A stretch of 64,000 nt of DNA, from positions 1,178,001 through 1,242,000 of the forward strand of contig NZ_CP076326.1 in NCBI RefSeq assembly GCF_018771565.1, in the 5' to 3' direction. This document shows positions 1-64,000 of this stretch, in pieces (the first letter of the stretch is position 1; every line of letters starts with the position of its first letter). Under the pieces are notes generated by a model. It had not been told where the DNA came from and did no database searches. It saw nothing but the letters and a program-made list of their open reading frames with translations. The position numbers were made by a program, and so were the translations under genes. This DNA is from Thermoflexus hugenholtzii (GTDB taxonomy: Bacteria; Chloroflexota; Anaerolineae; Thermoflexales; Thermoflexaceae).

Positions 1-207
1 CTCTTTCATCGCCTCCGCCGCCTCGATCACCACCCCGTTGCGGGTGCGACGCCGGTTCTCCAGGCTCAGATCGAAACGCAGGAACCGCAGGGGAACGCGG
101 ATCACCCCCGGATCCAGGACCCGCAGGGCCTCCTCCAGCAGCTCCTGCCCGGTCTGATCCCCTTCCATCACCACAATCGTCCACGGCGCCTCCGCGCGCA
201 ATCCCAT
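1..207 (-). CDS. Isocitrate/isopropylmalate dehydrogenase family protein, N-terminal fragment
   Basis: Only the first 69 codons lie in the window; the gene runs off the left edge in an open frame. The start is an ATG at 207. The visible protein contains EGDQTGQELLEEALRVLD (from about residue 15) followed by FDLSLENRRRTRN (about residues 44-56), which resembles the N-terminus of beta-decarboxylating isocitrate/isopropylmalate dehydrogenases. These use NAD(P) to oxidise and decarboxylate a malate-type substrate. Substrate choice (isocitrate, isopropylmalate or homoisocitrate) cannot be read from this fragment. It is followed on the same strand's upstream side by the uracil-DNA glycosylase gene, 22 nt away, so the two are probably co-transcribed. 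Confidence 0.7.
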   Translation of the reverse strand, partial: MGLRAEAPWTIVVMEGDQTGQELLEEALRVLDPGVIRVPLRFLRFDLSLENRRRTRNGVVIEAAEAMKE

Positions 208-229
208 GCTGGATCCCCTCCCGGAACGC

Positions 230-832
230 TTAAAACAGGCTGAGCTGTCGGGGTTCCTCCGGGGGCTCTTCCTCCTCCGCTTTCAAGGCCCCGGCCAGGA
301 AGGCCCCCAGCTTGCGGAAATCCTCCTCCACCGTCCGCTTGAGGGCGGGCTGGTGCAACGCCGCCGCCGGATGATACATGGGGAAGATCACCCGACTCCC
401 CACGCGGATGGGCTTGCCGTGCACCTGGGAGATCTTGGCGTTCGGCAGCCAGTGGGCCAGGGAATACCGGCCCAGGGTGACGATGACCTTCGGGTTGATC
501 AGCTCGACCTGACGATCCAGGTAGGGGCTGCACGCCTCGATCTCGTCCATATAGGGATCCCGGTTGCCCGGCGGCCGACACTTGATGATGTTGGTGATGT
601 AAACCTCCTCCCGCTTCAGGCCGATGGAAGCCAGCAGCTCATTGAGGAAGTTCCCCGCGGCCCCCACGAAGGGCCGGCCCTGCCGGTCCTCGTGGAAGCC
701 CGGGGCCTCCCCGACGAACATCACCCGGGCGCTCCGCGGCCCCTCCCCGGGCACCGCCAGGGTGCGTCCGCGGGCCAGGGGGCATTTGGTGCACCCCCGC
801 ACCTCCTGATGCAACGCCTCCAGCTCATCCAT
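230..832 (-). CDS. Family 4 uracil-DNA glycosylase (4Fe-4S)
   Basis: Removes uracil from DNA to start base-excision repair. Of the 200 residues, C14, C17, C85 and C101 match the four Fe-S ligands of family 4 enzymes. Motif 1 is GEAPGFHED (41-49), and the C-terminal YHPAAALHQP matches the substrate-binding HP motif. A longer frame extends upstream to 925, but the ATG at 832 has a GGAGG about nine bases before it, and the extra 31 residues are low complexity, so 832 is preferred. Thermophiles commonly rely on this family. The C-terminal tail is acidic and ends in a QLSLF-like peptide, which resembles a clamp-binding motif (inference). Confidence 0.93.
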   Translation of the reverse strand: MDELEALHQEVRGCTKCPLARGRTLAVPGEGPRSARVMFVGEAPGFHEDRQGRPFVGAAGNFLNELLASIGLKREEVYITNIIKCRPPGNRDPYMDEIEACSPYLDRQVELINPKVIVTLGRYSLAHWLPNAKISQVHGKPIRVGSRVIFPMYHPAAALHQPALKRTVEEDFRKLGAFLAGALKAEEEEPPEEPRQLSLF

Positions 833-990
833 AGAGGGCTGCCTCCGTCCATGAGTGCCTCGGCGACCCACGCCGGGCGCCGGCGCTGTGGAGCCCATTG
901 AAACACGCCGGGCGGGCGTTGACAAGGTGCGCCGGATCTTTCGCGGGGCCTTTCAGATTTTCTGGGCAGGTGATCCCTTTCGGCCACAGG

Positions 991-1026
991 ACATGTAGGG
1001 CAACTGCGAGCAGTTGCCCTACATGT
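991..1026. repeat. Perfect 17-bp inverted repeat (hairpin) in divergent intergenic region
   Basis: The arms ACATGTAGGGCAACTGC (991-1007) and its exact complement (1010-1026) are separated by two bases. It lies between the divergent glycosylase (start 832) and the Thr/Pro-rich gene (start 1116). No T-run follows on either side, so it does not look like a simple terminator. It resembles a dispersed REP/MITE-type palindrome beginning GTAGGGC. The rest of 833-1115 shows no gene. Confidence 0.75.
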
Positions 1027-1051
1027 GGCGCCTCCCTTCACCTCCCATCGA

Positions 1052-1079
1052 TTGCGGGGAATCGCGGCCTGCATACAAT
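1052..1079 (+). promoter_or_regulatory. Possible sigma-70-type promoter
   Basis: TTGCGG (1052-1057) and TACAAT (1074-1079) are 16 bp apart, 36 bp before the start of the Thr/Pro-rich protein gene. The match is partial, and this is a weak prediction from sequence alone. Confidence 0.3.
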
Positions 1080-1115
1080 GGGGGCGAAGCCATCCTTCTT
1101 CCGGAGCGCTCTCGG

Positions 1116-1643
1116 ATGAACTGGCTGGATCAGCTGCCGCCGCGGACCCGCACGCTGTATGTGGTGTTCATCAGCATCATCCTGGCCACCCTGCCCTGCT
1201 ATCTCCTGGGTGGGGTGCTGCTGGCCATGGCCCGGCCGGCGGCTCCCTTTCCGCCCTCCCCCACGCCGTTCCCGACCCTGACGCCGCTGGCCCTCACCCC
1301 GGTGGTGCTGCCCACCTTCACCGTGCCCTTCGGCCCCACCGAGACCCGCCTGCCCACGCCCACCCAGTGGCTTCCGCCCACCTTCACCCCCACGCCGTCC
1401 CGCACGCCCACGCCGACGGCCACCCACACGGCCACGCCCTCCCCCACGCCGAGCCCCACCTCTACCGGAACTGCCACGCCAACTCATACGCCCACGCCAA
1501 CAGCTACCGTCACTGGAACACCTACAGACACTCCTACCCCTACGGTGACGCCTACGAACACACCGGCCGCACCACCGCCTACCGCCACTCCCACGGGGAC
1601 GCCTATTCCCATCATCTCTCCCACCGTGGCCCTAACCCCATAG
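1116..1643 (+). CDS. Membrane-anchored Thr/Pro-rich (TPT-repeat) protein
   Basis: 175 residues. Residues 10-39 form one hydrophobic segment ([20 protein letters not shown]) that would serve as a signal anchor. Almost everything after it is low-complexity TPTP/TPTATP sequence, as in the spacer regions of exported Chloroflexota proteins. No catalytic domain is visible. The ATG at 1116 is chosen because it directly precedes the membrane segment; the frame is open further upstream, but that part is derived from the hairpin region. The next gene starts 14 nt after the stop, suggesting co-transcription. Function unknown; a periplasmic or wall-spanning stalk is a guess. Confidence 0.65.
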
Positions 1644-1656
1644 CGTTCAGACGCCC

Positions 1657-2388
1657 ATGCGCATCCTTGTGATCTCCGACATTCACGCGAATCTGGAGGC
1701 GCTGGAGGCGGTGCTGGCCGACGCGGGCTCATGGGACGCCCTCTGGTTCCTGGGGGATCTGGTGGGCTATGGGCCGGACCCCGTGGCGTGCATCGATCGC
1801 CTCCAGGTCCTGGCGGCCGTCGCCCTCGCCGGCAACCACGACTGGGGCGTCCTCGGGCGGATCCCCCTGCATACATTTAACCCGGCGGCCCGCCGGGTGC
1901 TGGAGTGGACCCGGGAGCAGCTCCCCCCGCGCCAGATCGAATACCTGATGGGCCTCCCGCCCCAGACTGAGCGCGAGGGCTTCACCCTGACCCACGGCAG
2001 CCCCCGCGCCCCGATTTGGGAATACATCCTGGATCCTTACACCGCGTGGGAGAACCTCCAGGCGCTCCCCACCCGCATCGGCCTGTTCGGCCACACCCAC
2101 GTGGCCATCGCCTACCACGCGCCGGATCGGGAGAAGCCCCGCCTGCACATCCTGGAGCCCCGCTATGACGAGCCCTTCGACCTCGCCTCCGGCTGGTGGC
2201 TCCTCAACCCGGGCAGCGTCGGCCAGCCCCGGGACGGCGACCCGCGGGCCGCCTACGCCATCCTGGACCTGGAGGCGATGACCTGGACGTTCCGGCGGGT
2301 CCCTTACCCGATCGCCGAAACCCAGGCCAAGATGCGCCGCCTGGGGTTCCCTTCCTTCCTGATCGAGCGCCTGGCCTATGGCGAATAG
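1657..2388 (+). CDS. Metallophosphoesterase (YfcE/calcineurin-like superfamily)
   Basis: A 243-residue single-domain two-metal phosphoesterase. It starts MRILVISDIHANLEALEAVL, giving the D-x-H motif at residues 8-10. Next come GDLVGYGPDP, GNHD (about 62-65), THGSPR, and GHTHV near residue 145. These are the five metal-binding blocks of the calcineurin-like fold in the usual order. The substrate is unknown; family members act on cyclic nucleotides, nucleotides or proteins. The stop overlaps the Shine-Dalgarno of the following gene, so the two are translationally linked. Confidence 0.9.
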   Translation: MRILVISDIHANLEALEAVLADAGSWDALWFLGDLVGYGPDPVACIDRLQVLAAVALAGNHDWGVLGRIPLHTFNPAARRVLEWTREQLPPRQIEYLMGLPPQTEREGFTLTHGSPRAPIWEYILDPYTAWENLQALPTRIGLFGHTHVAIAYHAPDREKPRLHILEPRYDEPFDLASGWWLLNPGSVGQPRDGDPRAAYAILDLEAMTWTFRRVPYPIAETQAKMRRLGFPSFLIERLAYGE

Positions 2389-2398
2389 GAGGTCCCGG

Positions 2399-3418
2399 AT
2401 GCCGGCCGTTCCCGTCCTCGCCCCACGCGTCCTCCTGATGGTGTTCGATCCGCCCGGCCCCGGCGGCCTCCCCCTCTCCCGGGCCATGGGCTGGAACCGG
2501 GTGGAGGATCTGGTGGAAGGTTACATCGCGGACCTGCAGGAGTGCAGCCGGGGAACGGTCCGCTATCAGGTGGCGGCGCGTGTGGATCTCCCGATCTTCC
2601 CGCCCAAGATCGACGGCTTCCGCTACACTCTGGAGACTTACCGGGCGGTCCTGGAGGGCCGGCAGCCGCCCCACGAGCCGGACACCGCCGATTACTTGGC
2701 GATCCTCGCCGCCGGCGATGGGATCGGCCGTGTGGCCCGCGGGGAGATCGACGAGATCTGGCTGTTCGGCGGCCCCTACTTCGGGTTTTACGAGTCCCGC
2801 ATGGCCGGGCCGGGAGCCTTCTGGTGCAACGCCCCGCCGCTCCCGGGGGCCGAGGCCGCCGGGCGGCGGTTCGTGATCATGGGCTTCTCCTACGAACGCG
2901 GAGTCGGCGAGATGCTGGAGAACTTCGGGCATCGGGCCGAGGCGATCATGGAGCGGGTGTTCGCCGGGATCCCCGAGGAGCGGAACCTGTGGCGGCGCTT
3001 CACCCGCTACGATCGCATCGCGCCCGGGCAGGCCGAGGTCGGCACCGTCCACTTCGCCCCGAACAGCGAGCGGGATTACGACTGGGGGAACCCCCGCCCG
3101 GTCTGGAGCTACTGCGACGACTGGCTTCACTTCCCGGACCTGCGGGGCCGGGGGCGATGGGTGGATTGCGCCGAGTGGGGCGGTGGGGACATCCGGGCGC
3201 ATCACCGGTGGTGGCTCCGGCACCTCCCCTGCGCGCCCGGAGAGACCGACGGCATCTCCCATCACGGGTGGCGCTACATCGTGGACCCGAACGCCGTCCT
3301 ATCGGGACAGGCGCCGGGTTCGCCCGGGCCGGGGATCCGCGGTAAGATCTTTTACGGAAGGCGACGGGGGACCCTATGTGCGGACGTTACACGATCTTCA
3401 CGGAGCCGCAGCGGCTGA
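2399..3418 (+). CDS. Conserved-looking hypothetical protein, 339 aa
   Basis: I do not recognise a named domain. The ATG at 2399 is chosen because AGGAGG lies at 2387-2392, six bases before it; the ATG at 2378 inside the preceding gene has none. The protein is soluble and rich in aromatic residues, with segments such as GWNRVEDLVEGYIADLQE, WLFGGPYFGFYESRM and GRRFVIMGFSYERGVGEMLE (internally 14-20 residues each). It contains several conserved-looking His, Trp and Cys residues (SYCDDWLHF, DIRAHHRWW). The last 15 codons overlap the SRAP gene by 43 nt. Placed after a phosphoesterase and before SRAP, it could be part of a nucleic-acid maintenance operon, but nothing in the sequence demonstrates that. 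Confidence 0.7.
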   Translation: MPAVPVLAPRVLLMVFDPPGPGGLPLSRAMGWNRVEDLVEGYIADLQECSRGTVRYQVAARVDLPIFPPKIDGFRYTLETYRAVLEGRQPPHEPDTADYLAILAAGDGIGRVARGEIDEIWLFGGPYFGFYESRMAGPGAFWCNAPPLPGAEAAGRRFVIMGFSYERGVGEMLENFGHRAEAIMERVFAGIPEERNLWRRFTRYDRIAPGQAEVGTVHFAPNSERDYDWGNPRPVWSYCDDWLHFPDLRGRGRWVDCAEWGGGDIRAHHRWWLRHLPCAPGETDGISHHGWRYIVDPNAVLSGQAPGSPGPGIRGKIFYGRRRGTLCADVTRSSRSRSG

Positions 3419-4044
3419 TGGAGCGGTTCCGGGCGGAGTGGCCGGAGGGGCCGTGGCAGCCCCGCTACAACGCCGCCCCCACCCAGTCCCTGCCCGTGCT
3501 CCTCAACGACGGGACCCGGCGGATCCGCCTGCTGCGCTGGGGGTTGATCCCCCACTGGGCGGAGGACCCGGCCATCGGGAACCGGCTGATCAACGCCCGG
3601 GCGGAGACCCTGACCCAGCGCCCCAGCTTCCGGGAGGCCTTCTACCGGCGGCGATGCCTGGTGCTGGCCGACGGCTTCTACGAATGGCAACGCGCCCCCC
3701 ACGGGCGCATCCCCTACTGGATCGGCTTGAAAGACCGGGAGCCCTTCGCCTTCGCCGGGCTGTGGGACCGCTGGGAAGGGCCGGACGGACAGGTCATCGA
3801 GAGCTTCACCATCATCACCACGGCCGCCAACGAGCGGGTCGCCCCGATCCACGACCGCATGCCCGTCATCCTCCTCCCGGAGCACGAGGAGATCTGGCTG
3901 GACGAATCCGCCGGGCCCGCCGCCTGGCGGGCGGCCCTGCGCCCCTACCCCGCCGACCGGATGATCGCCTACCCCGTCTCCCCCCGGGTCAACACCCCCC
4001 ACGCCGACGACCCCACCCTCATCCAGCCCTATCCGCTTCCTTGA
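3376..4044 (+). CDS. SRAP domain protein (HMCES/YedK-type abasic-site protection)
   Basis: 222 residues beginning MCGRYT. Cys2, exposed after Met removal, is the residue that forms the thiazolidine crosslink to abasic sites in single-stranded DNA in this family. Other family signatures follow: PRYNAAPTQSLPV (about 35-47), LLRWGLIPHWA, NARAET (about 74-79, with the catalytic Glu), RCLVLADGFYEWQ and HDRMPVIL (with the His). Length is normal for bacterial YedK. With the family 4 uracil glycosylase nearby, it suits handling of uracil-derived abasic sites, although the two genes are not in one operon. Confidence 0.95.
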   Translation: MCGRYTIFTEPQRLMERFRAEWPEGPWQPRYNAAPTQSLPVLLNDGTRRIRLLRWGLIPHWAEDPAIGNRLINARAETLTQRPSFREAFYRRRCLVLADGFYEWQRAPHGRIPYWIGLKDREPFAFAGLWDRWEGPDGQVIESFTIITTAANERVAPIHDRMPVILLPEHEEIWLDESAGPAAWRAALRPYPADRMIAYPVSPRVNTPHADDPTLIQPYPLP

Positions 4045-4052
4045 ACACCATG

Positions 4053-4069
4053 TCGTGACTTGTATCACA
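4053..4069. promoter_or_regulatory. CRP/FNR-type palindrome upstream of the cox cluster
   Basis: GTGA (4055-4058), six bases, then TCAC (4065-4068) matches the half-site architecture of CRP/FNR-family operators (TGTGA-N6-TCACA). It sits about 65 bp upstream of the -35 element of the cox promoter. CRP-family proteins, including the CO sensor CooA, use sites of this form. Which regulator binds here is unknown. Confidence 0.45.
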
Positions 4070-4125
4070 ATCAGGGGATTTCATTCACAAAGTGTGGAAA
4101 GAGAACGCGCGGTTGGGGCAGATGC

Positions 4126-4155
4126 TTGACAAACGCTCGGCCTGATCAGTATAAT
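4126..4155 (+). promoter_or_regulatory. Sigma-70-type promoter of the cox operon
   Basis: TTGACA (4126-4131) and TATAAT (4150-4155) are both perfect consensus hexamers with an 18-bp spacer, in a short AT-richer stretch of a GC-rich genome. The start of coxG lies 48 bp downstream of the -10. Confidence 0.8.
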
Positions 4156-4203
4156 CAGAAGCGCCATTGCCTCTTCGACGGCAACCCCTGATGAGGGATT
4201 CCG

Positions 4204-4644
4204 ATGCGGCTTCAGGGATCCTATCGGTTCCCGACGGCGATCGATCGGGTGTGGGGAGCCCTGATGAACCCTCAGGTCATCGCCCGTCTGCTGCCGGGCG
4301 TGGAGCGGCTGGAGCCGGTGGGAGACAACGTCTATGAGGCAGAGATGCGCCTCGGGATCGGACCCATCAGCGGCCGCTATAAAGCCCGCATCACCCTCTC
4401 CGAGATCGATCCTCCGAATCATTATCGCATCCGCATCCAGGCCCAGGGTCCCCAGGGCACGGTGGATGCGAACGGGACCATCGACCTCACCGCCGATGAA
4501 GCGGGCACCGTCATGCACTATGAGGGCGAGGCCACGGTGACTGGGCTGCTGATGAGCCTGGGCGCCCGGCTCCTGGAGCCCACGGCTCAGATGCTGGTGA
4601 ACCAGGGGCTGAAGAACCTGGAAGCCCTGCTGACCGCTTCCTAA
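4204..4644 (+). CDS. coxG: CoxG-like SRPBCC protein (carbon monoxide dehydrogenase subunit G family)
   Basis: 146 residues with the START/SRPBCC pattern of CoxG proteins: [20 protein letters not shown] at the start, LLPGVERLE (about 30-38), then alternating strands ending in a long C-terminal helix that contains [15 protein letters not shown]. In characterised systems CoxG recruits the maturing CO dehydrogenase to the membrane or helps its assembly. The usual C-terminal hydrophobic anchor of longer CoxG proteins is absent here. It is the first gene after the promoter at 4126-4155 and precedes coxS, so it likely leads the operon. Confidence 0.88.
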
Positions 4645-4745
4645 TCCGCCGCTTCGAGAGGGATCCGGCAACCGTGCCGATGGGCTCCGGCCCATCGGGA
4701 TGTGGGGAAAGGCAGGAACCTTCATCCTGCGGACAGGAGGGGCCC

Positions 4746-5222
4746 ATGAAAGTTCCGGTGACGGTCACGGTGAACGGTCAGGTTTACCAGCGGGAGGTGG
4801 AGCCCCGGATGCTCCTGGTCCATTTCCTCCGGGACGTCCTGGGGCTGACCGGGACCCACGTGGGGTGCGACACCAGCCAGTGCGGCGCCTGTGTGGTCCT
4901 GATGGACGGCAAGGCGGTGAAGTCGTGCACGGTCTTCGCCGTCCAGGCCGATGGGTCCCAGATCACCACCATCGAGGGCCTAGCGCGGGATGACCAGCTC
5001 CATCCGCTCCAGGAGGGCTTCTGGGAGATGCACGGCCTCCAGTGCGGCTTCTGCACCCCCGGCATGATCCTCTCCGCCTACGATCTGCTCCAGCGCAACC
5101 CCAACCCCACCGATGAGGAGATCCGCCACGCCCTGGAGGGCAACTACTGCCGTTGCACCGGCTATCACAACATCGTCCGGGCCGTGCGCTACGCCGCGGA
5201 GAAGCTCCGCGTGCAGGCCTGA
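4746..5222 (+). CDS. coxS: Aerobic CO dehydrogenase-type 2Fe-2S small subunit
   Basis: 158 residues. The N-terminal plant-ferredoxin-like domain binds one cluster through C41, C46, C49 and C61. The C-terminal helical domain binds the second through C100, C103, C135 and C137 (QCGFCTPGM and NYCRCTG). This subunit passes electrons from the molybdenum centre to the FAD subunit. The start at 4746 has an AGGAGGGG just upstream. Frame and length are typical. It lies between coxG and coxL and forms the hydroxylase with the next two genes. Confidence 0.95.
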
Positions 5223-5266
5223 GTCCGGTCTTCCTCCCATCCCGGAGATCGCGAAGGAGGGCGGCG

Positions 5267-7621
5267 ATGGCGACGCGCTATTTCGGTGTGGCGATGAAAC
5301 GACGGGAGGATCCGCGCTTCATCACCGGGCGCGGCACCTACGTGGACGATCTCACCCTGCCCGGCCTGGTCTATGCGGCGATGGTGCGCAGCCCCCACGC
5401 CCACGCCCGGATCCAGGCCATCCACAAGGAGAAAGCCCTAAAGCATCCCGGGGTGATCGCCGTGTTCACCGGCAAGGACATGGTGGACAGCGGGGTGAAG
5501 TCCCTCCCCTGCGGCTGGCTGCTCCCCGGGATGAAGCTGCCGCCCCACTACCCCATGGCCGTGGACAAAGTCCGCCACGTGGGGGAGATCGTGGCGGTGG
5601 TGATCGCCGAGGACCGCTATACGGCGGAGGATGCGGCGCGGCTGGTGGAGGTGGAGTATGAGGTCCTGCCGGCCGTGGCCGACGGCGCCAAGGCCCTCCA
5701 GCCCGGCGCCCCCGCCGTCCACGACGAGGCCCCCGACAACGTTTGCTTCCGCTGGTCCATCGGCGACAAAGAGAAGACCGAAGAGGCCTTCCGCCGGGCC
5801 CATAAGACCGTGAAGCTGGAGCTGGTGAACCAGCGCCTGATCCCCAACGCCATCGAGCCCCGGGCGGCCATGGCCCAGTATAACCCGGCCACCGACGAAT
5901 ACACCCTCTGGGTCACCAGCCAGAACCCCCACGTCCACCGCCTGCTCATGGCCGCCTTCGTCCTGGGCATCCCCGAGCACAAGCTCCGGGTGATCTCCCC
6001 CGACGTCGGCGGCGGCTTCGGCAGCAAGATCTTCCTCTACCCGGAGGAGACCATCGTCACCTGGGCGGCCAGGCAGGTGGGCCGGCCGGTGAAGTGGACG
6101 GCGCGGCGGATGGAGAGCTTCGTCAGCGACGCCCACGGCCGCGATCACATCACCGAAGCCGAGCTGGCGGTCGATGAGAAGGGGAAGGTCCTGGGGATGC
6201 GGGTGAAGACCATCGCCAACCTGGGGGCGTATCTCTCCACCTTCGCTCCGGCCATCCCCACCTACCTCTACGGCACCCTGCTCTCCGGCCAGTATGAGAT
6301 CCCCACGATTTACTGCGAGGTGACGGGGGTCTTCACCCACACCACCCCGGTGGACGCCTACCGGGGGGCCGGGCGGCCCGAGGCCACCTATGTGGTGGAG
6401 CGGCTGATGGACATCGCCGCCCGGGAGCTGGGGGAGGATCCCGCCGAGTTCCGGCGCAAGAACTTCATCCCGCCGGACAAGTTCCCTTATCAGACCCCGG
6501 TGGCCCTCCAGTATGACAGCGGCAATTACGAAGGCGCCTTGAACAAAGCCCTGGAGATCATCCATTACAAAGAGCTGCGCCGGCAACAGGAGGAGCTCCG
6601 CAAGCAGGGCCGTTACATCGGCATCGGCCTCTCCTGTTACATCGAAGCCTGCGGCATCGCGCCCTCCCAGGTGGTGGGCTCCCTGGGCGCCCAGGCCGGC
6701 CTCTGGGAGAGCGCCCTGGTCCGGGTGCACCCCACGGGCAAAGTAACCGTCTACACCGGCTCCCACACCCACGGCCAGGGCCACGAGACCGCCTTCGCCC
6801 AAATCGTGGCCGACGAGCTGGGCATCCCCATCGAGGACGTGGAGATCGTCCACGGGGACACGGGGAGCGTCCCCTTCGGGATGGGCACCTACGGCAGCCG
6901 CAGCGCCCCGGTGGGCGGCAGCGCCATCGTCCTGAGCCTCCAGAAGATCAAGGAGAAGGCCCGCAAGATCGCCGCCCATCTGCTGGAGGCCGCCGAGGAG
7001 GACGTGGTCTTCGAGGACGGCAAGTTCTACGTGAAGGGCGTGCCCGACCGCTTCAAGACCTTCCAGGAGGTCGCCCTCCAGGCCTATCTCGCCCACAACT
7101 ACCCGCCGGGCCTGGAGCCGGGGCTGGAGGCCTCCTCGTTCTATGATCCCAAGAACTTCACCTTCCCCTTCGGCACCCACATCTGCGTGGTGGAGGTGGA
7201 TCCGGAGACCGGGAAGGTGAAGATCCTGCGCTACGTGGCGGTGGACGACGCCGGACGCATCATCAACCCGCTGATCGCCGAAGGACAGGTCCACGGGGGC
7301 ATCGCCCAGGGCGTCGGCCAGGCCCTGCTGGAGGGCGCCGTCTACGATGAGAACGCCCAGCTGCTCTCCGCCTCTATGCTGGACTACGCCCTCCCGCGGG
7401 CCGACGATCTGCCGTCCTTCGAGATCGACCACACCGTGACCCCGTGCCCGCACAACCCGCTGGGGGTGAAGGGCATCGGGGAGACCGGGACCATCGCCGC
7501 CACGGCCGCCGTGGTCAACGCGGTGATGGATGCCCTGGCGCCCTTCGGGATCCGCCACATCGACATGCCGCTCACGCCGGAGAAGATCTGGCGGGCCATC
7601 CGGGAGGCCCGCGCCGCATAG
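5267..7621 (+). CDS. coxL: Molybdenum hydroxylase large subunit, form II CoxL type
   Basis: 784 residues, full length for the family. It holds the Mo-cytosine-dinucleotide site. The active-site loop reads AYRGAGR (residues 364-370), which defines form II; bona fide CO dehydrogenases (form I) carry AYxCSFR with the Cys that ligates Cu. The catalytic glutamate is in GIGETGT (E739). GGGFGSK and QGHETAF match molybdopterin-binding motifs. The start at 5267 has GGAGGG 8 bases upstream. Form II enzymes may oxidise CO or other small carbonyl/aldehyde/heterocyclic substrates, so the reaction here is not settled by sequence. The flanking coxD/E/F-type genes suit a CODH-like enzyme. Confidence 0.93.
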
Positions 7622-7692
7622 GCGAAAGGGGGGAGGGGCTTCCACGCCCTTCCCCCTCCCATCCACGGATCCGAACCGGAGAGGAGGGGGCG

Positions 7693-8556
7693 ATGTATCC
7701 GGCATCCTTTGAATACTACCGGGCGAGCACCCTGCAGGAGGCCCTGAACCTCCTGAAGCAGCATCCGGAGGCGAAGCTCCTGGCGGGCGGGCACTCTCTG
7801 ATCCCCCTGATGAAGCTGCGCCTGGCCAGCCCGCCGGCGCTGGTGGACATCCGCCGGGTGGCGGAGCTGAAGGGGATCCGCCGGACCGATGGGACGGTGG
7901 TCGTCGGGGCGTTGACCACCCACCGGGAGGTGGAGTTCTCCGAGGAGCTGAAGCAGTGGTGCCCGTTGCTGCCGGAGGTGGCCGCCCACATCGGGGATCC
8001 GCCGGTGCGCAACATGGGCACCATCGGCGGGAGCCTGGCCCACGCCGACCCGGCCGCGGATTACCCGGCGGCCATGCTGGCCCTGGGGGCGACGATCAAA
8101 GCCGTGGGCCCGAACGGGGAGCGGGCCATCGCCGCCGATGACTTCTTCGTGGGGATGCTCACCACCGCCCTCGGGCCCGGCGAGATCCTCACCGAGGTCC
8201 ACGTCCCCGTCCTGGGCAAGGGAACCGGCTGGGCCTATGAGAAGTTCCCGCACCCCGCTTCCCGCTACGCCGTGGTGGGGGTGGCCGTTGTGGTTCGGGT
8301 GGAGAACGGGATCTGCCGCGAGGCCCGGATTGGCGTCACCGGCGCCGCCCCTAAGGCCTTCCGGGCCACGAACGTGGAGCAGGCCCTGGCCGGCAAACGG
8401 CTGGACGAGGGGACGGTGCGGGCGGCCACGGAGAACATGGTCAGCCCGGAGGGCTTGCTGAGCGATCCCTTCGCCTCGGCCGCCTACCGCGCCCACCTCT
8501 GCGCCGTGCTGACCCGCCGCGCCCTGCTCCGGGCGGCGGAACGGGCGGCCGGATGA
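7693..8556 (+). CDS. coxM: FAD-binding medium subunit of the cox hydroxylase
   Basis: 287 residues. FAD-binding motifs AGGHS (31-35) and TIGGSLAHAD (110-119) are in their expected places, followed by the C-terminal CO_deh_flav_C domain. It transfers electrons from the CoxS clusters to the respiratory chain. The ATG at 7693 follows a GAGGAGGGG. The order here is coxG-S-L-M rather than the M-S-L order of Oligotropha. A strong hairpin terminator follows. Confidence 0.95.
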   Translation: MYPASFEYYRASTLQEALNLLKQHPEAKLLAGGHSLIPLMKLRLASPPALVDIRRVAELKGIRRTDGTVVVGALTTHREVEFSEELKQWCPLLPEVAAHIGDPPVRNMGTIGGSLAHADPAADYPAAMLALGATIKAVGPNGERAIAADDFFVGMLTTALGPGEILTEVHVPVLGKGTGWAYEKFPHPASRYAVVGVAVVVRVENGICREARIGVTGAAPKAFRATNVEQALAGKRLDEGTVRAATENMVSPEGLLSDPFASAAYRAHLCAVLTRRALLRAAERAAG

Positions 8557-8581
8557 CCATCAAAAGGAGAAGGAGGGCTTC

Positions 8582-8617
8582 GGGGCGGGCCCTTTGGAGG
8601 CCCGCCCCGTGCTTTTT
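8582..8617 (+). terminator. Rho-independent terminator after coxM
   Basis: A perfect 10-bp GC stem (GGGGCGGGCC at 8582-8591 with 8599-8608), a seven-base loop, then GTGC and five T residues (8613-8617). It separates the structural coxGSLM genes from the maturation genes, which could allow different expression levels. Confidence 0.88.
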
Positions 8618-8698
8618 CCCACACAGAATTCCAAGCAAGCGTGTTAGAATAATCCGTGATCCGCGTTCCCAGAGAACCCGTTCCGGAGGCAGAGACCG

Positions 8699-9616
8699 GT
8701 GTTCCCCCGTTCCATTGATGAGGTGATCCGGGCCCTGGAGGCCCATCGCTACATCGCCGAGCGCGGGCTGGCCACGGCCATCTTCCTGGCCCTGCGGCTG
8801 AACCGCCCCCTCTTCCTGGAAGGCGAGCCCGGCGTCGGCAAGACGGAAGTCGCCAAGGTCCTGGCCGATCTCCTCGAAACCGAGCTCATCCGCCTCCAGT
8901 GTTACGAGGGGCTCGATGTCCACAGCGCGGTCTACGAATGGGACTACGCCCGCCAGATCCTTCAGATCCGCATGCTGGAGGCCTCCGGGGAACGGGACGA
9001 GGCGCGCATCCGCCAGCAGATCTTCAGCCCGGATTTCCTGATCAAACGCCCTCTCCTCCAGGCCCTGGAGGCGAAGAACGGCCGCCCGCCCGTGCTGCTC
9101 ATCGACGAGCTGGACCGGGCCGACGAGGAATTCGAGGCTTTCCTTCTCGAGCTGCTCTCCGACTGGCAGATCACCATCCCGGAGATCGGGACAGTGCGGG
9201 CGGAGCAGCCGCCGGTGGTGGTGATCACCTCCAACCGCACTCGCGAGATCCACGACGCCCTCAAGCGACGCTGCCTCTATTTCTGGATCGATTACCCCTC
9301 CTTCGAGAAGGAGATCCAGATCGTGCAGGCCCGCATCCCGGAGGCCCCCGAACGCCTGACCCGACAGATCGTGGCCTTCGTGCAGGAGCTCCGACGGCTG
9401 GATCTTTACAAGCTGCCCGGGGTGGCGGAGACGCTGGACTGGACCGCCGCCCTGCTGGCCCTGGATCGGACGGAGCTGGACCCGACGGTGGTCGATGAGA
9501 CCCTCGGGGTGTTGCTGAAGTATCAGGACGACGTGCTCAAGGTGCGCGGAGAGATCGCCCAGGACTTGCTGGCGAAAGCCCTCCTGCGGGCCGAGATGGC
9601 CTCCGGGGGCACCTGA
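8699..9616 (+). CDS. coxD: MoxR/CoxD-type AAA+ ATPase
   Basis: 305 residues from a GTG start with GGAGG nine bases upstream. Walker A is GEPGVGKTE (42-50), Walker B is VLLIDELDRADEE, sensor 1 is VVITSNRTRE, and the arginine-finger region is HDALKRRCLYFW. CoxD is a MoxR-family chaperone-like ATPase that helps insert the Cu/S ligand into the active site of form I CO dehydrogenase. What it matures on a form II enzyme is unclear. The next gene encodes its usual VWA partner. Confidence 0.9.
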   Translation: MFPRSIDEVIRALEAHRYIAERGLATAIFLALRLNRPLFLEGEPGVGKTEVAKVLADLLETELIRLQCYEGLDVHSAVYEWDYARQILQIRMLEASGERDEARIRQQIFSPDFLIKRPLLQALEAKNGRPPVLLIDELDRADEEFEAFLLELLSDWQITIPEIGTVRAEQPPVVVITSNRTREIHDALKRRCLYFWIDYPSFEKEIQIVQARIPEAPERLTRQIVAFVQELRRLDLYKLPGVAETLDWTAALLALDRTELDPTVVDETLGVLLKYQDDVLKVRGEIAQDLLAKALLRAEMASGGT

Positions 9617-9652
9617 TCCCCAGGAATCGGCCTCGCCCGGGGAGAGAAGGGA

Positions 9653-10870
9653 ATGGGGGGCTACCTGCTGCATCACATCGTTCGATTCGGGCGCACCCTG
9701 CGGGCGGCCGGGGTGCCCATCACCCCCGGCCAGATCGTGGCCTTCATCCGCGCCCTGGAGTGGCTCCCCCTGGAGGACCGGGAGCTTTTCTACCATGCCG
9801 CCCGCTGCACCCTGGTCTGCCGCCGGGAGGACCTGGAGACCTTCGACCGGGTGTTCGAGTGGTTCTGGCGCAATCCCCTCATGGGAGGTCAGCTCCCGCC
9901 CGGCCTCCTCTCCACGGCCCCCGGGCCGATCCGCCGGCAGGAGAACCGACCCCGCCCCGCGGAGGTGGGCCATCCCCCGGCCCCCGAGCCGCGATCGGAG
10001 AACCCCGAGGCCCCGCCGGTGATCCTCGCGGATCGGGCGATGACCTACAGCCCCATCGAGATCCTGCGCCGCAAACCGTTCGAACGCTTCTCCGAGGAGG
10101 AGATCCAGCGGGTCCGCCGCCTCATGGCCCGCCTGCGCTGGCAGATCTCCGAACGGGAGACGCGCCGGCTGCGCCCGGGCCCCCGCGGAGAGCACCTGGA
10201 TCTACGGCGAACGCTGCGCCGGAGCATGCGCCACTACGGGGAATGGGTGCGCCTGCTCTGGCGCACCCACAAGCGCAAGCCCCGGCCGCTGGTGGTGCTG
10301 TGCGACATCAGCGGCTCTATGGAGCGCTACGCCCGCATGCTCCTCCACTTCCTGCACGCCCTCAGCCACACCCGGCGCCACGTGGAGACCTTCGTCTTCG
10401 GCACCCGCCTCACCCGCATCACCCGCTGCCTGCGCCACCGGGACCTGGACGAAGCCCTCCGCGAGGTCAGCCACACGGTGGTGGATTGGTCCGGAGGGAC
10501 CCGCATCGGCGAGTGCCTGCACGTTTTCAACCGCGACTGGGGCCGGCGGGTGCTGGGCCGCGGAGCGGTGGTGATGATCATCAGCGATGGCTGGGACCGC
10601 GGGGACGTGGAGCTCCTAAGGCAGGAGATGGAAAGGCTTCAGAAATCGTGCTATCGTTTGATCTGGCTGAACCCCCTGCTCGGGATCCCGGGGTATCAGC
10701 CCCTGACCCGGGGGATGCAGGCCGCCCTGCCCTACATCGACGATTTCCTGCCGGTGCACAACCTGGCCAGCCTGGAGCAGCTGGCCGCCCATCTGGAACG
10801 GCTCCCCGCCCGTCGCTCCGCCCGCCGCTCCGGGCTGGCCCGGCCTGTCCCCTCCGGGGGGCCGGAGTGA
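9653..10870 (+). CDS. coxE: CoxE-like VWA domain protein
   Basis: 405 residues. The N-terminal half is helical (RFGRTLRAAGVPITPGQ at about 12-28, typical of CoxE). The C-terminal von Willebrand A domain begins VVLCDISGSMERY, supplying the D-x-S-x-S metal-dependent adhesion motif. Further MIDAS residues are in DWSGGTRIGE and ISDGWDRGD. CoxE works with the MoxR ATPase encoded just upstream in maturing CO dehydrogenase. A charged, Pro-rich linker of about 40 residues separates the two halves. Confidence 0.9.
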   Translation: MGGYLLHHIVRFGRTLRAAGVPITPGQIVAFIRALEWLPLEDRELFYHAARCTLVCRREDLETFDRVFEWFWRNPLMGGQLPPGLLSTAPGPIRRQENRPRPAEVGHPPAPEPRSENPEAPPVILADRAMTYSPIEILRRKPFERFSEEEIQRVRRLMARLRWQISERETRRLRPGPRGEHLDLRRTLRRSMRHYGEWVRLLWRTHKRKPRPLVVLCDISGSMERYARMLLHFLHALSHTRRHVETFVFGTRLTRITRCLRHRDLDEALREVSHTVVDWSGGTRIGECLHVFNRDWGRRVLGRGAVVMIISDGWDRGDVELLRQEMERLQKSCYRLIWLNPLLGIPGYQPLTRGMQAALPYIDDFLPVHNLASLEQLAAHLERLPARRSARRSGLARPVPSGGPE

Positions 10871-10897
10871 CCGACGATGGGAACCGGGGAGGCGACG

Positions 10898-11464
10898 ATG
10901 GCCATCCCACGAGAAGCCGAGCGCCTGTGGACTGCGGAAGACCTCCTGGCCCTGGGAGAGGAAGCGCGCTACGAACTCATCGAGGGGAGGCTCGTCCCCA
11001 TGAGCCCCACCGGGTTCCTGCATGGCGATGTGGCGCTTGCCCTGGCCGCAGCCCTGCGGGCTTTCGTCCATCCCCGACGACTGGGACGAATTGTGGTCGG
11101 CGAGGTGGGGTTTGTGCTGCGGCGGAATCCGGACACGGTGCGGGCGGCGGACATCGCCTTCGTACGGAGGGAACGTCTGCCTGCGGGGGATCTGCCCCGC
11201 GGCTTCTTCGAAGGCGCGCCGGATTTGGTGGTGGAGATCCTCTCGCCATCGGACCGATATACGGACATTCTACGGAAGGTCAGCGAGTGGCTGGAGGCAG
11301 GGGCGGCGATGGTGTGGGTGGTGGATCCAGAGCATCACGGAGTGATGGTTTTCCGCCCGGATGGGACATTGCGCCTGTTAGGGGAGTCAGATTCGCTGGA
11401 GGGGGAGGAAGTGCTCCCCGGGTTCCGTTATCCGGTTGGGGAGCTGTTCTCTCCGCTCACCTGA
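10898..11464 (+). CDS. Uma2 family protein (PD-(D/E)XK nuclease fold), copy 1
   Basis: 188 residues. The family signature is present: RYELIEGRLVPMSPTG at the start, PDTVRAADIAFV in the middle, and APDLVVEILSPSDR, which carries the D and E-x-L/K-like nuclease core. DUF820/Uma2 proteins are putative endonuclease-fold proteins expanded in Cyanobacteria and Chloroflexota; their role is unknown. The ATG at 10898 has GGGGAGG six bases before it. An 86-bp stretch (10928-11013) is identical to the next gene. It interrupts the cox maturation genes. Confidence 0.85.
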   Translation: MAIPREAERLWTAEDLLALGEEARYELIEGRLVPMSPTGFLHGDVALALAAALRAFVHPRRLGRIVVGEVGFVLRRNPDTVRAADIAFVRRERLPAGDLPRGFFEGAPDLVVEILSPSDRYTDILRKVSEWLEAGAAMVWVVDPEHHGVMVFRPDGTLRLLGESDSLEGEEVLPGFRYPVGELFSPLT

Positions 11465-11481
11465 AGCAAGAGGAGGGGCTG

Positions 11482-12051
11482 ATGGCAATGCCGGTGAAGG
11501 CTCCGGAACGCCTCTGGACTGCGGAAGACCTCCTGGCCCTGGGAGAGGAAGCGCGCTACGAACTCATCGAGGGGAGGCTCGTCCCCATGAGCCCCACCGG
11601 ACTCAGCCACGGATACACGGAGGCCCGGATCGTCGCGCTGCTGTGGTCGTATCTGCGAGAGCACCCCATCGGGATTCTGGTGACTGGCGAGGTGGGGTTC
11701 GTGCTGCGGCGGGATCCGGACACGGTGCAGGCAGCGGACATCGCCTTCATCCGCGCCGACCGCCTGCCCCCGGAAGGCCTCCCCTTCGGCTTCTTCGAAG
11801 GTGCCCCCGACCTGGCGGTGGAGATCCTCTCCCCCTTCGACCGCTACCCCGACCTCCTCCGCAAGGTCAGCCAGTGGCTGGAGGCCGGCACCCGCCTGGT
11901 CTGGGTCGTCGACCCCGCCCGCCGTACCGTCACCGCCTTCCAGTTCGACGGCACCCTCCGCCTCCTCGACGAGTCCGCCGAGCTGGACGGCGGCGACGTC
12001 CTCCCCGGCTTCCGCCATCCGGTGCGGGACCTGTTCGAGGGCGAGCTTTGA
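11482..12051 (+). CDS. Uma2 family protein, copy 2
   Basis: 189 residues, a tandem paralog of the preceding gene. Nucleotides 11515-11600 are identical to 10928-11013, while the remainder is clearly diverged, suggesting gene conversion or selection on the N-terminal segment. Core motifs PDTVQAADIAFI and APDLAVEILSPFDR are present, with Phe in place of Ser after ILSP. AGGAGGGG precedes the ATG. It ends 26 nt before the XdhC-type gene, so it is probably transcribed with the cox genes although it has no known role in them. Confidence 0.85.
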   Translation: MAMPVKAPERLWTAEDLLALGEEARYELIEGRLVPMSPTGLSHGYTEARIVALLWSYLREHPIGILVTGEVGFVLRRDPDTVQAADIAFIRADRLPPEGLPFGFFEGAPDLAVEILSPFDRYPDLLRKVSQWLEAGTRLVWVVDPARRTVTAFQFDGTLRLLDESAELDGGDVLPGFRHPVRDLFEGEL

Positions 12052-12077
12052 GCAAAACCCCCCGCTGGAGGTTTTCC

Positions 12078-12389
12078 ATGCAAGAGGTGCTGGAGGCGAT
12101 TGAGCGCTGGAAAGCGCGAGGGGAGCAGGTCGCCCTGGCGACGGTGGTGAAGGTCATCGGCTCCGCCCCGCGGGACGTGGGGGCCAAGATGGTGGTCTCC
12201 TCCGGCGGGGAGATGGCCGGTTCCGTGAGCGGCGGCTGCGTGGAAGGCGCCGTCTTCGAGATCGCCCAGGAGGTGCTCCGCACCGGCCGCCCTCGCCTGG
12301 TCCGCTTCGGGATCAGCGACGAAATGGCCTGGGACGTGGGCCTGGCCTGTGGGGGCACCATCGAGGTCTTCATCGAGCCCCTCCCGTGA
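12078..12389 (+). CDS. coxF: XdhC/CoxI N-terminal domain protein (CoxF-like)
   Basis: 103 residues covering only the XdhC_CoxI domain: ALATVVKVIGSAPRDVGAKM, then GSVSGGCVEGAVFE, then the C-terminal DVGLACGGTIEVFIE with a Cys in the CGG motif. XdhC-family proteins bind molybdenum cofactor and help sulfurate it and insert it into molybdenum hydroxylases. Here the domain is encoded separately from the Rossmann domain, which is the next gene, 19 nt downstream. TGGAGG precedes the start. Confidence 0.9.
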   Translation: MQEVLEAIERWKARGEQVALATVVKVIGSAPRDVGAKMVVSSGGEMAGSVSGGCVEGAVFEIAQEVLRTGRPRLVRFGISDEMAWDVGLACGGTIEVFIEPLP

Positions 12390-12408
12390 ACGCAAAGGGA
12401 GCGAGGCC

Positions 12409-13173
12409 ATGGACTGGTTCGAGCGGGTGCGGGAGGCGATCCGCCGGGAGGAGCCCATCGCGGTGGCCACAGTGATCCGGGGTCCGGAGGCCTGGCTGGG
12501 CGCCAAATGGATCGTGGAGGCCGCCGGGGACGGCCTGACGGCCGGGCATCCGGAGCTGGACGCCCGGGTTCAGGAGATCGCGCGGCGCTATCTGGCCCTC
12601 GGCCACTCCGGAGCCGTCAGCCTGCCCACCTCCGAGGGCGAGGTCGAGATCTACATTGAGTCCTATGTGCCCCCGCCCCTCCTCCTCATCGTAGGGGGCA
12701 CCCACATCGGCATCGCCCTGACCGCCATCGCCAAGATCCTGGGCTGGCGGGTCTACCTGATCGATCCCCGTCGGACCTTCGCCACCCCGGAGCGCTTCCC
12801 CCATGTGGATCGGATGATCCACGCCTGGCCGGACGAGGTGCTCCCCGACCTGATCACCCCCCACACCGCCGTGGCCATCCTCACCCATGATCCCAAGCTG
12901 GATGATCCGGCGGTGATCGCCGCCCTGCAGAGCCCCGCCTTCTATGTGGGGGCCCTGGGCAGCCGCAAGACCAACGCCCGCCGGCTGGAGCGCCTCCGCC
13001 GCAAAGGGCTGGACGAGGCCACCCTGGCCCGGCTCCACGCCCCCATCGGGCTGGACATCGGGGCCCGAACCCCGGAGGAGATCGCCCTGAGCATCATGGC
13101 GGAGATCATCGCCGAGCGGAACCGGCGGATCCCCCGTGTCCGCGCCCCGCAAGCCCAGGAGGCTCCCGCATGA
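12409..13173 (+). CDS. XdhC family protein with C-terminal Rossmann domain
   Basis: 254 residues. The C-terminal half is the XdhC_C Rossmann domain: LLLIVGGTHIGIAL (near residue 100), YLIDPRRTFATPERFP, AVAILTHDPKLDDPA and YVGALGSRKTNARR. The N-terminal half resembles a degraded XdhC_CoxI domain that lacks the SGGCVEG motif. That motif is supplied by the adjacent 103-residue protein, so the two probably form one functional Moco chaperone. The start at 12409 lies after a GGGAGCGAGG. Its stop overlaps the next start by 4 nt (ATGA). Confidence 0.88.
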   Translation: MDWFERVREAIRREEPIAVATVIRGPEAWLGAKWIVEAAGDGLTAGHPELDARVQEIARRYLALGHSGAVSLPTSEGEVEIYIESYVPPPLLLIVGGTHIGIALTAIAKILGWRVYLIDPRRTFATPERFPHVDRMIHAWPDEVLPDLITPHTAVAILTHDPKLDDPAVIAALQSPAFYVGALGSRKTNARRLERLRRKGLDEATLARLHAPIGLDIGARTPEEIALSIMAEIIAERNRRIPRVRAPQAQEAPA

Positions 13174-14189
13174 AGTTCGGCCCGGTCCCCATCGAAGAGG
13201 CGATCGGGCGCATCCTGGCCCACAACATCGCCGATGCCCAGGGGAACCGCATCTTCCGCAAAGGTCGGCGCCTGACGCCGGAGGACGTCGCCCGCCTCCG
13301 AGCGGAGGGGTATCAGGAGGTCGTGGTCGCGGAGCCGGAGCCTAGCGACGTCGGGGAGGAGGAAGCGGCCCGCCGCATCGCCCGGGCCTGCGAGGGGCCC
13401 GGCCTGCGCCCGATGCCGGCCGCAGGAGGACGGGTGAACTTCCTTGCGGATGGAGCAGGGGTGTTCCTCGTCGAGCCCGACCGGCTGGCCCAGCTGAACC
13501 GTCTCCCCGGGGTCACGCTGGCGACCCTGACGCGAGGGAGCGTGGTGCGGGCCCGCCAGATCGTCGCCAGCCTCAAGATCATCCCCTTCGCCCTGCCGGA
13601 GGCGATCGTGGCCCAGGCGGAGGCGCTGCTTCAGGACAACAGCCCGCTCATGGGCGTCTACCCCTTCCAGCCTCGCCGCGTCGCCCTGATCCTCTCCGGC
13701 CACCCCGCTGTCTGGCCCCGGCTGATCGCCGATTTCGAAGCGCCCCTCCGGGAACGGGTGGACGCATGCGGCGGGATATGGCTCGGGACCCAGACCGTGC
13801 GACATGAGGAAGCCGAGCTGGCCCGGGCCATGGAAGCGGCCCTCCGGCAAGGGGCGGATTTCCTGATCCTGGCCGGGGAGACGGCGATCATGGACGAGGA
13901 AGACATCGCCCCCCGGGCGATCCGGCGGATCGGCGGGACCGTGGAGGCTTTCGGGGCCCCCGTCGATCCGGGGAACCTCCTCCTCATCGCCTATCGGGGG
14001 GAGGTCCCGATCCTGGGGGCACCGGGCTGCGCCCGGAGCCGGCACCGGAACGTAGTGGACTGGGTGATCCCGCGTCTGATGGCCGGCCTGCGGCTCACCC
14101 GTGAGGAGATCGCCACGATGGGGCACGGCGGGCTCCTCGAAGATGTAGAGGAGCGCCCGGCCCCTCGCCTCCTCGGAACCTCTTCCTGA
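13170..14189 (+). CDS. Molybdopterin-binding (MoeA/MoaB-like) protein
   Basis: 339 residues. The N-terminus (VPIEEAIGRILAHNI) and the C-terminal MoCF domain pattern (ALILSG, DFLILAGETAIMDEEDIAP, GTVEAFGAPVDPGNLLLIAY, ILGAPGCARS) match molybdopterin-binding proteins found beside molybdenum hydroxylases. The standard MoeA domain II is missing, so it is not a full molybdotransferase. It may bind or deliver cofactor to the cox enzyme. Start codon overlaps the preceding stop (ATGA), indicating translational coupling. Confidence 0.85.
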   Translation: MKFGPVPIEEAIGRILAHNIADAQGNRIFRKGRRLTPEDVARLRAEGYQEVVVAEPEPSDVGEEEAARRIARACEGPGLRPMPAAGGRVNFLADGAGVFLVEPDRLAQLNRLPGVTLATLTRGSVVRARQIVASLKIIPFALPEAIVAQAEALLQDNSPLMGVYPFQPRRVALILSGHPAVWPRLIADFEAPLRERVDACGGIWLGTQTVRHEEAELARAMEAALRQGADFLILAGETAIMDEEDIAPRAIRRIGGTVEAFGAPVDPGNLLLIAYRGEVPILGAPGCARSRHRNVVDWVIPRLMAGLRLTREEIATMGHGGLLEDVEERPAPRLLGTSS

Positions 14190-14277
14190 AGCGAAGTTGT
14201 TCCCCCTGGAAGATGCCGCTGAAGCCCGGGGAAGCCGGTAAAATCCATCCGGAACCCTTCTTCAGGGGCACTGACGC

Positions 14278-15468
14278 GTGCGCATCCCGCGCCTCGTGCT
14301 GATCCTGATCAGCCTGGCGGCGCTGATCTACATCAGCGAACGGCTCTGGCAGCTGTTCCGCCTGTTCGCCGACCTGGCCCGCATGCTGGCCCTGGCGGGG
14401 CTGCTGGCCTACATCCTGCACCCGGTGGTCGCCTGGATGGATCGCGGGCTGTTCCCGGAAGCGTGGCTGGAGCGCCTGATTCAGCGGGGGGCGCCCCCCG
14501 CGCTGCGCCGCCTCGCCCGCCTCCGCGTCCCCTACGCCCTGGGCGCCACGCTGATCTACACTGGCCTGCTGGGCTTGCTCCTGCTGGCCCTCCTGCTGGG
14601 GTTGCCCCTCCTGATCCGCCAGGCCCTGGATCTGGCGGCCCTCCTCCCCCAACGGCTTCAGCACCTGCCCGAGGAGATGGTCCGGGTGCAACGGGAGCTG
14701 GCCATGCGATTGAACATCCCGCCCGAAGCCCTGGCCCTCCTCCCCTCCCGGGAGGCCTGGCAGGATCTGGCGCGCCAGGGGGCCGGGTGGCTCTTCCCGG
14801 TCCTGGTGGAGACGGCTCGACAGGTCGGCGGGGGCGTGGTGGAGTTCCTGCTGATCCTGGCCCTGAGCTACTACACGATGCTGGACTGGCGCAACATCTC
14901 CCAACAGGTCCTTTCCTTGATCCCACGCCACTACCACGATGAGATCCACACGACGGCACGGATCCTGGATCGCACCTTCGGAGGGTTCTTGCGAGGTCAG
15001 CTCCTGATCGCACTCCTCAACGGGCTGGTCACCCTCCTGGTGATGCTGGCCTTCGAGGCGCCCTTCGCCGGGCTCATCACGCTGCTCTCCGCCCTCATCA
15101 TCCTGATCCCCATCATCGGGGCGCCCATCGCCCTGTGGGGCCCGCCCCTCACGCTCTGGCTTCAGGGCGCGTGGACGGCAGGGCTCTGGATGTGGCTGAT
15201 CCTGCTCGTCTACCAGCAGGTCCTTTTTCACTTCCTGGTCCCCCGGATGCTGGGGGAAGCCACCGGCCTGCCGCCCCTGCTCACCCTGATCGCCGTCCTG
15301 ATCGGAGTGCGTCTGTTCGGGTTCTGGGGGTTCGTCTTCGCCATCCCCATCGCCGGGGCCGGCTACAGCCTGGCCTTCCTGCTGCTGCGACCCCGTGAGG
15401 ACGCGATCAGGGCGAGGGAGCGATCAGCGGGATCACCGTCCACTGATCCCATCGAAGATCGTAAATGA
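14278..15468 (+). CDS. AI-2E family transporter (PerM/YdiK-like permease)
   Basis: 396 residues from a GTG start. Hydrophobic segments occur near residues 5-20, 37-50, 85-120, 190-210, 240-265, 270-300, 305-325 and 335-365. Family signatures include FGGFLRGQLLIALLNGL and the final segment FGFWGFVFAIPIAGAGYS. The family exports varied small molecules or ions; some act as Na+/H+ antiporters, so AI-2 export should not be assumed. The 3' end overlaps an oppositely oriented small gene by 62 nt. Confidence 0.88.
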   Translation: MRIPRLVLILISLAALIYISERLWQLFRLFADLARMLALAGLLAYILHPVVAWMDRGLFPEAWLERLIQRGAPPALRRLARLRVPYALGATLIYTGLLGLLLLALLLGLPLLIRQALDLAALLPQRLQHLPEEMVRVQRELAMRLNIPPEALALLPSREAWQDLARQGAGWLFPVLVETARQVGGGVVEFLLILALSYYTMLDWRNISQQVLSLIPRHYHDEIHTTARILDRTFGGFLRGQLLIALLNGLVTLLVMLAFEAPFAGLITLLSALIILIPIIGAPIALWGPPLTLWLQGAWTAGLWMWLILLVYQQVLFHFLVPRMLGEATGLPPLLTLIAVLIGVRLFGFWGFVFAIPIAGAGYSLAFLLLRPREDAIRARERSAGSPSTDPIEDRK

Positions 15469-15631
15469 GATCGAAGATCATGCCATCCTCGGTGCGCACG
15501 CGAAAGCCGATGGCCTCGGGGGTCCGCCACCGCTGCAGGATCCGGGCGACCCGTTTTTCCGCCCCCTCCCATTCAAAGGCCTCCGGGCGCTCCGGATAGG
15601 TTGAGCCGGCATAGCACCGCACGCGAGCCAT
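15407..15631 (-). CDS. Small conserved-type hypothetical protein, 74 aa
   Basis: The ATG at 15631 opens MARVRCYAGSTYPERPEAF. The protein is a compact mixed alpha/beta sequence (FRVRTEDGMIFDLIYDLRWDQW) typical of small beta-barrel-like hypotheticals in Chloroflexota; no function is known. A further in-frame ATG lies at 15643 but adds only four residues. The 3' end runs 62 nt antisense into the permease gene, so either convergent transcription overlaps or this frame is partly a shadow. Confidence 0.55.
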   Translation of the reverse strand: MARVRCYAGSTYPERPEAFEWEGAEKRVARILQRWRTPEAIGFRVRTEDGMIFDLIYDLRWDQWTVIPLIAPSP

Positions 15632-15769
15632 TTTACACCTCACCGAATATCCAGGGGATCCTCTGGGAGATCTCGCCCCCCATCCCAGCCCGCGTTTTAA
15701 GGGTCTTGACCGCTGTCAAAGATCATGCTACGATGCGCTTGGATCTGCAGCTCTGCCTGGAGAGTAATT

Positions 15770-16012
15770 GTGGAGCGAGTTCCGATCTCGAAACTTCGAG
15801 CCCGCTTTCTGGATTTCCTGGAGCGCGTGAAACGCACCGGAGAGCCGATCCTGGTGACGCGCCATGGGGAACCCCTCGCTCAGATCTTACCACCTCCCAT
15901 CTCTGAGCGGCCCACCTCATGGTTAGGCGCTCTCCAAGGAACCGGAAAGATCGTTGGCGATATTCTAAGCCCTGCCACAAACGAACAAGAGTGGGAAGTC
16001 CTCCAGAAATGA
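15770..16012 (+). CDS. Phd/YefM-type antitoxin
   Basis: 80 residues from a GTG start with TGGAGAG six bases upstream. VERVPISKLRARFLDFLERV followed by TGEPILVTRHGEPLAQILP is the Phd/YefM fold: an N-terminal DNA-binding part and a C-terminal toxin-binding tail. It would repress its own promoter and neutralise the PIN toxin encoded directly after it. Its stop overlaps the toxin start by 4 nt (ATGA), the classical arrangement. Confidence 0.85.
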   Translation: MERVPISKLRARFLDFLERVKRTGEPILVTRHGEPLAQILPPPISERPTSWLGALQGTGKIVGDILSPATNEQEWEVLQK

Positions 16013-16404
16013 AACTGTTACTGGACACGCATATTTTCCTTTGGAGCCTTCTGGAGCCCGGACGTTTGACCTCCGCTGTGGCCCGCGTGCTCCAAGATCC
16101 TACAAATGAGCTGTGGTTATCTCCAATCATGGTCTGGGAGGTTTTGATTCTCGCGGAAAAAGGTCGTGTGGTCCTTCAGCCAGAGCCCTTGACGTGGATC
16201 AGACAGGCGCTCAGCATCGTGCCTTTTCGAGAAGCCCCTCTCACTGGGGAAGTGGCCATTCAGAGCCGCCGTGTGAATCTCTCCCACCAGGACCCAGTGG
16301 ATCGATTCCTGGTAGCCACAGCGCTCGTTTATGATCTAATCCTGGTGACAGCTGATGAACGAATTCTGAACACACGCCCGGTGCGTGTTTTACCCAATCG
16401 CTAA
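16009..16404 (+). CDS. PIN-domain toxin (VapC-like ribonuclease)
   Basis: 131 residues. The PIN acidic residues are intact: D6 (LLLDTHIFLW), E44 (VWEV), D95/D98 (HQDPVDRF) and D117 (TADERI). PIN toxins cleave RNA, often tRNA or rRNA, when released from the antitoxin. The fold subtype (DTHxxLW) matches PIN proteins paired with Phd-type antitoxins. The start is coupled to the antitoxin stop. Nothing suggests inactivation, unlike the second toxin locus at 29640-30120. Confidence 0.88.
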   Translation: MKLLLDTHIFLWSLLEPGRLTSAVARVLQDPTNELWLSPIMVWEVLILAEKGRVVLQPEPLTWIRQALSIVPFREAPLTGEVAIQSRRVNLSHQDPVDRFLVATALVYDLILVTADERILNTRPVRVLPNR

Positions 16405-16421
16405 ATGCGGAGAGCATCCTC

Positions 16422-17306
16422 ATGAAATCCTTTGGCGGGCTTATGGTTGTCAGCATTGCCGGATTGCTTCTGGCTTGCCAGGCCGGGGGGACGCCGAGCC
16501 CGACGCCCACGCCGGCTCCGCCGCTGCAAGCGCCGACGGCCACGCCCACCGCGATGCTCACCCCCACCTCCGCCCCGCCGCTCCGGCCCCTCGCGGTGGT
16601 GCGGGTTCAACCGACCGATCGGCTTCACGCGCGCGCCGGACCGGGTCCGGATCAGCCGATCCTGGCCGAGCTGCCCCCGGACGCGACCGGGCTGCTGCCC
16701 ACGGGACGGGAGCAGACCGTTCAGGGCGCCCGCTGGGTGGAGGTCCGGCTGCCGGACGGGCGGATCGGATGGGTGAACGCGTCTTTCTTGACGGAGGAAG
16801 TTTCCCCCCAGGCCTTCTGTGCCGATCCGCAGGTCCAGGCGCTGATCGACCGCCTGGAGGCCGCGATCCGAGGGCGGGACGGTCAGGCGCTTGCCGCGCT
16901 GATCAGCCCGGTCCACGGCTTGCAGCTCCACGTCAATCGCCTCAGCGACGCGGTTCGGATCCGGCCGGAGCAGGCGGTCACCCTGTTCACAGACGAGACG
17001 CCGGTGCGCTGGGGTGTTCACCCGGCCAGCGCCATGGAGATCGTCGGCCCCTTCCGCCAGGCCGTGCTGCCGGATTTGCTGGATGTGATCGATCGCCCCC
17101 ATGAGCGGCACTGCGGCCTGCTGGTGCCGCCGGTGACCTATCAGCCCGCGTGGCCGGAGGCCTACCGGGCCTTCAACTTCTACAGCCTGCACCGGCCGGG
17201 GACACCGGGCAATGAGCTGGACTGGCGGACCTGGGTGGTGGGGATCGCGTATGTGGACGGCCAGCCTTACGTGGCGGTGCTGATGCAGTTCTTCTGGGAG
17301 CCGTGA
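16422..17306 (+). CDS. Lipoprotein with SH3b domain
   Basis: 294 residues. A signal peptide ends in a lipobox, LLAC (Cys19), followed by a Thr/Pro-rich linker to about residue 55. An SH3-like domain follows (LHARAGPGPDQPILAELP through GRIGWVNASFL), common in cell-wall-associated proteins. The C-terminal 165 residues form a separate domain (VNRLSDAVRIRPEQAVTLF to YVAVLMQFFWEP) that I cannot name. It is likely outer-face anchored and may bind peptidoglycan or protein. It lies 17 nt after the PIN toxin, probably by chance. Confidence 0.82.
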   Translation: MKSFGGLMVVSIAGLLLACQAGGTPSPTPTPAPPLQAPTATPTAMLTPTSAPPLRPLAVVRVQPTDRLHARAGPGPDQPILAELPPDATGLLPTGREQTVQGARWVEVRLPDGRIGWVNASFLTEEVSPQAFCADPQVQALIDRLEAAIRGRDGQALAALISPVHGLQLHVNRLSDAVRIRPEQAVTLFTDETPVRWGVHPASAMEIVGPFRQAVLPDLLDVIDRPHERHCGLLVPPVTYQPAWPEAYRAFNFYSLHRPGTPGNELDWRTWVVGIAYVDGQPYVAVLMQFFWEP

Positions 17307-17328
17307 AAGGATCTCCCACCTTCTTCCC

Positions 17329-18177
17329 TTAGCGATCCTCCTCAGTGTAATAGGCGAGCCCCAGCACGCCCGGCCCGGCGTAAAGGCCCATCACGGGGGA
17401 GAAGGCGGTGAGGTAACACTCCCGGCAGTCGAAGCGGGCGAGGATCTGCTGCCGCAGGGCTTCCGCCTCCTCCAGGGCCGCCGCGTGGAAGACCGCCGCA
17501 TGCACCGGCCGATCCCCCACATCCCGCGCCATTCGCTCGACCATCTCTTCGATGGCCCGACGCCGGGTGCGCACTTTCGACAGCACCTCGATGCGGCCGT
17601 TCTGCATGGTGAGGATCGGCTTGATCTGCAACACGTCCACCGCCAGGGCCGCGAGGGCCGGCGCCCGCCCGCTGCGGATGAGATAGGTCACCGTCTCCAG
17701 GACCGCGAAGAAGCGGAGGCGGGGGCGAAGGGCCTCCACCCGAGCGACGATCTCGTCCAGAGATGCTCCCCGCTCCGCAGCCCGGGCCGCCTCCAGCACG
17801 AGGAAGCCCTGGGCCATGGTGGCTGCCTGGCTGTCGATCACCCGGATGGGCACCTCGGGGACCATTTGGGCGGCCAGCAGGGCCGCGTTATACGTGCCGG
17901 TCATCGCCGCCGAAACATGAATGGAGACGATCCCCTCCGCCTGCCGGGCCAGCTCCCGATAGGTCTCCAGGAAATCCCCGACGGAGGGCTGAGAGGAGGT
18001 GGGCATGATGCCGGCACGCTGCCAGGCGTAAACCTCCTCCGCGGTTACATCGATGCCATCCCGGAAGATCCGTTCGCCCAGGATGATCCGCACGGGGACG
18101 ATGCGAATCCCATAGGCCTCGACCAGCTCCGGGGGCAGACAGGCCACGCTATCGGTGACCACCGCGATCCTCGCCAT
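17329..18177 (-). CDS. DegV family fatty-acid-binding protein
   Basis: 282 residues of the DegV fold. The start VTDSVACLPPELVEAYGIRIVP is characteristic, followed by TSSQPSVGDF (about 60-69), the SAAMTGTYNAA fatty-acid-head-binding loop (near residue 90-100) and TYLIRSGRAP in the second domain. FakB-type members present fatty acids to a kinase (FakA). No kinase gene is visible here. A PlsY-like acyltransferase gene lies directly upstream on the same strand, which fits a phospholipid-synthesis link. Confidence 0.9.
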   Translation of the reverse strand: MARIAVVTDSVACLPPELVEAYGIRIVPVRIILGERIFRDGIDVTAEEVYAWQRAGIMPTSSQPSVGDFLETYRELARQAEGIVSIHVSAAMTGTYNAALLAAQMVPEVPIRVIDSQAATMAQGFLVLEAARAAERGASLDEIVARVEALRPRLRFFAVLETVTYLIRSGRAPALAALAVDVLQIKPILTMQNGRIEVLSKVRTRRRAIEEMVERMARDVGDRPVHAAVFHAAALEEAEALRQQILARFDCRECYLTAFSPVMGLYAGPGVLGLAYYTEEDR

Positions 18178-18280
18178 GGCTCTCCCTCAGAGAAGGGATC
18201 GGGCAGGGCTGCGCCCCCGCGCCTCGAAGCGTCCGGCGTGTGAGGATCCCCAGGGCCTGCAGGGACCGGAGGGAGAAGAA

Positions 18281-18940
18281 CTATGGCCGGCCCGGGCGGC
18301 GGAACATCCAGGCTTCCCAGGAAGCGACATCCCGGTCCAGCCAGAGACGCCGCCAGAGCACCCGCCGCCGCTCCGCAGGGTCCACCGGGAGCGGCTCCCG
18401 ATTGGCCTCCAGGCGTTTGACCACAGTGATCCCCAGCATGCCCAGCGCCCCTGCCGCGACCTCCGACGGCCCGTTCAGGAGGAGGACAAAGCCCGGCAGG
18501 GCCGCGATGGCCAGGAGAGCCGTCACCGCGGTCAGACGCAGCCCTCGCCCGATGGCGAGGCCTCCCAGGATCCATAGCGCCCCGGGAGGGAACAGCACCC
18601 CCAGCCATCCGAGGAAGGGCCCGATGCCCCGACCGCCGTGGAAGCCCAGGAAGAGCGGCCAGTTATGCCCCAGCACAGCGGCCAGGCCGGCGGCCACCGC
18701 CACGCCCCGGGGACGTCCCAGGCTCATGGCCAGGAGAGCCGGCGCGGCTCCCTTCAGGACATCCAGGAGGCCGACCGGGAGAAGGGCCCAGCGGGACACG
18801 TGGTAATACACCATGGTCGCGCTGATCGTGCGGCTGCCCCACTGCCGCAGATCCACCCTCCGCAGGAGGCGGCCGGCAAGGTAAGCGGTGGGAATGGAGC
18901 CCAGAAGATAACCCAGCAGGATAAGTCCGAAATCCTCCAT
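18281..18940 (-). CDS. PlsY-like glycerol-3-phosphate acyltransferase paralog
   Basis: 219 residues and about six membrane segments. Motifs 2 and 3 of PlsY are recognisable: LDVLKGAAPALLA and GHNWPLFLGFHGGRGIG. Motif 1, normally GSGNxGATN, reads GSRTISATM here, so several residues of the phosphate-binding loop differ. PlsY transfers acyl groups from acyl-phosphate to glycerol-3-phosphate. The change suggests a divergent paralog with altered acceptor or lost activity. The ATG at 18940 has GGAGGG upstream and begins MEDFGLILLGYLLGSIPTAY. It probably shares an operon with the DegV gene. Confidence 0.78.
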   Translation of the reverse strand: MEDFGLILLGYLLGSIPTAYLAGRLLRRVDLRQWGSRTISATMVYYHVSRWALLPVGLLDVLKGAAPALLAMSLGRPRGVAVAAGLAAVLGHNWPLFLGFHGGRGIGPFLGWLGVLFPPGALWILGGLAIGRGLRLTAVTALLAIAALPGFVLLLNGPSEVAAGALGMLGITVVKRLEANREPLPVDPAERRRVLWRRLWLDRDVASWEAWMFRRPGRP

Positions 18941-19131
18941 CGCTCCCTCCGCCCGTGAAAGCGCTTCGAGGCGCTGAAGGAGCAACCCCTTTTCAGCATA
19001 CCCCGGATCACGCGAACTTTCCAGAGCCTCTGCCGGGATTTCCCGCCCTCCCCAGAACGGGCGAAAATGAAGCCGGACGGGGCCGGAGAAAGGCGCATCA
19101 TCCCTTCACCACACAACGGAAGGAGGATTTG

Positions 19132-19776
19132 ATGAGGGGAATCGGAGCTTGCGGGCGGATCGGGTTGTTGCTGATCCTCGGGTTCGGATGCCGGCCATCG
19201 CCCTTGCCGGCCTCCCCAACGATCCTCCCCTCGCCCACTCCGGCAGGCCAGCCATCCCCCGTGCCGGTTTCACCCACCGCCGTTCCTGCCCCTGCGACGC
19301 CGGGGGAGGAGATCCGTGAGCTCCGGCTCCGCAGCCCGGCCTTCGCGGATGGGGATCTGATTCCCGTAGCGTATACATGCACCGGAGCGGATCGCTCGCC
19401 TCCTCTGCGCTGGGACGCGCCCCCGCCGGGAACCCGCAGTCTGGCGCTGATCATGGACGATCCAGATGCGCCGGGAGGACGGTTCATCCATTGGGTGCTG
19501 TATCAGATCCCGCCGGATCGAACGGAGCTCCCGGAGGGCGTGCCGGCGGAGCCTGCGGTGGAAGGTATCGGGTTCCAGGGTTGGAACGACTTCGGGCGCA
19601 TCGGATACGGGGGCCCATGCCCGCCGCCGGGCCCGGCCCACCGCTACCGGTTCACGCTCTACGCCCTGGACATCTCCCCGGATCTTCCGCCCGGCGCCGG
19701 CGCCGCAGCGGTGGAGCAGGCCATCCAGGGCCACATCCGGGGGATCGGGCGACTGATTGGGCGCTACGGGCGATGA
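19132..19776 (+). CDS. YbhB/YbcL-type PEBP lipoprotein
   Basis: 214 residues. It has a short signal peptide with lipobox-like GFGC (Cys20) and a Ser/Pro/Thr linker to about residue 58. A phosphatidylethanolamine-binding-like domain follows: FADGDLIPVAYTCTGADRSP, DDPDAPGG (ligand-pocket motif), FIHWVLYQIPP, GYGGPCPPPGPAHRYRF. The family binds phosphorylated or small anionic ligands, but bacterial roles are mostly unknown. AAGGAGGA lies seven bases before the ATG. Divergent from the PlsY-like gene. Confidence 0.88.
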   Translation: MRGIGACGRIGLLLILGFGCRPSPLPASPTILPSPTPAGQPSPVPVSPTAVPAPATPGEEIRELRLRSPAFADGDLIPVAYTCTGADRSPPLRWDAPPPGTRSLALIMDDPDAPGGRFIHWVLYQIPPDRTELPEGVPAEPAVEGIGFQGWNDFGRIGYGGPCPPPGPAHRYRFTLYALDISPDLPPGAGAAAVEQAIQGHIRGIGRLIGRYGR

Positions 19777-19795
19777 GCCACGTTCACCGGGACGG

Positions 19796-21055
19796 TTATC
19801 CTCCCCCGGTCGCCGAAAGCAGCGCCACGACGCGATCGAGGATCGCCTCAGCGACGGCGGCTTTGCTCATCAGCGGGAGCGGCTCGATGCGGCCCCGGGC
19901 GTCGATGAGGGTGACCCGATTGGTGTCCACCGCGAACCCGGCCCCGGGCTCCGTCACATCGTTGGCGACGATGAGGTCCAGCCCTTTGGCCCGGAGCTTC
20001 GCCTGGGCGTTTTCCAGAAGATCGCGGGTTTCCGCAGCGAACCCCACGATCACATGGGGTTTGCCGGCGGAGGCGCGGCGGGCGGCCACGCCGGCCAGGA
20101 TGTCCACCGTTGGGATCAGCTCCAGGGTGAGCCCTTCCCCCCGCTTGATTTTGAAAGGCTGGCTTTGGGCGGGGCGGTAATCCGCCACCGCGGCGGCCAT
20201 CAGGAGGACATCGGCGGCTTCAGCTTCCCGCCAGACCGCCTCCGCCATCTCCGCGGCGGTCCCCACATCGATGCGGCGGGCCCCGACGGGGGTCTCCAGG
20301 GCGACCGGTCCGGCGATCAACACCACTTCCGCGCCGCGGTCCAGGGCGGCCTGGGCCAGGGCGAACCCCTGCTTCCCCGAGGATCGGTTCCCGACGAAGC
20401 GGACGGGATCGATGGGCTCATAGGTGGGACCTGCGGTGACCACCACCCGGCGGCCGGCCAGCGGGCCGTTCCGTCCCAGCGCCCGGCGGATGTGCCCCAG
20501 GAGCTCTGCGGGCTCCACCATCCGTCCCCATCCCTCCAGGCCGGAAGCCATGCGGCCATAGGCGGGGCCGATGATCTCCACTCCCCGGGCCCGAAGCCGC
20601 GCCACGTTCTCCTGGGTCGCCGGATGGGCCCACATCCCCACGTCCATCGCGGGGGCCACCAGGATCGGCGCCCGGGCCGCCAAGCACAACGTGCTGAGCA
20701 GATCATCCGCCAGGCCATGGGCCATCTTGGCCAGGAAATCGGCCGTGGCCGGGGCGATCACCACCAGGTCCGCGGCCTCGCCCAGCGCGATATGGGGCAA
20801 CGCGGTTTCCGGGGTGGGTGTCCAGAGATCGGTATACACCGGCCGGCCCGTGAGGGCCTGAAAGGTGAGCGGGGCGATGAAGCGCGTGGCGGCAGCGGTC
20901 ATCACCACGTCCACCCGGGCGCCGGCCTGGGTCAGCTTGCTGGCCAGGTCCGCCGCCTTATACGCTGCGATCCCCCCTGTGATCCCCAGGACGATCCGTC
21001 GATCTTTCAAAACCGGGATCGGCTCCATCGGCTGTGCTCCGTCGGTTGCGGTCAT
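19796..21055 (-). CDS. coaBC: Bifunctional phosphopantothenoylcysteine decarboxylase/ligase
   Basis: 419 residues. The N-terminal flavoprotein decarboxylase (CoaC) has GITGGIAAYKAADL, the HIALGEAADLVVIAPAT histidine region and PAMDVGMW, where the usual PAMN asparagine is Asp. The C-terminal ligase (CoaB) begins VVVTAGPTYEPIDPVRF with NRSSGKQG, and K-x-K is in FKIKRGE. The enzyme couples cysteine to 4'-phosphopantothenate and decarboxylates it for coenzyme A synthesis. The start overlaps the xpt stop by 4 nt (ATGA); an alternative ATG lies at 21028. Confidence 0.95.
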   Translation of the reverse strand: MTATDGAQPMEPIPVLKDRRIVLGITGGIAAYKAADLASKLTQAGARVDVVMTAAATRFIAPLTFQALTGRPVYTDLWTPTPETALPHIALGEAADLVVIAPATADFLAKMAHGLADDLLSTLCLAARAPILVAPAMDVGMWAHPATQENVARLRARGVEIIGPAYGRMASGLEGWGRMVEPAELLGHIRRALGRNGPLAGRRVVVTAGPTYEPIDPVRFVGNRSSGKQGFALAQAALDRGAEVVLIAGPVALETPVGARRIDVGTAAEMAEAVWREAEAADVLLMAAAVADYRPAQSQPFKIKRGEGLTLELIPTVDILAGVAARRASAGKPHVIVGFAAETRDLLENAQAKLRAKGLDLIVANDVTEPGAGFAVDTNRVTLIDARGRIEPLPLMSKAAVAEAILDRVVALLSATGGG

Positions 21056-21648
21056 CCGGGGCGATCCGTCGCCTCGTCTCCCTCCAGGAGGATCCGGTCG
21101 CCCTCCACGCCGGTGACCACCGCCAGGGATTCAATGGGCACGTTCAGAGGTCGCAGTCGGTCCCGCCCGCCCTCAAAGCGCTTCTCAATCACGGCGCCGA
21201 TCCCGATCACCTGGGCGCCGGCGGCCTGGGCTAATCGGGCCAGCGCCAGGATGGTCGCCCCGGTGGCCAGGAAATCGTCGACGATCAGGACCCGATCCCC
21301 CGGCCGCAGATAGTCGGCGGCCACCAGCAACGTCACATCCCCGCCTTTCGTGTGGGAGGGGGCCGTCGCAAAAAAGATGTCGTCCCCCATGGTGAGCGGC
21401 TTGTGCTTGCGGGCGAAAACCAGAGGCACCCCCAGGGCGTAGGCGGTCATCAGCGCCGGCCCGATCCCGGAGATCTCCGCGGTCAGCACCTTGGTGGGCT
21501 CCAGATGACGGAACCGTCGGGCGAGCTCCTGCCCACAGGCGGCGATCAGGGCAGGGTCGATCTGGTGGTTCAAGAAGGCATCCACTTTGATGATGCCGTT
21601 CCCCAGATGACGTCCATAACGCCGGATCGCTTCTTTCAGCGCTTCCAC
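21052..21648 (-). CDS. xpt: Xanthine phosphoribosyltransferase
   Basis: 198 residues from a GTG start with GGGAGG upstream. The PRPP-binding motif is VLIVDDFLATGAT. The N-terminal MEALKEAIRRYGRHLGNGIIKVDAFLNHQIDP resembles Bacillus Xpt (quoted part internally split by the start and VDAFLNHQ). It salvages xanthine to XMP using PRPP. A possible -10 (TATAAA, 21676-21671) lies so close to the start that no purine riboswitch would fit downstream of it. Translationally coupled to coaBC. Confidence 0.92.
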   Translation of the reverse strand: MEALKEAIRRYGRHLGNGIIKVDAFLNHQIDPALIAACGQELARRFRHLEPTKVLTAEISGIGPALMTAYALGVPLVFARKHKPLTMGDDIFFATAPSHTKGGDVTLLVAADYLRPGDRVLIVDDFLATGATILALARLAQAAGAQVIGIGAVIEKRFEGGRDRLRPLNVPIESLAVVTGVEGDRILLEGDEATDRPG

Positions 21649-21783
21649 CGGAAACCTCCCTTTGAAACGCTTTATACCGGATTCAGGCCGGGCGGAGATC
21701 TTCCGGCCCGAGCGGTGCTCTCAGAAAAAGTTTGACCTGAGCCCTGTGGAAGGGCAAGGGGGCCAAGAGAGGAAGCGCTCGGC

Positions 21784-24144
21784 TCACCGCCGCGGGCGCA
21801 CGCGGATGAGGCCGAGGATCAGGCGGCGGGCGGTCGGATCGGCCCCCTCTCCGCTCACCGGCAACCGCTCCCCGGTCTCCAGCACATACATCCCGGCCTC
21901 CAGGAGATAGTCCCCGGCAGGCATCTCCGCCGGCAATCGAAGCACATAGCGATCCCGCAACGGCTGACCGGGGATCCAGTGGGTGGTCGGATACGCCCCC
22001 TCCAGGGGGACCTGATCGTCCTGAGCCCACACCGGGTTCCCGGTGGCCGGGTTCCAGGCCTCCCCGATCAAATGGGTGAACACCACATAGGAACGGGGGA
22101 TCGGACCCTCCGCCTCCCAATAGAGGTCCAGAAACAGCGTATCCCCTGGCGCCGCCTCCGGCGGATTCCCCTCTCGGACTCCATACAGGCGATAACCCAG
22201 GAGCCGGATTCGATCCCCCAGGCGCGCGGACATCGGATGGGCGATCTCCGAGGGGGAAGGAGGAGGGATCGTCCCCTCCACCCGGAACGCCGGGATCGTC
22301 ACCGATCCATCTCCTTCCGCCTCAACCCGAACGACGTAATCTCCCGAAGGCGTGTAAGGGGTGACGGGAAGTTCCAGCGAACTCCGCCGGATCCCTGACC
22401 CCGCCGGGACATGGAGCTCCGTCCGAGCGACTTGCTGATCGGGCCTGCGGATCCATTCCACCGTTAGGGAGAGCGGACGGCCGGGCTGCAGGTAAAGGCC
22501 GATGCGCATGGTCTCTCCGGGCCGGAACACACGCCCCACCCAATCGTATCCGAGGAAGATTCCAGGCGGATCCTTCAGGCGATGGATTTCGTTCAAGCGA
22601 GCCAGGTTCTCCGCAGGGACTGCAGTCTCCTGAGGAGAGGCCACATACAGGACCAGGCCGTTGTGACCGAAGGGGAACTCCAACGCACGGTGGAGATGGG
22701 CATCCAGCCACCGTTCCACCCAGCCCTCAGGGTCCTGGAGGTGGCTTTCCACCCGGGCCAGCCAGATCCGCGGATGGGCCCGGAGGATCTCCTCCAATTC
22801 CCCCTCCACCGTGTCCGATCGAACCGGGACAGCCTGCCGGGGGACCGGATACACCGGCGGGAGGCCGTTCGTCCCATCGATCCGCTCGTAGTAATACTGA
22901 AACTCCGGCGCGCGGTCCCCAGAGACCAGGATCACGCCATCCCCGGGTCGGGCGTAAACCCGGATCAGGAAGGGAAGAAGGGCCGGATCCGCCCGCCAGT
23001 GGCGGCTGGCGTAATACGCTGGGAGCGAGGCCAGCGATAGGCCGAAGGCGCCCAGCGCCAGCACAAGGGCGAAAGGTCGGAGGCGGGGGATGGAGAAAGC
23101 CCGGGCGATGGAGAACGCCAGCAAGAGGCTGAAGTAAGGCAGAGCGGGGAGGAAGTAACGCGCCTCCAGGCGGGGCGTATACAGGAAAGACCGAGGGCGG
23201 GTGATCAGCCAGACCGCAACGGGCTGGAGGGCCAGCCCGACGCTGAGCAGGGCCAGAGGAAACAGATCCCGTATCCGGCGCGTCGCGCGCACGGCTTCCC
23301 GCGCGGCGACGGCGATCCCGGGGAGCATCCCGGAGATCAGGACCACGGCGGGCCCGGCCCATCGCTCCACATAGGTCGAGATCCCCGTCGTCCAGAGCAC
23401 CGCGCTCAACTGCAACACGGCGGACCACCCGGGGGGCGGACCGCCCGCCGACCAGGTGGCCATGCGAGGCAGGGCGAAGGCGAGCCACCCGAGCATCAGG
23501 AGCGCGAGCGTCCCGTGGGCGAGCAGCCATCGCGGCCAAGCGCGCCGGGGGATGGCCCACAGCAGGCTGAGGCTCTGGGGGATCCAGGCGAAGAGGGCCA
23601 GGTAGACCGAGAAGAGGGCGATGGAGCTGCTCAGCGCCCACGCGCCCCATATCCGGAAGGAGCCCGGTTTCCATGCGACCCGCAGCGCAAAGAACGCGGA
23701 GAGGGCGATCCCAAGGGCCGCCAGGGCATACATCCGGGTTTCCTGGGACCACCAGATGTGAAAACGGGAGAGACCCAGAAGCCAGAGGGCAAGGAGTTGG
23801 ACGCCGGGTCCGCCCAGCCGGCGGCCGGCAGCCCCCGCTGCAGCCACGGTGAGGACCCCGAAGGCCACCGATGGGAATCGAGTGGCGAACTCCCCATCCC
23901 CCGCCAGTCGGATCCAGGGCCAGAGCAGCGCATAGTAAAGCGGCGGGTGAGTGTCCCGCGCCGTCCCCCCGATCATCTCGGGGAACGGACGGCGAGCCAG
24001 CCCGATGGTGAACCCTTCGTCCCACCAGACGTTTGCCTCGCCCAGGCGATGGACGCGCAGGGCGAATGCAACCAGCAACCCCACAAGGGCCAGGACAAGG
24101 TATGCCGCCCCGCTCTTTAACTCGCCGCTTCGAGAGGAGCTCAT
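21784..24144 (-). CDS. GT-C/ArnT-like membrane glycosyltransferase with C-terminal beta domain
   Basis: 786 residues. About eleven membrane segments occupy residues 10-410. The first loop carries VWWDEGFTIG, the acidic catalytic motif of PMT/ArnT-type enzymes, followed by DTHPPLYYALLWPW. The C-terminal third (about 440-786) is soluble and beta-rich (RPGETMRIGLYLQPGRPLSL, WEAEGPIPRSYVVFTHL), resembling carbohydrate-binding or jelly-roll modules common in Chloroflexota GT-C proteins. It probably moves a sugar from a polyprenyl-phosphate donor to an extracellular acceptor. ATGA overlap with the upstream GT-C gene. Confidence 0.85.
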   Translation of the reverse strand: MSSSRSGELKSGAAYLVLALVGLLVAFALRVHRLGEANVWWDEGFTIGLARRPFPEMIGGTARDTHPPLYYALLWPWIRLAGDGEFATRFPSVAFGVLTVAAAGAAGRRLGGPGVQLLALWLLGLSRFHIWWSQETRMYALAALGIALSAFFALRVAWKPGSFRIWGAWALSSSIALFSVYLALFAWIPQSLSLLWAIPRRAWPRWLLAHGTLALLMLGWLAFALPRMATWSAGGPPPGWSAVLQLSAVLWTTGISTYVERWAGPAVVLISGMLPGIAVAAREAVRATRRIRDLFPLALLSVGLALQPVAVWLITRPRSFLYTPRLEARYFLPALPYFSLLLAFSIARAFSIPRLRPFALVLALGAFGLSLASLPAYYASRHWRADPALLPFLIRVYARPGDGVILVSGDRAPEFQYYYERIDGTNGLPPVYPVPRQAVPVRSDTVEGELEEILRAHPRIWLARVESHLQDPEGWVERWLDAHLHRALEFPFGHNGLVLYVASPQETAVPAENLARLNEIHRLKDPPGIFLGYDWVGRVFRPGETMRIGLYLQPGRPLSLTVEWIRRPDQQVARTELHVPAGSGIRRSSLELPVTPYTPSGDYVVRVEAEGDGSVTIPAFRVEGTIPPPSPSEIAHPMSARLGDRIRLLGYRLYGVREGNPPEAAPGDTLFLDLYWEAEGPIPRSYVVFTHLIGEAWNPATGNPVWAQDDQVPLEGAYPTTHWIPGQPLRDRYVLRLPAEMPAGDYLLEAGMYVLETGERLPVSGEGADPTARRLILGLIRVRPRR

Positions 24145-26084
24145 GGCAGATCAATTGCTGCAAGTGGAATGACTCGATCTTCTTGAGGGACAAACATGCC
24201 CGAGTGGAAATTCACGCGCTCGCCGGTATCCAATCGGTAAACCCCTAATCCGATTCGGTAAGCGCCGGGGGATGCTGTCGGAGATATGGGAAGGCGCCGG
24301 ATATCCTGCACGCTGGCACCCACGCGCATCCAGCGCGGCGGCAACGTCTTGCCGATGAGATAGCCATCCTCCTGGGCCACCAGACGACCGTCGGGCCCAT
24401 AGAGGTGAAGGAAAACCGTCCAGTCCTCATGAACCGGAGCGCGAAGCGCCCAGGTCGTCAGAACAATCAGCTCCCCTTTTCCCCGCTCCACAGATGCTTC
24501 GCACAGAACCAGCGACCCCGGCCCGAAAGATGCCCACTCGAACTGACACGGCCTGCGGCCACCGACTCGCACGAGACGCAAGGATCCCTCAATTCGATAA
24601 TCCACCCGGAAAACGGCGTCCGCGCGTTGCACGATCTCCGCCATTCCTTCCCAGCCCGGCCAGGATCCCAGCGTCCCATACCGGAAGCGCCACGGTTGCA
24701 GAACGTCCGGGAATGAGAGGGGAAGGACTTCCCATGATTCCCCCAGATTAGCGTGCAAGAACGCCCCGATGCCCACATAGTCTGGGATGAGAGGGATCCC
24801 TTCGTGGCCGAATGGATAGCGCTCCGATGAGCTGGCCAGCCAACTGGGATAATTGATGAACACAAGCGTGGAACCAGGGGGAACCTCCCGCACCTGTCTC
24901 AAGGTTTCCCGGACCAGAGCGCCGCCTGCCTTCATCTGCTCAAGCATGTCCTTTAGGAAAGCGCCATGGGCAAGGGCCACGGCACCGATTCCAACAGCGG
25001 CGAGGATCCTCCCCCATGAAGGGCGCCGGGCAAGCCACTGTATCCCCTCAGCCCAGATCCAGGCCGCTCCCGCTGCCCCCAGATACATCAAGCGGGGGCC
25101 GTCCATGACATACACGAAGGGTCGCGTCAGCAGCGCCGGAAGCACCGCCAGCCCATACCATCCCACTCCTACCACCCAGACTGATATGTAACCGGACTGA
25201 TAAAACACAAAAGCCAGCGCCCCCAGGACGATCAGCCCCAGTAAGGCCAGCGCCGCAGACCCGGCCGGCCAGCCAGCGGGGATCGCCTGAGGAAGCGGGG
25301 TGATCAGTCCTTGAAGGAAATAAAGCGCGTTCCGTCCCCAATCCGCAACCGGTAGGCCTCGCATCGCCTTTCCGGGCCCAGCAAGGGAAACCCAGAGCGC
25401 CAGGGAGGCCATAGGGAGCATTCCATAGATCCAGGCACAGATCCGAACGCGGGAATCAGTAGCCACAAGGCGCTTACCAGATAACACCGTCGCCAAGCAG
25501 ACCAGCCAGCCCGCCATGACGCCGTGCTCGGCCGCGAAGGAGGCCAGCACCACCGGGAAAAGCGCTCCAACCATCCCACGCAGAGTATGGGTAGAAGCCA
25601 GCAGGGCCCCCAATAGAGCAAGGAAGGCAACCAGCGGATGAATCAGAGCGCTTGGATAAATCACCGCCTGCAAGCTGAACGGGAATAGAAGAAACCAAAA
25701 CGCCGCCAGGAGCGCAGCCCATCGTGACCCGGATCCGGAGATGCGCCGATACAGGAGGCCCACCAGAGCGGCGTTGAAAATGTGCAACGTCAATCCCAAT
25801 CCCCGAAGGGCGAAGACAGCACCCTCCCTCCATAACAGGTCTGCCGCCTTCCAGAGCGTGAGGCCGAGGGGTCGGTAGTAACCCACCGGCCAGCGAAGAG
25901 AGGTCCAGATCTCAGCCCATCGGGCATCCCGCGCCGCCCGCAGGACAACCGGATCGTCGAACAAATAGGGGAGAGACAGGAAAGGTCCGAAGAGCCCCCA
26001 CCCCAACCCGCCCAGAAGCAATAAGGTGGCGAGCCGGAACCCCAGAGAACGCACTCGATGACTCTCTTGACGGACCGTATTCAC
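24141..26084 (-). CDS. Polytopic membrane protein, GT-C-like with C-terminal beta domain
   Basis: 647 residues. Hydrophobic segments fill residues 15-370, and the first extracytoplasmic loop has LFDDPVVLRAA and WPVGYYRPLG, a DD-type pattern resembling TPR-less GT-C/GT83-like proteins. The C-terminal 250 residues are soluble, with VFLHLYGPDGRLVAQEDG like the beta domain of its downstream neighbour. Catalysis is not proven. Its codon use is less GC-biased than the adjacent gene (many AT-ending codons), which may indicate a separate origin. Starts 3 nt after the zinc-ribbon gene. Confidence 0.75.
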   Translation of the reverse strand: MNTVRQESHRVRSLGFRLATLLLLGGLGWGLFGPFLSLPYLFDDPVVLRAARDARWAEIWTSLRWPVGYYRPLGLTLWKAADLLWREGAVFALRGLGLTLHIFNAALVGLLYRRISGSGSRWAALLAAFWFLLFPFSLQAVIYPSALIHPLVAFLALLGALLASTHTLRGMVGALFPVVLASFAAEHGVMAGWLVCLATVLSGKRLVATDSRVRICAWIYGMLPMASLALWVSLAGPGKAMRGLPVADWGRNALYFLQGLITPLPQAIPAGWPAGSAALALLGLIVLGALAFVFYQSGYISVWVVGVGWYGLAVLPALLTRPFVYVMDGPRLMYLGAAGAAWIWAEGIQWLARRPSWGRILAAVGIGAVALAHGAFLKDMLEQMKAGGALVRETLRQVREVPPGSTLVFINYPSWLASSSERYPFGHEGIPLIPDYVGIGAFLHANLGESWEVLPLSFPDVLQPWRFRYGTLGSWPGWEGMAEIVQRADAVFRVDYRIEGSLRLVRVGGRRPCQFEWASFGPGSLVLCEASVERGKGELIVLTTWALRAPVHEDWTVFLHLYGPDGRLVAQEDGYLIGKTLPPRWMRVGASVQDIRRLPISPTASPGAYRIGLGVYRLDTGERVNFHSGMFVPQEDRVIPLAAIDLP

Positions 26085-26087
26085 CCC

Positions 26088-26510
26088 TCATTCCTCTCCG
26101 GCAGATCCCTCGCCCTCCTCCTCCCCTCCCTCGCCTTCGCCGGCCAGCTCGGGCATCGCCTTCTCGATCTCCTCCGGCGTCTGGCCGGCCTCCAGGCGCT
26201 CGATGACCTCCTCGAACTCCGGGCCCAGATCCCCCAGCTCCTCCCCCAGCTCCTGGGTCATCCGCCGCATCCAGCGGCCGATGGAGCGAGGATCCTTCTC
26301 GTCCACATCCCCGATCCAGTCCGCGTCCGCCAAAGACTCCAGCCGCGCCTCCTCCGAGCGAAGCACACGAACCCGGGAGATCAGACGGACCAGATCGGAG
26401 CTCCCACAGTAGGTGCAGGTGACCTGGCTGTGGTCGACCTCCGAAAAAGTGCGGAAGAAAGCCGTGACCCGACGCCGGCACCGACGGCAACGATACTCAT
26501 AGATCGGCAT
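26088..26510 (-). CDS. FmdB-family zinc-ribbon protein
   Basis: 140 residues. The N-terminal FmdB ribbon MPIYEYRCRRCRRRVTAFF ... CTYCGSSDL supplies two Cys pairs (C8/C11 and a pair near 32-35). A long acidic Glu-rich tail follows. FmdB proteins are short putative regulatory or metal-binding proteins of unknown role. The start at 26510 is the Met of the MPIYEYRC motif; an upstream ATG at 26537 adds nine residues not seen in the family. It heads the minus-strand operon leading into the two GT-C genes. Confidence 0.85.
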   Translation of the reverse strand: MPIYEYRCRRCRRRVTAFFRTFSEVDHSQVTCTYCGSSDLVRLISRVRVLRSEEARLESLADADWIGDVDEKDPRSIGRWMRRMTQELGEELGDLGPEFEEVIERLEAGQTPEEIEKAMPELAGEGEGGEEEGEGSAGEE

Positions 26511-26637
26511 GCGGAACCCTCCCCAACAGGATTCCACCGTGGAGGCAATTTCTGATTATAGCCCGATCCAAGGGGTCCGGCGGGGAGCGCCCGGGTTCAG
26601 GTAAAATGAGAAGCGATCCCACCGCATGCGGAGCGAG

Positions 26638-27363
26638 ATGAGCAAACGGGAAGGCGCGGAAACCATGGAAACGGTTTTCTCTCCGGCCGTCACCCTTGAG
26701 GGGCTGGCCCAGCGCCCGACCCAGCCCCTCGTGGTGGTGATCTCCGGACCCTCCGGGGCCGGGAAGGACTCCCTGATCCGGCGGATGAAGGAGCTACAGG
26801 TCCCCTTTCACTTCGTGGTCACCGCCACCTCCCGTCCCCCGCGCCCCGGCGAGGTCGACGGCGTGGATTACCATTTCCTTTCCCGGGAACGGTTCGAGGC
26901 CGGTATCCGGGCCGGGGAGTTCCTGGAATACGCGGTGGTCTACGGGGATTACAAGGGCATCCCCCGCTGGGAGATCGAGAACGCCCTGGCCAGCGGTAAG
27001 GATGTGATCCTGCGGGTGGATGTGCAGGGCGCCGCCACCCTCCGCCGCCTGATCCCCGAAGCGGTGTTCATCTTCGTCATCCCTTCCTCCCGGGAGGAGC
27101 TCATCGAGCGCCTGCGCGCCCGCGGCACCGAGAGCCCGGAATCCATCGCCCGGAGGCTCCAGGCGGTGGAGGAGGAATTAAAGCACTGGGCGGAGTTCGA
27201 TTACGTGGTCGTCAACCGGAACCAGCATCTGGACGAGGCGGTGGCGGACATCCTGGCGATCATCCGCGCGGAGCACTGTCGAGCACGTCCTCGGGGGGCC
27301 CATCGGGAACCCATGGATCCTCAACCCGGCGCCCCTCCGTCCTCTCCGCCGCCGCCCCGGTGA
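26638..27363 (+). CDS. gmk: Guanylate kinase
   Basis: Phosphorylates GMP to GDP with ATP. From ATG 26638 the protein has 241 residues. The P-loop is GPSGAGKDS (37-45), with Asp after the Lys, a variant that also occurs in other guanylate kinases. GMP-binding segments [32 protein letters not shown] and [11 protein letters not shown] are intact, and the lid has [14 protein letters not shown] 30-residue N-terminal extension and a Pro-rich C-tail are unusual. ATGs at 26626, 26638 and 26665 are possible; 26638 has GGAG five bases upstream. Confidence 0.92.
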
Positions 27364-27402
27364 AGACCGTAACCTCGTGCGCTCCGGAAAGGGGACCCGT
27401 CC

Positions 27403-28767
27403 ATGACGGGGACAGGAGACCTGTTCACACACGGGCGGGCGGAGGCCTGGAAGCGGGAAGCTCCTCTGGCGGCCCGCCTCCGGCCCCGGCGCCTGGAGGA
27501 GTTCCTCGGCCAGGACCACCTGATCGGGCCCGGAGCCCCGCTCCGGCGCTTGATCGAAGAGGGCAAACTGCTCAACTCCATGATCTTTTGGGGTCCCCCG
27601 GGCACGGGCAAAACCACCCTGGCCCTGCTCATCGCTCAGGCTGCCGGCGCCCATGTGGAAAACCTGAGCGCGGTCACCGCCGGGCTCGCCGATCTGCGCC
27701 GGGTGATCCAGGAAGCCCGCGAACGCCGCCGCCTCTACGGCCAGCGCACCCTCCTCATCGTCGATGAGCTCCACCGCTTCAACCGGGTCCAGCAAGACGC
27801 CCTGCTTCCTCACGTGGAGGACGGGACGGTGGTGTTTATCGGCATCACCACCGAGAACCCTTACTTCGCCGTCGTCCCCGCCCTGGTCTCCCGCTCCCGA
27901 GTGTTCTCGTTCCGTCCCCTCACCGAGGAGGAGATCCTGGCTCTGCTGCGCCGCGCCCTGACCGATGCCGAGAACGGCTACGGCGGACAGCCCATCGAGA
28001 TCCCAGAGGAAGTCCTCCGCTTCTGGGCCCGGCTCAGCGAAGGGGACGCCCGCAGCGCTCTGAACGCCCTGGAGCTGGCGGTCAGCGCCACCGCCCCCGG
28101 ACCGGACGGGGTGATCCGCATCACGATGGACATCGCCCAGGCAGTGGTCCAGCGGCGAGCCCTGGCCTACGACCGGGAAGCTCATTACGATACGATCAGC
28201 GCCTTCATCAAGTCCATCCGGGGCAGCGACCCCGACGCCGCCCTGTTCTGGCTGGCGAAGATGGTGGACGCCGGGGAGGATCCCCGCTTCATCATGCGAC
28301 GCCTGCTGATCCTGGCAGCGGAGGACATCGGGCTGGCGGATCCCATGGCCATTGTGGTCACGGCGGCGTGCGCCCAGGCCCTGGAGTGGGTGGGGATGCC
28401 GGAGGCAGCCTACCACCTCGCGGAGGCCACCCTCTACCTGGCCACCGCCCCTAAAAGCAACAGCGCCGGAGCCTATTTCCGGGCCCTGGAGTTCCTGCGA
28501 GCGCATGGAGCCGGCGAGGTTCCCGCGCACCTCAAGGACGCCAGCCGGGACGCGGAGGCCCTGGGCCACGGCCAGGGCTATCAATATCCCCACGAGTTCC
28601 CGGGGCACTTCATCCGCCAGTCCTACTGGCCCGTCGGCCTCCCCCGGATCCGGTTCTACAGGCCCTCGGATCAGGGCTACGAACGGGAGATCGCCGAGCG
28701 CCTCCGCCGCTGGTGGGGCGCCCTCGAAGGACCGGAGCCCTCCTCCATCCCGTCCGAGGGAACGTGA
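27403..28767 (+). CDS. rarA: Replication-associated recombination protein A (AAA+)
   Basis: 454 residues. It starts with [20 protein letters not shown] and has Walker [10 protein letters not shown] (64-72), Walker [17 protein letters not shown], sensor ITTENPYF and the arginine-finger SRSRVFSF. The C-terminal MgsA domain includes [26 protein letters not shown] and [16 protein letters not shown]. RarA acts at stalled replication forks, linking SSB and recombination. It lies 39 nt after gmk, in the same orientation. Confidence 0.95.
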
Positions 28768-28836
28768 GCGCATCCCGGCTCCAGGATGAACCCGGGGCCG
28801 GGTTGGAATCCGAAAGACGAAACATGGGAGGCAGGA

Positions 28837-29604
28837 TTGGCCCGGACGATCGCCGTTGTCAGCCAGAAAGGGGGAGTGGGCAAAACCACCACGGTGGTTC
28901 ATCTGGGGGTGGCCCTGGCGGAACGGGGAGCGCCCACCCTGCTGGTGGATCTGGATCCTCAAGCGGCCCTGACGGCGGCCTTCGGGATCAACGAGGACCT
29001 CCCCTCCGGCATCGAGGCCGCGCTGCTCAGAGGCATCGCCCTGGCCCAGGTGATCCGGAGCATACGCCCGGGTCTGGATCTGGCCCCCGCCACCTTCCAG
29101 CTCCATCAGGCGGAGATGAGCCTGCATCAACGGCCCCGCTGGCAACATCGGCTCCGGGAGGTCCTGCGGCCGGCCCAGGAACGCTACGCCTACATCCTGA
29201 TCGATGCGCCGCCCGGCCTGGGCCCGCTGACGGTGAACGCCCTCACGGCCGCCGACGCCTTCCTGGTGCCCATCCGGCCGGACTATCTATCGCTCCGTAG
29301 CCTCAAGGGCCTGCTGATCGCGGTGGGGCGGCTGCGTCAGCAACTGGGGCTCTCCCTGGAGCTTCTGGGCATCCTCCCGACGATGGTCCAGCTCCACGTC
29401 CGACACCATCGGGATGTGCTCTCGGAGCTGACCGCCGCCTTCGGTCGGAAGGTGTTCCCGGTTTTCATCCCCCAGACCATCCGCTTCGCGGAGGCACCGG
29501 TGGCCGGCAAAAGCCTCCTGGAGCTCATGGCCAGCCACCCCGGCGCCCAGGCCTACCGTCGCCTGGCCGCCCTCATCGACGAGACCCGCCCGAAAGCCCG
29601 CTGA
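28837..29604 (+). CDS. ParA/Soj-family ATPase
   Basis: 255 residues from the TTG at 28837, chosen because GGGAGG lies six bases upstream and the product begins M-ARTIAVVSQ, as is typical for the family. An ATG at 28786 would add 17 unlike residues. The deviant Walker A is KGGVGKTT (11-18); LLVDLDPQAALTAAFG and YILIDAPPGLGPLTVNAL are the other ParA motifs. No ParB gene is visible nearby, so it may act in chromosome, plasmid-like or cargo positioning. It follows rarA closely. Confidence 0.87.
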   Translation: MARTIAVVSQKGGVGKTTTVVHLGVALAERGAPTLLVDLDPQAALTAAFGINEDLPSGIEAALLRGIALAQVIRSIRPGLDLAPATFQLHQAEMSLHQRPRWQHRLREVLRPAQERYAYILIDAPPGLGPLTVNALTAADAFLVPIRPDYLSLRSLKGLLIAVGRLRQQLGLSLELLGILPTMVQLHVRHHRDVLSELTAAFGRKVFPVFIPQTIRFAEAPVAGKSLLELMASHPGAQAYRRLAALIDETRPKAR

Positions 29605-29639
29605 AGCCCGGCCCTGGATCCAGCCCGCAAGCCCTTCTC

Positions 29640-29848
29640 ACCCGATCGATCCCGCCCGGGATCCAGGCGCCCAGCACAGCAACCCCTCTTGTTCGGCCGC
29701 TCGAACCTGCGGAAGCCATCTCCGCCTGGGCGAGGATAACGGTTCCCGCAAGCACCTCTCCCTCCAGCAGCCGGGCCACCTGATCGCTGTGCGCCTCCTG
29801 AACATAACGCTTGACCAGAGCGCTGGTGTCCAGATACAGGACTCTCAT
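29640..29848 (-). pseudogene. Truncated, frameshifted PIN-domain (VapC) toxin
   Basis: Starting at ATG 29848 the frame gives MRVLYLDTSALVKRYVQEAH, the PIN start with D7, then TVILAQAEMASA, the second PIN motif with its Glu. After about 29705 the matching sequence (VRAAEQEGLLCWAPGSRAG) continues in another frame and ends at a TGA within 60 nt; the C-terminal acidic residues are missing. The frame shift plus truncation against the ParA gene's 3' end indicate a dead toxin. The antitoxin directly upstream is intact, with an ATGA overlap. Confidence 0.75.
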
Positions 29849-30120
29849 TCCCGATCCTCCAGAACCCGTTCCGCAAGCGTCCCCGGACCATGAAGCCGGA
29901 CTGCGGGTTGATAGGGGGGCAGCAGGTGGCCATTCCACTCGATCAGCCCCGCACGCATCAATTGAATCATGCGGCCTCGAGGATCTTCGGAGAAGGGAAG
30001 GATCTGCCCAATCGGCTCACCGCGTTCCATCAGGATGATTGTCTCTCCTTCTTTGACTCGCTGAAGGTAATATCCCAGACGATCCCTGAACTGACGAAGG
30101 CCCAAGCGGATCACGCCCAT
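29845..30120 (-). CDS. Phd/YefM-type antitoxin beside a dead toxin
   Basis: 91 residues. MGVIRLGLRQFRDRLGYYLQ, then VKEGETIILMERGEPIGQILP, is the Phd/YefM N-terminal fold. The C-terminal tail (LPPYQPAVRLHGPGTLAERVL) is like those that bind VapC toxins. The ATG at 30120 has GGAGGAG six bases upstream; the longer open frame above it overlaps the LuxR gene and is not used. With its partner broken, it may persist as a free repressor or guard against related toxins such as the one at 16009-16404. Confidence 0.85.
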   Translation of the reverse strand: MGVIRLGLRQFRDRLGYYLQRVKEGETIILMERGEPIGQILPFSEDPRGRMIQLMRAGLIEWNGHLLPPYQPAVRLHGPGTLAERVLEDRE

Positions 30121-30218
30121 GTCGCACTCCTCCTGGTTGGCATCCTCGTAACTCATGATAGCCCAATCTACATTAGCGGTCTCCTTTGCTCCCCCGAGCA
30201 AAAGGCGAACAGTAAAGT

Positions 30219-30833
30219 CTATAGAGCGATCAGGCCCCGGCGCAGGCCCTGGCGGACGGCCTCGGCGCGGTTGGCGGCGTGAAGCTTGCGATAGATGGAG
30301 GAGACGTGGAACTTCACGGTGCGCTCGCGGATGCCCAGCCGGGCCGCGATCTCTTTGTTGGCCAGGCCGTCGGCCAGCAGCCGCAGGATCTCCAGCTCCC
30401 GGGGCGTGAGCGGCTCGCCCGGCTCTTCGATGTCCCCCAGCCGCGCCTCGAACCCGGGCATCAAACGGGGATCGATCACAATGAGCCCCTCCGCCAGGGC
30501 CCGCACAGCCGCCCGCAGCGCCTCCGCCGGGGTCTCGAGGAAAAGCACCCCATAAACCGGGAGCCCTGCCCCGAAGGAGAGCAACCGCTCCCCCTCCTCC
30601 GGATCCTCCACCAGAAAGAGGGCTGCCGGCCCCTCGCCGGGCAGCCCTCGCCCTGTCCATCCCATATCCCGGGACGGGAACGCCCCGGCCACGACCACAA
30701 CCTCCGCGCTGGAGCGCCCCAGATCCGTCAGGGAGGAGGCCTCCTGCACCACCCGGATCTCCTCCCCCTCCAGCATCGCGCGCAGACCGGCCCGGAGGGC
30801 CGGAACGGCCGCCACGACGGCCGCGCGGATCAT
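30219..30833 (-). CDS. LuxR/NarL-type regulator with a degenerate receiver domain
   Basis: 204 residues. The C-terminal HTH is clear: LTPRELEILRLLADGLANKEIAARLGI (split by positions about 137-163) and RTVKFHVSSIYRKL. The N-terminal 120 residues have the receiver-like alternation, but the acidic pocket (normally DD) is AA (VVAAVPALRAGL) and the phospho-acceptor Asp is missing (EVVVVAGAFPS). It is therefore probably not controlled by phosphorylation. Its start overlaps the stop of the protease gene by 4 nt, so it is made from the same mRNA as two trypsin-like proteases. Confidence 0.85.
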   Translation of the reverse strand: MIRAAVVAAVPALRAGLRAMLEGEEIRVVQEASSLTDLGRSSAEVVVVAGAFPSRDMGWTGRGLPGEGPAALFLVEDPEEGERLLSFGAGLPVYGVLFLETPAEALRAAVRALAEGLIVIDPRLMPGFEARLGDIEEPGEPLTPRELEILRLLADGLANKEIAARLGIRERTVKFHVSSIYRKLHAANRAEAVRQGLRRGLIAL

Positions 30834-31435
30834 CCGTTCCCCTCCCGGATCAACCCATCTACCGCGTCCGCCGGGACCGCCAGGCTTTGATCCCCGCCCA
30901 CCACCATCGCGCTCACCCCCACCACCCGTCCCCAGGCGTCCAGCAACGGGCCACCGGAGTTCCCCGGCGCCAGCGCCGCATCCGTGCGCAACAGACGGAG
31001 CGTCCCGCGCGGGCCGCCGGTTCGGACGATCACCCATCCGCTGAACACCCCCAGGGTGACGGAATAAGGCTCGCCCCATGGATGCCCCAGGGCCAGCATC
31101 AGGGATCCCACCCGAAGCGTGGCCGGATCGCGAAGGGGAAGCGCGGGCCCCACCGGTTGTGGGAGCCGGAGCACCGCCAGATCCAGCTCCGGCTCCACGA
31201 TCACCGGAACCGCGGGCAGGTGCGCTCCCGTCCACAGGGTCACCCGATGCGGCCCGCGGGCGAGCAGGTGGGCGCTGGTGACCACAAGCCCCGGCCGCGC
31301 GAGGAAGCCGGCCCCGAACCCCCCGCGGCCGTTCCACACCCGCACGACGCCCGGGATCACCTGCTCCAGGACGGCCCCCAGGGCGGCATCCACCGCCGCC
31401 GGAAGCCCCGCCACGGTCCACCCCGGAAAGGCCAT
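30830..31435 (-). CDS. Trypsin-like serine protease, PDZ-less
   Basis: 201 residues with an intact catalytic triad: H56 (VVTSAHLLA), D85 (PELDLAVLRL) and S160 (APGNSGGPL). No PDZ domain, signal peptide or obvious membrane anchor is seen, so location is uncertain. It overlaps the 3' end of the HtrA-like gene upstream by 79 nt and the LuxR start downstream by 4 nt, giving tight coupling. A protease-protease-regulator set suggests proteolytic sensing or quality control (inference). Confidence 0.87.
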   Translation of the reverse strand: MAFPGWTVAGLPAAVDAALGAVLEQVIPGVVRVWNGRGGFGAGFLARPGLVVTSAHLLARGPHRVTLWTGAHLPAVPVIVEPELDLAVLRLPQPVGPALPLRDPATLRVGSLMLALGHPWGEPYSVTLGVFSGWVIVRTGGPRGTLRLLRTDAALAPGNSGGPLLDAWGRVVGVSAMVVGGDQSLAVPADAVDGLIREGNG

Positions 31436-32358
31436 TGTGCTTCCTCCCGTGTCTCCCGACGCTCCCCCACGATCAGCGACAGCGTCCGCCGCTCCTCCCC
31501 CCGGAGCACCTCCACCTCAACCGGGCGACCCACCACATCCCCGAAGAGCTGGGCCTGGAGATCCTCCGCATCCTGGACCGGATGGCCCTGGAAGGCCGTC
31601 AGGATGTCCCCCGGGCGCAACCCGGCCTGGGCTGCCGGGCTCCCCTCCTCCACCCCCACAATCAGCAACCCATGGGATTGAGGACGTCCCAGGGCCGCCT
31701 GCTGCGCCGGGGCGAGGGGAACCGATTGCGTGCGGACGCCCAGGTAGCCCCGGCGGACCTGTCCTTCGCGGGCCAGGGCCTCCGCCACCCGCCAGGCCAG
31801 CCGGATGGGGATGGACAGCGGGATCCCGGCCAGGCCGGAGGTGTTGATCCCGACCGCCCGCCCTTCCCCATCGATCAGCGGGCCTCCCGAGAAGCCCGGA
31901 TACATGGTGGCATCGGTGCGCAGATAGCGCTCCAGCCATCCGCCCCAGGGCGTGCGGAGCGGACCGCCGACCGCGGTGATCACCCCCAGGCTGGCCTGGA
32001 TGCCCTCCGGGGTGGGCCGCCCCAGGGCCAGGACGATCTGGCCCACCCGGGGTTCCCTCTCCGCGATCTCCAGCACCGGAACCGATCCCTCGGATACCCG
32101 CAACAGCGCCAGATCCGTGGCGGGGTCCCGGCCGATGCGGACGGCTGTCCGCTCCCGGCCGTCCGGCAACACCACCCGGATCTCCTCTCGCTCGATGACA
32201 TGGTCCGCCGTCAGCACCAGGTCTGCCGCGTAGCCGACCCCGCTGGCTGGCCAGCGATCCCGCGCGTCCACTGTGACCGTGGCCGCCGCCCCTCGCGCGG
32301 CGGCCTCTGCCAGGGCCTCCGACAAGGCGACCAACGGATTCGGAAACTCGCGCTCCAT
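31357..32358 (-). CDS. HtrA/Deg-like serine protease with C-terminal PDZ domain
   Basis: 333 residues. The triad is H53 (VLTADHVIE), D82 (TDLALLRV) and S157 in YPGFSGGPL, where the common Asn before Ser is Phe. A PDZ domain covers about residues 230-315 (RRGYLGVRTQSVPL, GLLIVGVEEGSPAAQAGLRP). A Trp/Arg-rich tail ends the protein. No signal peptide is visible, in contrast to periplasmic DegP. The ATG at 32358 has AAGGAGG seven bases upstream. First gene of the protease-protease-LuxR operon. Confidence 0.9.
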   Translation of the reverse strand: MEREFPNPLVALSEALAEAAARGAAATVTVDARDRWPASGVGYAADLVLTADHVIEREEIRVVLPDGRERTAVRIGRDPATDLALLRVSEGSVPVLEIAEREPRVGQIVLALGRPTPEGIQASLGVITAVGGPLRTPWGGWLERYLRTDATMYPGFSGGPLIDGEGRAVGINTSGLAGIPLSIPIRLAWRVAEALAREGQVRRGYLGVRTQSVPLAPAQQAALGRPQSHGLLIVGVEEGSPAAQAGLRPGDILTAFQGHPVQDAEDLQAQLFGDVVGRPVEVEVLRGEERRTLSLIVGERRETREEAQWPFRGGPWRGFRRRWMPPWGPSWSR

Positions 32359-32509
32359 TGGGACCTCCTTTTGTTTCGGTTGCCCGGGGAGCGAGGCCGA
32401 TCGCCTCTCCTCCTTCAGGTCTCCACGCTCAGCATACCGTGGGGATCCTCCCAGCGCCCCGGCCATGCGGACAGGAGAGATCCCGGACTTCCGGGCAATC
32501 CCCATCGCT

Positions 32510-32966
32510 TCGCAGAAGCGGCTTTCGACACGACCCTTGCCGTCTCGAGGACGGCAGTTCAGGGCCAAAGCGCCCTGCGTAAGAAATTCATCCCGGCATC
32601 CGTATTGTAGGAGCGGCTTCAGCCGCGACCCTCGCGCTATCGAAGACAGAGGTTCGGGATGGAAGCCCCTCCCACAAGAAAGCAACCTTCGCCTTCTGGA
32701 AGACGGAGATTCGGGGCTAAAGCCCCTCCTACCAAAAAGATCACCACCTATAGGAGCGGCTTCAGCCGCGACCTTTACGTCATCGAAAACCAGAGGCTGG
32801 GAGTTGCCGGAGCGGCTTCCGTCGCAACCCTTGCGTCATCGAGGACGGAGGTTCGGGGCTAAAGCCCCTTCTACAACAGAAACGGATTTTCGTAGGAGCG
32901 GCTTCAGCCGCGAACTCCTTGCGGGATCAAGAACATGCGATTTGGGACTAAAGCTTCTCTCACAGG
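32510..32966. repeat. Array of paired REP-like palindromes (BIME-like)
   Basis: Two related palindromic elements alternate in opposite orientation. Forward elements (GTAGGAGCGGCTTCAGCCGC and variants) lie at about 32606-32628, 32751-32773, 32808-32830 and 32891-32913. Inverted elements (GGGGCTAAAGCCCCTCCTAC and variants) lie at about 32653-32675, 32711-32732, 32851-32875 and 32943-32962. A degraded unit is at 32514-32580. Read on one strand both types begin GTAGGAG-GGGCTT-AGCC, so each roughly 70-bp unit is a head-to-head REP pair. The remaining parts of the 874-nt gene-free interval (32359-33232) show no supported gene. Confidence 0.8.
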
Positions 32967-33232
32967 AAGCACCGATCACACAGGACCCTGCCCGTTGATA
33001 GGGGAGCAAATCGATCCCGGCGAAAGCCATGCCCGTCGGGAAACAAAGGCGTTGTGGGGCTTTTGTAGGCCGAAATTCCTTTCGGCCTATATCCAGGGGG
33101 TAGAGAGACGCGCACCGTTTAGAAGGATACGTTTTCAGAAAGGGATTCAGGCCTCTGGGTTGGAGAGGGACCAGCAGGCGATCGGGGATGCGCGCGGATT
33201 CTCTGAGATCGGATGCGGAGCCTTCCCTGCGT

Positions 33233-34339
33233 TCACCCCAGCCCGCGATAAACTTCGAGAGTACGCCGGGCGGTCTCCTGCCAGGAGAACTGCCCGGCGC
33301 GCGCCCGCGCCGCCGCCCGCCACACGGGATCCTTGGCCCTTCGCCAGGCGACCTCGAGGACGCGGACCATCCCCTCCACATCCCGGGGATCGAAGAACAT
33401 CGCCGCCTCCCCCGCCACCTCCCGCAACGCCGGGATGTCCGAACACGCCACCGGCACCCCGCAGGCCATCGCCTCCAGGACCGGCAGGCCGAAACCCTCC
33501 CAGAGGGAAGGGAAAACGAACAGCCGCGCGCCGGTGTAGAGGGCCGGCAGATCCTCCTCAGGGACCATCCCCAGATCCCGCGCGCCCGGCCGGAGCCGCA
33601 GCGGGTAACGGGGATCCCGCGGGCCGGCCAGGATCAGCGTCGCCGATGAATCCGGAAGCCGCTCCCGCACGCGCGCCCATGCCTCCAGCAATCGATCGAT
33701 GTTCTTCGATGGCTTGTTCACTCCCACCCAGAGGGCATACGGCGGCCGGATGCCGTAATGAGAAAGGGCCTCCGCCACCTCCTGGGGAGGGCGCGGGAAG
33801 AAATGGGGGTCGGCCGCTTCAGGGGTCACTGCCACCCGGCCGCGGGGGACGCCGAAGAGGCGGAACAAGTCTTCCTGCGTGGCCCGGGAGATCACGAAGA
33901 CCGCATCCGCCCGGGCCAGGACGCATCGATGCCAGAACCGGTAGAGCCACCGCTGGAGCGCGGACCAGGCAGCGGGCAGGCGCAGCGGGGCGAAATCATG
34001 CAACGTCACCGCGAGCGGAGCCGACCGCCGGAGCAGACCCAGGGGGACCGCATAGTGGGGCACGTGGACCAGGGCCTCCGGCCATCGCCGGAGAAGCCAG
34101 GGGATCGCCCAATGCTCCGCCGGCGCAAAAGGAGGGATGGAAACCGGGATCCGCTGCACGGCCGGGAACCGATCCAGCGCCCGCAGATCCCAGCGTCGGT
34201 TGGGCGCTTGCGGCACGTAGAGCAGACGCAGCCGCAGACCCGGCTCCAGCGAGAGCATGGCTTCCAGCAGGCGGAAGGCGTAGCGTCCGATCCCCGGGAA
34301 GCGATCCTGGATCACCCGGCCGTCGAACACCACCTCCAT
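33233..34339 (-). CDS. Glycosyltransferase family 4 (GT-B)
   Basis: 368 residues. The N-terminal domain has FDGRVIQDRFPGIGRYAFRL, the glycine-rich acceptor loop. The C-terminal domain has PYALWVGVNKPSKNIDRLLEA and the nucleotide-sugar E-x7-E motif in FPSLWEGFGLPVLEAMACG, followed by PVACSDIPALREVAG. It probably adds a hexose from a nucleotide sugar to a lipid-linked or surface glycan on the cytoplasmic face. It is the last gene of the run glmS, GT4, VanZ, epimerase, GT4, 14 nt after the epimerase gene. Confidence 0.92.
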   Translation of the reverse strand: MEVVFDGRVIQDRFPGIGRYAFRLLEAMLSLEPGLRLRLLYVPQAPNRRWDLRALDRFPAVQRIPVSIPPFAPAEHWAIPWLLRRWPEALVHVPHYAVPLGLLRRSAPLAVTLHDFAPLRLPAAWSALQRWLYRFWHRCVLARADAVFVISRATQEDLFRLFGVPRGRVAVTPEAADPHFFPRPPQEVAEALSHYGIRPPYALWVGVNKPSKNIDRLLEAWARVRERLPDSSATLILAGPRDPRYPLRLRPGARDLGMVPEEDLPALYTGARLFVFPSLWEGFGLPVLEAMACGVPVACSDIPALREVAGEAAMFFDPRDVEGMVRVLEVAWRRAKDPVWRAAARARAGQFSWQETARRTLEVYRGLG

Positions 34340-34353
34340 CCCCGGGCTCTCCC

Positions 34354-34761
34354 TTACGAGCCGGACGCCCGCTCATACAGCTCGACCAGCACCCCGAAGG
34401 CGCTGCGGGGGTGGATGAAGGTATACCGCGTCCCATCGCTCCCCACCAGGGGGGATTCATGGATGAGCTGCACGCCGGCCTCCTTCAGCCGCTTCAAGGT
34501 CCCATCCAGATCCTCCACCTCCACGCAAATGTGATGCAGGCCCGGGCCCCGACGGGCCAGGAACTTCGCGACGCCGGACTCTGGATCCGTGGGCTGCACC
34601 AGCTCAATTTCTCCCCCTTCCATGGGGAAGAAAGCCACGCGGACCTGCTCGGCCGGAACGTCCGCCACCCGCGCCAGGGGCAGGCCCAGCAGATCCCGGA
34701 AGAAGGGCAGGGCCGCTTCGAGATCCTCCACCACGATAGCGACGTGGTTCAGCCGCGGCAT
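34354..34761 (-). CDS. mce: Methylmalonyl-CoA epimerase
   Basis: 135 residues, a glyoxalase/VOC-fold enzyme interconverting (R)- and (S)-methylmalonyl-CoA in propionate metabolism. Metal ligands are recognisable: H6 (PRLNHVAIVV), the Gln/Glu of GGEIELVQP, His in GLHHICVEVEDL and the final Glu in LVELYE. The ATG at 34761 is chosen over a TTG two codons earlier because GGGAGG lies six bases before it. Its place within a glycosyltransferase operon is functionally unexplained; mutase genes are not in this window. Confidence 0.9.
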   Translation of the reverse strand: MPRLNHVAIVVEDLEAALPFFRDLLGLPLARVADVPAEQVRVAFFPMEGGEIELVQPTDPESGVAKFLARRGPGLHHICVEVEDLDGTLKRLKEAGVQLIHESPLVGSDGTRYTFIHPRSAFGVLVELYERASGS

Positions 34762-34824
34762 CCGCAACCTCCCGTTCGGCGGTTCTCGGCGATCATCCGG
34801 GGCCCAGCCAACCGCGCGAAGACT

Positions 34825-35292
34825 TCATGGGTCCCCCCGGATGGAGGAAACCGGCTCCTCCCAGCGGGCGGCTTCCCGGCCTCTGAGGGCGTGCCCCATC
34901 GGCCATCCCCCTGCTCCAAGCCAGGCGCCCGCGCTGTCGATGAGGACGTCCCAGCCGCTGGGGTGACGCCCGGGGACTACGCTTTGATGGACCTCGTCGG
35001 TGATCGCATAGAGGACGGCCCACAGCCATCCCAGCAGGCCCGGGCGCCTCACGGGCTCCGCCTGCAGCGCCCAGCGGGCCAGCGCAGCCAGGATCGCGTA
35101 TTCCAGGGCGTGGGCGGTTTTCTTAAGGAGCGTGTCCAGCCACGGCTCGGGAGCCTGGGGCAGATGGGGCTGGGCGGACAGGAGGAAGATCACCCCCATC
35201 CAGGCCAGGGTGAGGGCCCAGCGGACCCCGCGGGGGGCCTCTCGCGCAGCCCGTTCAAGGACGCGCCGTCGCTCGCTCCACGGCGTAGGCAT
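34825..35292 (-). CDS. VanZ-family membrane protein
   Basis: 155 residues with about four membrane segments and the VanZ signatures MGVIFLLSAQPHLP, KKTAHALEYAILAAL and DEVHQSVVPGRHPSGWDVLIDSAGAWLG (the last two as separate blocks). VanZ proteins affect teicoplanin sensitivity, but most members have no assigned role. The start lies 38 nt inside the 3' end of the upstream glycosyltransferase, so the two are coupled. Confidence 0.88.
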   Translation of the reverse strand: MPTPWSERRRVLERAAREAPRGVRWALTLAWMGVIFLLSAQPHLPQAPEPWLDTLLKKTAHALEYAILAALARWALQAEPVRRPGLLGWLWAVLYAITDEVHQSVVPGRHPSGWDVLIDSAGAWLGAGGWPMGHALRGREAARWEEPVSSIRGDP

Positions 35293-36439
35293 AAGCCTGC
35301 TCCAGGATCGGCATCCGGTGCTCCCACTGATGGGCGGCGAGGATCATCCGTCGCGCGTTCTCCCCTATCCGCCACGCCTCCTCCGGGCGCTGCAGCAACA
35401 TCCAGGCCGCCTCGACCATGGCCGCTGCATCCCCCGGGGGGACCAGCCATCCGGTCTCCCCGTGACGGATGTATTCGGGGACCTGACCCACGGCGTCGGC
35501 CACCACCGGGAGCCCGACGGCGAGCAGGTCGATGAGCTTCATCGGACACTTGGCCCGGTTGATCAGGTCGTCGTCCATGAGATAAAGGGCCACATGACCC
35601 CGGGCCAGGACCTCCGGGAGTCGGGCGGGTTCCACCCAGCCTTCCCAGTGGACCCGCCCGCTCAGGCCAGCCTCGGCGAGGGCGACGCGAAACCGCTCCT
35701 CCTCATCACCGAGCGCTTTGCCTACATAAAGAAAGACGAGATCCTCCGCGCGCTGGGCCAGCTCCCCCATCACATACACGAGGCGCTCCAGGCGGAACTC
35801 CAGGAAACGGGTGTAGAGGACGACACAAGGCGGTCCCGGGGGTTGCGCCCGCGGCGGGGCGTGGAGGAGGGCAGCGTTGGGCACGTAGAACACCCGACGG
35901 CGGGGGATTCCCATGGCCCAGGCGAGGGTCTCCAGGGCACGGCTGGCCACCGTCAGGGCGTCCGCGCGGGTCATCCCCCATCGCTCCTGCCAGGCGAACA
36001 GACGCCGCTGCCAGGGCGTATAGGGGTTCCGATCGTTCCATCCCCCCGGGCCCTCCCAGTCATCGGTGTCCACCACCAGGGCACCCCGAAAGCGCCCCGC
36101 CCGGCGCAACTGATGGAGGATCCAGTGGACAAACCCGGCGTAGGCTTTGGGTTTGAAGGCGTGCACCACATCCGGCCGCTCGCGGAGGATCAGGCGGACC
36201 ATTCGGTGGGTCCAGGCGAGGGGTGGCCACGCCCGTGGAGGGAGCGACGCGTAGAGGATGCGCACGCCCTCCTCCTCCCAGGTCCGTCCCGCGTCCTCGA
36301 CGTTCGGCCAGGGCGGCAACACCAGGACCACCCGGTGGCCCCGGCGGGCCAGGGCCTTCGCCATCGGCAGCGCCCGCGCCGCCATCGTCCCTCGCGGGCG
36401 CAGGCCGAAGGGGCCGACCATCACCACGGTCCAGGACAT
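35255..36439 (-). CDS. Glycosyltransferase family 4 (GT-B)
   Basis: 394 residues. VVMVGPFGLRPRGTMAARAL opens the N-terminal Rossmann domain, followed by DVVHAFKPKAYAG. The C-terminal domain has FYVPNAALLHAP, LVFLYVGKALGDEEERF and PMKLIDLLAVGLPVVADAVG in the donor-binding E-x7-E region, where the first Glu is replaced (CPMKLID). The ATG at 36439 is used because GGGGAG precedes it and the peptide begins at the beta-1 strand; the longer frame lies within glmS. A D-x-D-like NDRNPYTPWQRRLF loop resembles GT4 enzymes acting on lipid-linked sugars. Confidence 0.85.
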   Translation of the reverse strand: MSWTVVMVGPFGLRPRGTMAARALPMAKALARRGHRVVLVLPPWPNVEDAGRTWEEEGVRILYASLPPRAWPPLAWTHRMVRLILRERPDVVHAFKPKAYAGFVHWILHQLRRAGRFRGALVVDTDDWEGPGGWNDRNPYTPWQRRLFAWQERWGMTRADALTVASRALETLAWAMGIPRRRVFYVPNAALLHAPPRAQPPGPPCVVLYTRFLEFRLERLVYVMGELAQRAEDLVFLYVGKALGDEEERFRVALAEAGLSGRVHWEGWVEPARLPEVLARGHVALYLMDDDLINRAKCPMKLIDLLAVGLPVVADAVGQVPEYIRHGETGWLVPPGDAAAMVEAAWMLLQRPEEAWRIGENARRMILAAHQWEHRMPILEQAYAYAVERATARP

Positions 36440-36468
36440 CTGCTCCCCTGACCTCGTCCCCAGCGGAT

Positions 36469-38313
36469 TCATTCCACCGTAACGCTTTTGGCCAGGTTGC
36501 GGGGCTGATCCACATCGCATCCGCGCAGCACCGCGATATGGTAGGCCAGCAATTGCAACGGCACCACCGCCACCACCGGCTGAAGCCAGCGGGGAGCATG
36601 CGGCACCGAGAGGACCACATCGGCGCGTGCGGATGCCGCCCGGTCGCCGTCGGTGACCAGAGCGATCACCTGCCCCCGGCGGGCCCGCACCTGCTCCATC
36701 TGGCTGAGCATCTTCTCATAAGTCACGGGGTCCTGCAACGCCAGGGCCACCGTCGGCATGCGCTCATCGATCAGGGCGATGGGCCCGTGCTTCATCTCCC
36801 CCGCCGGATACCCCTCCGCGTGGATGTAGCTGAGCTCCTTCAGCTTGAGCGCCCCCTCCAGGGCGATGGGGTAAAGCAACCCTCGCCCCAGGTAGAGGAA
36901 GTCCTCATAGCGGTAAAAGGCCCGGGCGACCTCCACCACCTCGGCCTCCCGGTCCAGGACCCGGCCCAGGAGGTCGGGCAGGCGGGCCAGCTCGCGGACG
37001 TGCTCGCGAAGCTCCTCCGGGCTCAGGGTCCCCCGCAGCTCGGCCAGCCGCAGGGCCAGCAGCAGCTCGTCCACGATGGAGGTCGTGAAGGCTTTGGAGG
37101 AAGCCACCCCGATCTCGGGGCCGGCGTGCATCAGGATGCAGGCATCCGCCATGCGGTGGGCCTGGGAGCCGATGACGTTGACGATGCTCCACAACCGCGC
37201 GCCCCCCTCCCGCGCTCGCTCCATCGCCGCCAGAGTGTCCACGGTCTCCCCGCTCTGGGAGATGGCCAGCACCACCGTGTCCGCATCCAGCACGGGGTCG
37301 CGATAGCGGAACTCGCTGCCGTAATCGACCTCGGTGGGGATGCGGGCCAGGGATTCAAAGTAGAACTTGCCCACCAGCCCGGCATAATAGGAAGTGCCGC
37401 AGGCCACGATCACGATGCGGGAGATGCGCCGCGCCGCCTCGGGGCTCAGCGGGACCTCCTCCAGCGTCACCCGGCCGCGCTCGAAATCCACCCGTCCCCG
37501 CAGCGTATCCGTGACGGCCCGGGGCTGCTCGTGGATTTCCTTATGCATAAAGTGCCGGTAGGGCCCCTTGGCCGCCGCCACGGGATCCCAGGGGATGGTC
37601 TGCACCGGCAGGTGCACCGGCTCCCCCTCCAAAGTCCACACCCGGACGTCGTCCCGGCGCACCACGGCCATCTGGCGGCTCTCCAGGAAGAGCATGCGGC
37701 GGGTGTGCTCCAGGATGGCCGGGATGTCCGAGGCGACGAACATCTCCCCCTCTCCCAGGCCGATCACCACCCCTCCGGCGTTGCCGATGCGGACGGCGAT
37801 GAGGCGATCGGGGTGGTCGGCGGAGAGGACGACGATGGCATGGGCGCCCTGCAGAGCCTGGAAGGCGCGGCGGGCGGCGGTCTCCAGGTCGGCCCCGGCG
37901 CGGAGGTGCGCCTCGATGAGATGGGCGATGACCTCGGTGTCCGTCTCCGAGGTGAAGCGATGGCCCTCCGCCTGGAGAGCCTGGCGCAGCTCGAGGAAGT
38001 TCTCCACGATCCCGTTGTGGATCACGGCGATGCGCCCCGTGCAATCCCGGTGCGGGTGGGCGTTATGATCCGCGGGGGCGCCGTGAGTCGCCCAGCGGGT
38101 GTGGCCCATCCCGATGAACCCGGAGGCCGGCTCCGCTTCCAGCAGATCCATCAGCTGGCGGATCTTCCCCGCGCGCCGCCGGACCTCCAGCCGGCCGTCC
38201 TGGACCACCACCAGCCCGGCGGAGTCGTAGCCCCGGTATTCCAGCCGTCTCAGGCCCTCGATCAGGATGGGCACCGCATCCCGGTGCCCGACGTATCCGA
38301 CAATGCCGCACAT
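36469..38313 (-). CDS. glmS: Glucosamine-6-phosphate synthase (isomerizing)
   Basis: 614 residues, standard length. Cys2 (MCGIVGYVG) is the glutamine amidotransferase nucleophile; HTRWATHG and NGIVENF are in the glutaminase domain. Two SIS domains follow: ACGTSYYAGLVGKFYFE, SQSGETVDTLAAM, SSKAFTTSIVDELLLA. The C-terminus ends DQPRNLAKSVTVE, the conserved tail that closes the active site. It makes glucosamine-6-phosphate from fructose-6-phosphate and glutamine. The start has GGGAGG six bases upstream. A self-cleaving glmS ribozyme occupies its leader, so product feedback is expected. Confidence 0.97.
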   Translation of the reverse strand: MCGIVGYVGHRDAVPILIEGLRRLEYRGYDSAGLVVVQDGRLEVRRRAGKIRQLMDLLEAEPASGFIGMGHTRWATHGAPADHNAHPHRDCTGRIAVIHNGIVENFLELRQALQAEGHRFTSETDTEVIAHLIEAHLRAGADLETAARRAFQALQGAHAIVVLSADHPDRLIAVRIGNAGGVVIGLGEGEMFVASDIPAILEHTRRMLFLESRQMAVVRRDDVRVWTLEGEPVHLPVQTIPWDPVAAAKGPYRHFMHKEIHEQPRAVTDTLRGRVDFERGRVTLEEVPLSPEAARRISRIVIVACGTSYYAGLVGKFYFESLARIPTEVDYGSEFRYRDPVLDADTVVLAISQSGETVDTLAAMERAREGGARLWSIVNVIGSQAHRMADACILMHAGPEIGVASSKAFTTSIVDELLLALRLAELRGTLSPEELREHVRELARLPDLLGRVLDREAEVVEVARAFYRYEDFLYLGRGLLYPIALEGALKLKELSYIHAEGYPAGEMKHGPIALIDERMPTVALALQDPVTYEKMLSQMEQVRARRGQVIALVTDGDRAASARADVVLSVPHAPRWLQPVVAVVPLQLLAYHIAVLRGCDVDQPRNLAKSVTVE

Positions 38314-38421
38314 GGCAGCCTCCCGAAATGAAGGGGGAATTTTCCGGAAGACCATCCTTCGCCCTTCCCGGGCCAGCGTCCGGCCGGGAGGGCCTGTCAG
38401 GAGGATCGATCGAGGGCCGCT

Positions 38422-38620
38422 GCCGGCCGTTTTGTCCCGCCGGTTGCCCGGCGGTTTTGTCGGCCGGCTTCTGGAGGGGGGAAGTAGGGGTCGCGGCCGG
38501 ACCCCTGGCGGCATCCGCCGAAGCCTCGATTTTCCCCGGCTCAGAAGCCGGGTTAGCCCCGCCGGAGCGGGGAACCGCCTCCCTCGTCACCCGCGGGAGA
38601 TCTCCCACGGGCCAGGCGCT
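38422..38620 (-). ncRNA. glmS ribozyme/riboswitch (GlcN6P-responsive)
   Basis: The antisense strand matches the glmS ribozyme core step by step. A|GCGCC marks the cleavage site (A at 38620, G1 at 38619). A 10-bp P1 follows (CCCGTGGGAG/CTCCCGCGGG), then GACGAGG, P2 (GGCGG with CCGCC), AUCGAGGCUUCGGCGGAUG, P3 (AGGGGTC/GACCCCT), and P4 at 38422-38468 with GCCGGCC/GGCCGGC, ACAAAA bulges and a GNRA (GCAA) tetraloop. It lies about 110 nt before the glmS start, on the correct strand. A pair of extra hairpins (about 38533-38574) is inserted between the 5' strand of P2 and AUCGA. In known examples glucosamine-6-phosphate acts as cofactor for cleavage, lowering glmS expression. Confidence 0.9.
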
Positions 38621-38704
38621 GGCTTCCCCCCGGATCCCCGCCTGACCATTACGAACCTCCTGAAGACTTGCAGGTTGTCCTGCGATTTTAGAACACGCCC
38701 CCGA

Positions 38705-39310
38705 TCAACCGAAGGCTGCGTGCAAAGCACAAAGGGCCGCGCGCAAGTCTTCCCAGAACCTCTGGAAGGATCGATCCATCCTCTCCGGCCTCAACACCTC
38801 CGCGATCGCCTCGCCGTATTCCGCGCCGCCCAGGATCGGCTCCACCCCCGCCGCACGGATCGCATTGCGCAGCGCATTTTTATACCGATCGCGCTCACAT
38901 TTGTAACGGAGAGGGCGTGGGCGAGCCCCTGGCACCACCCGAGGAAGCGCTTCGGCGTCCTCCAGATACCAGCGCTCGATGTGAGGATCCGGAACCGCAC
39001 AAACCAAGCGGAAAAGACGGGGCTCGATCCGAACCGCTTCCTCCTCCAGCTGACGACGGACTTGCGCAGCGCCTCTGCAATCCCCATCCACTACAACAAC
39101 CAGCACATCCGGTTGTGGCACCCACCCTTTCCGAATCTCTCTGAGGAATTGTCGCCACTCGCTCCAGACCTTGCTTCCATGAGTTGCGTTCCGAACATCC
39201 TCTTCGATCTCTACCCCGCACTCCCGAGCAACCCTCTTCGTCAGGCTCCGCACAAAGCGCTCGTGAGCGATATCTTCAAAGAAATATACCACCCGAAGAA
39301 CCCGACTCAT
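38705..39310 (-). CDS. DUF4276-like, TOPRIM-type protein
   Basis: 201 residues. E12 (VVYFFEDIAHERF) and the D75-x-D77 motif (VLVVVVDGDCRGA) match the metal-binding pattern of TOPRIM folds. DPHIERWYLEDAEAL is like the PEIExWLLAD segment of DUF4276 proteins. It would be a metal-dependent nuclease or a nuclease-derived effector. The start overlaps the stop of the AAA ATPase gene by 4 nt, so the two are produced together. The pairing resembles a split OLD nuclease or the AriA/AriB pair of PARIS. Assignment to DUF4276 is from memory of the motif, without a search. Confidence 0.7.
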   Translation of the reverse strand: MSRVLRVVYFFEDIAHERFVRSLTKRVARECGVEIEEDVRNATHGSKVWSEWRQFLREIRKGWVPQPDVLVVVVDGDCRGAAQVRRQLEEEAVRIEPRLFRLVCAVPDPHIERWYLEDAEALPRVVPGARPRPLRYKCERDRYKNALRNAIRAAGVEPILGGAEYGEAIAEVLRPERMDRSFQRFWEDLRAALCALHAAFG

Positions 39311-40599
39311 CCCCAGTCTCCACGCAAGATGCGCTGCGAGATCGAGGGTTCCTCCTCCTCCAGCGCCTCGCCCACAGCCGGACGGCGAAAGAGGCCCACG
39401 GCTTCCGTGAGCTCCTTAAACGAGCTGCTTCCGTCCCTCCGGACACATCGAATGAGAAGAGCTTCATCGCCCAGATAATCCGGAAGAAGAGGGGAATGCG
39501 TGTTGATGAGAACCTGCCTGCGTCGAGAGGCCTCCCGCAGCAGGTCTGCGATGATCTTTAACCGCCGGGGATGGACTCCGTTTTCTGGCTCCTCGAGGCC
39601 GATGACAGCAGCCGGATTGGAGGGGCTCAGGATCGCAATGAGCCCCAGCAGTCGCAGCGTGCCTTCAGAGATCAAGCGAGCGGAGAAATCCACTCCTCCC
39701 TCCCGGATCTTCAAACGGACTTTCCCCTCATCGGTTAGCTCGGTCGAAAATCCCTCCACCGAAGGAACCAGGGCCCGCAGGACGCGCTGCAGGTTGTCAA
39801 ACTGAAGCGGATCCCGGCGCTGGAGCGTGTAATAAAAGGCGGCGAGATCCCCTCCGGATGGGGTGAGAACCTCCACTTCTTTCACCGGGCTCTCCTCCCG
39901 CATCTGACGGGGCTCAAAATAATAGAACTGCCAGCTGGCCAATTCTTCGCGGAAGGCCACCAAGTGGGGATAATGAGGCGGATAAACCGGGAGGGAGACA
40001 ATCGTGTGATTCAACCCGATTTCATATTCCATCGGACGGGCCTGACCCTCCATCCGCAGCCGCAAACGATTTCCTATCCGCTCCAGAAAGGGACGGCGAC
40101 GCTCATCGGGGCGCAACTCCCCGCCAACTTCGGTCAAGGCCCGGAGGGATTCATCCTGAACGCGCAGGACTCCGGTCTTGGGGTGGATCGCCACTGTCAG
40201 GCGATAGCGCAGAAGACGCTCCGTGATCCGACGAGAGGATTTGGCCGGGCGCAACTCCCCATTGCCGCCTCGATAGATGTCCATCAACTGCTCCGCACGC
40301 CGGATCGCTGTATCGCTCAGCTCTACATCAACTTCCATAGTGAACTCCACATGATCCCGGCGCAACAGGCCTGGGAGCCCCTCCTCGCCGTAATAGAAAG
40401 CCTCCAGCGGATCCCCCCGATGCTCCCGAAAGGCATCCGCCAGAGAGGGCCGGGTCGCCATCCGGCTGAGCAGCCCGAGGGCATCGAACAGGTTGCTCTT
40501 GCCGCCGGCGTTGGGCCCGATGATCAGCGTGAGCGGACGGAGGGCCAGCTCCACGCCCCGAAGAGACTTATACCCATCGATCCGAATCCGCCGGATCAT
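39307..40599 (-). CDS. OLD/RecF-like AAA (ABC-type) ATPase
   Basis: 430 residues. Walker A is GPNAGGKSN (28-36) after the IRIDGYKSLRGVELAL opening. The signature-like LISEGTLRLLGLIAIL is followed by Walker B VIGLEEPENGVHP and the His switch INTHSPLLPDYL. This is the SMC/RecF/OLD-type architecture without its own C-terminal TOPRIM domain; that function is likely provided by the overlapping downstream gene. The ATG at 40599 begins MIRRIRIDG; an upstream in-frame start at 40638 is less typical. Possibly a defence ATPase sensing phage or DNA damage. Confidence 0.87.
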   Translation of the reverse strand: MIRRIRIDGYKSLRGVELALRPLTLIIGPNAGGKSNLFDALGLLSRMATRPSLADAFREHRGDPLEAFYYGEEGLPGLLRRDHVEFTMEVDVELSDTAIRRAEQLMDIYRGGNGELRPAKSSRRITERLLRYRLTVAIHPKTGVLRVQDESLRALTEVGGELRPDERRRPFLERIGNRLRLRMEGQARPMEYEIGLNHTIVSLPVYPPHYPHLVAFREELASWQFYYFEPRQMREESPVKEVEVLTPSGGDLAAFYYTLQRRDPLQFDNLQRVLRALVPSVEGFSTELTDEGKVRLKIREGGVDFSARLISEGTLRLLGLIAILSPSNPAAVIGLEEPENGVHPRRLKIIADLLREASRRRQVLINTHSPLLPDYLGDEALLIRCVRRDGSSSFKELTEAVGLFRRPAVGEALEEEEPSISQRILRGDWG

Positions 40600-40666
40600 T
40601 CCTGGCTCCTGGGCTTTCCCGGGCGCCGCTCTCGGCATCTACAGAACACCCCCGGATCTTTTCCAT

Positions 40667-40672
40667 TATAAT
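40667..40672 (+). promoter_or_regulatory. Possible -10 element for glcD
   Basis: TATAAT at 40667-40672, 51 bp before the glcD start, in the divergent interval with the AAA ATPase gene. No good -35 hexamer is seen 16-18 bp upstream. Confidence 0.3.
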
Positions 40673-40723
40673 CCAGGTGGAGGACATCTCCTCTTCCCCC
40701 ACAGGCTTAACGGGAGGCGGGAT

Positions 40724-42208
40724 GTGAAGCGGGAAGCGGTGTTGCGAGAGCTGCGGGAAGTTTTCGGGCCCCGCGGGGTGTTGTGGGAAGCGCATCACCT
40801 CCTCCTCTACGAATACGATGCCTCCATCGATAAGGGCCGCCCCGATTTCGTGGTCTTCCCCACCTCCACCGAGCAGGTGGTCGCCGCCGTGCGCATCGCC
40901 AACCGCTACGGGTTGCCCATCGTGGTGCGCGGCGCGGGGACCGGATTGAGCGGCGGGGCGGTGGCCGACCAGGGCGGCCTGATGATCGTGACCACCCGCA
41001 TGCGGCGCATCCTGGAGATCGATCCCGTGAACCTGCGGGCCGTGGTCCAGCCCGGGGTGGTCAACCTGGCCGTCTCCCAGGCCGCCGCCGCCTACGGCCT
41101 TTACTACGCCCCGGATCCCTCCAGCCAGAAGGCATGCACCATCGGCGGCAACGTCGCCGAGAACTCCGGAGGGCCCCACTGCCTGGCCTACGGGGTGACG
41201 ACCCACCACGTCCTCGGGCTGGAGGTAGTGCTCCCGGACGGGGAGGTCATCGAGGTGGGTGGCGCCGCCCTGGACTGGCCGGGCTACGATCTGACCGGGT
41301 TGATCGTCGGCTCCGAGGGAACCCTGGGGATCGTGACGAAGGCGATCCTGCGCCTGCTCCCTCAGCCGGAGGCCGTGGTCACCCTGCTGGCCGTCTTCGA
41401 CACCGTGGACCAGGCCAGCGAGGCGGTCTCGGCCATCATCGCCGACGGCACCATCCCCGGGGCCATCGAGATGATGGACCGCACAGCCATCCAGGCCGTG
41501 GAGAGCGCCAAGCGCTGCGGCTACCCTACGGACGCCGGGGCGGTCCTCCTCATCGACGTGGAGGGGTTAACCGAGGGGCTGGAGGATCTGGCGCATCACA
41601 TCGCCCGCATCTGCGAGCACTATGACGCCCGGGAGGTGCGGGTGGCCACCGACCCCGTCGAGCGGGAGCGCCTGTGGTCCGGCCGCAAGGGAGCCTTCGG
41701 GGCCATGGGACGGCTGGCGCCGAGCTACTACGTGCAGGACGGCGTGGTGCCGCGGGATCAGCTGCCGCAGGTGCTGCGTCGCATCCAGGAGATCGGGCAG
41801 CGTTACGGCCTGGTTATCGCCAACGTCTTCCACGCCGGCGACGGCAACCTCCATCCCCTCATCCTGTTCGACGAACGGGATCCCGAGCAAACCCGCCGCG
41901 TCCTGGAGGCCGGAGCGGAGATCCTGCGGGCGTGCGTGGAGGCTGGAGGTTCCCTCACCGGCGAGCACGGCATCGGCCTGGAGAAGCGGGATCTGATGCC
42001 GCTCCTCTTCTCCCCTGCGGATCTGGAAGCCATGGCCCGCATCAAAGCCGCCTTCAACCCCGAGAACCGCCTCAACCCGTGCAAGATGTTCCCTTCCACC
42101 AAGATGTGTCTGGAAACATGGAGTCGCCGCCGGGCGCGGATGGCGGAGCCCATCCGCTACCGCGCCGGATCCCCGGAGATGCCCCCGGAGGAGGAGCTGT
42201 GGATCTGA
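40724..42208 (+). CDS. glcD: Glycolate oxidase subunit GlcD-like FAD-binding oxidoreductase
   Basis: 494 residues from a GTG start behind GGGAGG. The PCMH-type FAD domain contains PIVVRGAGTGLSGGAV, CTIGGNVAENSGGPHCLAYG and GTLGIVTKAILRL. The C-terminal FAD-linked oxidase domain carries VFHAGDGNLHPLIL, GEHGIGLEK and NPENRLNPCKMFP. It oxidises a 2-hydroxyacid such as glycolate or D-lactate. Together with glcE and glcF it would make a membrane-associated dehydrogenase; the glcF gene is displaced about 2.8 kb downstream by intervening genes. Confidence 0.92.
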   Translation: MKREAVLRELREVFGPRGVLWEAHHLLLYEYDASIDKGRPDFVVFPTSTEQVVAAVRIANRYGLPIVVRGAGTGLSGGAVADQGGLMIVTTRMRRILEIDPVNLRAVVQPGVVNLAVSQAAAAYGLYYAPDPSSQKACTIGGNVAENSGGPHCLAYGVTTHHVLGLEVVLPDGEVIEVGGAALDWPGYDLTGLIVGSEGTLGIVTKAILRLLPQPEAVVTLLAVFDTVDQASEAVSAIIADGTIPGAIEMMDRTAIQAVESAKRCGYPTDAGAVLLIDVEGLTEGLEDLAHHIARICEHYDAREVRVATDPVERERLWSGRKGAFGAMGRLAPSYYVQDGVVPRDQLPQVLRRIQEIGQRYGLVIANVFHAGDGNLHPLILFDERDPEQTRRVLEAGAEILRACVEAGGSLTGEHGIGLEKRDLMPLLFSPADLEAMARIKAAFNPENRLNPCKMFPSTKMCLETWSRRRARMAEPIRYRAGSPEMPPEEELWI

Positions 42209-43461
42209 CGGAGCGCTACCGGCTGGACGGCCGATCCCCCCGATCCGTGATCCATCCCCGCACCGTGGAGGAGGTGGCGGAGGCGCTGCGTGAGGCCGCT
42301 CGCTCCGGATGGGCCGTCGTGCCCTGGGGGAGCGGGGCCCACCAGGGATACGGCGAGGCGCCCTCCTGCTATGATCTCGCCCTGGACCTGACCGGCCTCT
42401 CCGGGATCGTGCGCCATCGCCCTGCCAACCTCACCGTCCGCGTGGAGGCCGGGATCCGCCTGGCGGACCTGAACGCCCAGCTGGCCGCGCACGGCCAGTG
42501 GCTCCCCCTGGATCCCCCTCCGGGGGATTCGGCGACCATCGGAGGGATCCTGGCCACCGGCCTGAGCGGCCCCTTGCGGGCCCGTTACGGCCCCCCTCGG
42601 GATCTCCTGATTGGCATTCGGGTGGTCCTGGCGGATGGAACCGTCGTCCAGGGCGGTGGAGAGGTGGTGAAGAACGTGGCCGGCTACGACCTGCCGCGGC
42701 TCTTCTGCGGCTCCCTGGGCACCCTGGGGGTGATCGTGGAAGCCGCCTTCAAGCTGTGGCCCCGGCCCAAAACCGAGGCCACCGCCCTCTTCGGGTTCGC
42801 CCGCGCGGAGGATGCCATGCCCCTCACCCTGGGCCTGCTCCGCCATCCCGGCTTCCCGCTGGCCGTTGAGGTCCTGAACGCCGCGGCCTGGGCGGAGCTC
42901 CGCCGGCAGGTCTCGCTTCCTGAGACCCCTGAAGCGCGCATCTGGGTCCTGGTGCGGGCAGGAGGCTGGCCGGCCTCCGTGGAGCGCGTGTTGCGGGACG
43001 CTGAAAACCTGGCCGCCGCCGCTCAGGTCCGGGAGCGCCTCTCCGGGGACGCGGCCGCCCTGCTCTGGGCCCACGTGCCCCGCCTCACCGCCCTGCCCTA
43101 CCCGCCCCCTCCGGATGGCCTGTGGGTGCGGCTGGGCGTTCTGCCCGCTCAGGTGGCGGAGGCCCTCCGGACGCTGGAAGCATTTCCGGATGTTCGGGTG
43201 ATCGGGCAGGCTCAGGGAACCGCCGGGGTGATCTATGCGCGGGCCCATGGGCCGCTGGAGGCGCTCCTGGGCTGGGGCGAGGCCCTTCGATCCTTCGCCC
43301 TGGCCCGAGGCGGGCACTTCACCCTCCTCAACGGCCCGGAGGCCGCCCGGCGCGCCCTGGGCCTGTGGGCGCCCCAACGGCCCGAGATCGCCGCGATGCA
43401 ACGGATCAAAGCCCAGCTGGACCCACACGGACGATTGAGCCCGGGGCGCATGGGATGGTAG
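42199..43461 (+). CDS. glcE: Glycolate oxidase FAD-binding subunit GlcE-like
   Basis: 420 residues from a GTG start at 42199 with GGAGGAG upstream, overlapping the glcD stop by 10 nt. The PCMH motifs are VVPWGSGAHQGYG, DSATIGGILATGLSGPLRARYGPPRD (two blocks) and VKNVAGYDLPRLFCGSLGTLGVIVEA. The C-terminal part lacks the HAGDGN motif, as is normal for GlcE. It probably forms a heterodimer with GlcD. Ends RLSPGRMGW, the usual tail. Confidence 0.9.
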   Translation: MDLTERYRLDGRSPRSVIHPRTVEEVAEALREAARSGWAVVPWGSGAHQGYGEAPSCYDLALDLTGLSGIVRHRPANLTVRVEAGIRLADLNAQLAAHGQWLPLDPPPGDSATIGGILATGLSGPLRARYGPPRDLLIGIRVVLADGTVVQGGGEVVKNVAGYDLPRLFCGSLGTLGVIVEAAFKLWPRPKTEATALFGFARAEDAMPLTLGLLRHPGFPLAVEVLNAAAWAELRRQVSLPETPEARIWVLVRAGGWPASVERVLRDAENLAAAAQVRERLSGDAAALLWAHVPRLTALPYPPPPDGLWVRLGVLPAQVAEALRTLEAFPDVRVIGQAQGTAGVIYARAHGPLEALLGWGEALRSFALARGGHFTLLNGPEAARRALGLWAPQRPEIAAMQRIKAQLDPHGRLSPGRMGW

Positions 43462-43883
43462 CGCGGAAGCCATGTCCGTTCTGTCAGATCGCCCGCGGCG
43501 AGGCGGCCGCCTGGATCGTGCTGGAGGATTCCCACTCCGTTGCGTTCCTGGATCACCGGCCGCTGTTCCCGGGACATTGCCTGTTGATCCCCCGGGAGCA
43601 CTACGAGACCCTTATGGATGTGCCGCCGGAGCAGATCGGACCGCTTTTCCGGAACGCCCAACGGCTGGCGCGGGCGATGGAGAAAGGATTGGGCGCGGAG
43701 GGCTCCTTCGTGGCCATCAACAACCGGGTGAGCCAGAGCGTGCCGCACCTGCACATCCACGTGGTGCCCCGGCGCAAGGGGGACGGCCTGCGGGGCTTCT
43801 TCTGGCCGCGACAGCGCTACGCCAGCGAGGCCGAGATGGCGGAGATCGCCGCCCGCCTGCGGGAGGCACTGGAAAGCCTTTAG
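43455..43883 (+). CDS. HIT family nucleotide hydrolase/transferase
   Basis: 142 residues. The histidine triad HLHIHVVPR is near residue 97-105, and an N-terminal CPFCQIARGEAAAWIV gives the zinc CxxC motif seen in HinT/Hit proteins. It likely hydrolyses adenosine phosphoramidates or dinucleoside polyphosphates. The ATG overlaps the glcE stop region by 7 nt, so it was probably added to the glc operon. The 3' end touches the oppositely oriented DUF433 gene. Confidence 0.92.
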   Translation: MVARKPCPFCQIARGEAAAWIVLEDSHSVAFLDHRPLFPGHCLLIPREHYETLMDVPPEQIGPLFRNAQRLARAMEKGLGAEGSFVAINNRVSQSVPHLHIHVVPRRKGDGLRGFFWPRQRYASEAEMAEIAARLREALESL

Positions 43884-44101
43884 ATGCTCTTGGGCTGTAG
43901 AAGCTCAGCTCCGTAAGCCAGAGCGGCTCGGATATCCTCGCGAGTTAACTGTGGATACTGTTCGAGCAACTCTTCTTCACTTATGCCATGGGCCAAGCTG
44001 CTTACAATAACGGAAACAGGAATGCGAGTCCCGCGGATGCAGGGCTCGCCATGGTGCAGCTCAGGATCCACCACAATCCGTCCACGCCATTCTACGTGCA
44101 T
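43880..44101 (-). CDS. DUF433 antitoxin-like protein
   Basis: 73 residues with the DUF433 pattern: GRIVVDPELHHGEPCIRGTRI, then VSVIVSSLAHGISEEELLEQYP and LTREDIRAALAYGAELL. DUF433 proteins are small HTH-like putative antitoxins usually paired with a DUF5615 PIN-like toxin. No partner gene is seen on either side: the HIT gene abuts its 3' end and a gene-free stretch lies upstream. The ATG at 44101 opens the domain; the frame continues upstream without family similarity. Confidence 0.82.
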   Translation of the reverse strand: MHVEWRGRIVVDPELHHGEPCIRGTRIPVSVIVSSLAHGISEEELLEQYPQLTREDIRAALAYGAELLQPKSI

Positions 44102-44424
44102 GAAAAGGCTCCCGGTCAACGGGGATCTCTGAGCACTATAACGCTGGTAGCCGCAATTCGACAAGCGAATGCAGTTCGGACACGCCATTATTGGGACCCG
44201 CTACAGCCCACCTCGGCGGGCTTCCGATGGTGGCTTCGGGCCATTCGAGGGGCTTCCATTCGGGGTTGACCTGACCCCATTTGGGTGGGTGTCCGAACTT
44301 CTCTCTGAATGTCAGATGCTGGTGAGTTGAATGCCGGCCCTTGAGCTCCAGCGGGAGGGACCCATATGGCGGCGCAGGAGAGGGTGGACAACTGTTGGCA
44401 ATTTTATTATCATTTATTTCGGCC
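44102..44424. other. Gene-free interval between DUF433 and the IS607-type element
   Basis: 323 nt. Open frames on both strands are short and lack recognisable motifs. The last 60 nt before the tnpA start are AT-rich (TTTTATTATCATTTATTTC), unlike the surrounding DNA, and probably belong to the left end of the element. No terminal inverted repeat or direct repeat could be identified. Confidence 0.5.
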
Positions 44425-44947
44425 ATGAAACTCTCGGATTGGGCTCGTCAGCAGGGGATAAGCGATATCACCGCCTGGCGGTGGTTTCGGGCAGGAAAGC
44501 TTCCTGTCCCTGCCCGCCCATTGCCTGCTGGGACCATCTGGGTAGAAGCGCCTCACCCAGAAGGTATCACCGTGCTTTATGCCCGAGTGTCCTCCGCTGA
44601 CCAGAAAGAGGATCTGGAACGGCAAGTTCAACGCCTTCAGGCCTTTGCCCAAGAACAAGGTTGGACAGAGGTTAAAGCGGCGACCGAAATCGGCTCCGGG
44701 CTGAACGGAAGTGGTTCGGATTGTCGTGGAGCATCGCGATCGGCTGGCCCGGTTCGGATTTGACTTGCTGGAAGCGGCTATGGCCGCTTCGGGGCGACAT
44801 GTTGTTGTCATAGAGGATGGGAAAGTGGCAGACGACCTGGCGCAAGACGTCCTGGAAATCCTCACCTCGGCCTGCGGGCGATTGCACGGGCGTCGGTCGG
44901 CCCGGCGCCGGGCGAGGCAGGCGCTGGAGGCGATGGGATGCGGGTGA
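44425..44947 (+). pseudogene. tnpA: IS607 serine recombinase tnpA, frameshifted
   Basis: From ATG 44425 the product has a MerR-like HTH (LSDWARQQGISDITAWRWF), then the catalytic core TVLYARVSSADQKEDLERQV, with S56 as the nucleophile. After GSGLNG (about 44705) the expected RRPKLxxLL-type segment is absent. The matching continuation VVRIVVEHRDRLARFGFDLLEAA occurs in a different frame from about 44711 to 44947. A short deletion, roughly 35-40 nt, explains both the missing residues and the shift. Confidence 0.82.
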
Positions 44948-46262
44948 GACAGGCGTTCCGCTTCGAGCTGGACCCCAACCGGGAGGCCCGGATCGCCCTG
45001 GCGAAGCACGTGGGCGCCGCCCGCTTCGCCTACAACTGGGGCCTGACCCGCTGTTTGGAAGCCCAAGCGCGCGGCGAGCAGATCCCTCGGCGGTGGACCT
45101 CCACAAGGACTGGAACGAGTGGAAGCGGAAGCACGCCCCCTGGTGGGTGGAGGTGTCCAAATGCGCCCCCCAGGAGGCCTTCCGGGATCTGGAGCGGGCT
45201 GTCCGCAACTGGCGGGAGGGCCGGGCCGGCTTCCCCCGCTTCAAACGCAAGAAGGCTCTGGCGGACAACAAGGCCCGGCTGACCGGCTCCATCCGGGTCA
45301 CTCCCCGGCACGTGCAGCTCCCTCGCATCGGCAAGGTCCGCACCAAGGAGCGGACGGACCAGCTCCTGGAGCTCCTTCAGTCCGGGAAGGCCCGCATCCT
45401 CTCGGCGACCATCTCCCGAGAGGCGGATCGCTGGTTTGTGAGCCTGACCTGTGAGGTGGAGCGCCCGGATCCCGAGCCCCGGGAGGTCCGGGGACCGGAG
45501 GATGTGGTGGGCATCGACGTGGGGCTGGAGGCTTTTGCCGTGCTGTCGGATGGAGCGCGGATGGAGGCCCCGAAGCCTCTGGAGAGGGCCTTGCGGCTTT
45601 TGAAGCGGCGTTCGAGGCAGCTCTCCCGCAAGCAGAAGCGGACGGTGGTGGAACAAGACCCGGAGACGGGGGAGGAGCGGAGGCGGACGGTTTTCTCTCG
45701 CAACTACGAGAAGGCCGTGTTGCGTCTGGCCCGGCTGCACCGCCGGGTTCGGAACATCCGCCGGGACTTCCTGCACAAGGTCGCCACGGAGCTGGCGAAA
45801 GCCAAGCCGGTTCTGGTGGTGGAGGACCTGAACGTGCGGGGCCTGGCGCGGAACGGGAGCCTTTCCCGGGCCATTCTGGATGCGGGGTGGGGGGCCTTCC
45901 GGCGGATGCTGGAGTATAAGTGCGCCTGGTATGGGGCCGTGCTCCTCATTGCGCCGCGGGACTTCCCGTCCACGAAGCGGTGCTCGCGCTGTGGCTGGGT
46001 CGGCCCTGCGCTCCCCCTTTCCCAGCGGGTGTTCCGGTGCGAGGCGTGTGGGCTGGAGGTGGACCGCGACCTCAACGCGGCCCTCAATCTGCGTAGTTAT
46101 GGGTTGGCCGCCCTGAAAGGCCCTACCGGGAGTTCCCCGGGAAGTGACGCCTGTGGAGATCCCTCTGGCGGCGGAACGGCCCGTGAAGGCCGGCCTACGA
46201 GTCATGGGTCGATGAAGCAGGAAGCAGCCCGTCATGAGTTTCACCCCAGGCGGGTGAAATAA
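44938..46262 (+). pseudogene. tnpB: TnpB (IS607-type) RNA-guided nuclease gene with an N-terminal frameshift
   Basis: The ATG at 44938 overlaps the tnpA end and opens MRVRQAFRFELDPNREARIAL up to GEQIPRR. About position 45090 the match switches frame to AVDLHKDWNEWKRKHAPWW and continues to the stop at 46262. The RuvC residues are intact in the second part: D in GIDVGLEAF, E in VVEDLNVRGLARNG, D in VDRDLNAALNL, plus the zinc ribbon CSRCGW...CEACG. The junction has no slippery sequence, so this is an inactivating single-base change. A C-terminal tail of about 55 residues overlaps the putative omega-RNA. Confidence 0.85.
46120..46262 (+). ncRNA. Putative omega-RNA (reRNA) and right-end hairpin of the IS element
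   Basis: The 3' part of tnpB contains GATGAAGCAGGAAGC (46211-46225), a segment I associate with TnpB-linked RNAs. A perfect 8-bp hairpin, TTTCACCC-CAGGC-GGGTGAAA, follows at 46239-46259. In active elements the RNA scaffold ends near the right border and its guide reads into flanking DNA. Boundaries are guesses. Confidence 0.4.
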
Positions 46263-47582
46263 ATGACGATGCGCTGCAGAACGGTCCGAGAGGGGATGGA
46301 GGTGCGGGGGTTCACGGCGGATCACCCGCCGGATTACGGGGAGATCCTCCGCTGCACCCACTGCGGGCTCTGCCTGAACCAGTGCCCGACCTTCCGGGTG
46401 CTGGGGTGGGAGCCGGATTCGCCCCGGGGGCGCATCTACCTGATGCGGGCGGTGGCGGAGGGCCGTCTGGAGATCAACCCGGACTTCCGGGAGCATATGG
46501 AGGTCTGCCTGGCCTGCCGCGCGTGCCAGACCGCCTGCCCCGCCACCCTGTCCTTCGGACGCCTGGTCGAAGCCGCCCGCTGGCAGGTCCTCCAGACGCT
46601 CCCGCTCTCACCCCCAGAGCGCCTGATCCGCGCCCTCGTCTTCGGGGGGATCCTTGCCCATCCGAGCCTCCTGGCCCTGCTCTCCCGCGGGCTGTGGCTT
46701 TACCAGGCCAGCGGGGTCCGCGCCCTGATCCGGCGGAACGGGCTGATCACCCGCCTGCCTCCCGCGCTGCGGAACATGGAGGAGATGCTCCCGGATCGCC
46801 TCCCCTCCCGCTTCCTTCCCACGGGAAGGCGCTATCCGGCGGTGGGGGAGCGGCGCGGACGAGTCGCCCTGCTGGCCGGATGTGTCATGCGCACCTTGCT
46901 GGCCCCCATCCAGGAGGCCACGGTCCGGGTCCTCACCCGTCAGGGATTCGAGGTGGTGATCCCGCGAGGCCAGGTTTGCTGTGGGGCGCTGCACGTGCAC
47001 GCCGGAGAGCGACGGCGGGCCCAGGCGCTGGCCCGACGGAACCTGGCCGCTTTCACGCGCGAGGAGGTCGACGCCATCCTGGTCAACGCCGCGGGCTGCG
47101 GCGTGGCGATGAAGGAATATGGGGATCTTCTGAAGGATGATCCCCACTGGGCGGAGGCGGCGCGGACCTTCAGCGCGAAGGTTCGGGATGTGACGGAGTT
47201 CCTGGACGCCGTCGGACTGCGGCCGCCGCTGCGCCGCATCGCCGGGCGGGCCGTTTACCAGGACCCCTGTCATCTGGCCCACGGCCAGGGGACCCGCGCC
47301 CAGCCCCGGCGTTTGCTGCGGGCGGTGGGGTTGACCGTGCTGGAGCTCCCCGACGGGGATCTGTGCTGCGGCAGCGCGGGGATTTACAACATCACCCATC
47401 CGGAGATCGCCGACGCGCTGCTCGAAGAGAAAGTGACGCAAATCCGCCGGCTGAACCCCGAGCGAGTGGTGACCGCCAACGCGGGCTGCCTGCTTCAGCT
47501 GGCCATGGGCCTGCGCCGCAACGGTCTCTCCATCCCGGTCCAGCACGTGATAGAGGTCCTGGACGAGGCCACGGCCGGTTGA
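46263..47582 (+). CDS. glcF: Glycolate oxidase iron-sulfur subunit GlcF-like
   Basis: 439 residues from ATG 46263. Two 4Fe-4S motifs are present: CTHCGLCLNQCP (about residue 31-42) and CLACRACQTACP (about 82-93). Two CCG domains are present: GCVMRTLLAPIQEAT with CCGALHVHAGERRRA, and YQDPCHLAHGQ with CCGSAGIYN. It passes electrons from GlcDE to the quinone pool. ATGs at 46269 and 46296 are alternatives; the original upstream region appears to have been replaced by the IS right end, so the true start is uncertain. Confidence 0.92.
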   Translation: MTMRCRTVREGMEVRGFTADHPPDYGEILRCTHCGLCLNQCPTFRVLGWEPDSPRGRIYLMRAVAEGRLEINPDFREHMEVCLACRACQTACPATLSFGRLVEAARWQVLQTLPLSPPERLIRALVFGGILAHPSLLALLSRGLWLYQASGVRALIRRNGLITRLPPALRNMEEMLPDRLPSRFLPTGRRYPAVGERRGRVALLAGCVMRTLLAPIQEATVRVLTRQGFEVVIPRGQVCCGALHVHAGERRRAQALARRNLAAFTREEVDAILVNAAGCGVAMKEYGDLLKDDPHWAEAARTFSAKVRDVTEFLDAVGLRPPLRRIAGRAVYQDPCHLAHGQGTRAQPRRLLRAVGLTVLELPDGDLCCGSAGIYNITHPEIADALLEEKVTQIRRLNPERVVTANAGCLLQLAMGLRRNGLSIPVQHVIEVLDEATAG

Positions 47583-47601
47583 GACCGGGCCGACGTCCGG
47601 C

Positions 47602-48345
47602 TCATCCGTCGTCGACGCGCGCCGCATCCTGCAGCAGGCGATACGTCTCCCAGGTCGCCCGGGCCATCCACCACGCCAGGCGCAGCCCGTGCAGGCCGTC
47701 GATGTAGCCCCGCAGCCGGACGAACCGCCGCCAGAACTCCCGGACCATCATCGTCCACGGGGTGTAGGGTTTAGGGCGGACGCCGGCCTGGCGCAGGGCC
47801 TGAGCCTCCAGCCGGGCGTAGGCTCGTTGCTTCGCCCGGAACTCCGCCGGAGAGTCGTAGTTGTGATGGATCAGGGGGTTGCGGAGATAACCCGCCTCCC
47901 CCTGAAGGACCACGATCTCATGGACCGGGCGCTCATAGCGCGCGTAGCCCCGCCGGAGCACCCGCAGCTGATAATCCGGCCACCAGCCTCCTCCCCGCGT
48001 GAGCCGCCCGAAAAGATAATTCCGCCGGGGAACCCACCACCCCACATAACGGGGATCCCGGATGGCCTCCCGCACCTCCTCGCCGAGTTCCGGTGTGGCC
48101 CGCTCATCGGCATCCACGAAGAAGATCCAGTCCGCCTCCACCTGTTCCAGCGCCGCATTCCGTTGCGCCGCGTAGTTCTCAAACGGATGCTGGAGCACCT
48201 CCGCCCCGCAGGCCCGCGCGCGCGCCACCGTGTCGTCCTCGCTGAACGAGTCGAAGACGACGATGCGATCCGCCCAGCGCACGCTCTCGATGCACGCCTC
48301 GATGAAGGCCGATTCGTTCCGGGTGAGGATGACGACCGCCAGCAT
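47602..48345 (-). CDS. Glycosyltransferase family 2 (WaaE/KdtX-like)
   Basis: 247 residues. LAVVILTRNESAFIEACIES and the acidic IVVFDSFSEDDT and FFVDADERATPELGEEV form the GT-A core with a D-x-D-type motif (DAD). YERPVHEIVVLQGEAGYLRNPLIHHNY is like LPS core and beta-1,4-glucosyltransferases of the KdtX type. It probably glycosylates a surface glycan or lipid. The start is 7 nt after the adjacent GT2 gene's stop, so the two are in one operon. Confidence 0.9.
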   Translation of the reverse strand: MLAVVILTRNESAFIEACIESVRWADRIVVFDSFSEDDTVARARACGAEVLQHPFENYAAQRNAALEQVEADWIFFVDADERATPELGEEVREAIRDPRYVGWWVPRRNYLFGRLTRGGGWWPDYQLRVLRRGYARYERPVHEIVVLQGEAGYLRNPLIHHNYDSPAEFRAKQRAYARLEAQALRQAGVRPKPYTPWTMMVREFWRRFVRLRGYIDGLHGLRLAWWMARATWETYRLLQDAARVDDG

Positions 48346-48352
48346 CCCCGCC

Positions 48353-49312
48353 TCACGGGAGCGAGGGGCTTCGCAAGGCTTCGCGAGCCATGCGCTGCAC
48401 CGCCTCGTAAGCGGCGCGCAGCGCCGGCGCCTGAGGATCCGGCGATCGGGCGAGGGCCTGGGCCCGCCGCCCGGCCCCCCAGGCCAGCAGGTTGCAGGCC
48501 AATCGGAACTTCCACGCGGGATAGTGCCGACGATACAGCCGCAGCCGGCTGGCCCAGAGGGCCCGGACCATCTCCGGGCGCACCTGACGGGCGCTCGCGC
48601 CGCCTGCGTGCACGACCACCGCCGCGGGCACGCAGTAGCGCGCCCATCCCGCCCGGGCCATCCGCCAGCACCAGTCCACCTCTTCCGCATAGATCCAGTA
48701 TCCCTCATCGAGCAACCCCACGGAGCGGATGGCCTCCCCGCGCACCAGCATGGCCGCCCCCAGAGGATGGCCGATGGGGAAAGGCTCCCCCCGCGCATAC
48801 CAGGAGCGGGGATAACGGCCGTTCAGCCGGCTCTCCAGCAGCCGCGGGTGAAGGGGGAAGAGATCGAGGAACAGCTGGGCCAGCCCCGGGAACTCAAAGG
48901 CGCTGTGCTGGAAGCCGCCATCGGGATGGATCAGCCGGGGCCCGCAAACCCCTGCCCGGGGCGTCTGCTCCATAAAACGCACCAGCACCGCAGGAGCCTC
49001 CCCCTGGACTTCGGTGTCAGGGTTCAGCAACCAGACGTAGCGCGGAGCTCCCGGATCTTCGGGGAAACCCATGGCGCGCAACGCCTGATTGTTGGCGGCC
49101 GCGAACCCCCGGTTGACGTCGTTGGCGATGAGCTCCACGGAGGGGAAGGCGCGACGGATGGCCTCCACGGTCCCGTCGGTTGAGGCGTTATCCACCACCC
49201 AGATCCGAGCGGGGAGGCCGGAGCGATCCAGGGCGGCCTCCAGGGCGTGCAGGGCCCGCAAGGCCCACTCCCGGACGTTCCAGGTCACCATCACAACGGC
49301 CAGCAGGGTCAC
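48353..49312 (-). CDS. Glycosyltransferase family 2 (rhamnosyltransferase-like)
   Basis: 319 residues from a GTG start that overlaps the previous stop by 4 nt (GTGA). VVMVTWNVREWALRALHAL, VVDNASTDGTVEAIRRAFP, ANDVNRGFAAANNQAL and LLNPDTEV give the GT-A fold with the D-x-D equivalent NPDTE. GAAMLVRGEAIRSVGLLDEGYWIYAEEVDWCWR (two blocks) is the acceptor-side signature of rhamnosyltransferase-type GT2 enzymes. It likely builds O-antigen-like or exopolysaccharide chains. Confidence 0.9.
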   Translation of the reverse strand: MTLLAVVMVTWNVREWALRALHALEAALDRSGLPARIWVVDNASTDGTVEAIRRAFPSVELIANDVNRGFAAANNQALRAMGFPEDPGAPRYVWLLNPDTEVQGEAPAVLVRFMEQTPRAGVCGPRLIHPDGGFQHSAFEFPGLAQLFLDLFPLHPRLLESRLNGRYPRSWYARGEPFPIGHPLGAAMLVRGEAIRSVGLLDEGYWIYAEEVDWCWRMARAGWARYCVPAAVVVHAGGASARQVRPEMVRALWASRLRLYRRHYPAWKFRLACNLLAWGAGRRAQALARSPDPQAPALRAAYEAVQRMAREALRSPSLP

Positions 49313-50859
49313 GGCTGGATGCGCACTCGGATCCGGGATTCGAGGAGCGGAAGCCACGGCCAGCCGGGGGGCCATATCCGGATCTCCGGCGGCCGGGCGA
49401 GGGGAAGGGCCTGCAACCGTTGGAGCGCGCCGCCCGGAGAGCGCCCCCGCAGCGCGTGGCGGATCTGCGGGATCGACAGGCGCGGGACCGCGCGGCCCTG
49501 GGCCTCAAAGGTGAGGAGAATGCGCGGGGTTCCCTCGGGGCCCGTTTCCACCTTCGCCTGCAGCTGATCGCAACCGGAGAACGTGAACCCCTCCGCCGCC
49601 AGCTCGGAGTCGGGAGGAACACGGCGGCTGAGGGCGATCAGCGCCATCGCCCCCACGTCGCTCTGGATCACCTTGTAGCCGGTCACCTGAGCCCGGATCT
49701 CCCCTCGCAGGCTGTCCGCTTGCTCTCCGATCAGGCGATCGTAGCTCTCCAACAGCACCCGCACCTGAAGCGTAGAGGGGAGAACGCAATCTTGCGGATC
49801 CAGGCCGGCCCGCATCTGCGCGTAGCCCTGTTGCCGAAGCTGGTCCAGAAGGGTCTCCCGCACGCGTTTCTGGTCCTCCGCGGTGACCACGGGCACCGTC
49901 TCCATTTTCCCCCCTGAGAGCGGCTCCGGATTGCTCACCCGCAGGGCGAAGGCCAGCGGCCCTTCTACCAGATTGATCTGGTTCGGCCCCACGTTGCCCA
50001 CCGGCCCCGGCTCCAGGGCCCGCACCCGAGCTTCCGCGGTCGCGCCGAACCCGGCCGGCACCGTCACCGACGGGCTGATCACGAAACGGACCGCAATGCC
50101 CCCGCTGGCCGCCCGAACGATGGTCCCCGCCGGGACTTCCACCGGCTGGTTCAGCTGGTTGACGAGGACGACCCTTCCTTCCGCGTAACCGGCCGGTTTC
50201 TCCTGACGGCCCGTAGCCTGGATCTCCGCCCGACCCTCTACGACGACGGCAACCGGATAGGCGGGGATCGCCCCACGGGCGAGATCTCGGGCGGAGAGGC
50301 GGGGATCTGCCTCCAGGGTGCCGGTGACCCCGATGGCCTGGGCCTGGGGGTGCAGGGTGATCTCCGCCGAAGGGATCAGGAAGACCGCCATCGTCAGGAG
50401 GGCGAGCAACCCCAGCGCCCCCACCGCCCGGCTGAGGGAGAGGGCCCAGCGGGGAAGAGGGCGCCGTTTCGATTCCGCCCAGTTTCGCAGGGGCTCCGTA
50501 AGGCCCCGGATCGGCGGAGCAGGCTCCACATCCTCCGGACCCGCCCATGGCGCTCGCAGGGCGGCCTCGCGATGGGGAAAGGCGGGGATCCCCAGCTCCC
50601 GGGCGGTTTCCCGTCCCTCCCGGGAGGGCGTGACCAGGGCGATGGACTTCCCGAGCCCCTCGGCGAGATGCTGGAGGCGACGCAGAAGCACCGGGCCCAT
50701 GGCCGGATGCTCCTCCGGGACCTCCAGGACCACCCGCGGGGCGGCTGCGAGGGCGATGCGGAACCGGAGGGAAGCCCAGTCATCATCCGGCCAAACGGTC
50801 AGGAACTCCACCCCCTCCCCGGGTTCGCGAGGCGGCGATTCGAGATCCATCTCCCTCAT
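49309..50859 (-). CDS. Baseplate J/gp47-like single-pass membrane protein
   Basis: 516 residues from ATG 50859, which overlaps the preceding stop by 4 nt (ATGA); an ATG four codons earlier is possible. The N-terminal cytoplasmic part (about 1-130) has a Rossmann-like pattern. One membrane segment (VGALGLLALLTMAVFLI, about residues 146-162) precedes a large external part. That part includes GTIVRAASGGIAVRFVI and VRALEPGPVGNVGPNQINLVEG, resembling the baseplate J fold. Such proteins are frequent in Chloroflexota, but their role is unknown; no phage tail genes are nearby, so a surface or secretion role is more likely than a prophage remnant. Confidence 0.7.
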   Translation of the reverse strand: MREMDLESPPREPGEGVEFLTVWPDDDWASLRFRIALAAAPRVVLEVPEEHPAMGPVLLRRLQHLAEGLGKSIALVTPSREGRETARELGIPAFPHREAALRAPWAGPEDVEPAPPIRGLTEPLRNWAESKRRPLPRWALSLSRAVGALGLLALLTMAVFLIPSAEITLHPQAQAIGVTGTLEADPRLSARDLARGAIPAYPVAVVVEGRAEIQATGRQEKPAGYAEGRVVLVNQLNQPVEVPAGTIVRAASGGIAVRFVISPSVTVPAGFGATAEARVRALEPGPVGNVGPNQINLVEGPLAFALRVSNPEPLSGGKMETVPVVTAEDQKRVRETLLDQLRQQGYAQMRAGLDPQDCVLPSTLQVRVLLESYDRLIGEQADSLRGEIRAQVTGYKVIQSDVGAMALIALSRRVPPDSELAAEGFTFSGCDQLQAKVETGPEGTPRILLTFEAQGRAVPRLSIPQIRHALRGRSPGGALQRLQALPLARPPEIRIWPPGWPWLPLLESRIRVRIQP

Positions 50860-52064
50860 CCGTTCCGACACAGCCGTGCGATCTCCTCAATGGCATCGTT
50901 CACGGAAGGAACCATGCGATCCGCGTAGGCCTCCAGGACCTCCGCCTTTGGGCCGGGGTGGGGAGCGACCCCAAAGACGGTGAGCCGGATCGACATGCCC
51001 AGCTCATACAGGCGACGGACCATCCGGAAGACCCCCTGAATCCCCTTCACCGAATCCTCCACCAGCACCACGTGCCAGGGAAGTTTGGCCCATTTCACCA
51101 GAGGCCCCATCAGGGCATTGAAGATCAGCGTTTCGTAAGCGGCCTCCAGCGCGGGGATCTCCTCGATCCCATCCGAAGAGGCGACGGCCACGGCGAAGGC
51201 GGCCAGGCTGTGGAGGAGATGGGGTTTGGTGGGATTCTCCTCCAGCCCGACCCGCTCGACCAGCCAGAACAGACGCCCGAGGCCGACCGGCCGCCAGTCC
51301 TCCAGCCCCACCAATCGCGCTGCCAGCTCCGCCTCCGGTGAGTAAACCGGGAGCGGCGGCGCCAGCTCCCCGTCAGGCGGTTGAGAGGGACGGGAGGTAT
51401 AGAACGCAGGGGCCAGACGGCCTTCATACCAGAGGTCCAGCAAGGCACAGGCACCCTCCCGAGTCAGCAACGGCTGATCCCGCTCCAGAAGCCCTTGAGG
51501 GACCTCCACCGGTGCCGGACGGCCATAGGTCTCCGCGTAGGTCCGGCTTCCCACCATCCAGGCCTGGAAAACGGCGGTCGTGGGACATGAGAGCCGATGG
51601 GTGTCCGCCAGCAGATCGAGCAGCAACGTCTCCAGGGCCTCCGAGCGGGGCAATGAGGGCAGCGCCTCCCGCCGCCAGAGGCGAAGGGCCGCCTGGGAGG
51701 GCCGTTCCCCGGGTTGAGCGGCCTCACCGGCCCGCCGAACCCAGGTCACATAATCCGGGCGGATCTGTCCGCTGTCCAGGGCGCGATCCGCCAGGCGGAC
51801 CATCGCCTCCTCGAAATCCGGGACGATCCACTGCCCATCCAGGCGGGCCGCCTCCAGCAGGAGGCCTGCCAGGCAGATGGCCGTGGAATCCCACTCGCTG
51901 GTCACCCCGGAGGCCTCGAACCATTCGATATCCATCTCGGTCGGAAGCGGGATCTCCCATCCCAGACGTCGGGCGAAGGTGCCCAGGGTCGCCGGGATCC
52001 CCTGCTTGTAGCCCACGGGGAGCACCAGCACATCATCGATGTCCAGCAACAGCGCGACGGGCAT
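50856..52064 (-). CDS. HAD-like N-terminal motif protein, 402 aa, unknown function
   Basis: It starts MPVALLLDIDDVLVLPVGYK, where LDIDDVLV matches HAD motif I (D-x-D), and ends with IRLTVFGVAPHPGPKAEVLEAYADRMVPSVNDAIEEI, which is like a motif IV/C-terminal HAD region. The middle 280 residues show no family I recognise (SRTYAETYGRPAPVEVPQGL, TKPHLLHSLAAFAVAVASS). It may be a phosphatase or a phosphosugar enzyme. It heads the operon with the baseplate-J-like gene and two GT2 genes. Confidence 0.72.
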   Translation of the reverse strand: MPVALLLDIDDVLVLPVGYKQGIPATLGTFARRLGWEIPLPTEMDIEWFEASGVTSEWDSTAICLAGLLLEAARLDGQWIVPDFEEAMVRLADRALDSGQIRPDYVTWVRRAGEAAQPGERPSQAALRLWRREALPSLPRSEALETLLLDLLADTHRLSCPTTAVFQAWMVGSRTYAETYGRPAPVEVPQGLLERDQPLLTREGACALLDLWYEGRLAPAFYTSRPSQPPDGELAPPLPVYSPEAELAARLVGLEDWRPVGLGRLFWLVERVGLEENPTKPHLLHSLAAFAVAVASSDGIEEIPALEAAYETLIFNALMGPLVKWAKLPWHVVLVEDSVKGIQGVFRMVRRLYELGMSIRLTVFGVAPHPGPKAEVLEAYADRMVPSVNDAIEEIARLCRNG

Positions 52065-52173
52065 GGACCTGCCTCAGGGTGCGAATTCCGGAGGGATTCT
52101 ATCCCGGAAGACGGATGGATCACAAGGGGAGCAGGGGAGCCCACCTCGGGCGATCCCATTCCGGCGATCAGGC

Positions 52174-52179
52174 TATAAT
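52174..52179 (+). promoter_or_regulatory. Possible -10 element for tRNA-Leu
   Basis: TATAAT at 52174-52179 ends 18 nt before the mature tRNA 5' end. No clear -35 consensus hexamer is present. Confidence 0.4.
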
Positions 52180-52197
52180 TGAAAGGGGTTGCGGAAC

Positions 52198-52279
<82 letters not shown>

Positions 52280-52343
52280 TCATGGCATCACGCGAATGAC
52301 TCGTGGAGCGCCTCGGAGAGGGGCGATCCGGTGGGTCGTCCTT

Positions 52344-53516
52344 TCAGCCTCCTGTATACACAGCCTCCAGGCGTTCCGCCAGGGCTTCCCAGCGATGATG
52401 AGCTTCTACATAGGCTCGCCCGGCAGCCCCCAGGGCCGCTCGCTCCCCCGGGCTGTCCAGCAACCGCAACACGGCGGCTGCGAAAGCTTCCCCGCCTTCC
52501 GCGATCACCAGATCCCGTCCAGGGACCGCGCTTAAGCCTCCCTGAACGGGCGGTGTGGCGACGACCGGCGTGCCCATCGCCAGCGCCTCCAGCACCTTGT
52601 TCTGGATCCCCACCGCATACCGCAAGGGGCACACGGCCAGCGTGGCCCGGGCCAGATACGGCCGGAGATCCGGAACCGTCCCTACGATCTCCACCCGGGG
52701 ATCGCGAGCCGCCCGACGCAGCCACGCTGGGGGGTTCCGGCCGACGATCTGCACGCGGACCTCCGGGCGATGGGCCCAGATCCGTGGCATGATGTCGCGG
52801 ATCAGATCCAGGGCCGCCGCAAGGTTGGCGTGATAGCTCATCTTCCCCGTGAAGATCAGCGTGGCCGGATCCCGGGGGACCGCCTGAGGGCGGAAGAACT
52901 CCAGGTCCACCCCGTTCGGAATGACCGCCAGGGAGGCCCGGCCATCCGGGGCCAGGGCACGCAACGCCGCCGCGTCCTCGGGGGAGGAGATCAGGATGCG
53001 GGGGAACCGCGATAGCCATCCCGCCTCGAACCGCCGCGTCCGTTCCAGCTCCAGACGGGCCAGATAACGGACCCGGGCGGTGGGAGCCAGGGCTTGCGCC
53101 TGAGCGAACAGGCGGGTGATGCTGTCCACCGCGTCGAAGACCAGACGCTCGGGAGGGACCTCTTGGGCGAAGAGCGCCCCGCGCAGATGCTCCACATGGA
53201 TCACCTCCCAGCCCTCCCGAAGGCTCTGACGCAGGGCCTCCCGCAGGCCCGGATGATCCGCGTAACCGGCCTGCAACGGCTCCCCCCGCGCCCAGGCTCG
53301 CACGGCATTCCAGAGCGTGCGCCCTCGGGAGAGCGGGAAACCGCGCACATCGACCCCGAGCGATTTCAAGGCCTCCGACGCCGCCTCGCGATCCTCCGGA
53401 GGCTGAACCGCCAGCACCCGGATCCGATGACCTCGCCGGGCCAGGGCTTGCACGAACCCAAAGGGCCGGATCCGAATCGGCGAAGGCGGATACGGGAGCA
53501 CCATCAGGATGCGCAT
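52344..53516 (-). CDS. Glycosyltransferase family 4 (sugar transferase, PEP-CTERM/EpsH-type)
   Basis: 390 residues. MRILMVLPYPPSPIRIRPFG and VIHVEHLRGALFAQ form the N-terminal domain, with IPNGVDLEFFRP at the domain boundary. In the C-terminal donor domain, LIFTGKMSYHANLAAALDLI and VCPLRYAVGIQNKVLEALAMGTPVVATPPVQGGL give the donor-binding motif, with Lys-x-Glu in NKVLEALA. This subtype is common in exopolysaccharide clusters. It is transcribed away from the large glycan cluster that starts at 53841. Confidence 0.92.
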   Translation of the reverse strand: MRILMVLPYPPSPIRIRPFGFVQALARRGHRIRVLAVQPPEDREAASEALKSLGVDVRGFPLSRGRTLWNAVRAWARGEPLQAGYADHPGLREALRQSLREGWEVIHVEHLRGALFAQEVPPERLVFDAVDSITRLFAQAQALAPTARVRYLARLELERTRRFEAGWLSRFPRILISSPEDAAALRALAPDGRASLAVIPNGVDLEFFRPQAVPRDPATLIFTGKMSYHANLAAALDLIRDIMPRIWAHRPEVRVQIVGRNPPAWLRRAARDPRVEIVGTVPDLRPYLARATLAVCPLRYAVGIQNKVLEALAMGTPVVATPPVQGGLSAVPGRDLVIAEGGEAFAAAVLRLLDSPGERAALGAAGRAYVEAHHRWEALAERLEAVYTGG

Positions 53517-53840
53517 CCTGCTCTTTCCTCCCGCTCACCTGTCATCGGAACTTTTATACAGCCGTCCGGTTAGAATCCCAGCACAAACGGGTTAGAAACA
53601 CGCGCCAAGCTCCCAAACCGAGGCTTGGGCCAATCCCCGGGATATAAGGGCGTCGCCCGTTGCCGAAGGCTTACCGCCTTCTAACCCCCTCGATACAGCC
53701 TCCCAACCCCCCGCTTTTACAGTGAGGCCAGGGCGAAGGGCACGCCTTCGGCGCCCCATTCTTGTTCACGGGAGCGATCGATCGTGATGAATGAAACCGT
53801 TCCGCAGGTGCGTGGGATCCCGGTTCCCTCGAGGGTTGCC
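53517..53840. other. Intergenic regulatory stretch with repeated octamer
   Basis: 324 nt between the divergent GT4 and aminotransferase genes. The octamer GGTTAGAA occurs at 53568-53575 and 53590-53597 (22 bp apart, same strand) and inverted at 53679-53686. An inverted pair CCAAGC...GCTTGG and a CGAAGG...CCTTCG hairpin also occur. No gene is supported here; a short frame upstream of the aminotransferase (from 53784) may be its N-terminal extension. Confidence 0.5.
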
Positions 53841-54932
53841 ATGAAAATCCCGATGGCGCGTCCGCTGATCGACGAGGAAACCCGCCAGGCCGTCCTGGAG
53901 GTGCTGGAATCGGGGCGCTTGGCCCAGGGCCCCCGCGTGCTGGAGTTCGAGGAACGCTTCGCGGAGTGGAACGAGGTGCCTTTCGCCATCGCCGTGTCCA
54001 GCGGGACCGCGGCGTTGCTCCTCGCGCTGATGGCCCTCGGGGTCGGCCCGGGCGATGAGGTGATCACCACGCCCCTCACCTTCGCCGCCACCGCCAACGT
54101 GGTCCTGTTCGTAGGAGCCCGCCCGGTGTTCGCCGACATCGACCCGATGACGCTGAACCTGGATCCCGAGGCGGTGGAGCGACGGATCACCGCCCGCACC
54201 CGGGCCATCCTTCTGGTCCATCTGTATGGCAACCCGTGCGAAATGGAAGCGTTTCAGGAGCTGGCGGAGCGTTACGGCCTGGCCCTGATTGAGGATGCCG
54301 CCCATGCGCCCGGCGCGCTGTATCAGGGAAAGCCGGTGGGATCCTTCGGCATCGGATGCTTCTCGTTCTATGCCACCAAGAACATAACCACCGGGGAAGG
54401 CGGCATGATCACCACCGGCGATCCCCGCCTGGCCCGCCGTCTGCGGATGCTGCGGGATCACGGCCAATCCGCCAAATACGTCCACGAGATCCTCGGATTG
54501 AACTTCCGCATGACGGAGCTCCAGGCGGCCATCGGGATCGGCCAGCTGATCCATATCGACAGCTGGAACGCCCGACGTCGGGCTCTCGCCGCCATTTACG
54601 ATGCTCGCCTTCGAGGGGTCGACAAGCTGGCCATCACCCCCCGGAGCACTCCCGTTTATCATCTCTACACCATCCGTGTCCCGGCCGGGCTCCGGGATGT
54701 GCTCCGCCAGCGCCTGGAGGAGGCCGGGATCGAGACCGGCGTCCATTACCCGATCCCCCTCTATCGTCAGCCGCTTTATCAGCGTCTGGGCTACAACGAC
54801 TCCCTCCCGGTCGCGGAGCGCGCCACGCAGGAGGTGCTCTCCCTTCCCATCCATCCCGCCCTCCGCGAGGAGGAGATCCTGTATGTCATTGAGACCGTGA
54901 ACACGTTGATGGACGAGCTGACAGGAGGTTGA
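53841..54932 (+). CDS. DegT/DnrJ/EryC1/StrS-family aminotransferase
   Basis: 363 residues from ATG 53841, chosen because the family begins MKIPxAxPLI and GAGGG lies six bases upstream; a GTG/ATG at 53784-53787 would add 18-19 residues. The PLP lysine is K180 in FYATKNITTGEGG. AVSSGTAALLLALMALGVGPGDEVITTP and LIEDAAHAPGALYQG (Asp binding PLP nitrogen) are standard. It installs an amino group on a nucleotide-activated ketosugar. With the downstream Gfo/Idh and epimerase genes it likely makes an N-acylated aminosugar. Confidence 0.92.
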   Translation: MKIPMARPLIDEETRQAVLEVLESGRLAQGPRVLEFEERFAEWNEVPFAIAVSSGTAALLLALMALGVGPGDEVITTPLTFAATANVVLFVGARPVFADIDPMTLNLDPEAVERRITARTRAILLVHLYGNPCEMEAFQELAERYGLALIEDAAHAPGALYQGKPVGSFGIGCFSFYATKNITTGEGGMITTGDPRLARRLRMLRDHGQSAKYVHEILGLNFRMTELQAAIGIGQLIHIDSWNARRRALAAIYDARLRGVDKLAITPRSTPVYHLYTIRVPAGLRDVLRQRLEEAGIETGVHYPIPLYRQPLYQRLGYNDSLPVAERATQEVLSLPIHPALREEEILYVIETVNTLMDELTGG

Positions 54933-54933
54933 G

Positions 54934-55971
54934 ATGAAACCGGTGCGTGTGGGGGTGGTCGGAGTGGGCTCCATGGGGGAGCGGCACTGCCGGGTGCTGG
55001 GATCCCTGCGTGGGGTGGAACTGGTGGGCGTTTATGACCGCTGTGGTGAGCGGGCGCTGGAGGTCGCTGCCCGCTATGAGACCCGGGCGTTCGCCCGCCT
55101 GGAGGATCTGGCCGCCGCGGTGGAGGCTGCCACCATCGCCACCCCCACGCCCACCCATGCGGAGATCGCCCTGGAGCTGATCGAACGAGATGTGGCGGTC
55201 ATGATCGAGAAACCCATGGCCACCTCCACCATCGAGGCCATGGCCATCTGCGAAGCCGCCCGCCGCCGTTGCGTCCCGGTCCAGGTCGGCCACATCGAGC
55301 GCTTCAACCCCGTCTACACCGAGCTTAAGGCCATCCTGGGCGCGATGCGACTGATCAGCCTGACCTTCCGGCGTCTGAGCCCCTACGCGGTCAGCAACCA
55401 CGACGCCGATGTGATCCTGGATCTCATGGTCCACGACCTGGATTTGGCCATCGATCTGATCGGCGCCCCGCCGGCCCGCATCTACCCGGTGGGACGCCAG
55501 GTGTTCTCCGAAGCGGTGGACTACGCCATCCTGACCATGGAGTTCCCGGACGGGGAGCTGGCCACCCTCTTCGCCTCCCGGGTGACCGAGCAGAAAGTCC
55601 GCGCCATTGAGATCACCGCGGCCGAGGCTTACATCGAAGCCGATCTCCTGAACAAGGGGATCACGGTTTACCGCTACACGATCCCGATCTACACCAACGA
55701 CAACCAGCCGGTGAAATACCGCCAGGAAGGGTGGATGGAACGGATCGGGATCCCCATGGCGGAGCCCCTGGCTCTGGAGCTCCAGCACTTCGTAGACTGC
55801 GTGCGAACCGGGAAGACGCCTCAGGTCTCCGCGCAGGATGGCCTGCGGGTCATCCAGCTGGCGGAACGGATCCGAACGCTTCTGTATCAGGGAGCGGCCG
55901 TGGCGCTCCGCTTTCCATCCCTCGCCGCCCCCGTCGGGGCGAATCCCCAGCTTTCGGAGGTCGAACGTTGA
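54934..55971 (+). CDS. Gfo/Idh/MocA-family NAD(P)-dependent sugar oxidoreductase
   Basis: 345 residues. VGVVGVGSMGERHCRVLGSL is the Rossmann loop. IEKPMATSTIEA is the catalytic EKP motif near residue 90, and YAVSNHDADVILDLMVHDLDLAIDLIG (two blocks) supplies the conserved DxxxH. WlbA-type enzymes of this family oxidise the C3 hydroxyl of UDP-sugar uronates before transamination, which matches the adjacent DegT gene. The ATG lies 1 nt after the aminotransferase stop, behind AGGAGG. Its own stop overlaps the following TTG start. Confidence 0.92.
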   Translation: MKPVRVGVVGVGSMGERHCRVLGSLRGVELVGVYDRCGERALEVAARYETRAFARLEDLAAAVEAATIATPTPTHAEIALELIERDVAVMIEKPMATSTIEAMAICEAARRRCVPVQVGHIERFNPVYTELKAILGAMRLISLTFRRLSPYAVSNHDADVILDLMVHDLDLAIDLIGAPPARIYPVGRQVFSEAVDYAILTMEFPDGELATLFASRVTEQKVRAIEITAAEAYIEADLLNKGITVYRYTIPIYTNDNQPVKYRQEGWMERIGIPMAEPLALELQHFVDCVRTGKTPQVSAQDGLRVIQLAERIRTLLYQGAAVALRFPSLAAPVGANPQLSEVER

Positions 55972-57131
55972 AGATCGTGTCCGTGGTGGGAGCCCGCCCC
56001 GAGTTCATCCAGGCCGCGCCGGTCAGCCGGGCCTTGCGGCAAGAACACCATGAGGTGCTGGTCCACACCGGCCAGCACTATGACGACCGCATGTCCCGCA
56101 TCTTCTTCGAGGACCTGGATCTGCCACAGCCGGATTACAACCTGGGGGTGGGCTCCGGGCCTCACGGCCGCCAGACCGGCGAGATGATGGCCCGCCTGGA
56201 GGAGGTCCTGTTCCGGGAACAGCCGGACCTGGTCATCGTGCGGGGGGACACCAACTCCACCCTGGCCGGGGCTCTGGCGGCAGCGAAGCTGCACATCCCG
56301 CTGGCCCACATCGAGGCCGGCGAGCGCAGCTTCAACAAACGGATGCCGGAAGAGATCAACCGGCTGGTGGCCGACCGCCTGGCTGATCTCCACTTCTGCA
56401 TCACCCGACGCGCGGTGCAGCATCTGGCCCGGGAGGGGATCACCGAAGGGGTTTTCTTCGTCGGGGATGTGATGCTGGATGCAGTGCGGATCTACCTGCC
56501 CCGCGCGCTGGAACGAGCGCCCGCCCTGCTGGAGCAGCTCGACCTTTCGCCCGGCGGATACTTGCTGGTCACCGTCCACCGGGCCGGCAACACCGACTCC
56601 CCTCACCGTCTCGCCGGGATCCTCTCCGCCCTGAACGCCATCCCGGAGCCCATCCTGTTCCCGGTTCATCCCCGAACCCGTCAGGCCCTGGAGCGCTATG
56701 GCCTGCAAGCAGCGGATCATGTCCGTCTGATCGAGCCGGTGGGCTACCTGGACATGCTCGCCCTGGAGGTCCACGCCCGGATGATCCTCACGGACTCCGG
56801 CGGGGTCCAGCGGGAGGCGTATTTCCTCGGCATCCCCTGCCTCACCCTGCGGGAGGAGACCGAGCTGATGGAGACCGTGGAAGTGGGATGGAACCTCCTG
56901 GTTGGGACGGATCCCCGCCGCATCGTAGAGGCATGGCGGTCCTTCCGGCCCCGCGGCCCCCGTCCGCCGCTGTTCGGGGATGGCCACGCAGCGGAGCGGA
57001 TCGCCGCGGTGCTCCGCCAGAGCCCTCCGCGCTTCGGCCAGCACTACCGCCGGCCGGATCAAATACGGCTGCGGCCGCTCGAGGAACGAGAACTTTCCCT
57101 GATCCCTTCCCCGGGTTGGGGATCCGGCTGA
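55968..57131 (+). CDS. wecB: UDP-N-acetylglucosamine 2-epimerase (non-hydrolysing)
   Basis: 387 residues from a TTG at 55968 with GGAGG seven bases upstream. KIVSVVGARPEFIQAAPVS and VHTGQHYDDRMSRIFF open the enzyme. VIVRGDTNSTLAGALAA, HIEAGERSFNKRMPEEINR and LTDSGGVQREAYFLGIP are the conserved catalytic and UDP-binding segments. It converts UDP-GlcNAc to UDP-ManNAc (or a 2,3-diacetamido analogue in WlbD/WbpI-type enzymes). The DegT and Gfo/Idh neighbours favour the diacetamido-mannuronate-like type. A 35-residue C-tail beyond the usual end is present. Confidence 0.93.
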   Translation: MKIVSVVGARPEFIQAAPVSRALRQEHHEVLVHTGQHYDDRMSRIFFEDLDLPQPDYNLGVGSGPHGRQTGEMMARLEEVLFREQPDLVIVRGDTNSTLAGALAAAKLHIPLAHIEAGERSFNKRMPEEINRLVADRLADLHFCITRRAVQHLAREGITEGVFFVGDVMLDAVRIYLPRALERAPALLEQLDLSPGGYLLVTVHRAGNTDSPHRLAGILSALNAIPEPILFPVHPRTRQALERYGLQAADHVRLIEPVGYLDMLALEVHARMILTDSGGVQREAYFLGIPCLTLREETELMETVEVGWNLLVGTDPRRIVEAWRSFRPRGPRPPLFGDGHAAERIAAVLRQSPPRFGQHYRRPDQIRLRPLEERELSLIPSPGWGSG

Positions 57132-57201
57132 AGCGCCCCAGGGATCCAGGGATGGCCAGGGACATCGTGGAAAGGTTCCCAAGCAGGGAAAGGAGTCAGC
57201 C

Positions 57202-58815
57202 ATGAACGGAGCCGCGCTTCTGGTGGAAAGCCTGCAGCAACAGGGCGTCTCGGTGATCTTCGGTCTGCCGGGCGATGAAGTCGCGTTCTTCGAGGCGCTC
57301 CGGGGCAGCCCCATCCGGTTCATCACCGTGCGCCATGAACAGGCTGCCGCCTTCATGGCGGATGCCTACGGCCGGCTGACCGGGCGCCCAGGGGTCTGTT
57401 TCTCCACCCTGGGGCCTGGGGCCACCAACCTGGCCACCGGCCTGGCCAACGCCTTGCTGGACCGCTCCCCCGTGGTGGCCCTTTCCGATCAGGTCCCCAC
57501 GGACCAGATGCGACCTGGAGTTCATCAGTATATCGACCTTGTGTCCATGTTCGGGCCGATCACCAAATGGAGCGCTGTGATCCGCGACCCGGAGCTCATC
57601 CCCCCCACCCTGGAATACGCCTTCCGGGTTGCCCGGGCGGAACGGCCCGGACCGGTGCACCTCACCCTTCCGGTGAACGTGCTGGAGCGGGAGTGCTTCC
57701 TGTTCCAACTGGGCAGCGAGCTTCCGGAGCGTCCGCTCTCCCGGGGCGGTCGCCCGGACCCCCGGGCGCTGCAACAGATGGCCGCGTGGCTTCGCGAGGC
57801 CCGGGCCCCGGTCCTGCTCGTGGGCAATCTCCCTCTGCGCGCAGGGTTTCTGGAGGCCCTGCGCCGTTTCATCGAAGCCTACCAGATCCCAACCCTGACC
57901 ACTTATATGGGCAAGGGAGCCCTGCCCGAGGACCATCCCCTCTGTCTGGGGGTGATCAGCCGTCACGCCCGGGGGGAGCTCGTGGGCCTGTTCACTGCAT
58001 GTGATCTCATCCTCACCATCGGCTACGACGAGGTGGAGGGTGTCAAGCCCAGCCTGTGGATGGTCGGGAACCACAAGCGCGTGGTCTGCATGGACAGCGT
58101 GATGGAGGGGGAGAGCCCGCTGCTCTCCGCCGACCTCACCCTCGCCGGGGATGTGGCGGCGATCCTGGAAGAGCTGACGGCCCTCGCCCCGGCCGACCGC
58201 CAGCCCTGGCTGGAGGTGACCGCCGTGCGGGAAGCGATGCAACGGCCCCTGCAACGGCCGCTGGCGGAAACCGCGCCGCTCTCCCCTGCTGCGATCACCC
58301 GGACGCTGTCCCGTATGCTTCCGGATCGCGGTGTGATCACCGTGGACGTCGGGCTCAACAAGTATGCCATGGGCCTGACCTATCGCATCCGGGGAAGCCA
58401 GCGGATCCTCTTCTCCAACGGGCTTTCCGCGATGGGGTTCGCGCTCCCCGCCGCCCTGGGCGCTCGCCTGGCCTGCCCCGAGGAGCCCATCGTGGCGGTC
58501 AGCGGCGACGGCGGGTTCCTGATGAACGTCCAGGAGCTGGAAACCAGCGCCCGCCACGGGCTCCCGGTGATCGCCCTGGTGCTGCGGGACAACGCCCTGG
58601 GGTTGATCCACCGGATGCAGATGGCGCGCTTCGGAGATGCCGTGGGCACCACGCTGGGGAACCCGGACCTGCCGACCCTGGCCGCCGCCTTTGGTGCGAG
58701 GGGCATCACCGTGGACAGCGTGGACATCCTGGCGGACGTCCTGATCGAAGCCCTCTCCTCCCACCAGACATGGGTAGTCGACGTTCCAACTTCCTATGAG
58801 GGATGGCTCCAATGA
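57202..58815 (+). CDS. Thiamine pyrophosphate-dependent enzyme, acetolactate synthase-like
   Basis: 537 residues. FGLPGDEVAFFEAL and TVRHEQAAAFMADAYGRLTG place the catalytic Glu. GPGATNLATGLANALLDRSP follows in the PYR domain. The TPP/Mg motif is AVSGDGGFLMNVQELETSARHGLP with LRDNALGLI. The central domain lacks an obvious FAD-binding pattern, so it may not be a true acetolactate synthase. Sulfopyruvate, oxalyl or glycan-linked TPP decarboxylases share this outline. It lies between the 2-epimerase and an ATP-grasp gene (ATGA overlap) in a glycan cluster. Confidence 0.85.
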   Translation: MNGAALLVESLQQQGVSVIFGLPGDEVAFFEALRGSPIRFITVRHEQAAAFMADAYGRLTGRPGVCFSTLGPGATNLATGLANALLDRSPVVALSDQVPTDQMRPGVHQYIDLVSMFGPITKWSAVIRDPELIPPTLEYAFRVARAERPGPVHLTLPVNVLERECFLFQLGSELPERPLSRGGRPDPRALQQMAAWLREARAPVLLVGNLPLRAGFLEALRRFIEAYQIPTLTTYMGKGALPEDHPLCLGVISRHARGELVGLFTACDLILTIGYDEVEGVKPSLWMVGNHKRVVCMDSVMEGESPLLSADLTLAGDVAAILEELTALAPADRQPWLEVTAVREAMQRPLQRPLAETAPLSPAAITRTLSRMLPDRGVITVDVGLNKYAMGLTYRIRGSQRILFSNGLSAMGFALPAALGARLACPEEPIVAVSGDGGFLMNVQELETSARHGLPVIALVLRDNALGLIHRMQMARFGDAVGTTLGNPDLPTLAAAFGARGITVDSVDILADVLIEALSSHQTWVVDVPTSYEGWLQ

Positions 58816-59945
58816 AGAAACGTCCGAAGCGCATCCTGTTGCTGGGCGCAGGGGGACCACCGGGGATCAACGTGATCCGCTCCTGGCGGGAAGCCCCTGA
58901 GCCCTTTTACATCGTGGGAACCGATATGAACCCCTTCCATCTGGAATGGGTGCCCGCCGACCGGGTCTATCTGGTCCCACCGGTCGATCACCCGGATTAC
59001 CTGGATGCGATCGCGGAGATCGTCGAGCGCGAGGAGATCGACCTGATCCACGCCCAGCCCGACGTGGAGGTCCGCGCCCTCTCGGAGAACCGAGAGCGGT
59101 TCCCGGCCCGCGTGTTCCTTCCGCGGAAGGAGACCGTCCGGCTGCTGCAGGACAAACAGGCTTCGGCGGAGCGCTGGCGTCAGGCCGGGATCCACACGTT
59201 CCCCACGGTGCCGGTGGAAACCCCGGAGGATCTGGAGCGGGCGGTGGAGATCATCGGGCTCCCCCTCTGGTTGCGCGCCCGAGAGGGGGCAGGGGCGCGG
59301 GGCGCCACCCTGGTGGAGCGCATCGAGACCGGCATCCACTGGATCGCCTACTGGCGATCCCGGGGCGTGCGCTGGGAGTTCATCGCCCAGCCCTACTTCT
59401 CCGGCCGGGAGTTCGCCTGGCAATCCCTCTGGAAGGACGGGCGGCTCATCGTCTCCCAGGGACGACAGCGGATCGAATACATCTACCCCCACCTGGCGCC
59501 CTCCGGCCGCACGGGGACCAGCGCGGTGACGGTGACCGTGCATGACGAGCGGGTCAACGAGGTCGCCACGCGATGTGTGCTGGCGGTGGATCCGCAGGCG
59601 ACCGGCGTCTTCAGCGTGGACCTGATGGAAGACGAGCGGGGCAACCTGTTCCCCACCGAGATCAACGCCGGCCGCTTCTTCACCACCACGTATTTCTACA
59701 CGCGGGCGGGTTGCAACATGCCCTACTACATGATCCGGCTGGCCTTCGACGAGCCCATCCCGGAGCTCCCCCCCTATAACGCCCTGCCGGCCGGCCTTTA
59801 CTGGATCCGCCACATCGACTGCCCCGCCGTCCTGGTCCCCCACGGCGCCCTGCGCGTGCAACGGGAGCCCGGCCTGACCCGATGCGACGGCGCAGGTTTC
59901 CTTCAGGCCATCGAGGCGATGTGGCGCGCCCCCGCATCGCGATGA
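58812..59945 (+). CDS. ATP-grasp protein, carbamoyl-phosphate-synthase large-chain-like
   Basis: 377 residues from ATG 58812, which overlaps the TPP-enzyme stop (ATGA). The N-terminal pre-ATP domain has KRILLLGAGGPPGINVIRSW. The ATP-grasp core has VRLLQDKQASAERWRQAGIHTFP, LPLWLRAREGAGARGATLV and FSVDLMEDERGNLFPTEINAGRFF, the last supplying Mg-binding Glu and Asn. ATP-grasp enzymes form an acyl-phosphate and ligate an amine or thiol. Its acceptor here is unknown; coupling to the TPP enzyme suggests a joint modification of a sugar or small-acid substrate. Confidence 0.87.
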   Translation: MKKRPKRILLLGAGGPPGINVIRSWREAPEPFYIVGTDMNPFHLEWVPADRVYLVPPVDHPDYLDAIAEIVEREEIDLIHAQPDVEVRALSENRERFPARVFLPRKETVRLLQDKQASAERWRQAGIHTFPTVPVETPEDLERAVEIIGLPLWLRAREGAGARGATLVERIETGIHWIAYWRSRGVRWEFIAQPYFSGREFAWQSLWKDGRLIVSQGRQRIEYIYPHLAPSGRTGTSAVTVTVHDERVNEVATRCVLAVDPQATGVFSVDLMEDERGNLFPTEINAGRFFTTTYFYTRAGCNMPYYMIRLAFDEPIPELPPYNALPAGLYWIRHIDCPAVLVPHGALRVQREPGLTRCDGAGFLQAIEAMWRAPASR

Positions 59946-59992
59946 GCGGATGGGATGCGGGAGGAAGACCCTCTCGGAAGGAGCGAAACACG

Positions 59993-60190
59993 ATGGAGCG
60001 TGCAGAGGTTGAGAGACACTTACAGGCGTTGCGGATGGAGATCGCCCATCTGATCCGGAACGGGGAAGATGAGGAAGGGCTCCGTCTTCGCGCGCTGCTG
60101 GCGGAGCTGGAGCGCTGGGAGGCGATCCGGTTGAACGGCGGCGCTGCCCCTCGCGGGATCCGGAGCCCGTTGTCCGAACAGACCCCCTGA
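59993..60190 (+). CDS. Small helical hypothetical protein, 65 aa
   Basis: From ATG 59993: ERAEVERHLQALRMEIAHLI and EGLRLRALLAELERWEAIRL form two predicted helices with heptad-like spacing, followed by a short Gly/Pro-rich tail. It lies between the ATP-grasp gene and the GT2 gene (23 nt) on the same strand. No homolog recognised; it could be a small adaptor for the adjacent enzymes, or a chance frame. A GGAAGGAG precedes the start. Confidence 0.55.
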   Translation: MERAEVERHLQALRMEIAHLIRNGEDEEGLRLRALLAELERWEAIRLNGGAAPRGIRSPLSEQTP

Positions 60191-60213
60191 GACCGGCACG
60201 GGAGGGATGCACC

Positions 60214-60996
60214 TTGCCTGGCGAGATCCGATATACCCTGATCATCCCCTGCTACAACGAGGCGGAGACCATCCCCCACCTCCGGGAGGCCCTCCGGCCG
60301 GTGATCGAGCAGCTGAAGGGCGACGGCGGGGTGGAGGTGCTCTTCGTGGACGACGGGAGCACCGATGGCACCGGGGATCTCCTGCGAGCGATCTTCGCGG
60401 GCTGGCCCTTCGTGCGGATCCTGAGCCATCCCCACAACCGGGGCCTGGGGGCTGCCTTGCGGACCGGATTCCAGGCGGCCCGGGGGGAGATCGTGATCAC
60501 GACCGACAGCGATGGGACCTATCCCTTCGAAGAGATCCTCACGCTGCTGCGGCATCTACGGGAGAACGTGGATCTGGTGACCGCCTCGCCGTATGCCCCC
60601 GGCGGAGGGATCGAGGGCGTGCCCCCCTGGCGCCAGCTGTTCAGCTTCGGCGCTTCGTTCCTCTACCGGATGATCCTGCGCTCTCCGGTGCGCACCTACA
60701 CCGCCCTCTTCCGCGCCTACCGCCGCCGCGTCCTGGAGGCGATCTCCATTGAGACAGACGGCTATGTTGCGGTGGCGGAGATCATGGCCAAGGCCATCCG
60801 ACGGGGGTTCCGCGTGGCGGAATATCCGACCACCCTGCGGGTTCGCCGCTTCGGGCGTTCGAAAATGAAGATCCTGCGCACCATCCTGGCCCACCTCCGC
60901 TTGATGGCCCGCCTGGTCCTCCCGGTGAGGACTGCGCCCTCCCTTCCCACCGGTCCTCTCCAGATGGCGGACAAAGAATCCGGAGGTCTTCGATGA
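60214..60996 (+). CDS. Glycosyltransferase family 2 (polyprenyl-phosphate transferase-like)
   Basis: 260 residues from a TTG start. TLIIPCYNEAETIPHLREAL, LFVDDGSTDGTGDLLRAIF, HNRGLGAALRTGFQAARGEI and TTDSDGTYPFEEI form the GT2 core with D-x-D in TDSDG. RSPVRTYTALFRAYRRRVLEAI and VAEYPTTLRVRRFGRSKMKIL match DPM1/ArnC-like polyprenol-phosphate glycosyltransferases, without C-terminal membrane helices. It would load a sugar onto undecaprenyl phosphate for flipping. Its stop overlaps the small membrane protein start by 4 nt. Confidence 0.9.
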   Translation: MPGEIRYTLIIPCYNEAETIPHLREALRPVIEQLKGDGGVEVLFVDDGSTDGTGDLLRAIFAGWPFVRILSHPHNRGLGAALRTGFQAARGEIVITTDSDGTYPFEEILTLLRHLRENVDLVTASPYAPGGGIEGVPPWRQLFSFGASFLYRMILRSPVRTYTALFRAYRRRVLEAISIETDGYVAVAEIMAKAIRRGFRVAEYPTTLRVRRFGRSKMKILRTILAHLRLMARLVLPVRTAPSLPTGPLQMADKESGGLR

Positions 60997-61364
60997 GGGG
61001 AGCGCTGGGATATCTGCTGGTCAGCATTGTGTGCGCCGTCATCGGTCAGCTCCTGCTGAAACAGGGCATGCGGGAGATGGGGCCCGTGACCCTGAGCCCG
61101 TCCGGGCTCCCGGCGCTGATCCTCCGCCTGGCCACCAACCCCTGGGTGGTGGTGGGGATGAGCCTGTATCTGGGAGGAAGCCTGTTCTGGCTGACCGCGC
61201 TGTCGCGGATCGAGCTGAGCCTGGCTTACCCTTTCGCAGGGCTCAACTACGTGCTGATCGTCATCGCCTCGTATCTGCTGTTCGGGGAATCCCTGAACCC
61301 CATGCGAGTGATCGGCGTGCTGCTCATCGCCCTGGGGGTCAGCCTGGTGGCGCGCAGCGCGTGA
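60993..61364 (+). CDS. Four-helix EamA/SMR-like protein (ArnE/ArnF-type flippase candidate)
   Basis: 123 residues with four membrane segments: LGYLLVSIVCAVIGQLLL, WVVVGMSLYLGGSLFWLTAL, LSLAYPFAGLNYVLIVIASYLLFGE and VIGVLLIALGVSLVA. The half-sized EamA fold matches small multidrug resistance-like ArnE/ArnF proteins that move undecaprenyl-phosphate-linked sugars across the membrane. The overlap with the ArnC-like GT2 gene makes a flippase role likely (inference). The ATG overlaps that gene's stop. Confidence 0.85.
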   Translation: MRGALGYLLVSIVCAVIGQLLLKQGMREMGPVTLSPSGLPALILRLATNPWVVVGMSLYLGGSLFWLTALSRIELSLAYPFAGLNYVLIVIASYLLFGESLNPMRVIGVLLIALGVSLVARSA

Positions 61365-61398
61365 GGGCGATCTTCAGATAACCCGGCCCGGAGGGAAA

Positions 61399-62715
61399 AT
61401 GCGCATCGCGGTGATCGGAGGCGGGATCGTGGGAGTGAGCCTGGCCTACTTCCTGAGCCGGGCCGGGCATCGGGTGGTCCTGTATGAAGCCAGCGACCAG
61501 CCCGGCGGCCTGGCCGGGACCATCCGGCTGGGCGATGTGGAGGTGGATCGCTTTTATCACACGATCCTCTCCAGCGACACCCATATGCAGGCGCTGGCAG
61601 CGGAGCTCGGGATCGCCGACCGGCTGCGGTTCCGCCCCACCGGATCCGCTTTCTTCCACGAGGGCCGGCTCTATCCGATGACGACCCTGCGGGATTTCAT
61701 GGCTTTCCCTCTCCTGCGGACGGCGGATCGGATCCGCCTGGGGCTGACGATCCTCGCGGCCTACCTTCACCGGGATTGGCGCCGTCTGGAGGAGATCAGC
61801 GTGGAGGAGTGGCTGGTCCGCTGGGGCGGCCGGCGGGCGTTTCACCATCTCTGGCGGCCGATGCTGCGCGCCAAGTTCGACGGGCGCTTTGAGGATCTCC
61901 CCGCCACCTACATCTGGGCCCGCCTGATCCGCACCCGCTCCACCCGCCGGGGGGTCTCCCAGTGGGAGATGGCCGGCTACCTGGTCGGCGGCCACATGAC
62001 CATGATCCGGGCGATGATCCGGGCGATCGAGGCCGCCGGCGGAGAGATCCGCCTTCGAACCCCCGTGCGGGAAGTGCGGGTGGAGGAGAACCGAGTCCGT
62101 GGCGTCCGGATCGATGGGGTGGTGGAGCCTTTCGAGGCCGCCGCGATCACGCTACATCCTCCCCTCGTCCCTCCCCTCCTCCCGGACGTTCAGGGATCGT
62201 GGGTGGAAGATCTGCGCGCCTGGCGCTACCTGGGGGTGATCTGCGTGCTCCTGGCCCTGGACCGCCCCCTGACGGATTACTGGACGGTTTACATCACTGA
62301 TGAGTCCGTGCCCTTCACAGGGGTGATCGAAACCACGCATTACATCGATCCGGGGGATGTAGGGGGCCATCACCTGGTCTACCTGCCCAAGTATGTGGCC
62401 TGGGATTCCCCGTGGCTGCAGCGGAGCGACTCCGAGATCCTGGAGGCATGGCTGGAGCATCTCCAACGAATGTTCCCCTCGTTCCATCCGAGCTGGGTGC
62501 GCCACGCCCGGGTCCATCGGGAACGCTACGTGGAGCCCCTCTTCCACCGGGGCCAGTGGCGGCGGATCCCCCCTCTCGTCACCCCGGTGGAGGGGCTCTT
62601 CCTGGTCAACCTGACCCAGATCTACCCGGCTCTGACCAACGGGGAATCCCTCACCCGACACGCACGCCGCTCGGCCGAGGAGATCACGCGACATCTGGAG
62701 GGGGGATCCCTGTAA
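61399..62715 (+). CDS. FAD-dependent amine-oxidase-superfamily oxidoreductase
   Basis: 438 residues. AVIGGGIVGVSLAYFLSRAG and VLYEASDQPGGLAGTIRL are the dinucleotide-binding start, as in protoporphyrinogen oxidase-like and UDP-galactopyranose mutase-like proteins. VDRFYHTILSSDTHMQALAAELG is a family-typical second block. The FAD-binding C-terminal motif is LFLVNLTQIYPALTNGESLTRHARR. In Chloroflexota this family is often next to polyprenol-linked glycosyltransferases, as here. The reaction is unknown; oxidation or ring-form change of a lipid-linked sugar is possible. Confidence 0.85.
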   Translation: MRIAVIGGGIVGVSLAYFLSRAGHRVVLYEASDQPGGLAGTIRLGDVEVDRFYHTILSSDTHMQALAAELGIADRLRFRPTGSAFFHEGRLYPMTTLRDFMAFPLLRTADRIRLGLTILAAYLHRDWRRLEEISVEEWLVRWGGRRAFHHLWRPMLRAKFDGRFEDLPATYIWARLIRTRSTRRGVSQWEMAGYLVGGHMTMIRAMIRAIEAAGGEIRLRTPVREVRVEENRVRGVRIDGVVEPFEAAAITLHPPLVPPLLPDVQGSWVEDLRAWRYLGVICVLLALDRPLTDYWTVYITDESVPFTGVIETTHYIDPGDVGGHHLVYLPKYVAWDSPWLQRSDSEILEAWLEHLQRMFPSFHPSWVRHARVHRERYVEPLFHRGQWRRIPPLVTPVEGLFLVNLTQIYPALTNGESLTRHARRSAEEITRHLEGGSL

Positions 62716-62760
62716 GCGGCTCTGCCCGGAAATCGAGAATGAGACAAGGGGAGCTTGAGG

Positions 62761-64000
62761 ATGCGTCCGGATGTCTTGCCTTCCGAACTGATCCGCGTGA
62801 GATCGTGGGAAGAAGCCCGGGAGCTGGAATGGATGGGGCTGCGGGCCGGCCTGGTCCTGGCTGACAGCTTCGCCCTGCTGCTGGCCTTCTTCTGCTCCTA
62901 CTGGATCCGCTTTGAGACCCGGCTGCCCATCTTCTATCAGCCAGAGAGCCCGCCGGTTCGGTATTACGGCCTGCTGATGGCTGCCCTGATCCCTGTGTGG
63001 CTGCTGATCTTCGCCGCTCACCGCCTTTACGCGCCCGATCATCTTTTCCATGGAACATCGGAATACATGCGGGTGATCCAGGCGGCCAGCGTGGGGATGA
63101 TGGCGGCCATCGTCGCCAGCTTTATGGAGCCCGCCCTGGTGATCGCGCGGGGCTGGCTGCTGCTTTCCTGGATCCTCTCCATCGCCCTGGTGGGATGGGA
63201 ACGTTTTCTGGCCCGGCGGGTTGTCTACGCCCTGCGGGCTCGAGGCCGGCTCCAGGTCCCCGCGCTGATCATCGGAGCGGACGAAGAGGGGCGCATGGTC
63301 GCCGAGCAGCTTCGATCGTCCCCGATCTCCGGGATGAACCTGATCGGCGTCCTCGATCCCCACCTCCCACGCGGGAAGGAGGTGCTGCCCGGCCTGCCGG
63401 TGCTGGGCACACCGGCGGATCTCCCCCGTCTCGTGGAGCAGCTGGGGATCCGGGAGGTCATTGTCTCCGCCAGCGCGCTACCCCGGGAGGCGCTGGTGGA
63501 GCTGTTCCGCACCTTCGCCTTCCATCCCCAGGTCAACCTGCGCCTTTCCTCGGGCCTCTATGAGCTCCTGGCTACGGGAACCGAGGTGCGGGAGGTGATG
63601 GGCGTTCCCTTGCTCTACTGGCGACGGCTCCGGCTCTCACCCCTGGAACAGATCCTGAAAGCGGTGATGGACTACACCCTGGCCGCTGGGGCGTTGATCC
63701 TCCTCGCTCCCCTGATGCTCCTGATCGCCCTGGCCATCCGGCTGGATTCCCCCGGCCCGGTGTTCTATCGGCGGCGCGTGGTGGGGCTGGGCGGGAAGCT
63801 CTTCGACGCCTTTAAGTTCCGCACCATGGTGGTGAACGCGGAAGCCCTCCTGGAGCAGAACCCGGAGTTAAAGGAAGCTTTCCGGCAAAACTACAAGCTG
63901 CGGGACGATCCGCGGGTGACGCGGGTGGGGCGGATCCTGCGCCGATGGAGCCTGGATGAGCTGCCCCAGCTCTTCAACGTGCTGCGGGGGGAGATGAGCC
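62761..64000 (+). CDS. Polyprenyl glycosylphosphotransferase (WcaJ/WbaP-like), partial
   Basis: The 413 codons from ATG 62761 stay open to the right edge. Four N-terminal membrane segments (about 28-160) are followed by a Rossmann-like CoA-binding-type domain (ALIIGADEEGRMVAEQLRSSP). A fifth membrane segment (DYTLAAGALILLAPLMLLIALAI) leads into the catalytic region. That region has PVFYRRRVVGLGGKLFDAFKFRTM and RWSLDELPQLFNVLRGEMS, the bacterial sugar transferase signature. It transfers a sugar-1-phosphate from a nucleotide sugar to undecaprenyl phosphate, starting glycan assembly. GAGC-rich sequence precedes the start. Confidence 0.93.
   Translation, partial: MRPDVLPSELIRVRSWEEARELEWMGLRAGLVLADSFALLLAFFCSYWIRFETRLPIFYQPESPPVRYYGLLMAALIPVWLLIFAAHRLYAPDHLFHGTSEYMRVIQAASVGMMAAIVASFMEPALVIARGWLLLSWILSIALVGWERFLARRVVYALRARGRLQVPALIIGADEEGRMVAEQLRSSPISGMNLIGVLDPHLPRGKEVLPGLPVLGTPADLPRLVEQLGIREVIVSASALPREALVELFRTFAFHPQVNLRLSSGLYELLATGTEVREVMGVPLLYWRRLRLSPLEQILKAVMDYTLAAGALILLAPLMLLIALAIRLDSPGPVFYRRRVVGLGGKLFDAFKFRTMVVNAEALLEQNPELKEAFRQNYKLRDDPRVTRVGRILRRWSLDELPQLFNVLRGEMS

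Follow-up and report, generated by a model that had tools for sequence, protein, structure and literature searches.

The closest described systems are the GTAG-1 REPs of Pseudomonas and Xanthomonas and their RAYT transposases of subclass 2.5. As far as these are described in the text of the respective articles (PMC3733652, PMC6006769, PMC2817692), the REPs of Thermoflexus hugenholtzii analyzed here share with them (i) the GTAG foot, the GA dinucleotide, the 6-bp GC stem, and the GA[CA] tail, (ii) the occurrence as doublets or alternating clusters, and (iii) a RAYT that is flanked by its own REP and contains DHxH, WQ, and D-H..R motifs. They differ in that the Thermoflexus host belongs to the Chloroflexota and in that its RAYT, which is at most 46% identical to those of the Pseudomonadota, appears to branch outside their clade and has the motif YIEENP, whereas the Pseudomonas/Xanthomonas RAYTs of subclass 2.5 have YI[VI]ANP. 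In the 2017 RAYT classification of Bertels, group 3 reportedly corresponds to this subclass. The GA insertion was described in 2010 as unique to a monophyletic Pseudomonas/Xanthomonas RAYT group, and coevolution was argued (PMC2817692, in its text); the text of PMC3733652, Figure 1 aside, gives extra GW bases only for GTAG-1 and -2.

REPINs are miniature mobile elements without a gene of their own that consist of two inverted REP hairpins with their GTAG ends outward. Those described in the text on Pseudomonas fluorescens SBW25 are, like the Thermoflexus elements, inverted doublets of ~69 to 71 bp that form one hairpin, occur in tandem clusters, and are linked to a RAYT (PMC3116915); in Thermoflexus, however, typed pairs always consist of a C-type and a G-type REP, and a fused composite of ~125 bp is the commoner class. 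The GTAG-23 REPs of Thermomicrobium roseum, a member of the same phylum, are likewise GTAG tagged and clustered, but the text of PMC3733652 presents them as a separate family that is inserted in small palindromes. The BIME/REP system of Escherichia coli with TnpA-REP (RayT) shares a homologous RAYT (27% identity) and alternating REP clusters, but this RAYT belongs to a different clade, and the E. coli REPs are described as longer and bulged (PMC8266576, in its text) and are devoid of the GA dinucleotide. An initial annotation of the locus analyzed here, made from the sequence alone, had singled out REP-like palindromes outside the Proteobacteria. The array is real, but GTAG REPs outside this phylum, including those of the Chloroflexi (T. 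roseum GTAG-23), were already in print according to the text of PMC3733652. In the open-access literature, which for PMC3733652 comprised the text apart from Figure 1 and the supplements, no article was found to describe GTAG-1-type REPs together with a RAYT from the Chloroflexota, Thermoflexus included.

The REP array in the window

The window is a stretch of 64,000 nucleotides, corresponding to positions 1178001-1242000 of the single contig of 3,316,678 bp that forms the source genome (G000). Scanning the window for GTAGGAGSGGCTTYMGCCSCGA with up to 5 mismatches retrieved five forward copies at 32512, 32607, 32750, 32806, and 32892 (4, 0, 1, 4, and 0 mismatches, respectively) and three inverted copies at 32654, 32711, and 32853 (3, 0, and 1 mismatches, respectively). 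All eight fall within 32510-32966, and the sole other match in the window is at 46406, with 5 mismatches. Two further decayed inverted copies were spotted by eye at ~32558-32583 and 32942-32963; the four forward and four inverted copies noted initially hold only if decayed copies are counted. The inverted core had 4 matches in the window versus 0.01 in shuffled sequences, and the forward core had 25 versus 7.2, with the exact copies falling in 32510-32966. The array is composed of four units, namely, two REPINs (32512 to ~32583 and 32892 to ~32963) and two composites (32607-32732 and 32750-32874). Units of about 70 bp bounded by GTAGGAG, as proposed in the initial annotation, are represented by a 69-bp GTAG-bounded unit at 32607-32675; half of the four units, however, are ~125-bp composites. 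The features are as follows.

31357-32358, minus strand: trypsin-like/PDZ protease gene, flank, outside the element (Pfam Trypsin_2, 97.9 bits; PDZ_2, 59.8 bits; start codon by eye)
32512-32583, plus strand: decayed REPIN; forward REP at 32512-32533 (4 mismatches, scan), decayed inverted partner at ~32558-32583 (by eye)
32607-32628, plus strand: forward C-type REP without mismatches (stem, GCGGCT) (scan; hairpin fold)
32654-32675, minus strand: inverted REP, 3 mismatches; with 32607 forms the 69-bp REPIN, gap of 25 bp (scan)
32711-32732, minus strand: inverted G-type REP without mismatches (stem, GGGGCT); outer boundary of composite 32607-32732, outer gap of 82 bp (scan)
32750-32771, plus strand: forward C-type REP with 1 mismatch, separated from the preceding GTAG end by a 17-bp linker (scan)
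32806-32827, plus strand: decayed inner forward REP, 4 mismatches, within composite 32750-32874 (scan)
32853-32874, minus strand: inverted G-type REP with 1 mismatch; outer boundary of composite 32750-32874 (scan)
32892-32913, plus strand: forward C-type REP without mismatches in the last unit (scan), decayed inverted partner at ~32942-32963 (by eye)
33233-34339, minus strand: group 1 glycosyltransferase gene, flank, outside the element (Pfam PF13692, 94.2 bits)

The array sits in an 874-bp gap between two minus-strand genes, upstream of the protease gene and downstream of the glycosyltransferase gene. The 69-bp REPIN at 32607-32675 had a DNA fold of -14.2 kcal/mol (z, -2.1). A role of the array as an intrinsic terminator was not supported, since the single terminator found there is no excess over the shuffle mean of 1.5.

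Two other elements were observed in the window. A palindrome, GCCGAAATTCCTTTCGGC, adjoins the REP array at 33069-33086, and the same type (GCCGAAATnCnTTTCGGC) was counted 13 times on both strands of 35 sampled stretches of the genome. At 38412-38631, on the minus strand, there is a match to the glmS ribozyme (Rfam, 43.7 bits; gathering threshold, 37), located at the start of a glmS-like gene (36469-38514).

A genome-wide population and its RAYT

The window array belongs to a REP/REPIN population that extends over the whole genome. The initial annotation had likened it to the paired REPs that accompany RAYT transposases in Pseudomonas and Xanthomonas and had proposed to look in the genome for further copies, avoidance of genes, fixed spacing, and a Y1 REP-associated transposase, all of which were found. 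Far from being confined to this interval, the motif has 201 copies in the source genome at ≤1 mismatch (101 and 100; controls, 0), and the 22-mer at ≤3 mismatches gave 156 and 151 matches (controls, 1 and 0). Detailed analysis was done on the window and 35 stretches (172 kb) located around Y1 genes and good REP matches, a sample that favors good copies because the stretches were picked by the best REP matches. The sampled stretches contain 180 REPs at ≤4 mismatches, compared with 2 in a reversed-sequence control, and these fall at 35 sites with 1 to 12 REPs each.

A number of rules emerge from this set. (i) Pairing is regular. The gaps from a forward REP to the next inverted REP (n = 64) fall almost entirely, in 62 cases, into two narrow classes, 22 of 22 to 27 bp and 40 of 79 to 84 bp, and those from an inverted REP to the next forward REP measure 14 to 21 bp in 52 of 58 cases. 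REP pairs are inverted heterodimers with the GTAG ends outward and with either of two fixed gaps (~25 or ~82 bp): a C-type (GCGGCT) REP is joined to a G-type (GGGGCT) REP in all 56 pairs of the two main gap classes that could be typed on both sides, and the same rule holds for the single other typed pair and for 48 of 48 typed linker pairs. (ii) Genes are avoided. The centers of 168 of the 180 REPs lie outside predicted genes and 12 lie inside, versus 69.6% of random points inside (~30% outside), as judged by a simple home-made gene caller that assigned 71% of the sampled stretches as coding, below the 89% that the text of PMC8129789 gives for T. hugenholtzii JAD2T. At 22 of the 35 sites, the REPs are located between codirectional genes. 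(iii) The sequence frame is conserved. The four positions of the GTAG foot are G, T, A, and G in 165, 155, 163, and 174 of the 180 REPs, respectively, followed by G5 and A6 (169 each) and, after the stem, by G21 (171) and A22 (176); position 23 is C in the C type (0.92) and A in the G type (0.97). The stem pairs 7-20 to 11-16 are formed in 168 to 173 REPs and the pair 12-15 in only 102, and pair 8-19 flips with compensation (C-G in 95, G-C in 70 of the 180). (iv) Most REPs are followed by a CT within 6 nucleotides on the 3' side (64 of 78 C-type copies and 58 of 63 G-type copies); CT is described as the dinucleotide cut by TnpA-REPs (PMC8266576, in its text).

As stated in the initial annotation, the window is free of a RAYT gene, and the four Y1 proteins of the genome are all encoded elsewhere. 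One of them, a RAYT encoded on the minus strand at 304,637-305,227 (197 codons; ~305 kb), matches NCBIfam NF047646 (REP_Tyr_transpos) with 121.3 bits (cutoff, 80). Its best match among solved structures is the E. coli TnpA-REP 4er8 (1e-9), with the WQ....[DE]H..R segment aligned, and the HUH, WQ, and Y motifs are present. This gene of the expected family is surrounded by an array of the REP described here, with 14 REPs (≤3 mismatches) in its 3.3-kb locus, and none of the other three Y1 genes of the genome has this REP nearby.

Several side observations concern the Y1 loci. Just past the RAYT array (L075:2395-2496; G000, ~305.5 kb) there is a palindromic element of ~90 bp with GGGTGTGTCCCAA ends, which recurs with 85 to 97% identity elsewhere in G000 and in its relatives G269 and G404 and is MITE-like. 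An IS200-type TnpA gene (NF033573) lies within a dense array of different palindromes (L031:1000-2600; G000, ~1827-1829 kb), namely, GCCGATTGAAATCGGC, GCCGAATTCATTCGGC, and GGCCGACCGTCGGCC, with 6 to 9 counts each on both strands; at other IS200 loci, GCCGATTGAAATCGGC occurs 8 times in G406 (L154) and is absent from G402 (L153). RAYT-type Y1 domains also occur in frame inside large proteins of three phyla, i.e., a DUF1156 protein in G000 (L033:1-2577, minus strand, ~2863.8-2866.4 kb), an Eco57I/MmeI-type methylase of a Verrucomicrobia MAG (L106:2636-7057), and a 1,209-amino-acid protein of a Planctomycetota MAG (L105:2519-6145). A plasmid of "Ca. Chlorohelix" carries a RAYT gene that adjoins a DUF1156 gene and is close to a helicase gene.

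Composite units and distribution in the genus

The consensus of the 40 units of the 82-bp gap class measures 125 bp and aligns twice to the 69-bp REPIN consensus, with 92.6% identity between composite positions 1-54 and REPIN positions 1-53 and 93.9% between 60-125 and 4-69. By this alignment, the composite is to be read as a fused REPIN pair without most of the inner REPs. Both window composites contain 25-bp-class pairs made of an outer REP and a decayed inner REP, and the 22:40 ratio of the gap classes understates the composites because some 25-bp-class pairs belong to them. Both classes recur in G269 and G404, and the fused composite is present in the three species checked, so that the fusion probably predates these species.

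Only 3 of 400 Chloroflexota genomes match the core at ≤1 mismatch; two of these are Thermoflexus, and the third has a single copy. At the same threshold, nine Thermoflexus genomes contain 201, 177 (G404), 101 (G269), 27, 1, 0, 0, 0, and 0 copies. Despite their REPs, neither the G269 nor the G404 genome revealed a RAYT orthologue, which could be explained by loss or by assembly gaps, the latter because RAYTs sit in repeats; the link between RAYT and copy number thus rests on G000. The window site is occupied by 3 forward REPs in G269 and by 3 forward and 2 inverted REPs in G404. These are fewer and partly decayed, indicating an old shared site rather than a fresh insertion, and an "empty site" at this locus in the relatives, suggested by BLAST coordinates, was rejected since shorter arrays are present there. 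In a comparison of G000 with 760 kb of G269 plus the window site, 5 of the 7 sites that could be compared had unequal REP numbers (10 versus 3, 5 versus 2, 6 versus 0, 2 versus 3, and 8 versus 5; 2 versus 2 at two sites). The one G269 site with 0 REPs has diverged flanks and no clean empty-site junction; the differences observed are in copy number between species, and no transposition event was seen among them. In G269, at a locus homologous to 936 kb of G000 (L243:809-1187), a single REPIN abuts a gene whose stop codon may be provided by the TAG in the GTAG foot of the REPIN.

Relatives in the Pseudomonadota and the origin of the pair

Among the Pseudomonadota, the phylum of Labrys, 10 of 398 genomes contain the 22-bp core at ≤1 mismatch, four of them with 22 to 655 copies. 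The core is identical in G650 (655 copies) and G547 (107 copies), and a RAYT flanked by this or a near REP is found in G650, G547, and G840. A similar 36-mer is present on plasmids, including those of Xanthomonas sacchari (16 places), "Ca. Thiodictyon syntrophicum" (15 places), and Pseudomonas sp. ADP. When 369 genomes of the class to which G480 belongs were searched with the Thermoflexus RAYT, 54 gave a match (E ≤ 1e-15), with an identity of at most 46% and a best score of 114 bits, versus 66 bits in the other genomes among 60 relatives; this class is probably the Gammaproteobacteria, because a RAYT of G480 shares 60.5% identity with one from a Pseudomonas plasmid. A search of plasmids and phages with the RAYT gave 38.7% identity at the best plasmid place and three weak phage records (25 to 28%). 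In an earlier search, the nearest RAYT relatives were 12 loci at 35 to 42% identity, and the REP was found in 0 of the 12 corresponding genomes.

A 50-row tree with midpoint rooting places the Thermoflexus RAYT as the sister (87/75, unstarred) of 35 RAYTs from the Pseudomonadota, which form a clade of their own (98/94), and the RAYT of "Ca. Chlorohelix" (Chloroflexota) branches next to the Thermoflexus RAYT with weak support (81/40). An earlier, thinner tree left its position unsettled (AU p, 0.072 for grouping with six Pseudomonadota RAYTs; 7 rows). Nine rows were dropped from the first tree, namely, a duplicate (L077), fragments or fusions (L165, L105, and L106), and divergent sequences (L151, L162, L163, L152, and L168), and L157 and L169 never entered it. 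The second tree combined 22 of the 50 rows of the first with 28 new ones, L275 and L289 being entered as fragments and L291 and L297 being left out as having no reading frame by the rule used. A strict detector of the GT[AG]GGA-hairpin-GA signature was positive at 22 of 28 related Pseudomonadota RAYT loci (148 hits; shuffles, 0.0) and at 1 of 42 other Y1/RAYT loci, with none at the Chlorohelix or Pseudoalteromonas RAYT loci. The 28 Pseudomonadota loci contain 32 different 5' stem arms; 141 of the 148 begin with GC, and GCGGCT occurs 5 times.

We are confident that the array is a REPIN cluster, probably spread by the single RAYT of the genome that lies among the REPINs, and that its frame and RAYT clade are shared with the Pseudomonadota through deep ancestry or old transfer. 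The gene of this RAYT, at ~305 kb, is embedded in an array of these REPs (a REPtron). We infer its activity, cleavage site, and single-stranded intermediate as follows. The locus would become single stranded, e.g., as the lagging-strand template; the RAYT would recognize the foot (GTAG), the GA that follows it, and the short hairpin, cut at a nearby CT, and move or copy the REP pair to sites between genes. Arrays would then expand and contract locally by tandem duplication and deletion, and a REPIN pair that lost the inner REP halves would give rise to the ~125-bp composite, multiplied as one unit.

It is unlikely that the REPs are passive repeats whose RAYT no longer acts and which are spread by recombination or tandem duplication or retained as RNA or DNA hairpins for mRNA end protection or termination. 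Array lengths do differ between species at shared sites, copies lie between codirectional genes at 22 of 35 sites, and three REP-rich or REP-bearing genomes of the genus revealed no RAYT orthologue. However, the dispersal over 35 separate sites in the sampled stretches, the strict heterodimer rule with fixed gaps, and the absence of an intrinsic-terminator excess at the window array argue against it.

That unrelated RAYTs settled independently on the same short hairpin, favored by the enzyme or the cell, appears quite improbable. Stems vary freely inside a fixed frame, as the 32 arms in 28 loci illustrate, so that an identical 6-bp stem such as GCGGCT can recur by chance, and convergence may account for the exact stem. 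It would not account for the frame: GTAG foot, GA, GC stem, and GA tail are tied to one RAYT clade (22/28 versus 1/42), beside which the Thermoflexus RAYT appears to branch. Recent horizontal transfer of a Xanthomonas/Pseudomonas REPtron followed by expansion, in line with the identical core in G650 and G547, the plasmid 36-mers, and the 114-bit score, is highly improbable, as no such event is seen when the RAYT is at most 46% identical among 369 genomes and appears to stand beside, not inside, the Pseudomonadota clade, next (with weak support) to that of "Ca. Chlorohelix," and as the 27 to 201 copies in 4 of 9 genomes and the common composite indicate that the REP family is not new to Thermoflexus.

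The choice between transfer and convergence offered in the initial annotation is therefore too simple. Since RAYT and frame are linked across the clade and the Thermoflexus RAYT is divergent and apparently not nested within the Pseudomonadota clade, the sequence comparisons point to deep ancestry or old, not recent, transfer of a GTAGGA-type REP and RAYT pair common to the Pseudomonadota and Thermoflexus, with the exact stem identity across phyla perhaps being partly of independent origin. More tentatively, and with considerable doubt, this clade may predate Pseudomonas and Xanthomonas, with the Chloroflexota as early branches, the Pseudomonadota RAYTs stemming from an ancient interphylum exchange in which enzyme and frame moved together, and the fused REPIN dimer being the main replicating unit in Thermoflexus.

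The Thermoflexus case extends the GTAGGA-type REP/RAYT pairing to the Chloroflexota. Because this REP frame occurs together with a matching, deep-branching RAYT in a thermophilic genus of that phylum, the coevolution of RAYT and REP can be viewed apart from the phylogeny of the hosts and becomes testable. The RAYT, for which heat stability is expected, and its short hairpins lend themselves to biochemical work, and the genus, whose 9 genomes range from 0 to 201 copies, provides a natural series for the rise and loss of REP populations.

Follow-up and report, generated by a model that had tools for sequence, protein, structure and literature searches.

The glmS ribozyme is a textbook metabolite-dependent ribozyme, and the leader of glmS in a 64,000-nucleotide stretch of Thermoflexus hugenholtzii DNA (the window) carries what reads as a copy of it, interrupted by two perfect hairpins. 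Is this a working member of the family, and what might its additional parts be for? A search with RF00234 matched positions 38412-38631 of the minus strand over the complete model (1-167) with 43.7 bits (gathering score 37, E 6.5e-07), and the subtype model R1, a covariance model of the P2 and insert domain, gave 78.1 bits at the same locus. The RF00234 element is a single copy in the Thermoflexus genome; it lies in sense orientation in the leader of glmS, which is the next gene downstream. Both the leader structure and the family match exceed chance, and a predicted ribozyme is supported by the full-model match above the cut-off together with the glmS gene directly behind it. A preliminary description of the locus had proposed this identity, this orientation and a cut between 38620 and 38619; the family search, the downstream gene (ATG 38313, TIGR01135 796 bits) and the position in the Rfam alignment agree with all three. 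It was likewise right about the phylum, Chloroflexota, about the place of the core elements that it had aligned by eye and about the two hairpins at 38557-38572 and 38535-38552, and it erred on P1, which has 9 bp and a G.U instead of 10 bp. Our reading, which we would put at a probability of just under 0.8, is that Thermoflexus glmS is controlled by a predicted GlcN6P-activated, self-cleaving glmS ribozyme of a Chloroflexota subtype with two additional hairpins and a further helix, P0. The more informative parts of the element (P0, the anti-Shine-Dalgarno pairing and the paralogues on glnA and ada) lie outside the coordinates of the preliminary description.

The core segments of the family are all found in the window: A/GCGCC at 38620-38615, GACGAGG at 38588-38582, AUCGA at 38530-38526 and CGGCGGAUG at 38520-38512 (Table 1). 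The window contains complementary segments from which the double pseudoknot of P2.1/P2.2 and P3.1 could form. Nucleotide 5 and its partner in P2.2 change in step: across loci, C goes with a partner G in 33/33 cases, and of 75 sequences with A at nucleotide 5, 74 have A as the partner too, a coupling kept almost without exception by insert-type and canonical Chloroflexota ribozymes alike. A-1 is invariant across the curated loci, the curation rule itself having required it. An unconstrained MFE fold of 38634-38412 included P0, P1, both hairpins and P4 (z = -3.9 vs shuffles), and the ribozyme core was identical across the Thermoflexus species examined. Upstream of the leader, at 38705-40638 of the minus strand, we observed a two-gene module composed of an AAA ATPase (AAA_21) and a DUF4276-like protein, which resembles the candidate defence system HEC-01 in PADLOC.

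Table 1. Features of the glmS leader and its surroundings (window coordinates)
Feature	Coordinates	Strand	Basis
Possible upstream ORF; AGGAGG 38661-38656, ATG 38649, 20 codons, runs through the cleavage site	38587-38661	minus	similar frame in other Thermoflexus leaders
glmS ribozyme (RF00234), whole element	38412-38631	minus	Rfam full-model match and R1 match
P0 5' strand GGGGGGAAG, upstream of the cleavage site	38623-38631	minus	complementary to 38476-38484
Cleavage site, A-1 (38620) / G+1 (38619)	38619-38620	minus	position in Rfam alignment
P1 hairpin, 9 bp plus G.U, loop GAUC	38589-38612	minus	sequence reading; MFE fold
Core segment GACGAGG	38582-38588	minus	sequence reading; invariant in 81-row alignment
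P2 5' strand GGCGG	38575-38579	minus	helix 1 of counted structure, 97.9% of cells paired
UU joint	between P2 5' strand (38579-38575) and hairpin A (38572-38557)	minus	sequence reading
Inserted hairpin A, 6 bp and UCCG loop in the window	38557-38572	minus	covariation at all 7 pairs; arm-swap p = 7e-19
Conserved linker CUAA between the hairpins	38553-38556	minus	YUAA in 100/103 loci; likewise in Rfam-selected loci
Inserted hairpin B, 7 bp in the window	38535-38552	minus	covariation at all 6 counted pairs; arm-swap p = 8e-19
GAAAAUCGA, junction and P2.1 3' strand	38526-38534	minus	sequence reading, alignment
UCGGCGGAUG, P2.2 strand	38512-38521	minus	sequence reading, Rfam match, alignment
P2 3' strand CCGCC	38507-38511	minus	sequence reading, Rfam match
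P3 hairpin; loop GGCCGC can pair with 38420-38415 (P3.1)	38487-38505	minus	sequence reading
P0 3' strand CUUCCCCCC, part of the P3/P4 linker and overlapping with the possible anti-SD segment	38476-38484	minus	cross-pairing; MFE fold
P4 with GCAA tetraloop and ACAAAA bulges	about 38422-38468	minus	sequence reading, Rfam match, MFE fold
Shine-Dalgarno GGGAGG of glmS	38319-38324	minus	sequence reading
glmS CDS, 614 aa, ATG 38313-38311	36469-38313	minus	TIGR01135 795.8 bits; Pfam SIS and GATase_6

The two-hairpin insert is the hallmark of a conserved Chloroflexota subtype. Its order runs from the P2 5' strand through UU, hairpin A, YUAA, hairpin B and GAAAA to UCGA. Hairpin A has 7 bp in 81 of 103 loci and mostly ends in a tetraloop (GNRA in 53 of the 83 tetraloops counted), hairpin B ranges from 11 to about 70 nt, and one relative (L021) lacks it. 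RNAalifold recovered P2, A and B without guidance, with compensatory change at 16 of 19 pairs. In the alignment, 95.7% of cells were paired vs 69.7% in shuffles, and the covariation score was 0.742 vs 0.231 after shuffling (0/500) and 0.12-0.18 with slid partners; neither stem survives when its arms are taken from different genomes (p about 1e-18). Since loci L031-L148 had been picked by the pattern TAACN{8,38}GAAAATCGANNNNTCRGCGGAWGCC, conservation of the pattern letters was judged only on the Rfam-selected loci L001-L029, L174 and L178. The inserted hairpins would most likely stabilise the double-pseudoknot core (P2/P2.1/P2.2).

How far does this architecture reach? R1 matched 230/396 genomes and 145/222 genera of the window's class, which rules out an insert confined to the Thermoflexus genome or genus; the preliminary description had raised the question of whether other phylum members share the hairpins, and they are common in the class and covary. 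In a phylum-wide sample, strong R1 matches outside the class were limited to four families (f55, f56, f66 and f92), the remaining families giving weak matches only, and insert-motif loci from public contigs were mostly deposited as Anaerolineae, Caldilineaceae, Chloroflexi or similar. Nor is the insert confined to Chloroflexota: it turned up in 5/100 genomes of the phylum to which MAGs deposited as Bipolaricaulota belong and in 4/40 genomes of the class that includes a MAG deposited as Actinomycetes, small pockets that we read as transfer. RF00234 itself was found in 34/60 relatives and 125/400 Chloroflexota genomes, so the phylum as such is no surprise: Chloroflexota is ordinary ground for the glmS ribozyme class. 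The earlier suggestion that this copy would extend the known range of the class is thus weak.

Besides the insert, the subtype has an extra helix, P0, that draws on sequence 5' as well as 3' of the cut. Its strands in the window, 38631-38623 and 38484-38476, are complementary (duplex -20.3 kcal/mol). Across 104 non-redundant insert-type loci, the native pairing exceeded pairings with the linkers of other genomes (p = 2e-15, where, as for the linker values below, the loci are related and the events not independent), and the same cross-pairing test found no such signal in 13 canonical Chloroflexota copies (p = 0.23). The strands are wholly different between some loci, as in L144 (UGUCAGA/UCUGACA), L129 (CCAUGACG/CGUCAUGG) and L052 (UGUUUAGG/CCUAAACA).

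The linker that provides the 3' strand of P0 also pairs with the Shine-Dalgarno sequence (SD) of the downstream gene. Over 90 loci, it did so better with its own SD than did the linkers of other genomes (p = 0.0013 when judged by stem score and 0.0011 when judged by energy), and pairing with the whole leader gave p = 2.3e-5. The signal of linker-SD pairing is a modest one, with a median rank of 0.38 against cross pairings, and was not found in the canonical copies. Clear cases are L125 and L096, both on glnA, L015, L008, L142 and L116; in L125, L096, L015, L008 and L142 the pairing is perfect or near-perfect over 9-15 bp. In 83 of the 90 loci, three or more bases of the linker are claimed by both P0 and the SD, so that one pairing excludes the other. 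The window linker offers CCUCCaGAAG to UUUCgGGAGG (-11.2 kcal/mol, one mismatch); because this CCUCC is not conserved in other Thermoflexus species, the anti-SD step is weakly supported for the window. Pairing of the linker with an SD-like motif further upstream (-70 to -18), considered on account of CUUCAGGAGG and CCUCCAGAAG in the window, showed no covariation (p = 0.72) and was rejected. On the other side of the ribozyme, an SD-like motif is enriched 35-55 nt 5' of the cut (72/104 loci vs 15 in shuffles). Some loci have very short upstream ORFs, e.g. AUGUAG, and the Thermoflexus ORF crosses the cut site.

Together, these features suggest how the subtype may work. With plentiful GlcN6P, the RNA would cut at 38620/38619; the 5' strand of P0 would then be on a separate short fragment and the linker freed. 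For many of the relatives, and possibly for the window too, the free linker would go on to base-pair with the downstream SD, which would prevent translation. Such a block would act in addition to exposure of the 5'-OH to RNase J-type decay. In Bacillus subtilis, GlcN6P-induced cleavage leaves a 5'-OH, and RNase J1 degrades the RNA (PMC3997798). The strong P0 of the window might, however, retain the cut 5' fragment instead of releasing it.

Cleavage and RNase J-type decay could also be all there is to an ordinary glmS ribozyme in which P0 and the hairpins scaffold the fold, and linkers match SDs simply because the former are pyrimidine-rich and the latter purine-rich. To this simpler account we would give somewhat less than even odds. 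Decay by RNase J is the established route, and the modest size of the linker-SD signal, like the lack of conservation of CCUCC within the genus, agrees with it. It explains less readily why a linker pairs with its own SD better than foreign linkers do on both measures, why several loci reach 9-15 bp of perfect or near-perfect pairing, and why the canonical copies are without the signal.

It is far less probable that the leader is a degenerate, inactive relative that has survived merely as a structured RNA or an anti-SD element. In favour of this stands the modest Rfam score, 43.7 against a cut-off of 37, but that low score is due to the two-hairpin insert, and R1 gives the same locus 78 bits; every core segment is intact, and the core is unchanged across the Thermoflexus species examined. 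Nor does it help to view the hairpins as a repeat or mobile element inserted locally in one genome and unrelated to the ribozyme: they are near-perfect palindromes and missing from canonical ribozymes, yet the two-hairpin plan with its UU, YUAA and GAAAA joints is class-wide and covaries, by which this idea is already refuted and keeps hardly any probability. A GlcN6P-responsive, self-cleaving ribozyme of the two-hairpin subtype thus remains our preferred reading of the leader.

RNAs of this type also occur on other genes. Second copies with an altered active-site strand, A/GCGGCUG, were observed at L033, L035, L051, L078, L080, L081, L092, L096, L125, L145, L216, L218, L221, L222 and L225. 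Second copies sort cleanly by downstream gene. Those with A/GCGGCUG lie upstream of glnA in 10/10 cases with a callable gene in the first set and, besides, at L216, L218, L221, L222 and L225; three of the encoded proteins scored 514-557 bits with TIGR00653 (cut-off 429). Some genomes with an altered glnA copy hold a GCGC copy on glmS, e.g. Bellilinea caldifistulae (L058/L145), and one genome (G352) has both copies in a row (L219), its glnA copy reading A/GCGACUG. By inspection, a shifted P2.2 is possible in the glnA copies, with GCUG pairing to CAGC and a bulged G. As judged by eye, the glnA leaders L033, L035, L051, L080, L081, L092 and L145 often contain GGAAGGG, complementary to a linker CCCUUCC, and often a GGCAUGCC hairpin just 5' of the SD; the two may possibly form an expression platform.

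Another set, A/GCG[GA]CUGG with CACGAGG and AUCGGAU, lies upstream of a gene for an AraC-HTH/O6-methylguanine methyltransferase of the Ada/Ogt type at 10 loci (L251, L255-L257, L260-L262 and L264-L266), and Pfam HTH_18 and DNA_binding_1 were found in 5/5 tested proteins. Neither the glnA nor the ada/ogt paralogues have the canonical core (A/GCGC[CA] and GACGAGG), and both are for this reason classed as relatives rather than as glmS ribozymes. Intact GCGC copies are found on other genes, too. At L267 and L270, copies with the two hairpins stand upstream of glnA; both loci belong to the class of the MAG deposited as Actinomycetes, an unrelated lineage in which the link to glnA seems to have arisen independently. 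Further intact copies precede a gene encoding PF01645, a glutamate synthase domain (L227 and L229), a DegT-type sugar aminotransferase (L007 and L199) and an FAD-linked oxidase (L010), and GCGC copies precede a GTPase-SIS fusion gene (L002, L108, L133, L147, L235 and L239), at L002 followed by glmS. The gene at L227 and L229 is probably glutamate synthase, provisionally so in that the full model scored far below its cut-off on genes cut by the fetched stretch. We tentatively propose, with distinctly more doubt than confidence, that Chloroflexota glmS-type RNAs are a radiated riboswitch family, in which P0 would make cleavage an irreversible strand-release switch freeing the anti-SD, the glnA (A/GCGGCUG) and ada/ogt (A/GCG[GA]CUGG with CACGAGG) paralogues would have changed ligand, cleavage chemistry or both, and intact copies on glnA and probably glutamate synthase would place nitrogen assimilation under GlcN6P feedback.

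The window element belongs to the glmS ribozyme family, within which its architecture and genomic use set it apart as a variant. With the RF00234 ribozymes of B. subtilis, B. anthracis and Thermoanaerobacter tengcongensis it has in common A/GCGCC, P1, GACGAGG, P2, AUCGA, CGGCGGAUG, P3, P4 with its internal-loop purines and the location in a glmS leader. Unlike them, the subtype has two hairpins before AUCGA and forms P0 from sequence 5' of the cut, and many relatives have a linker complementary to the SD. The canonical Chloroflexota ribozymes (L149-L169) share phylum, gene and core with the window, but in them P2 is joined to AUCGA by just a few bases, with neither the inserted hairpins nor a signal for P0. 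Translational riboswitches with an anti-SD platform likewise have a strand that alternates between an upstream helix and the SD; they bind reversibly, whereas the present subtype would switch by covalent cleavage that removes the competing strand. A 2011 survey by McCown, Roth and Breaker reportedly found the glmS ribozyme family to be strikingly uniform and almost always (nearly exclusively) on glmS. It is also reported to describe Deinococcus-Thermus variants with additional stems within the catalytic core; these may share part of the window architecture, in which case the insert would be partly known already. Our plasmid searches gave no usable match for the Deinococcus ribozymes. In the open-licence literature, we found no association of a glmS ribozyme with Anaerolinea or glnA and no description of P0, the anti-SD pairing or the glnA and ada copies.

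In summary, a known RNA switch seems to have been remodelled and put to use on other genes. The subtype is present in over half of one large class, and its P0 offers a testable way in which cleavage could control translation. The natural active-site variants on glnA and ada/ogt are material for how the cofactor site of a ribozyme changes its specificity. Glutamine synthetase is a classical target of allosteric inhibition by GlcN6P, and RNA-level control of glnA by GlcN6P would be the genetic counterpart of that inhibition.
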